Below are positions 1 to 64,000 of a stretch of 64,000 nucleotides of DNA, piece by piece (within the stretch, counting starts at the first letter, position 1; each line of letters starts with the position of its first letter). A program made the position numbers and the translations under genes. Location: NCBI GenBank assembly GCA_950106755.1, contig OX467083.1:19897029-19961028 (forward strand), in the 5' to 3' direction. The stretch comes from Climacium dendroides (taxonomy: Eukaryota > Streptophyta > Bryopsida > Hypnales > Climaciaceae). The notes under the pieces are model-generated. The model had not been told where the DNA came from. It did no database searches and was given only the letters and a program-made list of their open reading frames with translations.

Positions 1-1191
1 CCAAGTATGTGTATCTTGTACCGTTGCCATAGTCAAAACAAAAATAAAAGTAATTTTCTAATTTTTTAGTTCATAAAAATACTTCAAAATTCAATAACTT
101 TCACACCGTGAGTTGGAATGCTACGAAACCAAGCCGATGCACCCCTCCTCACCGAGGGCTTTCTGACGGTACCAAAACTGTGACCAAAATATAAGAAAAA
201 GTAATTCTCTAATTTTTTAGAACAAAAAATAACTCGAAAATGCATAACTTTCACACTGTAGGTTCGAACACCACAAAACCAAGCCAGCGCACCCCTCCTT
301 GCCGAGGGCTTTCCGACAGTACCAAGCACGCGACCGGGGGATGCACGATCCGAGAGATCTCAACATGACAAACAAAACAAACAAACAAACAAAACAAACA
401 TGTTGTTTTAATAGAAGAGATGCTATGCTCTTATATTTAGATTGTATACACAATGTGGATTTATCTTAAACTCTTAAATGGAGATTGGAGATTCTTGATT
501 GAGTAGGACATAACATTATTTCCAATAAAATAATCTCTCAACTACATTTTTAGAAGTTTCAATAAGACCTTATTCAAAAAAGTGAACCAATGTTATAAGA
601 ATAGAGCCTAGAGCCTCTTGTAGTACGACAACTTGTTCATATAATGGTGTCCAAAAAGGACATGCAAAGAAAATAAAATATTCTTTTCAAATGCCAACAA
701 GGCCCAACAAAACAAAGAAAATAGAATCCATGCTCAATGCTTATTCAGAAGCTTTTAAGTATAGTTACTGGAGTATTTGTCCTAGAAAAGTGCACTATCA
801 GCCAACATGGATCATAAAACTAACTATATCAACAATGGCCACACATTTTAAAAACATTCTCAGCAAGTCTGGTTACGGATAGAATCAGTTCAAAACCACA
901 AAAGATAGAACAGATTCGCATTTCAGTCGGATGATAATTATAACTAAGTTAGATCAAACAGGTACAGATGACAGTATTGTTTTGATAATGAGTTTGGTAA
1001 CTCTCTTAAAATTTGACATCATGCTCAATGACGGACCACACCAAACCTATACGTGCCGTTCACCTGCTGCATTTTACCGATTACCGAATGGCAGTACTCA
1101 GAGCTATCTTCTCAACTATACAATCAATATCATTTCCCAGCTCTTGTAATCAGAGGTACTTATCCATTGCCGCATTGTTCAATGATGCAGG
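1..1191. other. Intergenic region at the left edge
   Basis: No gene is recognised here. The first 340 bases hold two imperfect tandem copies of a unit of about 145 bases. An AAAC-type simple repeat lies at 367-400. Bases nearest 1191 are probably the 3' untranslated region of the minus-strand acyl-CoA oxidase gene. The small open frames are not supported by any family resemblance. Confidence 0.6.
40..335. repeat. Two-copy imperfect tandem repeat, unit about 145 bp
   Basis: Both copies (about 40-185 and 186-335) run through the same landmarks: CTAATTTTTTAG, ATAACTTTCACAC, AAACCAAGCC, GCACCCCTCC and GAGGGCTTTC. The overlapping minus-strand frames translate to repeated peptides only because the DNA is repeated. 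Confidence 0.75.
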
Positions 1192-4100
1192 TCAGTTTTT
1201 GCTGGTGTTACGAACCATTCCTTCCGAGGTGCCAAGAGTTTTGGGCTTTCGTCCACTAGGTTTGATACTTGCTATTCCAGTGATTTCGCGGCCCGTCACC
1301 AAAGCGTTGATTTCATACGTCCCCTCATAGGTGTAAATTGGCTCCAGGTCACAGAAGGCCTGAATCAAAATGAAGAAACCAAAGTTAGCTCATTTATCCT
1401 CAGAAAAAAAGCTTCTGTTACTTAACAGATGATGCTACAAGCCGTAGTCTGCATCAACTAGCCTCTCGCTGAGGTGTCTCGCATTGTATGCAAGAACTTG
1501 TTTATTGCTCATCTAGAGAAAATATTAGTCATAGTCAAAAGTCACAAAATCATCCATTCACAACCAAATCTTGTCCATAACTTCGCTTATTTTGGCAACA
1601 TCTACCTGCGAGTTATCAGCCAGCTCAAAGCTTTTGATGCAAACTATGGTGACAAATAGGGTAAGTTAGGTTGCTAGGAATAGTCTCATCATTGATGCAG
1701 CTCACCTATTCTCGATAACATGGCTGCTCTCGCCAGTTATCTCGCCCAAAAACTCTCCTAATGAATCTAGTATACTCGCTTGATTCAATGCCCAACTCAT
1801 GAAAAGAGGTCTATGTAGTGTCAAGGAGATTCATCTCATCTCATCTCCTCACTAGCGTTCACGTAGAGCTACATATGAACATGTATATGTAAAATGAGAT
1901 AACCTACAAGTTCACATGCATTCAATCCGGGACAAATGAATACAGTCTCGATGACAATTACGCGAACAATCACGATGAAGGCTTCTATATCAATATCGAA
2001 TTCTGTGAATCTACATGTGGAAGAAGCTGACCTTTGCAACGAGGAAATCTGCAAGTATTCCATTTCCGCCTAGAAGCTCCCTCCCCAACGCCACTGTCTC
2101 ACGAGCTCGCTTTGTGTTCCAGGCCTGAAGTATCCACAAAATCATTGCGACAAAAAATCATTGAGTTATAAGAGATGCCGGGCAACTGCAAGAATAATGA
2201 CACATCTGGACAAAGACCATATGACCAAGGCCATGGGGAAAAGAGTTTCGCAGCAAGCAATACTAAAGCCCTCCGAAGGCACCAGTATTCTAGAAACCAT
2301 AGCCACACTAAACCCTGTTAATTCATAATTCCATTACTTGAAGCAGTTTCAAAAGTAAATCCTCCCAATTGTTATGCAACTGGGATTTATAGAATACCTC
2401 TGGGGAATGGGCTTTCTACTAGTGCAACGATGGCAGTCTGCAATGTACTAAGCCCCCAAAGTGGTCAAACTCTTTATCCTTCTATATGTCACAAGATGTT
2501 ATTTTGGAAGAATTTGGATTGGACTACAGCCTACCTTGCAAAGACTGGCTTGGCCAGGAGTCATCTTGCCCGCATCGTAGATTTTGCAGAGACGCCATCC
2601 GAGTAGGAACATCGCCTGAATGTTTCCCAACATCCGCACTAGTTTTTCTTGATTAATCTGAAGGGCAGCCAAAGGAGCTCCGAACTGCTTCCTCTCTAAT
2701 AGGTACCTGCATTTTCCACCCAAGGATCGATCAGCTTAACCGGAAAATAGGAGAGAACGACTAGAACTTAAGACTTCCATACGAATAAAGTAATCCAATA
2801 AAAATTAACCCCAAAGTGCTCACATGACCCAAAGTGATAGCTTCCATATCTTAAGGAGTTGAATAATTTTTTCAGGAAGCTTCAAGGTAATAGATGCATC
2901 AACAAAAAGAAGAAATCCTACCCTAACTTTTTAAACATTATTTCAAATTGACTGTTAGCTGCCAAAATGGAATTTCTATTTTTGCCTTGAGCATGTGGAT
3001 AACCAGAGAAGAACGAATTGCGGACATCTACATAACAAGTGAAATTGGGTAAAACAAATCCAAGACAAACCTATGGCAGATGTCATATACACCCATGGCG
3101 ATGCCAATTGGCTGCCATGCAACCATGACCCGAGATACAGCCAACACCTACAAGAAGCGAATACAGGTACATCTTAGGTTGTCAAGCAGCATCTCAAACA
3201 CAATCCAGAATGAAAATGGCCAGAAAATACAAAACGTGCAATTTCCAAAGTGATAACTTCATAAACTAAGCACTCAAAACCCCTTCATGAGCTCCCCTAC
3301 AACAACTGACGATAGGATTCATTCATAATGATATATGTATAATAACACCATCCTGAAAACGAAAATGAGAATATTAGATGAGCCATTCGTTAAAAGGAGA
3401 TCAAGTCGACGGTGATCAACAGTAATCTATGTGGCTTGCACTTCTGATATGACAACGAGAAACTGAATCACAGATCATTGATTGAGATAATTCGATAGAT
3501 GATATACAAAACTTGAAGACCAATTCGAGAAACATAGGGTTGGATGACAATAAGTTAAACGATTTGCAAGAAAACGTGATTTTCAGTGAAATTTGACTGT
3601 TTCAGAGACTTTTGACTTCATGATGATAATCATCTCCATAATTCATGATACATAGGGAGGGACTCCGTATGATCCCTATGACCATGGATAGACCTCCCCA
3701 TGAATTGTGAGAAAGACTCATTACATGATATTCTCAAAAATCTTCTCATCTTGCTTAATACCCGTTAAAATGATCACTATTACCACCAGACATGTCCGAT
3801 GGTAATATTACACTATTACCGATGGAAGAATTCAAGTACCTTGTTGGTATCTTTGAAAGAGTTGATTCCAGGGATACGGTCCTCTTCAGGAATAAACACA
3901 TCACTCATGACTATGTCACCATTTTGCACCATCCTCAATCCGATTTTGTTCTCAATTTTTGTCGCTCTATACCCAGGTGTACCTTTCTTCACGATAAACC
4001 TACACAGATCATGGTGCAATATTCATTGGAAGGAAAAAATTGTTCTTTGTCATCATCAAAAGTTCCCTAGAGACTAGAGACTAGGTGGTCACAACCATCA

Positions 4101-6143
4101 TCATAAAGGCATGGTACACATCAGATGAGAAGAGCCGGATGTAGTTTCATTGTGATTTACGCAAAAAAATTTATGAACAAAAAGAGATCGTGATAATCTG
4201 AAGGCCGCATACCCATTTATTTGATTGGTTTGTAAGTTCCGCGCAAATATAACGGCTACATCTGCAAACGTTGCATTACCGATCCACCGTTTCTGCCCAT
4301 TCAAAAGCCAACCCCCTTCTACCTGCTCCCTCAAACCATGAATCCACAATTAAACCGACAGATGTATACATTTACTGCAACAGAAGATTACAGTAGACAT
4401 TTCAGGAAGATTAGGCCACAGATGAAGTTTCCGATCAAGACTGCAGCGTGTCAGCAGATGCAGTGCAACTTATGAAGTGTAGTTCGATCTGTAACAACCC
4501 TCAGGAATTTCCCAGCTGCCATAGGCAGGTTGAAAATATCTTCATAGATTCTTGCCAAATCAATTAAGAAGCATTTCACTTCGAAAATTCACTAAAAATA
4601 ATATTAGTACATGAATTATAGTATGATACGCTAGAGTTATAAAGCCAGCAACAATTAGATAAGTCCAGAAAATTTGTTGCTAATTTGTTCAGAGTTTTTT
4701 AAATTATATATACAGCAATTTCATGAACAAGGAAACGCATTGGTGCCTCAAATAGCATTATTAGAAACTAAATTCTTCCAAGTCTGGCAATAACCAATGT
4801 GGCTTCTAAGAAAAGTCTTACAGGATGAAAGCCGTAGCTAAATTGGATGAATGGGACACATCTGTCCTCGCCAGCAATTAGAGTCCGACATCAACCAAAG
4901 AATGGAAACCGAAGGGTCACAGTTTACCTTCTTGGCAGTAGTATTTAGTGAGCTTGCATCACTACCATATCCAGGCTCAGTCAATCCCTGAAAATCATTA
5001 AGAAGAAACCGAAATATTATCGATTTTCCCAGCAACCATAAATTAAAATGAGATGTAATGCCTCACATTTCCGTGGATAAATGCACAGTAATATCCTTAA
5101 AAGACATGCACGGACAAAGCAAATTCAGATGTACGACTTCTCAAATTGATCAATATGCTGGTTCATCTTATTAAAAGACAAGCATGGGCATACCCAGCAC
5201 CCAACAAGGTCAAAGCGAGCAAGACGGGGCAGGTACTTCTGTTTCTGTTCCTCACTTCCCAACATGGCTGCACATAACGCAACTTCAAAGTCAATGCTGT
5301 ATTTTATACTATCAGTTATCAAACAGAAAGCATCAATTCGTTTCACTAAGGCCTGCACTATGTCCATTTGGAAGTGGCACAACAAGAGCGTCCAATGATA
5401 AAGGGCATGTTCACATTGATGCTCTAAGCGCTCAATTAGTTGAGTGCGAACATAGCAGTTAGAGAAATAAATGGAAATATTTTTCTTAGAACGTGATTGC
5501 TTTACCAATAGTAGCCATGCACAAGCTGGAGTGCACCAGTACAAAAGTAGAGCAGCTAGCATCCACGCGCGCTATTTCTGAAGTTGCCAACGCACTACTC
5601 AATATGGACATCCCAGGGCAACCATATCCCTGCCAAAAGTAAACAACATTAATGCTTCTCACTGCTCTAAATCATCCGGATCTCCATTAACCCCTCGGTG
5701 ATTTAACTAAAAATAGAAAGTCCACGTGGAAATTTATAGTCAATTACAATTCCTGCCAAAGGTATTATTATCATTCAAAAATTGTGAAGCACGCTTTCTT
5801 CTTTCAACTAGTATACTTTGCTACCACGATTATCTTCAGAGGAGCACACAGTATCTACACAAAGAGTGCATTTCCATATGACGAATCTTTCTACAATCGG
5901 ACAAATCAAGATGTTGAGTAGAAAGATAATCTCCACTCAAAACGATGCTCAACATGACAAAGGTTCTATGATCCTTCGCACCTGATATTAGAATTCGTGT
6001 TAGTAAGAGACTTAGGAATGGCTTTAGGTACATCTCTGGACTAAACTCACTTTGTTAACACCAGGACTTTCGAAGACTATAAGAATTGCCAAAAAAATTT
6101 GGACCATTTCTCGATTTGTGCGTGTCATCCTTGCGCAGGGGCC

Positions 6144-6175
<32 letters not shown>

Positions 6176-8179
6176 TCAGATGTCTCCGAAGAGACGTGGA
6201 AGTGAGGAGCACGACGAGCCTATACAAGCTTCCCCTACGAAGCTACCAAAGCATATGGGATTTATCCACAATACTCGGCCCCTTCTTCCCAGTCCGCAGT
6301 TCAATGCGGTGTCAAATTTGGCCATAATATAACCTCCTTCCCCCTACACTTTGGCTCATTTGTGGCAATCTATCTTAGGTGAGATACACCTAAGTAGTCA
6401 CATTCAGAATCACCTAACTTTGACATTTCATCAAATGAAACCAGGGTGCACAATTCCAATATGGCAAGATAGAGGTACAAACCTTGGTCGTGCCTCCAGC
6501 AACCATGAGGCTGGCAATATGGGGCACACATTCGAACGGGAACTCTGCCTTCTCCCAATACTGCAGTCACACAAAAGAGAATCCTTATTATCTCGACGAC
6601 TCATGTCTACGTGGCAACTCAAATACCTGATCAAAATAGTCCGTCACTGAGGCATAAGTCGTGTAATAAGGTTGAGCAACGACCTGAAGGGAAGGGCGAT
6701 TAACCAAGGATATAGGGTTTTAAAATGACCAATTCAACCGATCATATTGTGGAAAACAAAATTCATATGTGGCCAAATAATATATCAGCAGACTCAGCAG
6801 ACAGAGGCCAGTGCATGTGTAGGTCAATAAATAAATAAATTCCCTATGTGACCTACTCAAAACTGCGAGAAACAACAGGAGACCTAATTTGGGCTTCTTG
6901 GTCCTGTAGGGGTTAAAGAAGAGAACACAATGACAGATACAGTAGAACCTCTCTAAGTACACCCTCCATAAGTCAATAAACCACTCTTAACCAATATTGT
7001 CAGACCAGTCCCGGACTTGTCCCTATACAAAGGTTATGACTAAAAATGATCCTCTGTAAACAAATAAACCTCTCTAATGCAATCTTGTCAGATGGTCCCG
7101 GACCTATTGGTTAAAAGAGGTTTACTGTACGAACCTTGGTCATGACTGGTGCAACGTGCGTCTCCATCACATCTCGTATGCGCTTCCGGATAGCAATGTC
7201 CTCAGACGACAGCAAGTCATCCAGCTGGAAAAAGTCCGACACTGTAATTTTCAAGAATGACCAGATTCAGCAATAAGTAACAATTCCAACCATGACATGC
7301 AGAGTCGTACGCAAGAGGAGAAGAAATCATTGAAGGTGAAAAAGCAAACTTAAACGTAGAGGATACTTGAGGCATTCCAACCAGTATGCAGATTGTGTTT
7401 TATTGGGAGATGACAACAGAGCTGTCTGAAGAGATTACTCTAAATACAAGAGCCAAATCTGCTGATATCAAATCTTTATCACTGCGTATGTATTTCATAT
7501 GCAGTTTCAAAGTGGGAGGTTGTAGACCATTATTGAAGCTACGGTAAACAATCTCATTTCCTTCCCAAGATGAGTGGCCATAGACAATTAACCAAGTCAT
7601 GCTTACACCCCAACTTGCTAATTGAATTCCAACCATGTGTAAGAATAGATGAGTTGGAAAGGATAATACGGGACAGGATCGGGTTCTCAACAGTTTTGAT
7701 ATCCTCTATCCTATACTTTCAAAGACTATTTTCACAAAGAAAACAGGAGCAGGAACAAAATAAAAATAAAGTCAATACGCACCTGATGCTGGGAATATTG
7801 ATGCTGGAGTTGCCTGCGGAAACGCAGATTGTACATCCAATGGAGGAAGGCCAATTCCCAGAGTTGGTACACTTTCCAGCTGAGCTGCTACACAGAGTCA
7901 GATCTCGTCTCAGCTTGACCATGTAATGATAATAAATGCAATTTAAAATTGGTACACTAATTAGTAGAATGAATTCTACAGGCGTACCCAAATTGCAGCT
8001 CTCATTCAAGTTCAAAACTGCCATGGCATTCACCAATTCGAAAGAGCTATCTAGAGACAAGCCATTGCTTCTTAATGAAATTACGTACAGGAGAAGTCAC
8101 TGTCTGCAGGCTCCAGGTGACCGTGAATGCGAGCCAACCTCCACTGGCTTCTTTGCTTCATTCCCATCGATTGCTCCAT
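1192..8179 (-). CDS. ACX4: Acyl-CoA oxidase, short-chain (ACX4 type), 13 coding exons
   Basis: Predicted peroxisomal FAD enzyme oxidising short-chain acyl-CoA to trans-2-enoyl-CoA with O2 in beta-oxidation. Coding exons in transcript order: 8101-8179, 7783-7887, 7135-7241, 6483-6560, 5506-5629, 5194-5282, 4928-4987, 4213-4322, 3840-3999, 3071-3147, 2535-2706, 2032-2124, 1192-1359; phases agree at every junction, giving about 473 residues (Arabidopsis ACX4 is about 436). ACX4 landmarks include [59 protein letters not shown] and GRELLGGNG. The catalytic Glu is in [17 protein letters not shown]. The first exon is the weakest part: its donor was chosen to keep phase, and an acceptor just upstream of its ATG implies a 5' untranslated exon near 9055-9430. 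The C-terminus is Ser-Lys-Asn, not the usual SRL/SKL peroxisomal signal. Confidence 0.9.
6091..6195 (-). ncRNA. U6: U6 spliceosomal snRNA gene nested in the ACX4-like intron
   Basis: Read on the minus strand from 6195, the sequence is U6: a 5' stem-loop with UUCG loop, GATAAAATTGGAACG, the ACAGAGA box in ATACAGAGAAGATTAGC, the AGC triad, GCCCCTGCGCAAGGATGA, GACACGCACAAATCGAG and AAATGGTCCAAA, then seven T (6097-6091) as Pol III terminator. Against the usual plant U6, the 5' stem is GUCUC/GAGAC instead of GUCCC/GGGAC: two changes that keep pairing, which argues for a working gene. It lies in the host intron 5630-6482, on the same strand as the host. Confidence 0.95.
6219..6261 (-). promoter_or_regulatory. 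Candidate U6 promoter: degenerate USE plus TATA
   Basis: Upstream of the U6 start at 6195, the minus strand has ATCCCATATGC (6261-6251), which matches the plant upstream sequence element RTCCCACATCG at about 8 of 11 positions, and TTGTATAGG (6227-6219) at about -24 to -32. The two boxes are about 25 bases apart, the spacing typical of Pol III rather than Pol II plant snRNA promoters. The USE match is imperfect, so activity is inferred. Confidence 0.6.
6940..7127. mobile_element. Emigrant/Lemi-like MITE (188 bp) with TA target duplication
   Basis: The left end reads CAGTAGAACCTCTCTAAG and the right end, reversed, CAGTAAACCTCTTTTAAC, the terminal signature of Emigrant-type (pogo/Tc1-mariner) plant MITEs. 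It is flanked by TA at 6938-6939 and 7128-7129. The interior has two copies of a unit containing TTGTCAGA and GTCCCGGAC. It sits in an ACX4-like intron directly beside the 5' splice site of exon 7135-7241. Confidence 0.75.
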
Positions 8180-9430
8180 AGCTCTATTCACCTCGTTTAA
8201 TCTAGAAGCACTGACCTGCAAGGAACAGCACCTTCAGAATTAAACAGCAATTTACAAGCCCTATCGGAGATCCGACATGATTTTCAGTAATATTAGAATA
8301 AAAAGAATCTTCCCAATGATTCACAGAGAGGTCTTCACCTGGCCTCCACAGAGACTTACTCATGTAGGATCGCTATAACTAGGTGATTCGTGGGTTTAGG
8401 GTTTCTCAATGATCGATAAGCATATTATACGATAAGCATAGAGAGGCCTCGCCATATATCATCATAGGGAGCCCATGGGAAGATCCTCTTTAGGATGTTG
8501 TCTAAAAGTTCCTGAAAAAGTCAAAACAAGGTTGCTCTAACCCCAAATTACTAGCTCCCTCATAGAGAATTAGACCGAAATTCTGCGATCCAGCTCTGAC
8601 ACGGTTACTTTCAGAAAAGAAAAGAAAGGCACCATTTCCAATACACAAGAATTTCCTCCAAGAACTTCAAAACCCCTGAAATGAGATATTCCTTGAACCC
8701 TTAAACAGCGATTCTAATGAGACATACCACTACAGTCGGATCCATATGCACGCCACTGCGATCATAACCTAACCTAACTCGTCACAAAAAAGCATTGTAA
8801 ATATACAGAAAATGAACTCTTATCAATTTCAAAACAATCCAAAGTGCAATGAGAATGTAGAAACCCACACAAAAAGAAACCCGAAGGAGTGTTGAAACGC
8901 TACGTACGTCTGATTCTCAAAGGAACTAATGGGCACAATCAGGGAATTAAAGTACGCAGAAGAAAATTCTCAAAAGCGAAGAAACTCAGCATTTGAGGAA
9001 TGCAACCCAAAATTGCGTACAAACGAATCGACTGGGTCTGGTCAAGATCATACCCGTAGCTCGAAATTTGCGATCAGAGCTCTAGTTTGAAGTGCAATCG
9101 AAGCAAATTCGGGAGGCAAATTGAGGCAATTACTAGCAGAGTTTCCGACCTCGAATCCAATCAATGGAAGAAGAAGCTAGAAAAGAACAAACAATTCCAA
9201 ACCTGTTAGAAGTTTGATGATCCCCGAGTTGACGGAAGCACACATCAGATGCTATGCGAAGGTAGAACTGAAGTTGCGAAAATCTGCGACCAAAACTTGT
9301 ATCATCGGCAACGACGGTGCAAAGAGAAAACAGTGCCCACCGTCTTTGCAGTGACGAGCTTCCTGCCACCTCGGATCGCTTGGATTCCACGTCAGCATTC
9401 TGACTGGACGGGATAAAGCAACGCACACCT
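8180..9430 (-). other. Probable 5' untranslated exon, leader intron and promoter side of the ACX4-like gene
   Basis: An acceptor-like TTGCAG precedes the start exon near 8217, and a donor-like CTACGG/GTATGA lies near 9054-9060 on the minus strand, suggesting a leader intron. The 97-codon minus frame at 9133-9426 would then lie in the leader; it resembles no known family. No promoter element is claimed. Confidence 0.4.
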
Positions 9431-11867
9431 CCTTTGAATCTGAAAATAGAAATTTGTGAGCACTCTTATTGAAAAGGTGTGGTTTGACGAATGAGAGTGC
9501 TCAAAATATTTTAATTTTGTGACCTAGTATTCAATGTGTTTTGGGTTGGTTTTTTTTTTTGGGGGGGGGGGAATTTTTTTTTTAAACATATGGACAATTT
9601 CCATTGATATAGGAAAAAAGTACATAGAATGAGAGGAACAAGTGCCCAATGAAAATATTTTAATTTTTTTTAAATCTAAAAAAAACAATATAAACCATCA
9701 ACACACAAGGAAACCAGGGCTAGTCGCCAACAGCCAAGAGTAGGCTAGATGTTGAGCAATCAAGCAAGCTAGCAAAATGCCAAAAAACACAACAACCAAC
9801 ACAAAGTCTATACCTCCAAGTCCTTGAGATAGTCGCTACTTTAGTTGAAGTCATTCATCTTAGGGTGAGCCAATTTTCAACTCATCATAAGCTAAATTCT
9901 CTTGCCAAAAAAATCTGATTGTAGCCATATGTGGTCAAATTGCCAGAGAGTTTTCAATGGCTTTGAAGATATGTTTGCACCTAAGGTGTAGAAAAAGTGG
10001 AGTATAAAATTATAATGCAACTAGGGTTATAAAGTGCTTTAAATACAAACTTTGAGACAATGAATATTCTTTCAAGATTGAAGGCTAGTTCCAACACAAA
10101 AGGAAAAATAAAATTCTTTGAGGTGTAAGTAGGGAACAAAAAGATCCTACTTTTGACCAAAAATTTAAAATAGCTTCACTATTCTAAAGGTCCAAACATT
10201 GTTTTTTTTAACGTGGCACAAGTAAATTAAAATAATAATAATAATAATAATAATAATAATTTATTGTTGCAATTGCACTATTGCCATACAAACTCGCGGC
10301 CTTCTTCAAGGTTTAGATTTTTGTAATGACCATATAACCATAGAAGGTGCTTATAACATAGGTACCTAGCTATAACATAGAAGCCTATAATATAAATATC
10401 TTGTAACTATAGAAAGTGCCTATAATAAGTATTTATAATATAAGAGCCTGGGGTCTTAGGTTCATAAACTCAAGATCCTAGGTTCACATGCCTTAGCACC
10501 CCTACGCCTAAGGAATAGCTTTTAGATCCAACAATTGTCAAAACTTTTGACTGCATAGTTAAAAAGTTATTGCATAATATATAATTTTCATTATTCAACG
10601 AGCAACTTGGGTAGCTTAGAAAAATCACTTTTTAAGAAATAAAATTTTATAACTGATTATATATACATATGTGGAATGCTTTTAATCATTCCATTTTGAT
10701 TAATGAAATGAAAGTTATGAGGAGTTTTAGTTTGTGGGTAGTTATGGAATCTCTACTTTAAAATAAACTTTGAAGTTCTTTATTTAATTTAGTTTTCAAT
10801 ATTTTTGAAAAAACATATAAAAATTGGGTGTAGATTGTTTATTAAAACATTACAACCATTGGGAATGGCATTTTTCAATTCCAGAACCAAATTCTTATCA
10901 ATTTAGTATTTTAAATCATACTCTATTTTTTCATGCTTGAATATGTAATATTTTTTCTTTGAAATTTTTTAAATGTATTTCTAGCTTATTTCTTCAACAT
11001 GTTATGGAGGATAACAAGTTGCAGGATCTATACATTTTTGTATAAAAAACTTGAAAGATGAAATCTAACCATTTGGAAAGAGTTGAAAATACTTCATTTT
11101 GAAATTCAAGCAACTTGATTTTGCAATTTGTAAGGTTTCTTTCTCTGAAATTTTAGGAGGGTGTACTCTAACAAGTTAATTAAAGGATCCTATTGTTGAA
11201 TTTATTAATGAATATATGTAGATGAAGATTTTAACCTTGCTTTGTGCTTAAGAACTTTGAAGCAATTTGGGGCATGAAAACTTGAAATACCTTTAGGAGG
11301 TAATTATATTGAAACCAACCATTGAAGTATTTTATTTTATTATAATTTATCATAATTTGTCTTATAATTCACTATAGAGTTAGGAATATTGACTATTTTC
11401 AAAGAATATCTCTAACAAAAGCATTGAAGCTCTTATTTTGAATAATAAAGAAATAAGATAACTTTAGGTAAACATGTTGATATGGATGTAGAAGACAAGA
11501 TCTATGTGATGAATGACTTTTAAATTCTTTGGTCTATGAACAACCTCTATTTAGCAGGCAAAGAAGAAAACCTCAATTGATAAGGTTACCCAACGTTATC
11601 ATGTTATCCTATTGCTTTGTTGTCACATTCAAAAGAATTATATCAACTTGGGTGGAAATTTTTTATTTGGATGATCAAACCTAGATAGTTTATCCATACA
11701 TTAGAACATGTCCATAAGTATATACTATAATGTCATCAATGTCAATAGATTGGGTCACTTGCTTAGAGGACATGTCATTTGTTTGTCCCATTAGTACAAT
11801 TGAGTATTAGATTTCCAATTAATGGCAACTCTTCAAAAACATATAAAACAATGTCATTTGCTTTTGG
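9431..11867. other. AT-rich intergenic DNA
   Basis: No gene seen. It holds G and T runs near 9550-9585, an AAT microsatellite at about 10226-10262, and a stretch at about 10560-11170 that resembles the interior of the 24602-25535 element (shared course around TTCCATTTTGATTA, AAAGTTATG and ACCATTGGGA), so probably an old diverged copy. Confidence 0.55.
10226..10262. repeat. AAT microsatellite
   Basis: An uninterrupted run of about eleven AAT units. Confidence 0.9.
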
Positions 11868-12700
11868 TATGAAGATTGGGTAAATAAGTTTTTTTGGGCT
11901 CAAGGGCAATTTGTTGATGGTGATCTAACATTTATAGAGTGTCTTGCTTGCAAAACCATCAATGACAAGCCTAAATTGATAGTGCCTAAGTTGAGAAATG
12001 AGGGTAAGAGGATGGCTATGGTGGACAATGACAAGTGCGGTTTGCTAAAATGTGAAGTTTATTTTGATAAGGACTATATTCACTTGTAGAACATGAATAT
12101 GTTTAGCTTAAGACTTTCTATAAGTTTCTATAACTTTCTATACAATGTGTGTATATGTTGTGAAGGACTTTATTAGAGTCCCTTTGTAGCTTCACTTGAG
12201 GTATGTTACTAAAGGGTGCAAGTTTGTTAACATCCTTGATATGATAACAAATGCTTTGATGGGTGGGGGTGGTATATCCAAGGAAGAGATTGTAAGCAAG
12301 GTGATGAGTTTTGGCTTTGATGGAGCATCATTTTTCAAGGTAGCAAGATTGGTGTGATAATAATGTTGCAACAAGGTTGGGCACTAAACATTCACCCTTA
12401 GGATGCATTCCTATAGTCACCGTACCAACTTAGCAAGTAAGGCTTTGTCGACATCCCCCTCGGTCATAAAGTTGGAGGTTTTAATATCATCTATTGAAGT
12501 GCAAGCACAAATCTCTTACCATGTGGAAACTAGAAGGGAGGGAGGTACATCAATTACTTATGCTATTTTCTAAATGGGAGACCATATTACTATATTTGCT
12601 CAATACTAAGACAATGTCACAAAGGAGATGGCTTTTGTTACTCATAAGGTGATGCACCGATGTGAAAACACAATTAAAAGCTCAAATGACAGATAAGTTC
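11868..12700 (+). pseudogene. Degenerate hAT-like transposase remnant (DUF4371-like)
   Basis: Broken plus-strand frames read like a plant hAT-derived transposase of the DUF4371 / zinc-finger-MYM-like group: GQFVDGDLTF, then VMSFGFDGASFF where such proteins have the FGxDGAxV block, then HSYSHRTNLASKALS where they have the H(x)HRxNLA block, followed by a hydrophobic LEVLISSIE segment. Stops and frame changes separate the pieces, so no product is expected. The family call rests on motif memory and order, not on an alignment. Confidence 0.45.
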
Positions 12701-13156
12701 CTTATGTATTTGTTTTGCGTTTGTATTGTTTCTTTTTTCTCTCTCCATTTGAAGTATGAATGCTATGCATGACTCTTGTCTCCCCTCCCCCCTTTTCTTT
12801 TTCTTTTCTTCTGGCAACATTTTTATAGAAGTATTGTGCTACATTATTTTAGGTTTGTCACATTAGAAGGGATTTGGACAAAAGGGGTTTGTTACTTTCT
12901 TCTTTGTGATGGTTGAATTAGTAGGAGGGTTAGATTTTCTTTACTTCCTAAGTGTTGCTTTTTTTAGGCTATTAAACGTTTGATTTTGGTTTTGAGGCAT
13001 CTACCTGCCATTTGCATCTTATGTGATTATTTACCAAATCTAATTTCAATTCAATTTTATTTTTCGGGTTCTTGTAATTATTTGATGACGTCGTATCCTA
13101 TTGCAAGCTGCCCGCTATGACACAATAGCCATATTACAAAAATTTTGATCACTTAA

Positions 13157-14126
13157 CCCCAAAGTGACAAAGAGGACAGAAAGTGTCCTCACACAGTTTA
13201 AGGTCCAGTTCAAAGTGCTGTAACTTTTGCATCCAAGGTCCAAATTCAATAAAACTTGTTGGGAATGTTGCTTTCTCCCCTCTAGTTTGTATGATAAAAT
13301 TTTCAGATCAATACAAGATTTATTGATTTTTTGGAAGCCAATTGAAGTTCACAACTTCAATTTGAGTTCACCAAACTGCATTTTAGGGCTGCAACTTCGG
13401 GGCCTTGTATCTCCTTCATCCATTGCTCATTTTCAATAAAATTTGTTGGGTTTTGTTCCCCTTAAAGTATAGTTATTGTGATAAAGTTTTCATGTCAATC
13501 CAAGTTGTTTTGAATGTTTGGGACCAATTCGAAGTTCAAAATCCTGCCATTTTTGGAGTATAGTGAACTTTGGCGGCTTGTTTCTTCTTCATACAAAGTT
13601 TATTTTCAATAATTCTTTTTAGAAAAGTTGCGTATACTAGTCTAGTTTGTGTGGCTAAAATTTCATGTTAATCCAAGAATTAATGAGTGACTGAGAAGCA
13701 TTCTAGTAGAAGGAGGTTCACCTTTAGATGTGTTTTTTGCAATTTTTCTTGTTGATTTTTGACATTTCAAAGCCGTTTTGTAGACACAATGAGTCAATTG
13801 AATGAATTTTTTTTTCACCAATGTGTTTGTATACTAGTTTTGAATCATTTTGTAGTGTAAAGTTTTTACATTTGAGTAGGTTTAGAAATCAAATTTCACC
13901 TCCAAATGTGTTTTTGGGAAAATTTCAGCATCCATTTTCAACACTAAAACATTATGATCTTGAAATCTATGTGGCCAAATGACTTCAAATTTTCTACATG
14001 TCCTCTACAATATATACACTACAAGATTGTACGGTTGAGATTTGTATAACTTGAAGACATTTAGATCCATAAAGCTTCAAAAGCAATGATGTTTTTGAAA
14101 CCTAGAAATTGAATGTCACTTTGGGG
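13157..14126. mobile_element. 970-bp non-autonomous element with TTAA flanks and CCCCAAAGTGACA TIRs
   Basis: The left end is CCCCAAAGTGACA and the right end is its exact reverse complement. TTAA abuts both ends (13153-13156 and 14127-14130), as expected of a TTAA-duplicating transposon. It has no transposase. The interior contains about three diverged copies of a unit of roughly 170 bases (near 13210, 13400, 13560), each with ATTTTCAATAAAA or AATTCAATAAAA and a TCA(G/T)(A/G)TCAATACAAG- or CAATCCAAG-like stretch. Confidence 0.75.
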
Positions 14127-14130
14127 TTAA

Positions 14131-15844
14131 GGCCACTTCACACTATGACCAAAGGTCAAGAGGACTCTTGACTGAGCTCTGGGGCAGATGGAGATGAAAC
14201 TTTGAGAGAGGCTCTTGCCTTGGATGGCATTCCATGCCAGAGCCGTTGGATACAAACGGCACGCAGTCCACAAGTCCGTTACCCCTAGTCCCCATACAAT
14301 ACCGTTTCCAAATACGTATCCTCCAACAGCATTCTCCCTTCACTAAAATCCGCCGCAACTGCTCTCCCCATTTGCAGTTGTATAGCTTGATTCTCCCTCC
14401 GCAGATCATCATCAGCTCCATTTGCGCCATTTTCCTCTCCTCACATCGTTTCATTCTCTCCTTCACTTCCGGTGCAACAACCCACAAATCCAGGTGCACA
14501 CACGCTCCCGCAACTTCACAGTCTTGAACTGATCTTTTCCGCTTTCATTTGCATGTGTTGAAACGCATGGTAACACAATGTATCTGCTGAAGATCTAGAG
14601 TCTGTCTGGGGATTCAATTTGTGTGCGGTATGTAATATTGCACTCTTGTGTGTAGCTGCGGTCTTTTGTGCTGAGGATCTTTGGGAGTCATGCAGTTTGG
14701 TGTTCAATTTGTCGACTCGGGTTTTGGTTAGGGTTTTCTTGGAGTGTTGTGCAGCATTTTGGGTGGCATTTATTGCTTTTGCTGATTACTTTCAAGCTTG
14801 TTTTTTGTGGACACTCGAATCTCGTGGGATTCTAATTGTTTCTGTGTCATCTGGGGGTACAATTTTTGTGCATAGAATCTCCGGAAAACTCCCGCTCTTC
14901 AACTAATCTTTTCTGCCTTCATTTGCATGTGTTGGAATAGTAACACAATTTCTGGTGTCTAGAGAGCTAAAGTTGTAGAGTCTGTGCATCTGGGGATACA
15001 ATTCTTGTGCGTATTTGCACTCTCTTGTGTTGAAGTTTGTTCGGATCGTGTGCATTTTGGTGTTTGTGGAATCCGTATTTGGTTAGGGTTTGGTTTTAGT
15101 GTCTGCAGCATTTTGGGTGGCATTCTGGCGTCTTCTTACGAGCTTGTTTGTTGTGGACACTCAAAGCTCTAGGGGAACCGGATTATCTCTATGGCATTTG
15201 GGGATACAATTCTTGTATAATTGCACTCTTGTGCGTAATTACATTCTTTTGTGTTGATGTTGGGATGTTGGGAGACATGAGTTTTGGTGTTTGTAAATTT
15301 AGTTTTTGGTTAGGGTTTGCTTGGGTGTCGTGCGGAATTTTGGGTGTCATTATTGGGTGTGCTTATGTTTTTTCAAGCTTGTTTGTTGTGGTCACTCAAA
15401 AGGTCTTGGAGTCTGAACTATTTCCATGGCATCTGGGGATACAGTTCTTGTGCGTAATTGAACTCTTTTGTGTTGATGTTTGGTTAGATCTTGGGAAACC
15501 ATGCATTCTGGTGTATGTGGATTCGTTTTTTGGTGAGGGTTTGGTTTGAGTGTCTTGCAGCATTTGGGTGGCTTTCTTGCGTGTGCTGGTGCTTTCTGAA
15601 ACTTGTTTGTTGTGGACTCTCTAACCTCTTGGGATCCCAACCTTTTTCTTTTTTTTTAAAAATTAGTAGTAATGTGTGGTAAATGTACAGGATGTCCTAG
15701 ACTATTGTCTTAGAGTAGTGAAGAAGTTCGAGTGTAGGTGTGTCCCGAGATGTGTGGTTCTTGGAACGGTTTCTTGGAGCTTGTGGTGGAGATTTTTGCT
15801 TAAAATTTTTGGTGTAACTGACAGGCTGGTAAGGAAGGTACAAC
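14131..15844 (+). promoter_or_regulatory. Promoter side, leader and probable leader intron of the 15845 gene
   Basis: Between the transposon and the start codon lies a GT-rich stretch with frequent stops on the sense strand. A pyrimidine-rich acceptor-like site, AAATGTACAG, ends at about 15690, so much of 14500-15690 may be a leader intron; the remaining bases up to 15844 would be 5' untranslated exon. The transcription start cannot be placed from sequence. Confidence 0.45.
14516..15640 (+). repeat. Four-copy degenerate tandem repeat (about 210-375 bp units) with telo-boxes
   Basis: Units begin near 14605, 14990, 15195 and 15428 with TCTGGGGATACAATTCTTG or a close variant, continue through TTGCACTCTTGTG, TTTTGGTGTTTGT, TTAGGGTTT, GCATTTTGGGTGGC, CTTGTTTGTTGTGG and ACTCAAA. 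The first two units also share an extra segment (TTTCATTTGCATGTGTTG, TAACACAAT) at 14546 and 14920. TTAGGGTTT is intact at 14728, 15083 and 15310 and decayed in the fourth unit. Confidence 0.8.
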
Positions 15845-17578
15845 ATGTCGTCGACTAATGCGCCCTATGCAACGTTGAATGATCTGCCCAAATATGAGAA
15901 GCGCGCCGATGTGGTTGGTGCGCCATGGTTCAAGGATCAGGAGACGGTGAAGTGCTCACGTGGTCATGATCCCATTCCTTACATTGCTTGCAACTCCACG
16001 ACGGCTCCATTCGCCACCTTCCACAACATTCCCGAAACATCTGAGGTGCGACCCGTTTATAATTTCTTTGTGATGATTGCGGATGGTGTATCTGCTTTCT
16101 ACACTTTAACTTTTGAACTCAAAATGTATCCATAGCTTCAATTGAGAGAACTGCAGCATGTTTTCCCAGATAAGTTGTCTTGTACATGTGATATACATGT
16201 ATTATAGAATGTCACATGATAATCTTCATGTTCTTCTATATCTGTTAATTTGAATATCGCCACAGCAGGTTTTAGGATAACTCATCATAGCTTCGTAGTA
16301 ATTGTTGTAGATGTTCTATATATATCCTTAGCACATGGTGGTTGAGGTATTGCAGCAAAATGCTGCACCGTTGCCTGAGAGTCCTGTTGAACAGGAACTA
16401 TTCGTTGAACCGCAGCCACACCCCACCAACAGCTCCCAATTGCGATTCCCTCTTGAGCATGTGCATATAGGCACGTCTGATCATCATGAGCATCACATAA
16501 CGCAGGCATGTGTTTCTGCATGGTTGATTTCGAACTGCGCTTCTAGGCTTTGAACCAGAACAGATGAAGAGGCGGAAGTTCAATAATGCATTGCAGGAAC
16601 TGAATTCTGCATAACCTTTTTTTTGCAAAGGGCCGTTCTTAAAGTGCCGGACCATTCCAATTGAAGTGTATGTTAATTGAAGATGTAATGATGCTGACTG
16701 ATGTTTGTGGGATCTGCAGCCGAACATGTCAATGGTGCATCAAGCTCCTTGGGATCGTGATGATGTGCACTACAAGGTAGAAATTATACAATTTTTTTTC
16801 TACTGCTGCTGTAACTTTGGGGTACTCTTTGAATTGCCTGCCTGTTGAGTTTCGTCCACAGTACTATTTCAGTACCTGTTGTGTTCAGTTGGTTTTTAAC
16901 AACGAATGTCATGATGTGTTCTGACACCAAGCAATCACTTTTTTCAGGTTCAACCAAGGTTCCCACATGGGGAGGACGCCCCGCACTACACCTCATCTCA
17001 CGCACCGTACGCAACAGACTCCAAACGTACGTAACAGCCTCACCTTCTTGTGTTGTTTTATTCACCTTGGCTTGTGGTGTCTCGGTTGGCTTCGAAGCAG
17101 GAATATAGGCAAAGGATACTAAGAGCATTCGAGACCTGGTCCCGTCTCCTATTGGCTGACTCCTATTTTCGAACATCTCATCTTTCTTCATACAGACTGG
17201 GTTTGTGTAAGCATGTCTTGGCTAAATATCTGCGCTCACTGATCTTCGAATGGAAATGGGTTCATCTACTATTCCTTCTTTTAGTGGTGTAAAACATCTC
17301 ACTTTGAAATTGCCTACGAAATGTACTCATAGTAATTGTGGTTCGGCTCTGGTACCCATAGATTTCTCCCAGCTCTTTACCGATCACCCCCAAATCACAC
17401 TCCTACTCGTGTTTGAATGCTTCAAGTGATGCAAATTGTCCTATCTTGCAGAGCAAACTCTGAGTATTTCTGCCTCATTGCTAATTGTGATGTATCTCTG
17501 CCATTGTCCAGGTTTTTAAAGGAGTTGGACCCACAGCGCGACACAGTTCCTGGCGATCAAATGGTCGTTGCCCCTTAG
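15845..17578 (+). CDS. Unrecognised 185-residue protein, five coding exons
   Basis: Exons 15845-16045, 16356-16505, 16720-16776, 16948-17030 and 17512-17578 join in frame from an ATG to TAG. I do not recognise the family. The protein is soluble-looking, without signal peptide or membrane segment, and rich in Pro, His and acidic residues, so probably largely disordered. Three short motifs recur: NAPYATLNDLP near residue 5, TAPFATFHNIP near 53 and HAPYATDSKRTF near 158; there is also an APW pair (GAPWFKDQE, QAPWDRDD). The second intron has no good GT donor: the best junction is CAG/GC at 16505-16507, a possible GC-AG intron; using GT at 16511 would add Ala-Cys. The exon pattern and constant phase make it a likely real gene. 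It converges on the PAL-like gene at 18148. Confidence 0.7.
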
Positions 17579-18147
17579 GTCATAGTTTCTTGAAGACAGT
17601 GATGTGTAGAACAATGCGGCTGTATATAAGTCGTGCAAACGAAGTGCTTGCCTACGTTGTAAGGATGGTTTTGTTTTTTCCCTCTAGAAGTACTCTTTAC
17701 TGACAACTCTCATTGTCAGCATTGATTTCCTGAACAGGCATATTGAACATGGATATTGCCAATACACTGAATGTACAGGTCTTCTATTTTCTCATTTGAG
17801 ATCACTCTTACATGAAAATCAATATCATACTCTTGTTTTTATTAAGGATCAAGACTTGAGAAGTCTCTGTGTGAATTTCTTCGCATTATTACAGTGGTCT
17901 TCAACTTGCGTAACCTAAAATGTCCAGGTACTTCAAAAATTCCAAATATTCCAGCCTCTTCTTAAAGTTATGCTGTTACATCAGCAATAACTTATCCAAA
18001 AATGACGATTAAGATTTTCTACTTCCAATTTGCTGTTGGGAGTCGCACTTCGTCACCTTAAGGAGAATGTGGTGGACAATGATGTGGAGTCGCTTTGCTG
18101 CTTTACCCTTCTAGAGAAATAGTGCAGAGACGAATGTTGCAATCCGC
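17579..18147. other. Convergent 3' regions of the 15845 gene and the PAL-like gene
   Basis: About 570 bases separate the two stop codons. The stretch should contain both 3' untranslated regions, possibly overlapping. No further gene is seen and no polyadenylation signal is firm enough to place. Confidence 0.6.
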
Positions 18148-20859
18148 TCAAACTGCAGGAGCGCCATTCCAGCCTTCTAGACACTGAAGCAGAGGAGTGA
18201 CATGTTGACCACCACGAATGGCTCGGTACACTTTCGTAATGTCTTCACCAGGAGTAACGCTTGGGAGTCCACAGATCAACTGGGTGCCAAGCTCGGAACG
18301 GACAAATTGGTAGAGGGGGAACGTTCTGCACTTGGTGATCCTATTTTCCACATTGCTATGGCCATTCGCTTCTCTCACTAGTGGCACATCACTAGTCAAT
18401 CTTCCTTTGAGCTCCTTCTCAAACCCGGAAATCTTACGAAACAACGATGTCCCAACAGAGTTCTCTTCATCCTGCGCATGCTGGAGCAGCACCAGTCGAA
18501 GCTTCTCCATTAGAGGGTACGTTTGGCTGGCCGGATTGTCAATGTATGTGAAAACAGGCTGAATATCCACAACCCGAAGTAGATCAGTCTCAAGCTGGTG
18601 GTTGTCATTCGAATCAAAGAGCGTCTTCTTCGCAACTTCGCTGACGATATTCTTCACGGTGGCTTGCATCGTCTCTTCCAGATGGCGAAGATCAACAGCT
18701 TGGCACAGTGCTAGTAAAAAAGTGGCGCTCATGAACTTCAGAAGCTCAATGGCTTCTTCCGTCTTGCGAGCTGAGATTAAACCAAGGGCGTTCACATCCT
18801 GGTTGTTTTGCTCCGCACTTTGATTGTGCGTGGTGACGGGGTTGGCGAGGTAATTGAGCTCAGAGAGATAGGCCGCCATAGCGATCTCGGCTCCCTTCAT
18901 GCCATAGTCAAGGCTAGGATTTGGTCCTCCGCTAAGATTTGCAGGCAAGCCGTTGTTGTAGAAGCTGTTGACAAGCTCCGAGTACTGTGCAAACATAAGT
19001 TTGCCAATGGCAGCAATAGCGAGGCGCATGTTGTCCATGGACACCCCAATGGGTGTGCCCTGAAAGTTACCTCCACTGATTGCTCTATCTTGGGATACAT
19101 CAATCAGGGGATTATCGTTCACAGAGTTGATCTCTCGCTGGATGGAATGAGTCGCGTTGCGGATCACTTCCAGCTGAGGACCAAGCCACTGAGGTGAAGT
19201 GCGAAGAGCGTACTTTCCAAGCAGGGACGCTTTCGTGAAGGAGCTTCCTTCCAGCACCCATGCTTGGATGGCTGCGGCCTCCATTTGACCAGGGTGCCCC
19301 TTCAGCTTGTGCGTGAGAGGGTTGGTGTAATCAGGATTCGCAAACATGACTTCGCTGAAAAGAGCTGCCAGAACTTCTGCAAGAATGACGAGAATGTTGG
19401 CGTCAAAGCATGCGGTGGCTGCAATGGCTGAGCCGATCGTGGTGCCATTCACCAGAGCTAACCCTTCCTTAGGTTGCAACTCGAAGGGCTTGGGAATGCC
19501 TGCCAGCTTCAGAGCTTCCGGTGCCCAGACCGTCTTCCCCTCTTTCGTCACGGCCGTGGCATTGGGCCGCGCTATGAGCAGACCTGAACACAAACAGACT
19601 CCACGGCTTACCGACAGTGGACCAGCTCCATACACCTTCATTCTCACCACCTGGTCCTAACTTCTCACTTTGGCATAGATTGCACGATATTGAAGTCAGT
19701 GTATAACAGTCAATGATAGCATGGCAAGCGAGCAGGATATAGTAGAATACCAACTTAGAGAAGGTCATAATACAGGGGTTGAATGTAGCTTTGCTATCGA
19801 GTACACCCAACTCTCTCTAATGATGCTGCCAGGGGGGCCACATGTGCTTCAATTAGCAGGTTCACAACTTTGCATGTGGAAGTTATTCAATCAAATGTGT
19901 ACACAACAAGATTCTGAGTCACTATGTACAGGAAGTGTGCAATCACGGAGTTTGTTTATTAGAGAGGCTCCTGTATAATTAGGTTCCCGGATTCACTTGC
20001 GCACGATGATTCTGGACGTTCGTGTGTGCAGGAAGTAAGTGACGTGCGAGTTGAGGGTTATGTATAACCTAACCAGCGATGTAGGACAAGGGAATGAGTT
20101 CGCACACATCACCCCGGAGAGGAAGCTCGGGAGTGACATGGCTGTTGAGAAGCTTTCCCAAGGCTTCCAGAATCTCCCACCGGATGCCAGAGTACCCCTG
20201 CATGAGAGTGTTGATACGAACAAGAATTGCCGCTCGAGTTGTGCTCACAGGGAGCTTGTTGCCCACTTCAATCACTCCCGCATTCAAGAACCTGGAGAGG
20301 AAGTAGGATGTTTTCAATAGATATGAATCCAACTTTTCCACTATGACGTAGTTTGAGTGTCCGACAGAGTCGCAAGTGTGCTGGATAGACTTGAAGTCAT
20401 ATTTTGAGAAGGTCACAATCAATTTACTTGAGTGTAAGTGAAGTTTCTTGTGTCTCCGTTACCAAAATTGGGCCCAACATATTGGCAATTCAACCTTGCA
20501 ACTAACCTGATAAGCTCCTGCTGAAGTTCCAAGCCTTGGTTGGTACGCCGGTGACCCGCAGCTCCGAAGCCAGTGGTGACGCCCTGGATGGCTCTCCCCT
20601 CCGTGACGCCCTGGATCAGCCAGTCCGAGCACTCATCCACTTTTCTCTTCGCAGCTTCCGCATTGAGCTTGAACAACACCTCAGGCCGGCGAGCGATGGC
20701 CGCCACATGTGCCACAGTTAAGTCCTTCCCTTCAACGACCACTTCTTCAGAGTCATAATAGATCTTGACGTAGCCTTTCACCTCATCAAGATGACACCCT
20801 TTCATTGCTTCTGCAGCGCTAGCCCAATTCAAGGGGTCATCTCCACCTTTGCTTGCCAT
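18148..20859 (-). CDS. PAL homologue lacking the MIO triad and catalytic Tyr (predicted pseudoenzyme)
   Basis: Exons in transcript order 20507-20859, 20074-20291 and 18148-19583 give 668 residues from the only ATG ([12 protein letters not shown]) to TGA. Most of the PAL fold is well conserved: GVTTGFGA (93-100), FLNAG (119-123), [17 protein letters not shown] (174-178), [46 protein letters not shown]. Where PAL has Thr-Ile-Thr-Ala-Ser-Gly-Asp after LPLRG, this protein reads Asp-Val-Cys-Glu (179-182): three residues fewer and no Ala-Ser-Gly, so MIO cannot form. The catalytic Tyr before GVTTGFG is Gln92. [10 protein letters not shown] is [17 protein letters not shown] is SGGNFQG, and about 12 residues are missing before [13 protein letters not shown]. 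No stop or frameshift is present. It keeps two of the three introns of the PAL at 31967-35442. Function is unknown; normal deaminase activity is not expected. Confidence 0.9.
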
Positions 20860-21344
20860 GGCAACAGAAATTGTCTGCCTCCCAATGAAACTGCAGGAGT
20901 AGAATTGTTCCAAAACTCTACAAGCAGAAACATGCAAGAGAAACTCTGTGCACTCCCTGAAAGTGTTAACTTGTGACAGTGCAATTCAAGGGGTTTGGCA
21001 TGATGCATCAGTTCTGCAGTAGGGTTTGTGACTGGTGAGAACCCTTTGTCTGAGAAGGAATGGCGGGCGAGAAAAAAAGCACGGATTGTTGACTTCAAAG
21101 GATGGCACACTCCAGTATTGTGTTTCAAGGTATTCTACGTACAATATAACTATTCATGAAGGCCCTGCTTCTATTAATTTTGTTGTTAGGCTTCTAATAA
21201 TTTGAATTCTCGTATCCAATGAATACAGGAATTTTGCAAGGGGAGTTTTAAAGTCTCGACTTCGGTGTTTCGCTGAATCTGCAGTGCAGTGCAGAGACGG
21301 GGTGAATTTGAAAATCATCAGTTTTTCTGACCATGTGAAGCATT
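20860..21344 (-). promoter_or_regulatory. Upstream region of the PAL-like gene
   Basis: The leader lies directly above 20859. The coding frame stays open for 26 codons upstream but contains no ATG, so the start at 20859 is preferred. No TATA or AC element is claimed. Confidence 0.35.
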
Positions 21345-21488
21345 GGCTTAAAAAATTATAAAACAAAATATTGTAGAAGACCTCCCCTTTTCTTGCAAAA
21401 TTTTGAGGATGAATAGTTGCATTTCTATCTTATATAGAGATCCTTTGTCATCCATTGGACGCAAAACATCTGCCTTGACGTTTAAGGG
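21345..21488. mobile_element. Truncated TTAA-family MITE (CCCTTAAACG group)
   Basis: The right end CGTTTAAGGG is followed by TTAA at 21489-21492. The interior shares TTTGAGGATGAATAGTTGC, TATATAGAGATCCTTTGTCA and CATTGGACG with the copies at 55533-56447. The left end is missing or too diverged to place. Confidence 0.55.
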
Positions 21489-24400
21489 TTAAAGCAATTG
21501 ATGAGGGCCATAGCATTTATAGTTGCAAAACTTGGATCCAGTGCTATGCTGTTGATATTGTCTATGATGTAGCCACCCTTATGCCTAGCCATTCATAACA
21601 TTGTTTAGCAATGAAGTAGGGGTCTCTTTTTGATATCCTTGAAAAGAGACCTTCCTACATTGAACAAAATTGTCTTATATGACTCCTCAACCAACCCCAA
21701 TCCTTGAATTAACCAATAGTCCCTCCCAAGCATCTAGCAAAGCATAATACCTTCTAAGCATGGACAAGACCATTGCTTGATTATACAATGTGTATTTTGG
21801 AAGAGCTTAATATTGCTAAATTCTAACAAAGATTTTGACCAAGTAAATACATCTATTTGTGACTAGTGTGCAAATGCAACATATTCTTGCCTAACTTCTT
21901 TTCATGAGAGCCTAGGTCAAATTTGATTACACATAGTTTTAGCACTTTGGAAATCTATGATATTTTCATATAGTGTTTGAAAAATGAATATTAAGAGAAT
22001 GCAAAATCCCTTTAATTATTGACTCTCCAAAAAACTTGATAAAGCCACATAATAGCACAAACCATGTAGATATGCTTATTCATATGATTTTAGATGCAAT
22101 CACCGTAGCTACAAGCCAATAGGAAGTTGAATTCTTAAGATAGATTGATAGGATAGGAATATACATCTAGAGGAATAGAGGATGTATTTATGAAGGTAGT
22201 ATAAACTATGGCTTGAAAAGAATCCAAATTAGTTGATAAGAAACTTGCATCAAAAACAACTTCTAAAAGATTGGGGTACATTTTTGGCATACACTGTAAA
22301 AAAATTCTACTTTTTAGGGCAACAAGAAAAAATGAAAAAAATAAATTTGAAATTCAACCATACACTATTATGGAAATGAGTGGAAAAAATTTAGAAACTT
22401 TGACCTATGTGAATTGAATTATTATAGTATTTGAAAATAAATAAAAAAGTTTTTTTGATCCAACTTGACAAGGTCAATAGATTTCAATTTTTACTAGAGT
22501 GAGATTTTTGCACTATTCATAGATTTGCTTGACAATTCCATCTTATGTGATGTTAATTTCATACCTACCCAATTTCTAAAAGAAGTGGAGGACTTTTGCA
22601 CATATTGTCTAAAGGTGGCCACTTTACTTTAGAAATTTCAAGCATCACAACTCTAAATTTGGACACAAAATCAGAAAAAAAGAATAATATTCCCGCAGAA
22701 GTTAGTATATTTCTACACCTTGCGACAAAATTTCAAGAAGATCCAATCAAAATTGATTTTGTAGGGACCCTACCTAAGTTTTCAAAAGCTTGTTCAACAA
22801 CCACTTGTTTTTTTACATGTTATCTCACAAAGTTCCAAGGTCATTTTAAAATCAAAAACCACATATAACTATCATTTTTGATGCAAACAACAAAAATTTT
22901 AAACATTTATTTCTTTTGCATATCCAATAGTGGATCATGCACTAAACTAGTACAAGAATGTTTGGAAGAAATTTTAAAATTTTTGACTATATCAATCACA
23001 AGATATAATTGTTTTTAAGAAAATAAATTATTTTGTTTTTAGCCAATTTAGATCATATGGCTTTGAATCTTCTTAATTTAAAATTTTTGAATACAAATTG
23101 TGAATTAAAATTTTTTATATTGAAGAATTGAATTGAGAGTTTGGGAATTAAAAAAATATAAAATTTTCATTATTTGAAAAATTGTTAAGTCGAAGTAGGG
23201 ACAAGATAGAAGGAAAAAACAAATATTGTTGATGGCTCTGACGAAAGATGGAATTGAAATACACTAATCCCAACAATGAGATTGTTCTAGAGAACAAACT
23301 AAACCATTTGCAATTTTTCTTTTGAAATATTGTTAAACTTGAGTTAAAAAAACACATATGATAAATAATTTTCTCAAGAATTTGTTAAGATTGCCCACAA
23401 AATAAGAAGCTTTATAACTTTGATATTACTTATCCAAATGGAATGAATCAAATCTTTCACATAAATAAAAATATAATCTATAAGAAATTAATTTTTTAAA
23501 AATTATTTTGAGTTCTCATTTTTTTTTTGTTACTTGTCCTCACTTGTTTTGGGCTTATATGGTATAACTTTTGCTATCGAGCACCAATTGAAATAAAAAT
23601 TATATTTCTAGAAAGCTAATTAGTTTTCTTATCTTAAAAATAAAATTCAAAAAATCTTGTCTAAAATTGAGATGACAAGTACCTATCCAAATCTTCAAGA
23701 GTTTTCTTAGGACTTTAGGATTTAGTGTTGGATTAATCCAACACTTTAGAGGTCTATTGTTGTTAAAGTTGTTCTACATAAGTAGAGATGCCATTATAAT
23801 TATTCAAACCCTTGGGGGGTGTAGTCCATAAAAAAAATAAGGATATAGGTGCGAATCCTAGGTAAATAATGGTATTATTTTTTTATTTATAATTTATTTT
23901 ACACTCTATTATTATGTGATTTTCTAATTTGGCTTATTAAAAAGGGGGCACAAATTAATTGTAATTTCTAGTTGCCATGAATATATCATATGCTATATTA
24001 GATATTATATTTTTTTGCACTACCTACAATTATAGAATTTGATGTAGGATTCATGGTTCACAATTAAGGAGTTTACTCCAACATCTAGAAATTCATATCT
24101 AATTCCTCAAAGCTTTGAAAAATATGAAATGACTTGGGTTAAATGCTACTTTGGCAATTCCATTTATCTTTCAAGGAAAAGTTATTAGAAAATATTTCAA
24201 TAAGTCTAAACTATATATCAAGAAAAATAAAAACACAAGCAAAATCTAAGTTTTAGGAAGACTAGGTGAGTGGAAGCCATCTTTGGCAAAAATGCTTGTT
24301 CCATGCCTATTTTGTAGAGAACAATAATGCTTATAGAAACAACAAAAAAAACTAAAAATTTAGATCATGTAGCCTAAAAACGTTCTCAACTCTTTGTGAG

Positions 24401-24601
24401 ATACAAAATCCTTTGTAAGGAAATCAACACATAAAGTAGCAAGTGTAGAATGTACATGGTTCAAGCACTTAGGCAAGTCTAGCATACCATCATGGGGCCA
24501 ATTTGATGTGAGAATTTGGTTGATTATGCACAAACTGAGGCAAATGACTCATATGACCCTCCAAACATATAATAGCTATACCAAGAATCCTTACTAATTA
24601 A

Positions 24602-25535
24602 CCCCTAAAGGACCATTGTCCCTTCGGGGGACAAATTGGATTTCGGGCAAGTACCTACGGGCTGAAATTTTGTCACGATTTTTTGAAACTTTTTTTGAAG
24701 ATAGAAAAACTAATGAGCTTTGTGGGAATATAATTTTTTTCACATTTGGTGCCCGGAAACAAAAGTTATGACCAAATAAGCTCAAAGTAGGGGACGGGGG
24801 GCAGTCCGGGCAGCAAAAAAAAAATTGCAAAATTTTGAATTTTGAATTTTTGGATTTTTTTTCTTGTAGATTATATTTTTGTCTGCATGGGAAGCTTTGA
24901 TTCATTCCATTTGGACTTATTATGAGAAAGTTATGGACAATCTTGTTTATCGGGCAGTTAGAGCATCTTCCTGAAAAAATAACTTATAGAATTCATTTCT
25001 GAATGCAATTTTTACAATTTTTCTAAAAAAAAATTTTTACATGATTTTGTGTGCTTGCTAGAACAATCTCACCATTGGGATTAGTGCATTTTAATTCCAT
25101 CTTAAAGATATTAATAATTTAGATTTTCCTTCATTCTCATACCTACTTCTACTTAACAATTTTTTTAAGCATGAAAATTAATCTTTTTCTTAAAATTTTC
25201 TTTTTTTCTAGATTGTCAACTCAATTTCCCACAATAAGGATTTAAAGCTCAAAACTGTGTAGTGCAAAAAATTTAAGTTAAAAAAGTTCAAAGTCAAATA
25301 ATCCAGTCCCGCAAGGTGCTGAAAAAATTATTTTTTTCACTTTAAACGCAAATATCTTTTAATCTATGTGGTCCAAATTCCTGAAATTTTTTCCACACAT
25401 TTCCATACTAGTAAGGTATAAGATCCTACGGTTGGATGTGCAAAAAAAATAGTTTTCAAATTTTTTTACTCTTTGTTACAGAAATGGTAGTTTTGAGTAT
25501 TTTTTGGCAGTAATAAGGCCTTGGTCCTTTAGGGG
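24602..25535. mobile_element. 934-bp non-autonomous element with TTAA flanks and CCCCTAAAGGACCA TIRs
   Basis: The ends are exact 14-base inverted repeats, CCCCTAAAGGACCA and its complement, with TTAA at 24598-24601 and 25536-25539. There is no transposase. Two diverged relatives are in the window: 59043-59942, which follows the same course from end to end, and the remnant near 10560-11170. Confidence 0.75.
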
Positions 25536-25829
25536 TTAATGTGTGATGTGATTATAAACCTAAGTCTCATAATTAACTCAAGACCAATTAAAATGCTTAG
25601 TAAGGTAGTTTACCAATCTGTAGTTGTTAATAAATACAACACATACTCAATTGTGCTTAATAAAAGTCTAGGCTAAATATAACATAGACTATGTGATACG
25701 TTGATGACCTTCATTTAATTCTCAAACTAAAAGTGGTATGCAAATTAGACCATTAGAGCTTAAAGAATCTACAATAAAAAGACAACGTAGACTTAGGATA
25801 CCCCCTAAAATGTGGCACTAGCCCAAACT

Positions 25830-26015
25830 TGCCATCACCACTCTAGGTACATCTTCAAAATCAATATGTACCTATGTAGAAGAAACAATTTTAGAACCTC
25901 TACCAAAAAACCTTTGACCCTTCATAACTTTTGCATACCATATCCAAATGTTGCATTCTTTTGTGTGTCTGAACCTCCTTTTACTTACCAACAAGAAAAC
26001 ATGAAAATTTTACAA
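25830..26015. repeat. Dispersed repeat, copy 1 of 3
   Basis: The stretch with CCTTTGACCCTTCATAAC, TTTTGCATACCATATCC, and GTGTGTCTGAACCTC recurs in diverged form at about 40640-40800 and 50035-50220. No coding or terminal structure is seen. Confidence 0.5.
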
Positions 26016-26521
26016 GTCTAATAGTAGTAAATAGACATAGTAGCAAAGAGTCGGTTGGGGTGCCTACCTTATTCGTCTTCCTCAGGACTGACCCCTCATA
26101 GTATTTCGTAGAATTGTTTGACTCGGCTTTTGCTACTTTTCCCAGCCTTCAGTGTTGAATAGCTTTTGACATTCACTGTGCCTGATTTTTAAATACAGAG
26201 CCGCTTTCAGAAAGAATTGCAGTAGAGTACAGGGTGTTTGGAATTTGCACAACGTCCAAATTAGACTATTTGAAGAGATCTGGTAATTATACGATTTTTA
26301 AAGTTTTCAAACTAGAAAGTCACATTTGCTGCATCTTTTTTCCTAAAAAACCTGTAAATATCAAGACATATAGTTTCATTCATGACAAATATTCTGATAA
26401 ATGTTTAAGACGAAGTCTCCACAACAGCAGAAGGTTCTAGTGAAAATAATTTCTTTCTTTATGTGCACCTTCCCTACTATGGACCGTTGATCCAATGTGG
26501 CGACATAAGTGAAAGGTCAAC

Positions 26522-29500
26522 CTACAAAAATTGCTCCTCTAGCACATCCCTAAGAACCTCTAGTCTGGATATAACACTAGGGTTCAACAAATTTTGAGCC
26601 TCTTTGATAAGTGTCCCTTTCTTGTTAGAGTAAAAAGCATCTAAAACAACATTGACCCACTTCAGCAGTTTCTCCGGCTTTCTGCAATTCATCAGACCAA
26701 AGGATTAACCAGTCAGTTTAACAGCACCAGAAGGAGAAGATATAATCCAAAGCATGTCGCATATAATTTCAACATTACCGAAGTATACTAAAACAACATG
26801 AACAATGCTCCGGTAAATAGATGCTGAAATGGGCTCTTAGAAAATATTTACAAGGCATGTTTGTGGATGCACTACAGCAATGGGTTCAGTTAAGGAAGGA
26901 GCTTGTGAAATCAAGGAGGGTTCTAATATGCACAGATGTGTCAGTGATGTTAATCTTAAAGCATAAAGCCATGCCCATTGTAAAAAACTTAAGACATGGG
27001 CTTGAGGTATTCATCTGTGCCTTAGGATGATAACAATAGGTACATTTGTCCATTTTTTGTCCCCTATTTATTTCACAACCACCTATCTCACATGTCTAGG
27101 ATGCATCCGGAAAGAAGTCTTACGTGTAAAGTCCGTCCTTTGCCTTCCCTTCCAAGTCATCGCCAGGTGAAAATGCAAGTGTCATCTCTTCAAACCGTTC
27201 TCGAGGGTCCTCTATACTCAGAAGATGACGTATTATTCGAATCTCCTTGGGGACACTCTTGGCCATGTTTGCCCTTGTAACGTTATAAAGGTAAAACATA
27301 ATATCCTTAGCCTGCCAAGCCAAGCCAAGCGAATTCAATGCCATGATCCATTGATGTGGTGTTCAAAAATAGTTTTCGCATATCGTGTGGTGTTTATTGG
27401 AATCCTCTCATCACTACACTAGTTGGAAATCTTAACTTGCTTTAGTGGAAATCTTGTCTTGTTTTAGCCATGGATTACATCCAACTTAGCCAACATTGGT
27501 CATTACTGAACAATTCCAACCAAGTTGAGATGACTCCCTAGTTGCAATAGGATATGATTTCCACTTGTATGCACTAGACAGCGTGTACAGAGATGAAAAT
27601 AATATGCCATGGCTCGAAGGTTGGTGTCCTTTTAGACAACCACTGAAGGTTATCACAGGGAGTCATAGTTGATTTCAACAAAGTTTTAAAATTCCTCTTT
27701 TCAGGAGGAGAACCGGCATGTTTGGAATATGAAACTAACCTCGTCTTTCATTAAGGTAGATTCTTTCGCTGAAGCCCAAGCCTTGGTCATCAAAAGCATA
27801 AACGTTGAATCCAGCTGCTTCGTCTTTGCCAGGTTATCAATCTTTGCAGCGGCTGCCTCCAAAGAAGGGGAGCTCAAGATATCATCGAACTTCATTTGCG
27901 CCACATCCAAAAACTGATCGTCTTCAGAAACTCGGTCATGTGCTTCCACAGCAATGAGGCACTTTGACGCAATGGTTGCAAGTTCTGAAGGGAAAAAAAA
28001 ATCCATCTCAGTTCTAGAATATCTGGACAGAAATAACAAATCAAGCTTACCCAAGAGAATTGCTCAAATTGATCTACAGAGGATCTGCCGTGCAGACCTG
28101 ACGTTCTACAGAATATGGAAGGCGACAAAGTACTATCCAAAGTAGAGAGGACCCCAGTGGATTTATAAAAATCAAATGTCCATGAGGGCAACGTAGATTT
28201 TCTACTATGTCGTAAGTAGGACAAGCAGGACTTGTATAAAATAACTACTCACTTCAATCTATAGGGTTTGTGATTTATGATCGGCTTCAATGACCATCCC
28301 AAAGCCAGGATCGGGGGTCTTCATCTGCAGGGGTCTTAAAAGCATCAGTCCTCTATGGTCCAAAAAAGAAACCCTATAGATGCTGGGCGACCTCCTCCAG
28401 GTCCTCTATGTTACAAACTAGTCGAAAGAAGATGACTTCAAGCACACAAGGAGCAAGAACCATCAATTAAAATAGCAAAATTTCAAAAAATTGACACTTT
28501 TTCAGACGCCCACATTGAATCTCAGATCAATACAATCCCAGCTTTTAGAGCGTTGTGCACTTCATTACAAACTAGTCGAAAGAAGATGTCAAAATTTTGC
28601 CGCACGGAAACACACCATTTTAACAAGCATGGCAATTGCGAAAGCAGTGGAAATTGAATCATAACAGAAGTAGCATGATATTTACCTTCTCTTCTGTCCA
28701 AATCATCTTGACAGGCCTCAGTGAGCAAGTGAAGGTGCTGGAAAAAATCTCCGGTGAAATCCTCCCGGTGGCGTGCCACAACGGCATCCAGTTCTAGAAG
28801 CGATTCTCTCACCATTTGAAGAGTTTTATTATGCCGCTGCATGTCATCGTCCACCTGATAGCAACCAAATTCAAAACTCAGTGTATTCCGGTCCGAATTT
28901 GCTTTCGCAAAAGCCCAAACCATAAAATCCTAAATCTAAAACTATCTCGGAGTCTTAATGGCAAGTTTATACCTCTTTCATTTGCCGAGCAAGTTTGAGC
29001 AGGTCGGCCTTCTTTTGGGGGTCGTCAGCCAGTTTAACCTGGGACTCACAGCGCCTGAAAAAATAGGGCCTGATTGTATCCCATTCCTTACTAAATGTTA
29101 TGAGAATCCGCCAATCTTCAGGCTTCGTCCTCTCCACCAAGAACACCTCAATCAGTCTGTCACACACGCGGCTCATTTTAAACCCCTTCTCCACTTCGAT
29201 GTCTGGCATGTCCTCGAACTCAGAATTCGACTCACCATCTTGAGCTACCTGAGCAATGAGCAAGGGTCACGAGCATAGAAATGAAGTTTTGCATAGGTCC
29301 TGAAACGCGAGAATAGAAATTTTGACGAATCCCTTCAAAACCCTTAAACCCTACATCTCAAGACAAAGACTGAACGTGGAAACAAGGTCTTACAGAATTC
29401 CTGGAACGCGAGAATAGAAATTTAGACGAAATCCTTCAAACCCTTCAAACCGTAAACCTCAAGACAAACACTGCGAACGAGGAAATGCGGTTTTGCATGA

Positions 29501-29900
29501 AAGTCCTGAAACGCGAGCATAGAAATTTCTGACGAATCGCATAAAATCCTTAAACCCTAAACCTCAAAACAGAAACGAACTTAAGATTCTTGTAACAATT
29601 GGGTGAATTGTTGCGCACCTGCTGCGGGATTTCTTTGCTTGCTTCGGAATGCGGAAGCTCCCCCTGCGAAGTTTGATCCTCGACAGCACTGGTTGCAAAA
29701 ACGCGGTGCCCTACGACGACTCGCCTCCGCCTCACATCACTCAGAGCCTTCCAATTCGACAAGAAGGGATGGCAAGCTCCAAGCAACACCCTCGAGCTCA
29801 AATTGACGACCGAGAGCGACGCACTTGAAGCCTTTACAACTTCGTTCCTCGCAATTGAGGGTCCAGCCAATATGACCCTACTGGCAATAGAGGCTGCCAT
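26522..29900 (-). CDS. Predicted plastid protein of the At4g37920 family (endoribonuclease E-like), six exons
   Basis: Exons in transcript order: 29619-29900, 28973-29248, 28686-28854, 27740-27984, 27124-27311, 26522-26681; all phases agree and give 439 residues. The N-terminus (MAASIASRVILAGPSIARNE, rich in Ser, Ala and Arg and poor in acidic residues) looks like a chloroplast transit peptide. The rest follows Arabidopsis At4g37920: DIEVEKGFKMSRVCDRLIEV, HREDFTGDFFQHLHLL, AQMKFDDILSSPSLEAA, LAKTKQLDSTFMLLM, AKDIMFYLY, VPKEIRIIRHLLSI, FSPGDDLEGK and LLKWVNVVLDAFYSNKK. That family is named endoribonuclease E-like in some annotations, but I know of no proven nuclease activity and see no catalytic motif. 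The frame is open upstream but ATG at 29900 is the first. Intron 1 holds tandem repeats. Confidence 0.9.
29271..29585. repeat. Three tandem copies (about 105 bp) in intron 1 of the At4g37920-like gene
   Basis: TCCTGAAACGCGAGAATAG or a one-base variant recurs at about 29298, 29400 and 29505, each followed by AAATTT, GACGAA, CCCTTAAACC or CCTTCAAACC, and CTCAAGACAAA. The last copy contains the telo-box-like AAACCCTAAACC. Confidence 0.8.
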
Positions 29901-31966
29901 ATCTAATGCAAGTCCAGGCGTTTTTCTCGTGAACAGCCTCAATTCATCAATATGACATGTTTGGAAAACCCTACTGTAAAGATGTCACAAAATCTTCCAG
30001 CTCGAAAAGTTGTCAAGTGTGCAATGGCAGAAACATAATAAAATTCGTCGCATACTAAAATGTCGCAGTAGAGACAACTTCGGCGCTCGACTTCTACTAC
30101 AGACGTATGGATTGCAATAATGGTCGCAAGTCAGAACCTGGATAATCCTCTAAACACTAGCAGCACCAGACAGAAGAGAAACCTTAAAACCTACACAGGA
30201 TACTGTGGAGACTAGAGACAGTCCAGTTGCTTGAAGGATAAAAGATTCTGAGAATATCATAGTCACACCTCCTTCACCCCATTTTCAATTTTCAGAATTG
30301 GGGACCTGGCACCACTTATCTAAGAACTAGTTTACGGAATTTAGTATAATATGCTACCTTCAAGACAAACCAGCATCAACTTTGGCCACTTTGAGAGTGA
30401 GTAGCATTAAAAAAATAATAGAAAAGAAAGGATTTTGCAAGTTGTGAGGAATTATTAGGAGTACTACAACACACAATTGACTAAATAGATGCTAATTCCA
30501 ATGTGGAGGAAGTTGCAAATTGGCTATCAAATTTTATTGTTTGTTGCATTCTTGGCTAAAATCTAATTTTTTTCAAGGATTTTTCCAATGTACAATACTG
30601 TACTCAAAATTAAAAATAGCAATAGAGTGAATTTTAGCCAATTTTGTGAACATTGCCTAGCACTCTCTCGTTTGGCTCTCTATGGCTTGCAAGGGTCCCA
30701 TTCTTTGGTCATTGAACATGATCATTGTTCTCTAGAGGTGAAGCATGGGTGTGAAGAAGATTTCTTTATAAATTTTTTTGATCTTAAGCTCCCTAGTTTC
30801 ACCCACATGTTGTTATAGTTTCACTTCTTTGTTGCCCCTTTGTAGAATTAAAGGTTAATGAGGCCATTTTCTATGTGGTCGGGCTCACAAGTTCAAGCCA
30901 ATGTATGAAAACAAAACAAATGAAGGCCAAATAGAACACTCACATGTCAAGAATCCAATCACTTCAACCTATATGATCCCTAAACCCTGCAAAATTATCC
31001 CATCCAAAAGAAGGAGGTAAATCTATTCTCTAGTTTCCATTTTCCATGCTCCCCATCACAAAAAGCAAGGTGTCACACCTTCATGGAGAAATGACTCCCT
31101 ATTGGCTCCTCTTTTCAATCTACAACTTCTCATTCTTCATAGAAGTTTCATTCGTGGAGAAGGTGTGACTATCCCTGGTAGCACCTACCAATTCAAAATA
31201 TTTGTATGTTATGATGATTTTAGTTGATTCAAGAATCAATCCCAATTTTTTTTGAAAAAATTGGTTAATTAAATTGTTTTAGATTACGTAGTAAGGTAGC
31301 CTTGGAAGCAACTTTTTAAGAGCCGATTGTATTTGGAGTTAGCTAAACTCCTTGAAACAATTTTCAGTACATTTTTATAGGAAGAAAAATGAAATTGGCA
31401 TCTAACCCAAGTCGTTTTATATTTTTAGGACCTTCATGGAATTAGTTACACATTTTTGAAGTTGAACCCTAAAAGAGCCCACCTTCTGAAATGTACACTT
31501 TTGCTACACTACAGTACTTTACTCTGTAATTCTTGATGCGTACTCTCAAGCTGCACGAGAAACCGCGCAGGAAGTATCCAAGCGCAGTGCAAAACAGACG
31601 CGGGACTTTGGTAGAATGGAAAATAGAGGTACAGTGAGAATTGTCGATACCATTTCGGTTGTCAATTGTGTACAAGGGTTTGTGCAAGCACTTCTCTAAT
31701 CTCTGAAGAATTGGTGCGAATTGCAGCATTGTAACATGCTTCCGCTTCATATGGCGTCTTCGTCTTCCAGTACGACGCTCTAAACCCTGAACCCTCTTCC
31801 TCTTCTCCTACCTCTTGGCTCCCCCGAATCCTTATTCCAAATTGTGTATACAATTCACGGATGAGGACTAAATGAGTCTCCACGCAATCAGTAGTGCTTA
31901 CTGAGCATCACAACAACTAATTAATAGGTAAGTAAAAGTTTCTACACTACACGATCCATGGCGGAC
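29901..31966. other. Intergenic region with the PAL 3' region at its right end
   Basis: Bases just above 29900 are the upstream region of the At4g37920-like gene; bases just below 31967 are the probable PAL 3' untranslated region. Nothing recognisable lies between about 30050 and 31450. Confidence 0.55.
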
Positions 31967-34900
31967 TCAGCAGCACTGGAATGGTCCAGGTGCGCCTGTC
32001 CATCCCTCGATGCATTGGAACAGCGGCGCCACGTACTTCCCGTCACAAATCGCGTCATACACTTTCTCAATCTCTTGCCCAGGCGAGATTGTCCTCAACC
32101 CAGACAGAAGCTGCGTTTGAAGCTGCTCACGCACAAATTTGTACAGAGGATACGTTCTGCACCCCTCAATTCTGTTGGGAACAGCCGAGATTCCCTTGTT
32201 GTCATAAGCTTCACGCACAAGCGGCACCTCCGTTGTCAACCTCTCCTTGAGCTCCTCCTCGAAGGCAGCAATTCGGTTGAACACTGAAATCTCCGCCACT
32301 TTCTCGTTGTTGGGGTTTTTGAGCGCGTACTGCACGAGCGCTTGTCGCAGCTTCTCCATGAGGGGATACGTTTGGCTTGCCGGATCGTCAATGTAGGTGA
32401 ACACCGGCTGGTTGTCGACGACGCGGAGCAGATCCTTCTCAGCAAACCTTGCGGGGAGGAGGGTTCCATTCGAACCAACGAAGAGCGTCTTCTTCGCCAC
32501 TTGGCTCACAATGTTCTTCACCGTCGCTTGCATTGTTTCCTCGATGTGACGGAGATCAATCGCTTGGCAGAGTCCCACTAAGAAAGTCGAGCTCATGAGC
32601 TTCAGAATCTCAATTGCTTCTTCGGTTTTGCGAGCGGAGACTAAGCCGAGCGAGTTCACGTCCTGGTTGTGCTGCTCCGCGCTTTGGACGTGCGTGGTGA
32701 CGGGATTGGCAAGATAATTAAGTTCTGAAAGGTAGGAAGCCATGGCGATCTCGGCGCCCTTCATGCCATAATCAAGGCTAGGGTTTGGCCCACCGCTGAG
32801 ATTAGAAGGCAACCCGTTGTTATAAAAATCATTCACAAGCTCGCTGAATTGAGCGAACATGAGCTTGCCAATGGCGGCAATGGCAAGACGCATGTTGTCC
32901 ATGGAAACGCCAATGGGCGTCCCCTGGAAGTTGCCACCGTGAAGAGCGCGGTCTCCGGCTGCATCAATCAAAGGGTTGTCGTTCACAGAGTTGATTTCCC
33001 TTTGAATAGAATGTGTAGCATTGCGAATCGCCTCAACCTGTGCAAAACAAACAATACAACGTCAGTCTAATGTCAAATTTCTTCCCATCAATAGCTTCAC
33101 ACAGAATTGAAATCTCCAAACCCAAGAACTATCAAACCTATCAAACTCGCTCTCCAGTTGCAAGAAGCTAGATTACAGTCGCAGAAAAAGCTCTGCTTAA
33201 CCTTAAACTGGGCCTACTGTTCTTGAGCAGTGCTGAGAGCATGTGCGGATTTACTTTCTGCTCAATTTTCTTGATTTAAAGAACACATGCAACGTTCTTC
33301 CCTTACGGTACTCTAATTGTCAATAAAATTTGATCTCCCTGAATTATTGTTCTTCACAGTAGGATCAATCGAGTTCCAAGAAGACTACTGTTAGTTTATC
33401 GTTTGAAGGCACTCCACACATACCTGAGGCCCCAGCCACTGCGGTGAAGTACGAAGCGCATACCGATCCTGCTTGGGCTTCTTCAACGGATCAGTTTCGT
33501 GCAACTTCGCGGCGGCTTTCATGTAGGAACTTCCATCCAGCACCCATTCCATGATGGCCGCTGCCTCCATCTGCCCCGGGTGATGCTTCAGTTTGTGCGT
33601 CAAGGGGTCGGCAAATTCGGGCTTCCCCTGCATCACTTCGCAGAACAATGCGGCGAGGACTTCCGCCAGGACCACCAGGATGTTGGCGTCGAAGCACGCA
33701 GTGGAGGCTAAGGCCGACCCGACTGCAGTCCCGTTCACCATAGCCAGGCCTTCCTTGGGCTGAAGCTCGAACGGCTTCTCTCGCCCGATCATTCGTAAAG
33801 CTTCGGCTGCGGGAACGATCTTCCCGTCGCAGGTCACGGCCTTCGAGTTCGGTCGCGCTGTCAGGAGGCCTGGTGCAGCAACGTAACAACACAGGTATGT
33901 ATATATCAGCTTCTCCACATTCTTTACACTTCTCACATCCATACAAACTGATCGGACCCAGAATTGTATCAATTTATATTTATGGCAGAGGACCGACATG
34001 GGATTATGGGAAGCAGCAATCTGGGACAGGGGAAATCATAAACTCAAACTTGCAACTCGCACACATCACTGCATGCCTGTCGCACACAATTTCCACACAA
34101 TCCTGCACAATTGTGCAGAATAGTGCAGGATTGTGTGGAAATTGTGCAGAATTTCATTGTAAAGGGTGCTGTAGAGCTAGCCCATTCGATCTCTAAGCTT
34201 CCTAAAGGTGCGTATGTAGTGCTTCAGAATATACACTCAAGCTAGAGATCGAGTGTTATAAAATATACGTTGCATTGAAGTTAATTACCTGCGATGTAGG
34301 ACAGAGGGACGAGGTCTCCAGAAGCGGTGATGGTGCCTCGAAGGGGCAGCTGCGGAGTCAGCTGGGCGTTCAAAAGCTTCTCCATCGTCTCCAGAATCTC
34401 CCATCGGATGCCAGAGTAGCCCTGCAACAGCGTGTTGGTGCGGACCAGCATCGCCGCTCGCGTGGTGCTCACGGGGAGTGTGTTGCCGGTGTTCACCACT
34501 CCGGCGTTCAGAAACCTGGCATCAAACGAATATATCAAATGATAAGCAATATTTCTTCTCACATCATGTTGCATGTCTATATACGATGTTGGCAGCCAAC
34601 TTTCCTAATGTAACCTTTCACATTGCCGAGGTAATATGACCATTTAAGCTAAATCTTATGGTTATTTCTAAGGACATTGTTGATGTAAAATTGACAAGTT
34701 TTTAGCCAATTTTGTGAAATTTAAGTACGGAATACTAAAAATTAGCACTGCAATAGATCTGAGGTTTCAAACGAGCCCTCGGGGTATGATGTGCCAGTCT
34801 CCTCAGTTTTCGTCATCTTCACGAAATAATTTGACATTTGAAGGGCCGAAGAAGTCCCAAGTATGTTCCAGATTGACGTAAACTAGCTTTCTCGGACATT

Positions 34901-35442
34901 CAAGTACTCTAAAGACCAGAAGATATGGAAGAGAGATAATATTGTGAAATTCTGCTACTGTGACGAAGTTTTAAGTTTTGAAGAAGGGCTAACCTGATGA
35001 GTTCCCGCTGGAGTTCAATGCCTTGCTGCGTACGGCGATGGGACGTGGCCCCGAATCCGGTGGTCACCCCATAAATGTCCGACCCCTTCATGATCTTGGC
35101 CAGCACCCAGTTGGAGCTTTCATCCACACGGTTCTTGGCCACCGCGGCATCCAACTCCACCAGCACCTCCGGACGACGGGCAATAGCAGCCACATGGGCC
35201 ACATTCAAGCTCTGCCCCTCCAAGCGCACTTCCTTGGCCTCGTAAAACGTCTTGATGAGACTCTTCACCTCATCCAGATGGCTCCCTTCCATCGCTCGTG
35301 CAGCGCGGCCCCAGTTCAGAGGATCCTCCGAAGCGGCTCCATTCACTGGAGCGGCTGGGGAGATGCAAAACGCATCCAACTGCTTCGTCTTGTGAAAGCC
35401 GTTGCCCAGGATCTCATGTACATTGTCGGTAGCCACTTCCAT
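31967..35442 (-). CDS. PAL: Phenylalanine ammonia-lyase
   Basis: Converts L-phenylalanine to trans-cinnamate and ammonia, the entry step of phenylpropanoid metabolism; expected to be a cytosolic tetramer. Exons in transcript order 34994-35442, 34289-34515, 33424-33869 and 31967-33037 give 730 residues, normal for plant PAL. The catalytic Tyr is Tyr124 in [21 protein letters not shown] (151-155) carries the Phe-selecting FL pair; the MIO triad is Ala214-Ser215-Gly216 in [22 protein letters not shown] and [14 protein letters not shown] are intact. The first intron splits the Arg codon before FLNAG, the position conserved across plant PAL genes; the others split the Gly of YIAG/LL and follow [18 protein letters not shown] has Pro where many angiosperm PALs have Arg. 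The start at 35442 is the first ATG; the frame above it opens only at GTG. Confidence 0.95.
34085..34146. repeat. Perfect 24-bp inverted repeat in a PAL intron
   Basis: Arms 34085-34108 and 34123-34146 are exact reverse complements with a 14-base spacer. The junction TGCACAATTGTGCA is itself palindromic, so two alternative hairpins are possible. It lies between the exons ending at 33869 and starting at 34289. Confidence 0.9.
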
Positions 35443-35481
35443 CTTGTCTCTGTGCTGCTTGCTCCACTGCAGATCAATCAC

Positions 35482-35568
35482 CTGCTACAGGTGGAGCTTC
35501 AGATCTAAGGGCCTGGCTGGGCCTGTCCAATTTGTATTGCAGACTGATCAACTAAGCGGAAGACCTAC
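35482..35568 (-). other. Candidate short 5' UTR intron of PAL
   Basis: On the minus strand CTTGAAG/GTAGGT (donor) and GTAGCAG/GTGATT (acceptor) bound 87 bases just upstream of the PAL start. The same donor bases form ACCTACC on the plus strand, an AC-II-like element known from phenylpropanoid promoters, so either reading is possible. Confidence 0.4.
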
Positions 35569-38500
35569 CTTCAAGCTCCTCTGATCGAACAAGGCTTCAA
35601 CCAATTCCTTGCTCCTGATTCTCCGAAAGGTCTGAGAGCCTGACACTGTTAAATTTGCATTCAGAATCTGCGAAGTAGAAGCGGTTCAAGTTGCTTTGCT
35701 CGGAAAGACTTCCTGCATATGCTGGAGAGTGCCTGGTTTCTGTAATGCAGAACAACAAGTTCGGTACTACAGATCACTCCACTGAAGGACTTGACGAGTT
35801 TGGGATTTGTCCTCACTGAAGTACGTCCCTAGCTTGAGTACAAGGCTTTTATCACTCCGCAGATAGAATAAAACGACGACCGAGACTCTCAACAAGACGA
35901 TGGCCGCCTGGGGGTCACCTAAGTATGACCTGACTTGCAGCCGCTAAGCTTGGAGTGCTCTCGACAAGACTGTGAACGCTAGGCGACTGGATCGAGACCT
36001 GTGGCAACTAGAGTCAGCCTGAGGATGGCAACACTAGAGTCAGCAGGAACTGCCAGTACACGAATGAGGAGGAGGCTTCATATATGGAGAGGCGACGTAG
36101 GCCATGCGTCGATGCATGGATTGAAAGCAGGTGTGCGACTATCAATCTGTCCAAGGAAGTTTAATAAGTTTGTAAGTACTTTGAACTGTTCAATTCAAAA
36201 GTATGCTGCTCATAGAAACACACAAGAGGAAGAAATCATGCCTATTGGCTTTAACAAAACTCCACTTCAACATATCTATACCAGTCGTAGTTTTTTCACG
36301 TGAATGTGAGAATTTCACGAACACGTCCACATCTGGGTTAATGAGGACGTTACTAACCCATGTTTCATCAGATGCCTTACCATAAAATAATAAACTATAT
36401 TCCATACACTGCAAGTTGAAACCAGCTCGCGTGTATTGAATAGTTTATTACTTTTTGGTCAGCGTTGATAAAAGTCCCGTTTTATTGGACAAAGCTCGAC
36501 GACTGAATTTGACTGGAGAATCGTCCTGGTAAAGAAAGAATGATTCTGACTTGGACCCCATGGCCTAAAGTTGAATACTGTAGACGAAAAAGACGTTGAA
36601 AGTCTGATTTCCTTCCCTCTTTTGAATTCCATTTCAGTTGCTGTCAGTGGTGTCGATGTTGTATGTCAAATCTTTTCCCATTTGTTTTCGGCAAAATCTT
36701 TTAGCGTTGAGTTCGTGACGGAGATCCCTAATTTGAGCCGCACTCACTGCCGAAACCCTTTAGTAATATTAATTTTTTATGGCAGTATTATTGTGGCCAC
36801 TCTATTCTTTCCTGCCTCAAGGTCAAATCTTACCCGGGCTTTCAATGTTGAAACTTGAAAGTCGAAATGTGACGTCCTAAAAATACTGACGTGTCCAAAT
36901 AGCAACACCACTGTTGAGTGATGAATTGTTCGTTACACATTCATCGGCAGCTTGTGTGGGAATTCAGCAAGTTTGAACACACTCTAACTTAATTATGTGA
37001 GCAACAAGTTCGTTGTGGTAGCGCAGCGCTAAACTTGTGTTTGGAGGTGTGAGGAGTGTGGACTTGGATTAATTCTGTGAAACTAAGTTAAGGTAACCAC
37101 CGGAATCTAAGTAAGTTTACAACATAATTAAGACGGATGACGTTATGAAGTCACTGGAAACCAGACTGGACGTGTACTAGCCAGGTAAGTCCTGGAATTG
37201 ACTTGGGCACTTGGCATGGTCAACAACATGGACTACCCTAGTGTCTTTTTTTTAATTTTTTTGTTTTTATCTTTGAAACAGGTATCATTGCAATCACTAT
37301 GCATGTATTTCCATTGCAAGGGGCAAAGTACAAGGCCGGCAGCCAAAAAGTGGCTATTTTTTGGACAGGGATCAATGGTGGCAATCACTATGTATGTCCT
37401 TGTGGCATATTTAGAAGAATCATTTCAAACGTATTATTTAATGCTATGTAAGATGGTTGTAATATGTAGGTTTCTCTTTTGTTTCAAATCAACAATACTC
37501 TGAAGACAATTGTTCATGGAGTCATCATAGAAGTCACCAAGAGTTGACTGTAAGAGGATTATGAAAGGAAAAAATTTAGGGTTTCCAATACTTTTAAGGA
37601 TCAAACAAGAAGCAAAATTTGTTTTTTCTGAAAAATCAAGAAAGGGGTTAAGATTTTGAGCATCTTCTTGAATTTTGGCATCTTTCGTTCCTAATCAACT
37701 CCCCTATAGTACATGTACCCATATCCAATCACTTAAGGGATTTTGCAACAAATTATCAACAATTTAAGGTACAACATATTTTTCCAATGTAGAGAGATAG
37801 GAAACATGGAGATTGCAAATTTTTCATAATTTTATTGCTGAAATTGAAATTATTGTGAATATTGGGAGCCAAAAAGTGCTCAAACCAATGTTTGGAGTCT
37901 TCCAATTCTGATCATTCAAGAATTACTTTCCACTCACTACTTCCTACTTTGTTGTTGATAATTTCCACTCACTACTTCCTACTCTTCCTACTTTGTCGTT
38001 GATTACTTTGTTTACTTTGAAACATGTGTTGTGGTCTTGTAAGTCCTAACCTTGAAAAAGAGATAAAAACACATTCTAAGCTTTGGTTAGAAATATAATC
38101 CAACCTTGACTAAAAACAATGCCTCCTGCAAGGTGAATATAGGTTGTGGTTGACAATGGATACATTTACCTTATTGCCTTTGCCCCTTCAAATATGGCTT
38201 TTGTGATGTTTAGGGTAAACCTTCAAGACTTCAATGGCTTGACTTTTCATCTAAGAGCAACAAAGTGTACTACCAATATTTGAAAAAAACGGAACCAAAT
38301 TCCAAATGTGACCACTTTATTAGTGCTATCAATAGCAGTTTCAATTTCACATTTTGTAGTATTGTTATCAATTGGGAAAAATTATTGCAATACGGGTTTT
38401 TTCAAATCGCTAAAACCCCTCGTAGAAATTCGGATTCCGATTCAGAAATCACTTCTTTTCCAAGATCTGAGTGATACCAGCAAAGGCCTAGTGCTTGTTC

Positions 38501-39379
38501 AACCATTTGCAAAACCTCATTCTCCTTCAGAAAGAATCATTTGCGCTCCTGTGGCCGGAATATGCTCGATTAGGTCCAAAGAAAATCTGTTGTCAAAAAC
38601 TGAACATAACACACTTTTTGGAAATGTTTAGAATATCTTGTCAAAGTTGAAAACCCTCATCACTAATTACCGTTATCTACCCACACTGTACATTCAGTCC
38701 CTCAATATGTACCAAATCTGCATGATTTAATAGAAAACAGGAACAGTCTTAGTGCCAGATGGTTTTAACAGATTAGGTCCAAGAAAATCTGTTGTCAAAT
38801 TCTGTTATCTTACACTGGGTTCCTCAGAAACCTGTAGATATTGCTCCTCACCGAAAGGTGAAAATCGTGTGAAACAACTCATTCTGGTTCAGAAAGAATC
38901 GAGCATATTCCATTGATGTGATGGATATCTGTTGTCACTAATTTTTGTGTAATCTGTGCTACCCACACTACTTAGCACAGCTCGAAGCTGCCATGCTTGA
39001 GACGAAGACCCTAACTGCTAATTCAATCCATAACAACTTGGTCGGTGGGTATCACATTCCATCACTTAGATACGGCAGCGATAATTGTTGGAAGAAGGAA
39101 AATGAGGAAATACACAAGATATAATATAGTCAAAGGACAGCATTCGAATATGTAAACGACAAGCGTTCATCATTTGCACCAAACCTGAACCTCAAGCAAA
39201 CACGTAACGTCTCACAGACCTCTCAACTCAGTCAGTGGGTCCTGTCTTCGGGAAATCCGATTGTTTCCTACAGTTATAAAATGCCTGGTTGAACTGCGAA
39301 ACAACTTCGGACACGACCATTGTTGACAAAAAAAAAATTTCCTCACCCACTTCAAAGTTGTCTTTGAGTATTGACTTAC
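35569..39379. other. PAL upstream region and intergenic DNA
   Basis: The lower part should carry the PAL leader and promoter. No gene is recognised in 36000-39379. Short phrases such as AAAATCTGTTGTCAAA recur at 38582 and 38789, a sign of local duplication. Confidence 0.45.
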
Positions 39380-40418
39380 GGTTGAGAAAGGAATGTAGAC
39401 GCAGTGATCGACACAGGGAAGAATCAAAAGCCTCCAAACGGTGAGCAATTCCTGCAAAATTTGTCAAAGCTGCTGCTGGTGAGCAATTCGAAGAGTTGAT
39501 TATTTACGAGAATAGCAAAGGTCAATGATGGGAGAGAAATTTGATCTGTCGGTCTACCCTAAACACTGCTTTATGTCCCACCTTTTGACTAACTTTAGTG
39601 GGATAATCTTGACTCTCCGACGACAGTTGTATCTCCTGCTGGAACAGCTCATGTAAGGATTTCAAGCTCCGCACTCATCAGACAAAAAGCAGTGAACGGG
39701 TCACTTGTGGCTATTGTAACATTCAACTGCAAGCGGAGACTCAAGAAAATGTGGGAACCAGAATCCCGGAATGTGCAAGCTAGGAAGGTACTGAAAGTGG
39801 CCTGAGCCCTGAGCATGACTTACTGCCATATAGAATCAAACATTCTTATGAACGTGTTGCATGCATCATGACACTATGTGGTCAAAGGTCGGTGTTCACG
39901 TAAATTGTACTTCGAACATAGGGATAATACATCTATCAACACAGTTATGGCTAGTCAGCACATTATCAGCCACAGTTCCACAAAAGCAAAGTTCAAATGA
40001 ATACGAATCTTGAGCTTGTGCTACGATGCTAACTTTTCAGAATGCACTGTTATTACAGCGTGAATTAAGACTTACAAGAATTAAACCTTGAGAAGAAACT
40101 GCTGCTCTTCGTCGTCTAGCGACATACAAGGTTGCTCCTAATTATTCCTTCCCATTTCCCTCCTATTTTTCTTTTTGGTTTCTGTTGGAATGCAGCATGC
40201 ATATACTGCCCTGACATCTACAACACAGAGCCATGCAGAGTATACATCCTCCAGAGCAGGCAACCTGTCAATGACAAGAAACCAAAACCAGAAACAAAAG
40301 GACTAACCACCAAATCCAACTTACCAATACCCCGAATCTGCTTGGCGCTTTGAACAGCCTTCTCGCCCAGATAGATACTGTGCTTGGTATTGTATGGTGA
40401 GAGATCACAAAAAAATAC
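39380..40418 (-). other. Two candidate minus-strand exons of an unidentified gene or fragment
   Basis: Exon 40325-40418 has acceptor CTTCGCAG and a consensus donor ATTG/GTAAGT; exon 39380-39451 has acceptor TTTTGCAG and donor CAACC/GTAAGT. Their phases fit (split Gly codon), giving a joined reading with TKHSIYLGEKAVQSAKQIRG and then HRLEAFDSSLCRSLRLHSF. I could not find convincing first or last exons, nor do I recognise the family. It may be a gene remnant or a spliced non-coding transcript. Confidence 0.35.
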
Positions 40419-40439
40419 CTGCGAAGAGCATCCACGCAT

Positions 40440-41929
40440 ATTCTCTGAATTTCTCAGGCCTTTTCTTACCTTGCTTTATTCCTCTACTTATGATCAGTCC
40501 ATCGAAGTGAAACTCAATTAAACAGTTTACAGTATTTCACTGGAAGTCATGATAAGATAGAGGTGCTAATTCCAACACCTGCCTAAATACAACACCCAAA
40601 ATCTTGCACAATGAACACGTATTGATTTTGAGATTGTAAACTACCCTCGACATTACAACTCATGTCAGCTCTAGATAATCTACAAAGAAACATTTGAACC
40701 CCATATAACTCTTGCATATGGTATCTACACAATGCATTCTCTAGTATGTCCGAAATCTCTTTGATCTGGTAACCAGAATACTTGAAAATCTCAACATCGT
40801 AATTTTGCTCAGCGCTCTAAATTCTCTCTTTTAGATGTGGTTACCTCAGAGCAGTGTGAGGTCATCTTTGACAGAAGCGTCCTAGAATGAACATTACCGA
40901 CTAAGGTTCAATCAACATATTGCTTTTGTTCGCCCTGATACCTATTAACGTGACCTTTCTGTTCCTCGAGTTCCAACAGTGTAAATTCGAAGCTCTTAGT
41001 TATCTGTGTTTGATATTCTAATCACCGAAGATCATGGTCTAGAAGAGCAGGAGACACGTAGCTTGGGCATTTAATTGATACCATGTTCCTTCAGTCCCTG
41101 CAACCATTTGAAAGCTAATCAGCAATGTTTGCAGGATCCTCTCGAAGTAAAGATCAGGGCTCAAAACTGTGGATTGGTACATTATTCATTGCAAGAGATG
41201 CATAATTACTCGAGCCCAAGGAAAAAAAGGATCATGGAGGATCTGAAATTTGAAAATGTTGGAGCAGATCCAGTTAACATTTACGCCCTCGAATCTCTTC
41301 ACATTCGAATCTTGCTGTACTCTTGCTTTAAATTCAGCTCACTAAACTTGCCCCTCGTATTTGACGAACAAATCCAAAATGCTAAGGAAATACTTGCTGC
41401 ACTGGCGCAGCCAAACATTCTTACTCAATTCACGTATACACAGAGATAAGCTGTAATATGAGGCTCACTGCTTAGAGGACAGTCCCAGTAAACGGTCGCC
41501 CTCTGAGATTTAAAAAAACAGCAGAACTACAGTACTGCTTCCTCAATCCGGAAATTGGTGTCCATAGTTTGTATGAAGCACATATACCAATTACATTGAT
41601 CATATTGTGGAAACCATAATTCAGATAGGCCTAAATTTTATATCAACATAATCAATAAAGAGCATTGCATATGATAATCAAAACATAAATAATATTGAAC
41701 AAATAAACCCCCCAATGCCAGCTACCCAAACCACTAACTAATCGAAATGAGGTCAAATTTGGACACTTATTTCCGGAAGGAGGGAGTATATAACCCCTAA
41801 CCGGTGCTACAACCACAACCTTACGCTGACACAACCGACATACCTGTTGCAGAATTCAGGGAATGCGCCACGAATTAGGTCAACATAACATCTACGCAAA
41901 TCTCAACCCTGATCAGTTGTTGTCTAAGC
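40440..41929. other. Intergenic region below MPDU1
   Basis: A dispersed repeat copy lies at about 40640-40800 (compare 25830-26015). About 41590-41645 shares GATCATATTGTGGAAA and a similar continuation with 6738-6790. Bases near 41929 are the probable MPDU1 3' region. No further gene is seen. Confidence 0.45.
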
Positions 41930-42652
41930 TTACTCCATCTTCTTCTCCTTCTTCCCCCCCTCCGAAGACGACGCATACACAACTATTTGCGAACACACCG
42001 TGCCATGCGTGAGAATCCCTAACAAGGACCCGACCACCATACTCAACGGCGCCTTCTCTTGCACACTCGTGAAAGTCCGCACCACACATCCAGCGAACGA
42101 CAAGAAGCTCGTCACAAGACTCAGCTGCCCCGTGCTCTTGTTCCTGAAGTTCTCGTAGATTTGCGGGAGCCGCGCACTGAAGAAGATGGCGTGCTGGCAA
42201 GCGTACAAAGCCTCAATCAGCTGCGCATCGAGCTTGCCGCCCAGAAGAGTCGGTGCCAGAGCACAGTAGAGCGCGGTCTTCACCCATGTGGACGGACCGA
42301 GGCTATTCGAGTAGTAGTAAATCAAAGCCAAGCACGCAATGCTCTGCGCCAGGATGAACACGAGCTCCCCGTAGGCGGAGAAGGGAAGCTGCTTGAAAAG
42401 GCAGTAGGCCAAGGCGATGGTGAACCCAGCGACTTCGAGCTCGAAGGAAGGGATGCTCAAACCCTTGGTGCTCTTGTTCTTGAGGATGAGGTAAATCTGG
42501 GGGAGCTTGAGGAAGACGGAGGCGACGATGATGGCGTAGCCTAAGAACTTGGAGAGCAAGGGGAGGATGCAGTCTTGCGAGGGAAGTTCGTAATTCTCGA
42601 CGGATTGCATCAGACAGGAGATGTCCATGCCGGCTAAGGTGGAGGACTTCAT
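41930..42652 (-). CDS. MPDU1: Mannose-P-dolichol utilization defect 1 protein (PQ-loop family)
   Basis: A single-exon frame of 240 residues, the usual length of plant MPDU1 homologues. In animals the family is needed for use of dolichol-phosphate mannose and glucose in N-glycan and GPI assembly at the ER; its exact activity is unsettled. Two PQ-loop motifs are clear: KLPQIYLILKNKSTKGLS (PQ at 51-52) and RLPQIYENFRNKSTGQLS (PQ at 163-164). Hydrophobic segments fit a seven-helix membrane protein. The last four residues are KKME, a classic KKxx ER-retrieval signal, which agrees with an ER location. AAACCCTAA (a telo-box) sits about 17 bases above the ATG. Confidence 0.95.
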   Translation of the reverse strand: MKSSTLAGMDISCLMQSVENYELPSQDCILPLLSKFLGYAIIVASVFLKLPQIYLILKNKSTKGLSIPSFELEVAGFTIALAYCLFKQLPFSAYGELVFILAQSIACLALIYYYSNSLGPSTWVKTALYCALAPTLLGGKLDAQLIEALYACQHAIFFSARLPQIYENFRNKSTGQLSLVTSFLSFAGCVVRTFTSVQEKAPLSMVVGSLLGILTHGTVCSQIVVYASSSEGGKKEKKME

Positions 42653-44480
42653 CGCTACTGATGCACGCGAAACCCTAATTCGGGAAAAACACCTTCAGAT
42701 GGGATCTGGATGGAGAAGAGCAGAAATTGAGAATTGCAAGCAGTCAAGGGACGAGGAAACAGAGCAGGCCTGGAGAAGAAGGGCTGGCGGTTTCAGAATC
42801 CTATTCCAATAATCCAAACCTTTTATGAGTACAACTGACATTCATATGACTTTCAGTGTATTGAATCTTCGATAAGGGAATTGTCCATGTGTTTCAAGGA
42901 AAAAAAAGCACCTTCTGGAACATCTCTCTACTAAAAGAGCACCGATCTGCACATATTTTATCAATTGCATTGCTAGTTCTTAACTCATTCTCTCAAACTA
43001 ATTCACTGCACCTCACCTAAAATTCCAGCATAGCTAGTTCTCTCTCGATAGTACATATAAGCATAACCATTTGTTGGTCTTGATAAAGCATTACCAACAA
43101 AAGAATGACAAAATCAGATGCTAATAATAGCAATGAATAACAAATTTTCATGACCCACACCTTCAAGTGCCATTAGAGACCATTACAACATTCTTGATGT
43201 AGTATAGAGCCCAAGACATCCATAAATAATTTTACATTGAAACTATTCTCACCATACATGCTCTTTTTTTCTAAAGTAGGATACTAAGGAGTTTAGGAAA
43301 AAGATCATGTTTTGCTCGTTCCAAGTGATTTTAAGAGGACCAGGGCTTCACCTGCACCTATACACAAAAACCAACGATTAGTATGTTTTCATGCGAGGTG
43401 TCTTAAGCCCAAAATCACTTGTTATCGTTTTCACCTAAAATAACTCAAACAAAAACAAAGCATAATATCCTTAGTACAATCCATACTCTATACCAAATGA
43501 AATAGAATCCAAATAAAAAAACCTGACTACTTAATGTTGACTGTATAGAAGCCATTGTTTGCCAAGTTTCTCTATTCACAATTCTACAAGAGGCAAACGA
43601 GCAAAGATGCTTGAACTTCCAGCAAGCGAGGAGCAGGCAAAGGACCTAGAGATGCTTGAACTTCCAGCAAGCGAGAAACAGGCAAAGGAGCAAAGATGCT
43701 TGAATTTCTAGCAAGTGAGGAGTGGGCAGAGGAGCTACAATACTTTACAGGAATCCCAATGGTAAGCATCTAAAACCCAATTTCAATTGTATCCAAGCCA
43801 AGGTACAATTCGGCTAGTTTCAACTGTATTTAAGTTGAGACTGAAGGGAGATTTTATTGTGTTAAATTGTACCAGCCTTGATGTTAAAGCATCATAAATA
43901 AGGCTAGCACATCAAATCACCTAGTTATTGAAGTTGAGTTGGACTAATTAGATATTAATCAGGATGCACAAATCTAACTACCACCAAATTAGTTGGTCAA
44001 TGAGGCTCATAAAATTGCCGAGTAAGAGTGTAATGAATATCCCAAGCCAAAAATTAATAGGGCCAAAAAAATTCACTACTAAATGCAATTTAATTGCAAT
44101 TGTTAGGTGCTAGATTAATAATTATAGAATGCCACCTATGTAATAAAAAATAATGTGCTAGATTGAGTCCCATAAGAGGTAATTAAACATGATATTCATA
44201 TAATGAATTGAATCTTTATGAATGGGAAATCATCTAATAGCAACTGCCAAATATCATTAGACATTTGTTACTATAGACATGTTTCCACAAAGGCTTTTAT
44301 ATATATCTACTCAGCCAAAAACGAGTTGTAAGGATTCTAAAACATTACACATAGTAAACATTGTGTAGTTATTTTAGTTACACCTCCAAGCATATGTTTC
44401 CAATCATAGCTTGAAATGTAAATCTGGAAAAAAAAAAAAAAAAAAAAAAAACTTCAGCACTGCAACCCATTTCTTACCAC
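42653..44480. other. MPDU1 leader and intergenic DNA
   Basis: 42653-42830 is the probable MPDU1 leader and proximal promoter. Beyond it no gene is seen; a three-copy minisatellite is at 43592-43735 and an A-run of about 26 bases at 44427-44452. Confidence 0.5.
43592..43735. repeat. Minisatellite, three copies of 44-45 bp
   Basis: The unit reads GAGCAAAGATGCTTGAACTT, then CCAGCAAGCGAGGAGCAG, then GCAAAG. Copies are 44, 45 and 44 bases long, so the repeated peptide reading breaks frame and is not a coding repeat. Confidence 0.85.
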
Positions 44481-44484
44481 TTAA

Positions 44485-44706
44485 CCCTCAAACGCCGCAG
44501 CAAACATTTTTTGGCTGATAAATGACAAAGAATCTCTCCATGCAAGACAGAAGTGCAACTATTCATCTTTCAAATTTTGTGGGAAAAGGGAACATCTTCT
44601 ATAGTAGCTTGTTTCTCAATGAGTGTTTTTTCATTTTTTTAAGCCAACAATTCACACGGTACCCAAACAAGATGATTTCTATAGTAGTTGGCTTGCCATT
44701 TAAGGG
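44485..44706. mobile_element. 222-bp TTAA-family MITE, intact copy
   Basis: TTAA flanks both ends (44481-44484 and 44707-44710). The ends are CCCTCAAACG and, reversed, CCCTTAAATG. The interior has ATGACAAAGAATCTCTCC, AGAAGTGCAACTATTCATC, CTATAGTAG and CAACAATTCACACGG, shared by the copies at 55.5-58.9 kb. Confidence 0.7.
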
Positions 44707-44710
44707 TTAA

Positions 44711-46262
44711 GTAAGTGAAGGTATATGCAAGGTGGTTTTCTTGAGTGAGTAAATCTTTTAGTGTACAGAAGTAGCATTCAGAAAGTTTCCATAATTTTCC
44801 AAATTTTTATTTTCTCAAAACGTAATTATTATAAATGAAAATTACGTTTAAATGAAATTTTTGTTCGACCCATATTGGTCATATAGGCCTTTTTATTTCT
44901 GTCCAAAGGTTGGGTGCAAAATCTACCAAAGGTTGATTACAATATTGAGAGTTTCGTAGCCAATCATAACATGCCGCAACTACATTGGGAACTGTGCCAT
45001 AATTAATCACTATTCATCTCTTTGTGCACAAAAAGTAAAAAACCTACATTGCCCAAATGGAGGGTGATCAAGAATGGATTGCTTTTTAGAGGTATTTTTC
45101 TTCATTTATTTTGGGCAGTGTAAAAAATGATTTTTGTTGGAGTAATGCAATTGTTTGCATCTACATAAATGGATGAAATGTGCAAAATGAGGACGAAATT
45201 TAAATTGTTCATCCTAAAAAGTGTATATTCATCCAAAAGTGAGCAATACTGTCCCAAAAATATATAGCAATTCAACAATTTCATCCACTAGAAATCGAGG
45301 GAATATATCTTCTAATATTCCTTAAAAAAATTGTATCGCTTCTGAATGAAATATCACTCAAGAAAATCTGTTGGATTCAACTTTTATACGTACTTCAAAA
45401 AAGTTGCAATTTTGGAAAAACTTTTGGATTTTTTTTATTAATAAAAATTAAAAATTCCAAAAATTCCACATAATTAAAATAATTTTGTAAAATTATCAAG
45501 GAAATTGTAACTTTTTGGAAGTTCTATAAATCAAAAAATTAAATTAAATTCTTTGACATTTTCTTATGAGAATGTTCAAGATCTATATAGATGAAATAAT
45601 TATGCGTTAGAATATTTAAATAATAATATAAAATATTTAAAAATAAATAATATAATATATTTTTTTTAAATATGAAATTATTAATTAATTAATGTTATCT
45701 AATATGGCATGATCATTGTGGCCAGATCAAATTGTTGATTTGGCAAAGTTCTTAGAGTTCCCCATAGTCTAAGAACTCTTGGGGGCTTGTAGTCTTCTTT
45801 GGCCTCTAAACATCTTCTAATGTATCTTTATTTGTTGTCTATTGCTCCTTCAAGGCCTTGGCAATGCAAGAGGAAGTTAAAGATGAACTCTAATTTACTA
45901 GGATGTACATACTTTCCATTTTAAAAATATGCTTTGATGGTCATGTATAATACATTTTCTTTTTTTAAGAAGCAACACCTAAAATTGACTTTTTTTGTAG
46001 ATATTGATCAGAAAAAATTTATATATTCTAAAATAAAAATATATGAGTTTAGTGTTGGGTTTTAGTACACTTGGAGACATTACTTCAAAAATTGGTTTCC
46101 TCTTTAATAGCCTAAGAAAATTCTATTTAATAACTGCAGATATAATTAGTTGTAATTAGGATATAATCAAGGTAGAACCACCCATTCCCATCTAGGGAGA
46201 CATATCCAATATGTAGAGTGGAACTATTTCCAACCAAAGTTGAAACAAATTTTCAAACTAAG
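44711..46262. other. Very AT-rich intergenic DNA
   Basis: No gene or clear element is seen. Low-complexity AT runs are densest at 45400-45700. Confidence 0.6.
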
Positions 46263-48141
46263 CACTACAACAAAAATGTGTATTTTATGATTGCATAATA
46301 TAACTGCAATCAATTTTAATATTGAAAAATGCAACTGAGGCAAAAATCATTGTAGATGACTCAAAATATGATTAATCGACTAATCACATTTATTTTGTGT
46401 CACATTTCTAGTCATTTGGTTTTTAGTATAATTTCTTGTATTTTGTCTATGTGACATATATGTTGATTACCTTTACAATTTGATTTTTTCTTGAGGTGCT
46501 CAGATAAAAAAAAATCCTACATAGCATGTGACTAAGTGCAGTCATATTTTTTACTAATGTGAAATATGACTTTGATGAGTTACATTTTGGTTGACATGGC
46601 ACAATGACTCTATGTAGTCATATTTTTTCCTAAAAAAAATCCTACATAGCATGTGACTAAGTGCAGTTATATTTTTTACTAATGTGAAATATGACTATAA
46701 TGAGTCATATTTTGGCTAACATGGAATATGACTTTGATGAATTACATTTTAGTTGACATGGCACAATGACTCTATGTAGTCATATTTTTTCCTAACGTAG
46801 AATATGACTATGATGAGTTGTATTTTGGCTAATGTGACATATGACTATGGTGAGTCATATTTTTTGTTGATGTGTAATATGACAATTGTAAGTCATATTT
46901 TTTATTGGTGTTAAATGTGACTCTTATGAGTCATAATTTTGTTGATTTTGAATATGACTTGTAAGTGATATTTTTGATTGATGTGGAATATGATTATTGT
47001 GAGTCATATTTTGGTTGATATAGCAATTCAACTGAACATCATTAGTAATTTTGTAACTAAATGTAATCATATAATCATACACCAATATGATTTAGCTACA
47101 AAATAAAAGAATTTATGCAATTAAAAATGAGTACATGATTTACAAGATGTACAAAAAGTAGTCATATTGAAAAAGGAAAATGCAAAAAAAAAATACAAAT
47201 CTTTTCAAAAACATTTATTAGTTACTAATACAAAACATAGTAAAAATATTACAATAATTCATTCTATGATTAAATATTCACACATGCTTATAAGGTCTAT
47301 ATTACTTACAATAATGTGAGGCCATTGATTTTATTCTATTGTAAATAGCCTTCAATGACTTTGCTCCAACCTTTAATGCCTACATATACAATTAAAGAGG
47401 TCAATTTTAGTGAATGAATAATAAAGGTTAATCTTCAAAAGTTTATGGCAATACAAATATGTAGGCATTATAATTTGTCATGCCTACATATTTTAACTAT
47501 ATCTTTAGAAATTACAAGAAATAAAAAAGAATAATGATGGAGATGAAAAAAATAAGAAGCAAAAGGTGGCAAGTGCTAAGAGGTAGCAACAAAGAAGTAA
47601 AAGTTAGAGTTTCTAAACCCTAAAAATGACGGCTAGGGTTTTGAAACCTTGAAAATAGAGATTATGATTTTGAACCCCTAAAAGAATGACTGCTAGAATT
47701 TCAAATTTTAAAAAAAGTGATGGCTAGAATTTCAAAATCTTTCAAAAGTAATAGCTAGGATTTCAAAATTTTGAAAAATAATATTCTTGTATTTATTTAA
47801 ATTGCTCAAATTTTTAAAGGCTGTCCAAAAAAAAAAATGAAACTTCTATAAAAATGTGACTATAAAATATAACTACACACGGTCACATATAAAAATATGA
47901 CTAGTCGTTTTCAAGACATGTTTCGTATAAAATATTTTAACATTCCCAACAAGTGTATATTGTATGCCCATCAAATACAAGGACAAAATATGACTAATAG
48001 TTATATTTATAGTCATATTTTTTTCCAAAGTTTTGGCATCCAAAAATGTGACTACAAGCAGTCGCTAGTTACCCCTAATCATATTTTCAGTTATCCCTAG
48101 TTATATTTTTATTATTATTAAATGTGCATTTTGTTGTAGTG
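46263..48141. mobile_element. Non-autonomous CACTA (En/Spm-like) element, 1.88 kb
   Basis: The left end CACTACAACAAAA matches the reverse complement of the right end over 13 bases; CACTA ends are diagnostic of this superfamily. Flanking bases AAG and AAA fit an imperfect 3-bp target duplication. No transposase is encoded. The interior is an array of ATATGACT/AGTCATAT units, as expected for subterminal transposase-binding repeats. Confidence 0.75.
46540..47030. repeat. Array of paired ATATGACT / AGTCATAT units inside the CACTA element
   Basis: About ten units of 45-75 bases follow the plan AATATGACT, a few bases, GAGTCATATTTT, then GTTGA or GCTAA and a GTG or CATGG step. Each half is the reverse complement of the other, so every unit can form a small hairpin. 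Confidence 0.8.
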
Positions 48142-48162
48142 AAACTTAAAATGTTTTTTTCT

Positions 48163-48271
48163 TGTTTTCAAAGTTGGGACTAATAAGGTCATGACACATG
48201 TTTTCAAGGTTAGGACTAATAAGGTCATGATACATGTTTTCAAGGTTAGGACTAATAAGGTTATGACACAT
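48163..48271. repeat. Minisatellite, three copies of 36 bp
   Basis: The unit is TGTTTTCAAGGTTAGGAC, TAATAAGGTCATGACACA; starts are at about 48163, 48199 and 48235. Confidence 0.9.
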
Positions 48272-48770
48272 ATCCCAAAGTATCATAATGTATACAATAA
48301 TGTCTACAGGAAGTACTAATTGGGAAAGAAGTCTTTTAATTGATCAAAATTGGAAGACTATTCTAGACATTGTAGACATTGGAATTGGAAGACTCTATTA
48401 TAGACATTGGCTATGGCTTGAGAACACTTTTTGGCTCCCAAAATTCATAGTAATGTCAATTTGGGGAATAGAATTATCAAAAATTTGGAGTCCCAATATT
48501 TCTTATCTCTCTAAGTGAGAAAAATATTCATTGCCTTACATTGCCCTTCATATATCATGAAATTGCATAAGTGATTAGGTATGGGTGGTTCAAAATTATG
48601 GGAAATTCAAGAGTCCCAATATTTCTTATCTATCTACACAAGAAAAATATCCATTGCCTCACATTCCATTAGGGGCATTCACACCTCCTTTGAGAAGCAA
48701 ACTTGGACGATATCTAAGAACTTGGAGAGGGAAAAGAGGAACAAATGAGGAGTCATCATGCATGAAGAAG

Positions 48771-48950
48771 GTATGACACCCCTTGTGTAGCTTTGTTGCA
48801 AGGAAAATGAAAATTGGAGAACACAGACGGCGCAATACGTAGGTGGCAGAACGCAAGTAGGTGTGACACCCCTTGTGTAGCTTTGCTACAAGGAAAATGA
48901 AAATTGGAGAACACATATGGCGCGATATGTAGGTGGCAGAACGCAAGTGG
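48771..48950. repeat. Two-copy tandem repeat, 90 bp
   Basis: Copies start at 48771 and 48861 with GTATGACACCCC and GTGTGACACCCC and share CTTGTGTAGCTTTG, AAGGAAAATGAAAATTGG and GGTGGCAGAACGCAAGT. Frames across it on the minus strand repeat for this reason. Confidence 0.9.
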
Positions 48951-50522
48951 CACAAGCGGCACAACTCAAACACAACTAGGGTTGGAAGTTCCCCGATAAA
49001 TTTCTTCAGGTCAGTTTCTTCACCCCCGTTTTTGGTATGCATTGGACCAGATTTTGCTACCCATACCAAAAATATTTATTGAAAAATATTTCCAGGGGGT
49101 GAAGACTCCCCAAATTGCAATTAATTCTTACAGTCCAGACTCCAGGGCCAACGAAAGAAATGCTAATAAATGCTCCGTATACATTTATGCCGCCACTTGG
49201 CAATCGGGTACGTGGCGCTTTCTGCCACATGTCCCGTTTCCATTCGCCACACCCAAGTAACCACATCGTGATCTTGTTCGTCGGAGTTCGGCGAATTTGA
49301 ATGTTCACGGTGCCTCCTTTAATTTCTCCAGTGATTGCGAAGGTGGGTCGTCTTCATTTTCAGATTTTCACAGCGTAACGACTCGAGAAGTTATTCGATC
49401 CATAGTCGAAATTTGTGGTGAGTAGTAAGTACGCTGGTATTTGCTTTGAATTTGAGTGTTTTCTTAGGGTTTATGGGGCGTGAGTATTAGGTGTTCGCGA
49501 CTGAGTGCATTCTTAAGATTCGCAATGTAGACACGAAGAAATTACGTCTTTCCTTAGTAATTGTCATGACTTTCTTATCCTGATGAGTTTCAGTACATTC
49601 AGCTGAATTTGATTTGGGTTGAGATGACGCCATAGCTGTAAACCTATCCCTCTGCTTTGAACGAAATATGACCGAGTTTGAAGTCTCTATAGGGTAGAGG
49701 ATACTCTTTCCGTAACTACTAATTATTTTAACGAGTGCGGTATGTAGAAGTTTCTTTCGTTTGAAGATTACTTTAGAGTTGTGAGAGTTAGATTTGGGTG
49801 CAAAAGAGTCAACCTCTGTTTTGATCAAATTTTGAACACCGTATGATTTTTTCTGTTAAAAACATTCGAAGTGGGAGGTTGTAGACCACAATTGAAGAGA
49901 TAATCGACAACCCCATTTCCATTCAAAGAGCTGTGGTTATAGACGTACAGTCAATTCAGCTTACATCAGTTGCTAATTGCTGACTTTTGATTGTATGAGT
50001 TGCATTAGTGACATTTGCAACCACCCTAACATTGCCATCCTAAGTCTCAGGCAATATGTACATAATGATGGAATCGGGTGTAGATAATCTAAACACGTTC
50101 AATCTTACAACAATACTTTGAACCTTCATAAACTTTTCATGTGGTATCCAAATAACGAAATCTCTCGTGCATTGGAACCTTTTTCCCATTTGCTAATAAG
50201 AATATATTAGAAATTTTTGCCAGTGCTACTAGTGACTTTTTCTGTTGTCCCTACCTTACCTAAGTGACCTTGAAATCAGTTGCGTCGTCTCAAATCACGA
50301 GTAACATTCTTCCATCTGCTGGACTCTTGCAATTCAACTAATATCTTGGGATTGTTAAATTTCACGACTAGCATTCTTCCATCTTCTGGACGTTTCCAAT
50401 TCAGATAATCTCTCTATAGGGATTGTTAAATTTCACCACTAACATTCTTCTCTGTTGGAATTCAGATTATCTCTAGGGATTGTTACCATCAGCTTCCAGA
50501 ATTGCTAGGCCAATCCAGCGCC
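48951..50522. other. Upstream region of the dirigent gene, with dispersed repeats
   Basis: About 49866-49975 resembles 7508-7615 (AAGTGGGAGGTTGTAGACCA, then AATTGAAG and CATTTCC). A dispersed repeat copy is at about 50035-50220. Closer to the gene, CTGGAC-TT-CAATTCA phrases recur near 50315, 50385 and 50450. No gene is recognised at 48951-50522 although 49020-49500 is less AT-rich. Confidence 0.45.
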
Positions 50523-51056
50523 ATGTCAAACCAGCAAGTCGGTGCAGTGGCCCTGGTCGCCCTGGCTTCCTGGGCCTTAGCCAAGCTCGGCTACTCTTTA
50601 ATCTCCGCTCCCAAACAGTCCAACCTCACTCTCTACATCCACGAGTTACGCGCCCCTCCCGACTCCACCGTCCTGGCAGCAGCCGGCACGGGGCAAAACG
50701 ACTTCACCCAGATCGGCTTCGGGAGCTTCCTGGTGTTCGACAACGAAGTCAGAGACAGCCCTGACCGCAACAACAGCGCCTTGCTGGGTCGAGAACGAGG
50801 CTACGGTCCCATCAGTGACATACAGGGCAAGCAGGGCATTCAGTTGATGTCCACTTTGGTGTTTGGCAGAGGCTCCAGCTACCATGGGAGCCTCACTTTG
50901 CAAGGAAACGTGGGAGGCGCATCTCCTACGACGGAGCTGGCTGTTTTGTCTGGGACAGAGGATTTCCGAGGGGCCAGAGGGTATGCCGTGGTGGAAACAG
51001 TGAAGAGTGGGCCTCTGGCGGTGGTGTTTCGGTGGAATATCTACTTGTCTTACTAG
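50523..51056 (+). CDS. Dirigent protein
   Basis: Intronless frame of 177 residues starting at the first ATG (MSNQQVGAVAL); the frame above opens only at TTG. A hydrophobic segment at about residues 6-28 (VGAVALVALASWALAK) should be a signal peptide or anchor. The dirigent domain follows: NLTLYIHEL, GFGSFLVFDNEVRDSPDRN, ALLGRERGYGPISD, LMSTLVFGRGSSYHGSLTLQ, TTELAVLSGTEDFRGARGYA and the closing AVVFRWNIYLSY. Dirigent proteins are secreted eight-stranded beta-barrels that steer stereospecific coupling of phenoxy radicals (lignans) or take part in cell-wall polymer formation; they bind no cofactor. Which phenol this one handles cannot be read from sequence. Part of its 3' end is duplicated downstream. 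Confidence 0.93.
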   Translation: MSNQQVGAVALVALASWALAKLGYSLISAPKQSNLTLYIHELRAPPDSTVLAAAGTGQNDFTQIGFGSFLVFDNEVRDSPDRNNSALLGRERGYGPISDIQGKQGIQLMSTLVFGRGSSYHGSLTLQGNVGGASPTTELAVLSGTEDFRGARGYAVVETVKSGPLAVVFRWNIYLSY

Positions 51057-51334
51057 AGGTTAGTTGTTGTTTTTCCCTTTACAGCTTTACATTTCGGATC
51101 AGATCTTATTCTGTAATTCATTTTATTTGTATGAATGGTGTGTGGGTTATCAATGTTCACTCAGAAGCTGTGTCTGCAACCTCGGTATTTTTTCCCAAGG
51201 ACATAGAATTGGATCCTAATCCATCCAATGGATGTCTTACTCTGGAAGTGCTCTCCCATCCTTCTGCAGCTAGGCATTTTGTGTTTGGTCTTGAAGAAGG
51301 GCATAGATTCTGTTGACCGTGTTTGATCTTGTTG

Positions 51335-51960
51335 TTTGGCGGTTGTGTTTCGGTGGATTGCCTACTTGTCTTACCTGAGGTTAGTTAGTTTTTTTGTCTT
51401 ACATAGCTGTAAAGCAGAGGCTCCATTAACCATACAGTACACCAGAGCCTGTATTGGCCATAGAGGTGAGCTTTGATTTGTGTTAAATGTGAAAATACTT
51501 TAATGTTTTGACATTTAGTTTTATTCAATTGATTTTTAGCTTAATATGAAATAAATGTGCAAAATTTTGGATGTTGCAAGTTTCTAGATTGTTTTAGGGA
51601 AAGGTTCAAAGTTCACTCGTATGGTGAATGGAACCTCTCCCTTTCTGGATGGTGAATGGAGGCTTCACATTACATTTCAGATCAGATTTTATTCTGTGAT
51701 TCATTTTTTTTGTAAGAGTGGTGTGTGCATTATCAATGTTCACTTTGAAGCTGTGTCTGCAACCTTGATATTTTGAACCATGGACATGGACATGGATCCT
51801 AAACCATCCAATGGATCTCTTGCTCTGGGGGTGTTCTCTCATCTTTCTGCAGCTAATTGGCGTCAGCTGAGATATTTTGTGTTTGGTTTTGAAGAAGGGC
51901 AATAGGGCATATGATTCTATTGACCCTGTTTGGTCTCATGGTTTGGAACGCCTGAATTAT
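51335..51960 (+). pseudogene. Duplicated 3' end of the dirigent gene
   Basis: 51335-51390 repeats the last codons of the dirigent CDS and its stop region (GGTTGTGTTTCGGTGGAT, CTACTTGTCTTAC, GAGGTTAGTT), but the stop codon is changed. 51668-51960 repeats the 3' flank at 51085-51330, including GTGTGTG(G/C)(G/A)TTATCAATG, GAAGCTGTGTCTGCAACC and TTTTGTGTTTGGT. About 250 unrelated bases separate the two parts. No product is expected. Confidence 0.75.
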
Positions 51961-52369
51961 TTATGGTGTCGTTCATGAATATGTTATTTATTTTAAGAAC
52001 AATGTTTATGTACCAAATGGCAGAATACGTGTGAAAACTAGAATTTTTTGGTTTTGAAAGCTTTGCAACATTTGAAACACATGGGCGTTCCGAGTCTGGG
52101 GCAGCTTTAGTCACTTGGAACATATGCTTGTTTGGAAGAACCGTCTTTCTATACGCTGAGGTAGAACTGCCGGCCAATACCAAGTACAGGTTCCTCCCTT
52201 TTGCCCATTTGTCCATTTGCGTCATTGGCCCACCTATTACCACAATCTTAGCAACCCTTTATCATGATGGCAATGCACTTGAGGAGATGAAACATCAGCC
52301 CATGTTTTATGAAGGATCTATCCACCCTTCAACAAGGGTCTACTCATAGTTCAATATTTTAACTTTGAA

Positions 52370-53160
52370 AAATTAAAAAAAATTCACTTCTTGTCCAATG
52401 TCTTCATTCTTTTTGTAATTGACTTCTCTCACTTCTTGTCAAATGTCTTCACTCTCTTTGCAATTGACTTCTCCAAAGTTGACATATAGCTTTTCCATTC
52501 TCACTTCTTGTCAAATGTCAATTTATTTCTCTAAAGTTGACCTATAGCTTCTCCATACATATAGCTTCTCCATGCAAGCTCCATGGCGAAGCTCAAGCTT
52601 GACAACACCACACGAATTGAATTGATCTCTACACATATAGCTTCGAATTGAATTGATCTCCATACACATAGCTTCTCTACACATATAGCTTCGAATTGAA
52701 TTGATCTCCATACACATAGCTTCTCCATGTGAGCTCCATAGTGAAGCTCAAGCTTGTCATGGCTACACCACACAAATTGAATTGATGGTGCAATTTGAGA
52801 GATCAGAATTGGAGGTTTGGGATTGTAAAAAACGGCAATTTGGGGTGCAATTTGCGTGCAATGTGAAGCTAGGGAAGTTGAGATTGTAAGAAATGGCAAT
52901 GCAATTTGTGTGCAATACGAAGCTAGGGAAGGGATTGTGGGGAGTCAATGAAGGTAGAGAGTTGTGAGTATGAATGGAGGTGCAATTTGTGTGCAATGCG
53001 AAGCTAGGGAAGGGATTGTGTGAATCTAGGGAAGTTGAGATTGTAAGAAAAGGCAATGCAATTTGTGTGTAATTTGTGTACAATGCAGTTTGTGTGTAAT
53101 GCGAAGCTAGGGAAAGGATTGTAGGGAATCGATGAAGGTGGAATTGTGAGTATGAATGGA
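52370..53160. repeat. Cluster of interleaved short repeats
   Basis: CACTTCTTGTCAAATGTCTT recurs at 52431, 52503 and, in part, 53660; ATAGCTTCTCCAT and CGAATTGAATTGATCT recur at 52550-52750; GCAATTTGTGTGCAAT, GCGAAGCTAGGGAA and GGGATTGT recur four times at 52810-53150. A 10-bp unit GAAGGGAGGT is repeated three times at 53583-53611. No element ends are visible. Confidence 0.75.
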
Positions 53161-54042
53161 GGTGATGGAGTGAGTGGGTAGATGGGATGTTCATGTAGCG
53201 TCATCCGCATCCTTTAGTATTTTTATGGTGGTAGACTTGCGTCGCAATGGCCTCCTCGGCGTTAGAGATGCCAAGTCCATGGTTGGGGGTCGCTGATTCA
53301 ATTCACCTACTTTCCTCCATCATCCTCCCTTCCTACCTTTTGTGGTTGTGTAGTTTTCCATCGTTTTTTTAATTTTTATTGTCTCTATCCAAACCAGAGA
53401 TTATGGCATTGACTCTAGTTTTCAAATCCTATCCAATATGGGTACCCCCAAACCACCATTTTTTAATTCTATGCTTATTTATTATTATTAGATTGGTCAA
53501 ATTTTCATATTTCTTTTTGCTTCCATATTTATTTAATATTATTAAATTGGCCAAATTTTCATATTTCCTTGTTAGCAAGTGCAGGGAGGTGAAGGGAGGT
53601 GAAGGGAGGTTCCAATGCATTAAAGAATGTGACATTTGTGACATTTGGATACTATATGTCACTTCTTGTCAAATGTCTTCATTCTCTTTACAATTGACTT
53701 CTCTAGAGCTAACATATAGCTTCTCCAGACATATAGCTTCTTTAGAGTACCTAAATAGTAAATATGTGTGGTAATAGGTAGTTCTATTTTATTATTTCAA
53801 ATTCTTGTATTGATTGAATTAGCTATAGTAGTGCAAATTTCAAAGTGCATATGTTTATTATTGGAATTTTGTGCAAAAAATGAGGACTTGCCCAATAGTT
53901 TGACCTCTAATGAGTACTTTTGGGTATTCTTAAGTAGACAATTCATATTATATCAAAAAAGATCATTTCTACGGTGACTAGCTCATCTTTACAAGTTTAA
54001 TAGTGTAAATAATATAAATGAAAAGATTCTTCAAAATATATA

Positions 54043-54245
54043 CAATGGGTTTGAATTGGGTATGAATCCCTAACAATGCAAAGGTCCCAAAGTGACCAAT
54101 AGATGAATGAATAACTTTGATCACTTCTTAGAATAAAATATTAGCAATGAATTTGAATTGGATGTGAATCCTCTGACAATGCAAAGGTCCCAAAGTGACC
54201 AATAAATGAATGAATAACTTTGAGCACTTCTTAGAATAAAAAATA
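54043..54245. repeat. Two-copy tandem repeat, about 102 bp
   Basis: Both copies share TTTGAATTGG, ACAATGCAAAGGTCCC, AAAGTGACCAATA, ATGAATGAATAACTTTGA and CACTTCTTAGAATAAAA. Confidence 0.9.
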
Positions 54246-54459
54246 TTTTCCTTTGATCATAAGATGATTACATTGTGCTTGATGACCTTGAATATTATTC
54301 TATCCTTTTGTAGTTAATTCCTAAACATTGAAATGTCATATTTTGGCATTATTAGACTTGAAGTTCATTTAGTAAGGGACAATGAGAAGGATAGGGCATC
54401 CTTGGTATGAGCATCTATAACCATCACTATCCAAATGTAGGTATGCCTTTTGGCAATAG

Positions 54460-54735
54460 ATTTGGAAGTACTTGGAAAAAATATACGTATATCTTTTGTC
54501 TTTCAGAAGTAGATTTGGAAGTAGATTCTGAAGCATGAAGTTGGAAGTACTTAGAACTAGGGTACGTGTGTCTTTTGTATTTCAAAAATAGATTTAGAAA
54601 TAGATTCTAAAGCATGAAGTTTATACTTGTCCACATTTTGTATACATACTATACAAGAACCATTCAGAACTAGGTTTGGAAGTAGATTTCAAAGCATGAA
54701 GTTTATACATGCACACATTTTATATACACACTATG
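54460..54735. repeat. Degenerate tandem repeat built on AGATTTGGAAGTA and AAGCATGAAGTT
   Basis: Three to four diverged units carry TAGATTTGGAAGTAGATT, AAAGCATGAAGTTTATAC and a TACATACTAT or TACACACTAT step. Confidence 0.75.
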
Positions 54736-55532
54736 CCCAAATCATGACATGATTTTAACTTAATAGAACTCTCAAATTACATAATTGTACAAAAGTGTTC
54801 TTATGTCTACATTTGCTTTACTAATGAAAAAAAATGTCTACATTTGTTTTAATGAAAAAAAATTGACCAAAAATGAAAAATAAACAAAAAAAACTAGTCA
54901 TGAGAGAAAGAAGGTTTGGTTGACTTCTAAGGGATGAAGAAGATAAAAAGATGTTTATTGTGTTATACGTAACATTTTCATGTGGAAGATTTAGACTTCC
55001 CAAATCCTTGAAAGAGAGGTATCTTTTCAAGGATACACAAAGAAAGGTGTATAAATTAATTAAAAGTCAACAAAACCGGAAGGTGTAAAAGCTAATTAGA
55101 AATCAACAAAAACCTTGCCACCTTGTATAAAAAGACCTTTCAAAAGAAAATAACAACATTAATTTTGCAAATGACACTAATAATTTTGCACCCTCTATAT
55201 TTTGTACAAAAGAATGTACAATAGAAGAGAAAATTCAAAATTCAAAATCCATATCTTAAGTTATATTGTTTGTTTTGTTATGTGATATCTACAAAATCGA
55301 GCATTCTCCTATCGTCTCTTTTTTATACAATACTATCAAAAAGTTCTTTACAAGGAAGGGTGCTTCTTGGGCTTTATTTTGTGATATTTGGATCTACAAT
55401 GTGAAAATTATTGCATTTTAAATTTTTTATGAATTAAAAAATTAAAAAATTACGTTTAGTTTTATTGTGGCAACGGCACATGGCACACTTATGTAGAATG
55501 AAAATAGAAAATTACGCAGTAAACTTATGAAT

Positions 55533-56447
55533 CCTTAAACAGCAAGCTGGTGACTACGAAAATCATCTATTTGAGGACTGTGGGAATTGTTGGGTTAAAA
55601 ATATACAAAAGTACTCATTGAAAGACAAACTACTATGGATGGCCTTATCTTTTTTACACAAAATTTGGAGGATGAATAGTTGCACTTCTATCCTATATAG
55701 AGAGATTCTTTGCTATTCATTGATCAAAAAACGTCCTCCGCGTCGTTTATGAGTTAACCCTTAAACGACGAGCCAATCACTGTGGAAATCGTCTATTTGG
55801 GCACCATGTGAATTGTTGTCTTAAAAAAAATGAAAACGCACTTATTTGGAAGACAAGCTACTATAGAAGACGTCCCTTTTTTCCCAACAAAATTTGGAGG
55901 ATGAAACAAATTGCACCTCTATTCTGCATGGAGAGATTCTTTGTCATTCATCGGCCAGAAAACGTCCTCGGCATCGTTTAAGCCTTAATTGTCGGGTTGG
56001 TGACCGTGGAAATCAGCCCTTTTGAAACCATATGACATCATTTATTTTTTTTAAAAACAAAAATATTCATCGGGAGTCAAATTACTGTAGAAGATTTCCC
56101 CTTTCCACTAATTCCGAGGATGAATAGTTGCATTTTTGTCCCACACACATCAGGAAAGCATTCCCCCATTGCAACAATAATGTTTCAATGCTTGAACAGT
56201 AGAGTACTAAAAACATACTATTGCAATACTGCAATAGTATACTTTCAATAGATAGTGTGACACCCCTGCCCCATTGAAATTGTATTGTTGCAGTACTGCA
56301 ATAGTATATTTTTAGTACTCTACTGTTCAAGCATTGAAATAGTATTGCAACAATATTGTTGCAATGGGAGGCTTTTTCCTGATAGGCCAAGGAGAATTCC
56401 TCGTCATTCATTGGACAAAAAAAAACGTCCGCCACGTCGTTTATGGG
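55533..56447. mobile_element. Three head-to-tail TTAA-family MITEs
   Basis: Copy 1 (about 55533-55753) ends in CGTTTATGAG; TTAA at 55754-55757 is shared; copy 2 (55758-55984) starts CCCTTAAACGACG and ends CGTTTAAGCC; TTAA at 55985-55988 is shared; copy 3 (55989-56447) ends CGTTTATGGG and TTAA at 56448-56451. All contain AATTTGGAGGATGAA or ATTCCGAGGATGAA, a short AGAGATTCTTTG(C/T)(T/C)AT-like block and AAACGTCC. Copy 3 carries a foldback insertion. Confidence 0.75.
56149..56385. repeat. 235-bp foldback inside MITE copy 3
   Basis: Arm 56149-56249 pairs with arm 56272-56385: ATCAGGAAA, CATTGCAACAATA, TTTCAATGCTTGAACAGTAG, AGTACTAAAAA, ATACTATTGCA and TACTGCAA all recur reversed on the other side. 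One arm has an extra 14 bases or so. The spacer is about 22 bases. Confidence 0.85.
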
Positions 56448-56956
56448 TTAAGGGTTAAAAGAAAAGTAGAGGTTTTTGAAATCTAAAAATCTAGAAAGAA
56501 ATCAGTTCATCTTTTGCGGGTAGGCCAGCAGAAGCTTCTTGAGCTTCTACGAGTGAGCTTCTCCACTTTCCTGGATTCGTGGAATGTGCCAAGTCAACCC
56601 CCAAACTCACGGTACGTTTTCCCACCCTGGCAGACTATCCATGGCATCTCCTCATCCCGTTCAGGAGCCAATGGTGTGGCCTTGTTGACATTGCTGGAAA
56701 AAAAAAAGAAAAAAAAACACATTTTTACCCTCCAACGAAGTGGGCCCAACAGGGTAATTTGGGGTTCTCCGACGGAATAAAATTTTAAAAATATGTCCCT
56801 TATTTTGAGCCATGTCTAGGGTATATTTTTAGACCTCTCCTCGGTGATTTGGGGTCTCTGATTGCAAATATGAATTCAAAATTTGCAAGAAAAAAAAAAA
56901 TTCTTGAGTTTTCCCCTGGGGTAAATTTAGCCTATTGGGCCCATTTTGTTAATGTC

Positions 56957-57362
56957 CCCCTTAAATGCCGCGGCGGACGTTTTTCGTCCGATGGATGACA
57001 AAAAAATCATTTGTTGGATGGATGTTAGAAGGTGTTTTTCATCCCTTTTTTTTCTCCCCGAAGTAATCGTGGAAGTGTGTTGGATTATATAAGGCAGAAA
57101 GTGGCGATGTTGACTTTTTCTATATTTTTAGGCACTATACTTGGGTGAGAAGGGGTCTCAGACATTCATGTTCATGGTATGAGGTTCATTGTAGCCTTCC
57201 CTATAAATTTGTAAGAGGGCAGTATGGAATGGTTACTTATGCAATAGTAGCCAATCATATTTTATTGTGTACTAGGTACGTTGTCAAAGCATTGTAATGG
57301 ACACTGTCCATGTCTATAGTAGCTTCGTCTTTGGCCATAGTGACTAGCCCGTCGTTTAAGGG
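56957..57362. mobile_element. TTAA-family MITE, diverged longer copy
   Basis: The left end reads CCCTTAAATGCCGCGGCG with TTAA a few bases outside; the right end is GTCGTTTAAGGG with TTAA at 57363-57366. ACGTTTTTCGTCCGATGG, ATGACAAAAAAATCATTTG and TATAGTAGCTTCGTC match the family. The middle holds about 150 unrelated bases. Confidence 0.65.
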
Positions 57363-57366
57363 TTAA

Positions 57367-58720
57367 CTTTCTTTCCACGTAAAGACAAATGTGAGAAATG
57401 GGGTCATTGATACCAATTGAATTTTTTTTTTAAGAAGTTTGAATTTGTTTTCAGTTTTCAAAGTGTGTTTTGCCCAATGGGCCTAAAAGAGTCTCTAAAC
57501 TATTCAAAAACCTACCAAAAAAAGTATATCCATAATGATTATCTTAACTCACCTACAACCATCACAATATTTTTTTTAAATAGCCACAACATGAAGGCCT
57601 AAAAAGCCACTTTTTATGATGAATTTACATTGAAAAGGTAGAACTTTCTATTGTAGTCACTAATCACTCCATCACCATCATCTAGGACATTGGTTGTGAC
57701 CACTAACTCAACCAAATGTAGTCCAAATCCCATTTATTGAAAAAACTTTATCATCGGTTGATACAAGACTTTAATGGGTTACTCCATAGGTATTTGCATG
57801 TAATGGGATCTTTTACCTATCTTAGGTTAGTTTACCTTAAAGGTAGAGCTATCTAATTTTGTTTGCCTTGTCCATCCTCTTAGATGGTCAGAGTGAATTG
57901 ATCACTCCCTCATCCCTCCAAAGTCATTCCAAAGATGCATGTAAAAAAAAGACCCCCTATTTTGTGCTTGATTAATTCATCTTCAACAAATTTCATAACA
58001 AATTTTAGGTCTTTGATTGCAAACATAAATTCAAAATTTACAAATTTTATCATGCATGGCAAATAAAAAATTTAAGTGTTTTTCCTCAGGGACAAGCAAG
58101 GGGATCAGTTCACCATGGCCCTTTAGATTTTTTAAACATCAAGTCTAAAAGGGTCAAGGAGGATTGACTTATGTATTGCACCATGTTTTACCCCTACAAA
58201 GAACACTTAAAATTTCTTTTTGCCGCATATGATATAATTTGCAAATTCTGAATTTATTTTTGTAATTAGGGGACCCAAATTAGCAAGGAGTCAAAATGAA
58301 ATACAAAATTTAAATGGCACAAAATAGGGGATAATTTTTACATTTACCATTTTGATGGAGCAACGCCTGGATTGATCCTCCCTGGCCTAGGAAAACTTTT
58401 ACCCTAATCCTCCAATGCTCGTCATCCCCATACAACAAAATGGAGGTACTGAGGTGAAAGTTTTTCATCAATTTGTTAACTTTTAATCCTTTAGTGTCTA
58501 AGTAGTTCAAATTGGGTCTCATGTTTTCTTCAACAACTTTAGAGATTTTATATGGGGATTTTTATTTATTTAAATAATTATTATTTAAACCAATGAATGC
58601 AATGTACTTCACTCAAGATAATTATATAATAAAATTTTCCATTTAGATTATGCTTTCTACAAAACATTCAATCAAAGTCCACTACTTAAAATAGTGAATT
58701 CTTTGTACGTAAAGGGTTAA
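57367..58720. other. AT-rich intergenic DNA
   Basis: No gene or element ends recognised. Confidence 0.5.
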
Positions 58721-58945
58721 ACCCTGGAAAGTCATTGTAGATATTAAATGCCCAACGGATGACAAAGAATCCTTCTATGTAAGATAGAAGTGCAAATGTT
58801 CATCTATAGAAATTTGTGTGCAAAAAAGTAGTCTTATACAATAGTTTGACCTCTAACGAGAGTTTTATTTTATTTTTTTAAGCAAATGATTCATATGGTC
58901 CTAAAAAAAGATTATTTACACGGTGACCAACTCATCCTACCTAGG
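58721..58945. mobile_element. TTAA-family MITE, degenerate copy
   Basis: TTAA at 58717-58720 and 58946-58949 flank about 225 bases. The interior has GGATGACAAAGAATCCTTC, AGAAGTGCAAATGTTCATC, GTTTGACCTCTAACGAG and CACGGTGACCAACTCATC, shared with 44485-44706 and with the partial copy at about 53870-53995. Confidence 0.6.
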
Positions 58946-59042
58946 TTAAAAGACTTTGCAAGTTTAATTGCCCAAGGGCATTTTGAAAGTCAAACCTCAA
59001 TTTTTATATACTTTAGTTTGTTCTTCATTCTAAATGCTCTAA

Positions 59043-59942
59043 TCCTTAAGGAACTATTGTACCTACAAGGGACAAAATAGATTTCAAGTAGATTCCTACA
59101 GTCTTAATTTTGTCATGATTTTTTGAAAAAATTCTTAAAAAAACAAAACACATTGGCTTTCTCAAAATATAAGTATTATTGTTTAGATACATGGAAACAA
59201 AAGTTATGCCATTTGAAGCCCAATTTTCACCTTCCTAAGTATAAAAAAAATCCACAAAATTTTAGATAAATTTGGAATTTTTTTCTATATAGAAAACTAA
59301 TTCTTTGATTATTTCCATTTGGATTAGTGATGTGAAAGTTATGGAACATCTTGTTTTCCAAGAAATCATAGAAATTTATTGACAAAATAACATATTGGAT
59401 TCGTTTTTGAACTCAACTTTCACAATTTTCAATAAAAGGGGTTTCACAAGGTTTAATTTGCTTCCTAGAACAATCCCATCATTGGAATTAGTATGTTTCA
59501 ATTCCATCTTAGAGTTATTAACAATTTCATTTTTCCTTCTATCTCATACCTACTTCTACTTAATAATTTTTTAAAGTATATATATCATTATCTTCTTTTT
59601 TTAAATTTTCTTAGATTCTCAACTCAATCCTTCATAATAAAAAAATTTAATTCAAAATCCATAATGCAAAAATTTATGTTGAGAAGATTCAAAGTCTTAT
59701 AATTTAATGACATAAGGTACATAAAATTTTGTTTTCTTCAATTTAAACACAAATTTCTTACAATCTACATGTTCAAAGTTTTTAAAATTCTTCCACACAT
59801 TCTTGCACTAGTCTAATGCAAGATCCTCTTGTTAAAAATGAAAAGAAAAATTGTGAAAATTATTTCTTACTTTTTACATTAGAAATGGAAATTTCGAGTG
59901 TTTTTGACCCCCCAAAAGTTGTAGTCTTTTAGAGTTTAAAGC
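59043..59942. mobile_element. Old diverged copy of the 24602-25535 element
   Basis: The two follow each other end to end: CCTTAAGGAACTATTGT, GGGACAAAATAGATTTC, ATTTTGTCATGATTTTTTGA, GGAAACAAAAGTTATG, CATTTGGATTAGTGA, AGAACAATCCCATCATTGG and the closing GTCTTTTAGAGTTTAA. Terminal repeats have decayed, so it is older than the 24602 copy. Confidence 0.7.
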
Positions 59943-62900
59943 TTAACTTAGAAAATATAGTTTCAATAGTCTACTTTTTAAAATTGAAGTGCCCTCATTC
60001 AATGAATACCCTATGTTCGGGTCACATTCATTAAAAAATAATTAAATATGGCTTGTAATGAGATTTTCAGAAATTATACCATAATTGAATAGTGTAGAAA
60101 ATATTAATAATAATAATTTGCATCCTAAGAAAATCGATAAAAAATGTAAAATGAAAAATAATACATACTAAAGTAATTGCTTTATAAACATTAAAAATCC
60201 ATGGAATACATAAACATTTTAAGCTTAGTACTTTTCCCCCCTCAAAGAGAAACTGTGTTCATTGAAAGGGATTGAAACTTAACCAATCCTTTTGCTAATT
60301 TATCAAACTGGGAGGACTCCATTGCTAAAGGTCACAAAAGATTCAATGGAGCTTGAGTACGATGGTAATGTTATGAGTACCCTACTAAACGTCACGAAAT
60401 ACTCCAAATCTTGTGAAATGAAATTCTAAATCCATTTAATGAAAGGATATTCAACTCCAAAAGAAATGATTTTGTATAGGGTTTAATGATTCTTCCTCCA
60501 TGTATAGTGAATAGGTGTGAGAGAGTTTTTTGAAAACAACTATGAACCAATTCGATTACCTATGCAACCATTTCATAATTGATAGCTCAAAAATGACATA
60601 TTAGACATTTATTGACCTACAAAATTTTCAATGATTTTTATAAGTCATGCTTGTTTAGAAGTCTTGGATGATCCATAGTTCATTATGCAATGAACAACCA
60701 CTTAACACCGGTTTAGAGTCATTATAGTATGGGTAATAACTTCATTCACATTTTTTTTTAAATTGTTAAGCTTTGAAATATTACATTGTCTTAAGAAGGT
60801 CTATAGATACTAACCTCTACTTTGTGCCTTCTTTCTGTAATTATTTTTTGTGACAAAACTCAATTACATTTCTTTTCTTTATGTCCTCGTTTTTTTGGAA
60901 GTCAATCAATCCTTTTTTTTCTTCTCAAAACCATTTTTTTTTTTTCATTTTTGGTCAATTACTTTTTCATTATATTATACAAGTTAAGTATATGGAGTTG
61001 AGCATCAATAACATTAACTCATGCTAATTCTAGAATTATGCAAATTTAAACAATGTATTCCTATGGTAGTTTACAATATTTTAGATGAATTCAATATTAT
61101 GTGAACCATAATAGTTTCCTACTATAATATTTTTATTTCCATATAATTTCAAATGTACATCATCCAAAGGTTCACATCGATTAAATTACATTCATCCAAA
61201 ATAATTCAAATTAGTGTATGGAGACTTTGCAGCATTCTTAATCTTATACTATTTGTATTCTTGAACTATTTGAATAAAATTCTATGGTAATATTACTATT
61301 TTGAGTGCAAAAAAGAATTTCACCATACAGTAACTCATTTAAATACATTTAAAGTACAAAAATGATATATTGGATTGAAAATAGGTTCATTGGTGTAATT
61401 GATAGTTAAGTTAAACATTTCCTACCAAATCATTACCCCGTAAAGGATCTTGGATATTTTTGAAGATAATTTATCAAATTTGTTTTAGTATGTTGTTGAA
61501 AGTTGGGAATTAAAAAAAAATTCTCTTCGAACATACAAAACACTATTATGGCAATGTGTGGAAAAAATTTCAATTCATTTCATAGTGTAAATTCAAAGAT
61601 TATAATGTTTGAAGTAAGGGAAAAAAACTTCTTTTTATTCTTGCATGATGGATTTTGTAGAATTTGAACCTTACAAAAAATTGAATGACTATTACATCTT
61701 AGTAGGCATGTACAAGCAAATTCAAAAGCAAATTATGGGGCTACCTTACTCTACATCACCTTGCACTAAAAAAAAGTGAAGTAAACTAGCAATATACTAA
61801 TCATTTTTTGATGGTTTCTTATGTAGCGAGGAGATTTTTTCATTTGAAATCTAAATTGTGAAAGTTAGAAATACAAATTTGAAGTATATGAAAAAATTTC
61901 AAGAACTTTGAGATTACAAATTTCAAGGTAATAGCATTTGTAGTTAGAAGAATTTGTTTTTCTTCAAGCTTGCCAACAAGGTTATCAAAGTTTGGATTGC
62001 TCTTGGAATGAAATGTTTCCTATAAAAGTAGGAATTTTCTTACCATTGCATATAATATCTTGTTAGTCACATACATGCCAAACTTTTGAGTTAGATGTGA
62101 ATTTAACAAAAGATACCAAAACTATCAAAAAGTGCTCGGGTTATTCTAGGCGATATAACTTTTGACTGAGGCATCCGATTGAAATGTTTTTGTACTCATG
62201 TGAAGGATCCAAAAGTCTCCATTTTGTATCAAATTTTGAAACACATCCATCCATTTTTTTACTTCATCATTACCAAACTTTTAAGAGCCGCTCCAATGTT
62301 GACACCGAAACGAGCATGGGATCCTATCCAGACCAGGTTTGTTGCCGGAACAATGGATAGGCCTACGCTATTTCCAACGTGTGATTTGCAACCGTGAACC
62401 TCATGTGGCAATGGATCAAGGCTTGACAAACATGACTTTTTGAGTGAATTTCTTCCATTTTGGGTGAGAGCGTGCTTTTAGGACCACCACCATTTGTTGA
62501 GTCAAGAAACCACCACCCACTTGTTAGAGATTCGAAACTTCCCATGTGCTCTTCTATGCTTAGCAAATCGCCCCAAAATGCCCCAAAGTAGGGGCTTTCA
62601 TGTGAAAAGCCCTGGAAAATCCTGTTGGTACTAACGGCAGCATTGGTGAGTGAATTTTTACAAAAGCACGTTATAAACCCAGTTGCCACAGTTACTGTGC
62701 TTGTTTCAGTGTTGCATTGGAGCTGCTCTCAACCTCCCTCACGTTCTCACGTTCACTGTAAAGTAGCTTGTGGTCAATGCAAGGCCTCTTTCCCTCAGGT
62801 CAAGAGACAATAAACCCAACATAAATCAATCCTACAAGTGGCTAGTACGGAGTAAGCTTCTATCTCTGCCCGCATGCCAGCCAGTGCCAAAGAATGACCA

Positions 62901-63462
62901 GGTGTGTACCATGAAAGATAGGACTGATGCAAAACAAAAAAACAGTTTCATTTCACATTCATTCTCCAATGGGAACTTCTCACCAGGAGGTAGATTCCAA
63001 CCACTTGCGGACTCGAGGTGCTCGGGACGGTTCCGGCATCGCGTGACGGAGATTCTGAACCGTATTTCTCGCGGCGGGCTTTCAGGGGCATCCAATAGTC
63101 GCTTGCTGGAAAAAATCCATCTAGAAAGTGGGGACCTCGTGCTATCCCCACTGAACTTCAGTTTGTGTGTTGGCAAGTCGGAAATCAGAGAGCTTGTTGT
63201 TAGTTGTGTTCCTTCTCGGAGGATTTCAGATCATGCTCGACCTTGATAGAGAATGAGAGTCAGGGCAGACGACCATTACGAAGCAGTGTAGTACCTTCGT
63301 TTGCAGGTTTGTAGTTTTTTAGCTTGTTGGTGCCCACGAATTCCAGCAGGAAGAAATCTGGAAGTGTAGACTCGGTATGTATATTGATCCGGTTACCATT
63401 GAAGCTAAGTGAGGAAACTTACAGGAGACATCTGAAGTTGGATTCGAGAGGAGCATTTCGAG
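59943..63462. other. AT-rich intergenic DNA and P450 upstream region
   Basis: 59943-62250 is AT-rich with no gene; about 61530-61620 resembles 22350-22440. Base composition rises after about 62270, fitting the promoter and leader of the P450 gene. Overlapping frames of 108-158 codons on both strands at 62363-63246 show no family resemblance and are not called. Confidence 0.5.
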
Positions 63463-64000
63463 ATGGCGCCATCTATTTTCGACTATTCGCAAGTAAGCTC
63501 AGCGCTCGTGTACATACGACGTGAACTGGAGAATTCGCGTTTGGGCTTGAATCAATCGTTGGTACTCATTGTGTTGCTCGCCTTTACCCCAGCATTCTTC
63601 TTCCGATGGCTCTCCACGAGGTACTCGCCTCTCCTTTACTGCTCTGTCGCTCAAACACGAACTCTGTCGCGTCTGTCAGTGAGGTTTTCAAGCTTGGTCG
63701 GTTTGCGACATGTCTTGCCACAATAGGCAACCACAGAAGAGAACTATGTACGTTTCTTCGAATCTTACGATTCGCAAGTAAGTCCTAGAATGATGTGCTC
63801 CTCGGTTACGGTTTCTTTTTGTATGTAACCGTGAGCGTGTGCAGGAAACTGCCCCCGAGTCCCCCGAGCTGGCCCTTGATCGGACACCTCCACCTGCTTG
63901 GCACACATGCGCATCAATCCTTGGCGGCGCTCTCTGCGAAGTACGCACCTGATGGCATCATGTATTTGAAATTTGGACTTAAGGAAGGGATCATTGTCTC
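63463..64000 (+). CDS. Cytochrome P450, N-terminal part, cut by the window end
   Basis: Exon 1 63463-63620 and exon 2 63845 onward join by a phase-2 intron (ACG AG/G AAA). The N-terminus has a membrane anchor at about residues 31-50 (SLVLIVLLAFTPAFFFRWL), expected to fix the enzyme on the ER facing the cytosol. The proline hinge and first helix of plant A-type P450s follow: KLPPSPPSWPLIGHLHLLG, HQSLAALSAKYAPDGIMYLK, then FGLKEGIIV. The heme-binding Cys region lies beyond the window, so the P450 family and substrate cannot be named. A short intron between anchor and hinge is not the usual plant A-type position, so exon 1 deserves transcript support. Confidence 0.85.

Follow-up and report, generated by a model that had tools for sequence, protein, structure and literature searches.

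Inherited loss of two catalytic elements in a phenylalanine ammonia-lyase paralogue of the moss Climacium dendroides

Two elements are central to catalysis by phenylalanine ammonia-lyase (PAL): the MIO group, formed from a triad of residues, and the inner-loop tyrosine at position 110 (numbering of the parsley enzyme). A protein with neither is incapable of ammonia-lyase chemistry. The core domain of the enzyme is taken here to carry most of the contacts within the PAL tetramer. Plant PALs assemble as homo- or heterotetramers (PMC4560161), and three subunits contribute to each active site (PMC9002059). Tyr110 has been called necessary (PMC9002059) and has been assigned a role in proton transfer (PMC11427684), and a Tyr110Phe variant is given as about 75,000-fold less active, a value taken from earlier work (PMC4560161).

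Plant PALs lacking one or another of these elements have been noted before. PtrPAL5 of poplar has Tyr110His (PMC4560161), and four gene models, StPAL3 and StPAL7 of potato and TaPAL16 and TaPAL28 of wheat, are described as without Ala-Ser-Gly or the MIO domain (PMC9224352, PMC9561908), so that single defective PALs are already known. StPAL3 is reported to be expressed and responsive to stress, and the potato survey is inconsistent in the number of its 14 PALs to which it ascribes a MIO domain (PMC9224352, PMC9561908). In another enzyme family, the TSB-like proteins of core eudicots are dead but widely kept biosynthetic paralogues that act on an active partner (PMC12727527, whose reference list also names PDX1.2).

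The locus considered here lies in a stretch of 64,000 nucleotides from Climacium dendroides, referred to below as the window, with positions counted from its first letter. It contains two PAL homologues, gene A and, 11 kb away, gene B. Two other open reading frames of the window encode what I presume to be a dirigent protein-like product (50502-51056, plus strand) and a mannose-P-dolichol-utilisation (MPDU1/PQ-loop) protein-like product (41930-42652, minus strand). The features needed for the argument are as follows.

20507..20859, minus strand: gene A exon 1, residues 1-118, with Gln92 in the place of the catalytic Tyr110
20584..20586, minus strand: codon of Gln92, which corresponds to Tyr110 of parsley PAL in the alignment to PcPAL
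20074..20291, minus strand: gene A exon 2, which contains the lesion
20099..20110, minus strand: codons for Asp-Val-Cys-Glu replacing Thr-Ile-Thr-Ala-Ser-Gly-Asp, with the MIO triad lost and a net change of minus three residues
18148..19583, minus strand: gene A exon 3, stop codon included, encoding the core, shielding and C-terminal domains
19213..19227, minus strand: shortened outer loop SLLGK of gene A, about 12 residues shorter than in parsley PAL and gene B, also found in P0062
31967..35442, minus strand: gene B, a canonical PAL of four exons and 730 amino acids, with Tyr110 and TITASGD intact
34057..34069, minus strand: 13-mer within intron 2 of gene B that matches the gene A lesion exactly, a possible filler template or chance

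Gene A encodes 668 amino acids and a stop codon in three exons, with GT-AG introns and an intact frame. It belongs over its full length to the aromatic amino acid lyase sequence family (PF00221 profile score of 440.6 against a cut-off of 27.3), and it scores 858.4 bits with TIGR01226 (cut-off 519.15). The nearest named PALs among the best 120 of 2047 homologues come from Ceratodon, Pohlia, Physcomitrium and Sphagnum. Like plant PAL (parsley PAL1, structure 1w27), gene A has the MIO, core, shielding and C-terminal regions of a full-length homologue; unlike it, gene A lacks the MIO triad and Tyr110 and has a shortened outer loop. LPLRG at residues 174-178 is followed by DVCE at 179-182, with neither Ala-Ser-Gly nor Ser-Ser-Gly, and then by LIPLSYIAG. 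A first-pass annotation of the window had described this junction and the neighbouring PAL with TITASGD, which is gene B; reconstruction of the exons bore out the description, coordinates and 668 codons included.

Most residues of the pocket are kept. Gene A has Asn260, Tyr351, Arg354, Phe400, Glu484 and Gln488, which I take to be suitable test residues for the pocket and carboxylate site of a functional PAL, and also Leu138, Leu256, Asn384 and Lys456. The gap in the outer loop falls just before Tyr351, and beside it Gln348 is replaced by Leu, in an alignment that is uncertain at that place. Four Sphagnum-type PALs (P0061, P0063, P0065 and P0068) likewise have Leu at 348 and, despite their divergence, keep Tyr110 and Ala-Ser-Gly. 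The outer loop is of full length in the Tyr110-less homologues P0001 and P0002, and its shortening is common to gene A and P0062, a record that starts just before exon 3 and so covers neither the lesion nor the site of Tyr110.

The pocket bears on the idea that gene A has a role of its own, one that needs the PAL fold and a ligand pocket but not MIO chemistry, for example the binding and reporting of phenylalanine or a phenylpropanoid by a homotetramer rather than in partnership with PALs. Retention of the ten pocket residues besides Tyr110 and the triad is what such a role would call for, but the shortened outer loop and the uncertain Leu at 348 fit it poorly. Moreover, residue 110 varies among the relatives of gene A (Gln, Asn, Leu, Pro), and there is therefore no hint of new conserved chemistry at that position. 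I consider a role of this kind unlikely, though it is the chief rival of the reading preferred below.

How unusual the loss of the triad is can be judged from the best 120 of 2047 homologues. A string search found ASG in 112 of them (in seven, P0072, P0090, P0094, P0097, P0106, P0108 and P0115, by string only, the motif pattern being unmatched) and SSG in 7, the remaining one, P0062, being without that exon. The carriers of Ser-Ser-Gly within this set (P0009, P0010, P0049, P0074, P0098, P0102 and P0113) include some Sphagnum and gymnosperm PALs. The plant MIO triad is thus not strictly Ala-Ser-Gly, and of the first-pass statement that MIO arises from that triad only, the loss in gene A stands and the strictness of the triad does not.

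An error of assembly, or a triad restored by an alternative exon, was one alternative. The assembly sequence is the sole evidence for the lesion in gene A itself. However, a six-frame string search of positions 17001-24000 (ASGD, TASG, TITAS and similar strings) found no triad in the sense of gene A, the one match to ASGD lying on the plus strand, antisense to exon 1. The same DVCE occurs in an independent and diverged sequence. A search with exon 2 gave 15 matches, of which 13 have Ala-Ser-Gly or Ser-Ser-Gly intact, one (P0134) diverges upstream of the triad, and one (P0121) carries DVCE. P0121 comes from public read assemblies (three member sequences, a 3316 bp contig); it is 88% identical to gene A over 68 residues and continues into the presumed intron. 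A match to exon 1, P0136, is identical to gene A at 91/111 residues and has Gln at 110. The two are treated here as one contig, on the assumption that their common length of 3316 bp and common cluster size of 3 identify them as such. Since DVCE is found in an independent and diverged genomic fragment, the lesion can be put down neither to misassembly nor to a recent event, and it is older than the divergence of gene A from this relative, whether the latter represents another species or a paralogue. I regard an artefact or a rescuing exon as scarcely credible.

The earlier annotation overlooked a second loss, which preceded that of the triad. Gln92 of gene A aligns with the inner-loop tyrosine, and among gene A, gene B, parsley PAL and the best 120 of 2047 homologues, Tyr110 is absent only from gene A, P0001 (Ceratodon, Leu) and P0002 (Pro), P0062 having no data at the site and P0094 being misaligned. 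A search with exon 1 found further cases: 8/15 matches have the tyrosine and 7/15 do not, the latter being P0136 (Gln), P0137 and P0138 (Asn), P0139 (Leu) and P0140, P0141 and P0144 (Pro). P0141, from a cluster of 16 members, and P0144 form a further pair of Tyr-less PALs. P0001, a Ceratodon gene model, and P0002 keep TITASGD in spite of the loss of tyrosine, from which it follows that tyrosine was lost before the triad. P0002 reads through both intron sites without interruption in a contig of 2470 bp, so that it probably represents a transcribed Tyr-less relative. Both DVCE sequences, gene A and P0121, are genomic, and the full-length search gave no spliced DVCE protein among the best 120 of 2047; a search of viral_contigs and genome_contigs with exon 3 confirmed no relative.

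To relate the two losses, a tree was built from 41 rows that I picked from the matches, with the columns for Tyr110 and the triad masked; seven of the rows are fragments that span 17-25% of the columns, which limits their placement, and the MIO state was scored only for rows that cover that exon. Nine rows form a core Tyr-less clade (support 100/99), and addition of P0141 and P0144 gives a group of 11 rows (support 91/94, not starred). Gene A, P0062 and the combined P0136_P0121 group together (support 96/87). By parsimony there is one change for Tyr and one for MIO, the latter nested within the former. A count of changes does not by itself distinguish gain from loss; Tyr and the triad are taken as ancestral because other land-plant PALs have them. 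As befits a pseudoenzyme, then, gene A has losses of catalytic residues that are common to its relatives by descent, one change each. The clade has so far been met only among moss-type sequences.

As to the origin of the lesion, its 13 bases GTGATGTGTGCGA at 20100-20112 have one other copy in the window, on the same strand in intron 2 of gene B. Matches of 13 or longer arose by chance in 1/100 shuffled windows, 0/2000 shuffled introns and 4/500 random exon 18-mers. This is suggestive of DVCE as filler DNA copied from gene B intron 2 during repair, with chance as the alternative, but the observation is post hoc and I place no weight on it.

From established knowledge, the product of gene A should be without ammonia-lyase activity. 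The first-pass conclusion that it cannot be a normal PAL is strengthened by the loss of Tyr110 and the shortened outer loop. It might still be argued that Val-Cys-Glu serves as an atypical triad for the prosthetic group, Cys substituting for Ser, and that the protein remains an electrophilic enzyme, an idea based on the known chemistry of the family. Cys is kept in both carriers of DVCE, but the loop is three residues shorter and without Gly, and Tyr110 is gone; I judge such an enzyme very improbable.

If gene A is not a PAL in the usual sense, the question becomes whether it has been kept. The ratio dN/dS between genes A and B (NG86: dN 0.208, dS 1.868) was set aside, because dS is near saturation and most of the time it represents predates the lesion. 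An open reading frame was considered as proof of selection and rejected as too weak, since the probability of no stop under neutrality is 0.11-0.22 (0.22 and 0.11 for two regions, both copies); for the whole gene A branch, with 43 changes, it is 0.14. The comparisons that follow rest instead on where the substitutions fall relative to family-invariant columns, defined as those with an identity of 99% or more across 118 canonical PALs.

Gene A and its DVCE relative (P0136/P0121) differ at 1/59 invariant and 27/114 other positions (p=6e-5, lesion columns excluded). With exon 1 alone (gene A and P0136) the figures are 1/32 and 19/79 (p=0.012), and with exon 2 alone they are 0/27 and 8/35 (p=0.008), one of the exon-2 differences from P0121 possibly being a start codon read as Met. 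Gene conversion of exon 2 may have carried the lesion from one paralogue to another; exon 2 taken by itself nonetheless retains the pattern. Between gene A and P0062, differences affect 7/181 invariant and 39/295 other columns (p=7e-4). Neutral simulations (500 runs each, using 246 and 244 invariant columns under slightly different definitions) gave means of 10.2 and 17.4 changes at invariant columns and minima of 4 and 10, as compared to the 1 observed for the DVCE relative and the 7 for P0062. In addition, the differences between gene A and P0062 spare the core domain (14/254) relative to the shielding domain (21/109; p=1e-4, with domain borders from PMC4560161, shifted by about 3 residues). 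At the level of the protein, these tests point to purifying selection after the loss, and the substitution patterns together argue against neutral drift since the lesion. They also support the first-pass suggestion that the protein may be kept for another role, as does the occurrence of DVCE in a separate relative, and they disfavour the recent pseudogene that had been named as its alternative, as does the divergence of P0121.

The constraint nonetheless looks weaker than in true PALs, and it is here that slow decay has to be weighed: function as PAL would have been lost long ago in the clade, and gene A would be drifting, partly constrained or recently freed. Gene A and P0001 have 41 core and 28 shielding differences, and P0001 and P0002 have 38 and 31, as compared to 7 and 27 in the canonical pair B-P0004, which I picked for the purpose (p=3e-4 and 0.001, respectively); 21 canonical pairs pooled differ at 3.1% of core and 18.3% of shielding positions. 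The core domain thus looks relaxed in the Tyr-less clade, but the sign is not firm, because the canonical pair B-P0003 (10/266 core, 7/121 shielding) has a ratio resembling that of the clade. A relaxed core would also tell against a strict scaffold role for gene A, given the tetramer contacts ascribed to this domain. Similarly, gene A departs from invariant columns at 20/244, P0001 at 15, P0002 at 10 and P0062 at 18/186, as compared to a median of 0 in the 118 canonical PALs, the close relatives of each being set aside for its own test; the maximum, however, is 16/260, and the four Sphagnum-type PALs named above, with their active sites intact, reach 14-16/260. The variable residue 110 and the failure of the full-length search (best 120 of 2047) to yield a DVCE transcript also accord with decay. 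What speaks against it is that substitutions between the two DVCE carriers avoid family-invariant sites, and that gene A, the two exon fragments known from the DVCE relative and P0062 exon 3 all have open frames, although public ORFs are selected for openness. Decay seems to me improbable and ranks just behind a role of its own.

The reading I prefer, to which I would give an even chance, is that gene A is a pseudoenzyme, a PAL paralogue kept after the loss of its catalytic ability and probably serving as a non-catalytic partner in mixed PAL tetramers. On this reading the clade lost the catalytic Tyr110 of the inner loop in a first step; in a second, the branch leading to gene A and P0121 exchanged the MIO-forming triad for Asp-Val-Cys-Glu, and gene A and P0062 have in addition a shortened outer loop in common. 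The protein presumably keeps the fold of a PAL subunit and would most likely join active subunits in mixed tetramers, adjusting how abundant, stable or active these are, in the manner of TSB-like with its partner. A larger role, in which an ancient moss clade of PAL pseudoenzymes is built into PAL tetramers as regulatory subunits and controls entry to phenolic metabolism, is a tentative and rather doubtful extension.

The comparison with described systems can now be made more closely. Like gene A, PtrPAL5 has its catalytic Tyr110 replaced and adjoins another PAL; it has His at the site, preceded by a deletion of four residues, and is a tandem duplicate (PMC4560161). It differs in that the account consulted names no loss of the triad and presents a fairly recent copy without a willow orthologue and with no clade (PMC4560161). 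The potato and wheat cases, as far as the surveys describe them, are single models without a MIO domain, whereas gene A has a local replacement common to a relative. TSB-like resembles what is proposed for gene A as a dead, widely kept paralogue acting on an active partner, but it belongs to another enzyme family, and its action on the partner has been demonstrated, whereas that of gene A is deduced (PMC12727527). The earlier remark that no plant PAL of this kind had been described therefore fails for single defective PALs, those of potato, wheat and poplar, and holds for the clade: a conserved moss PAL clade without Tyr110 or MIO was not found in the literature searched, whose coverage leaves out most subscription journals, and one with nested loss of the two appears undescribed there.

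PAL, the gateway to the phenolic compounds of land plants, is as a rule annotated from its sequence. The clade scores well as PAL without having what PAL chemistry needs, and therefore counts of the expanded PAL families of mosses may include proteins that are not enzymes. A dead paralogue beside a live PAL would offer a handle on whether non-catalytic subunits partly set the flux through PAL in mosses.
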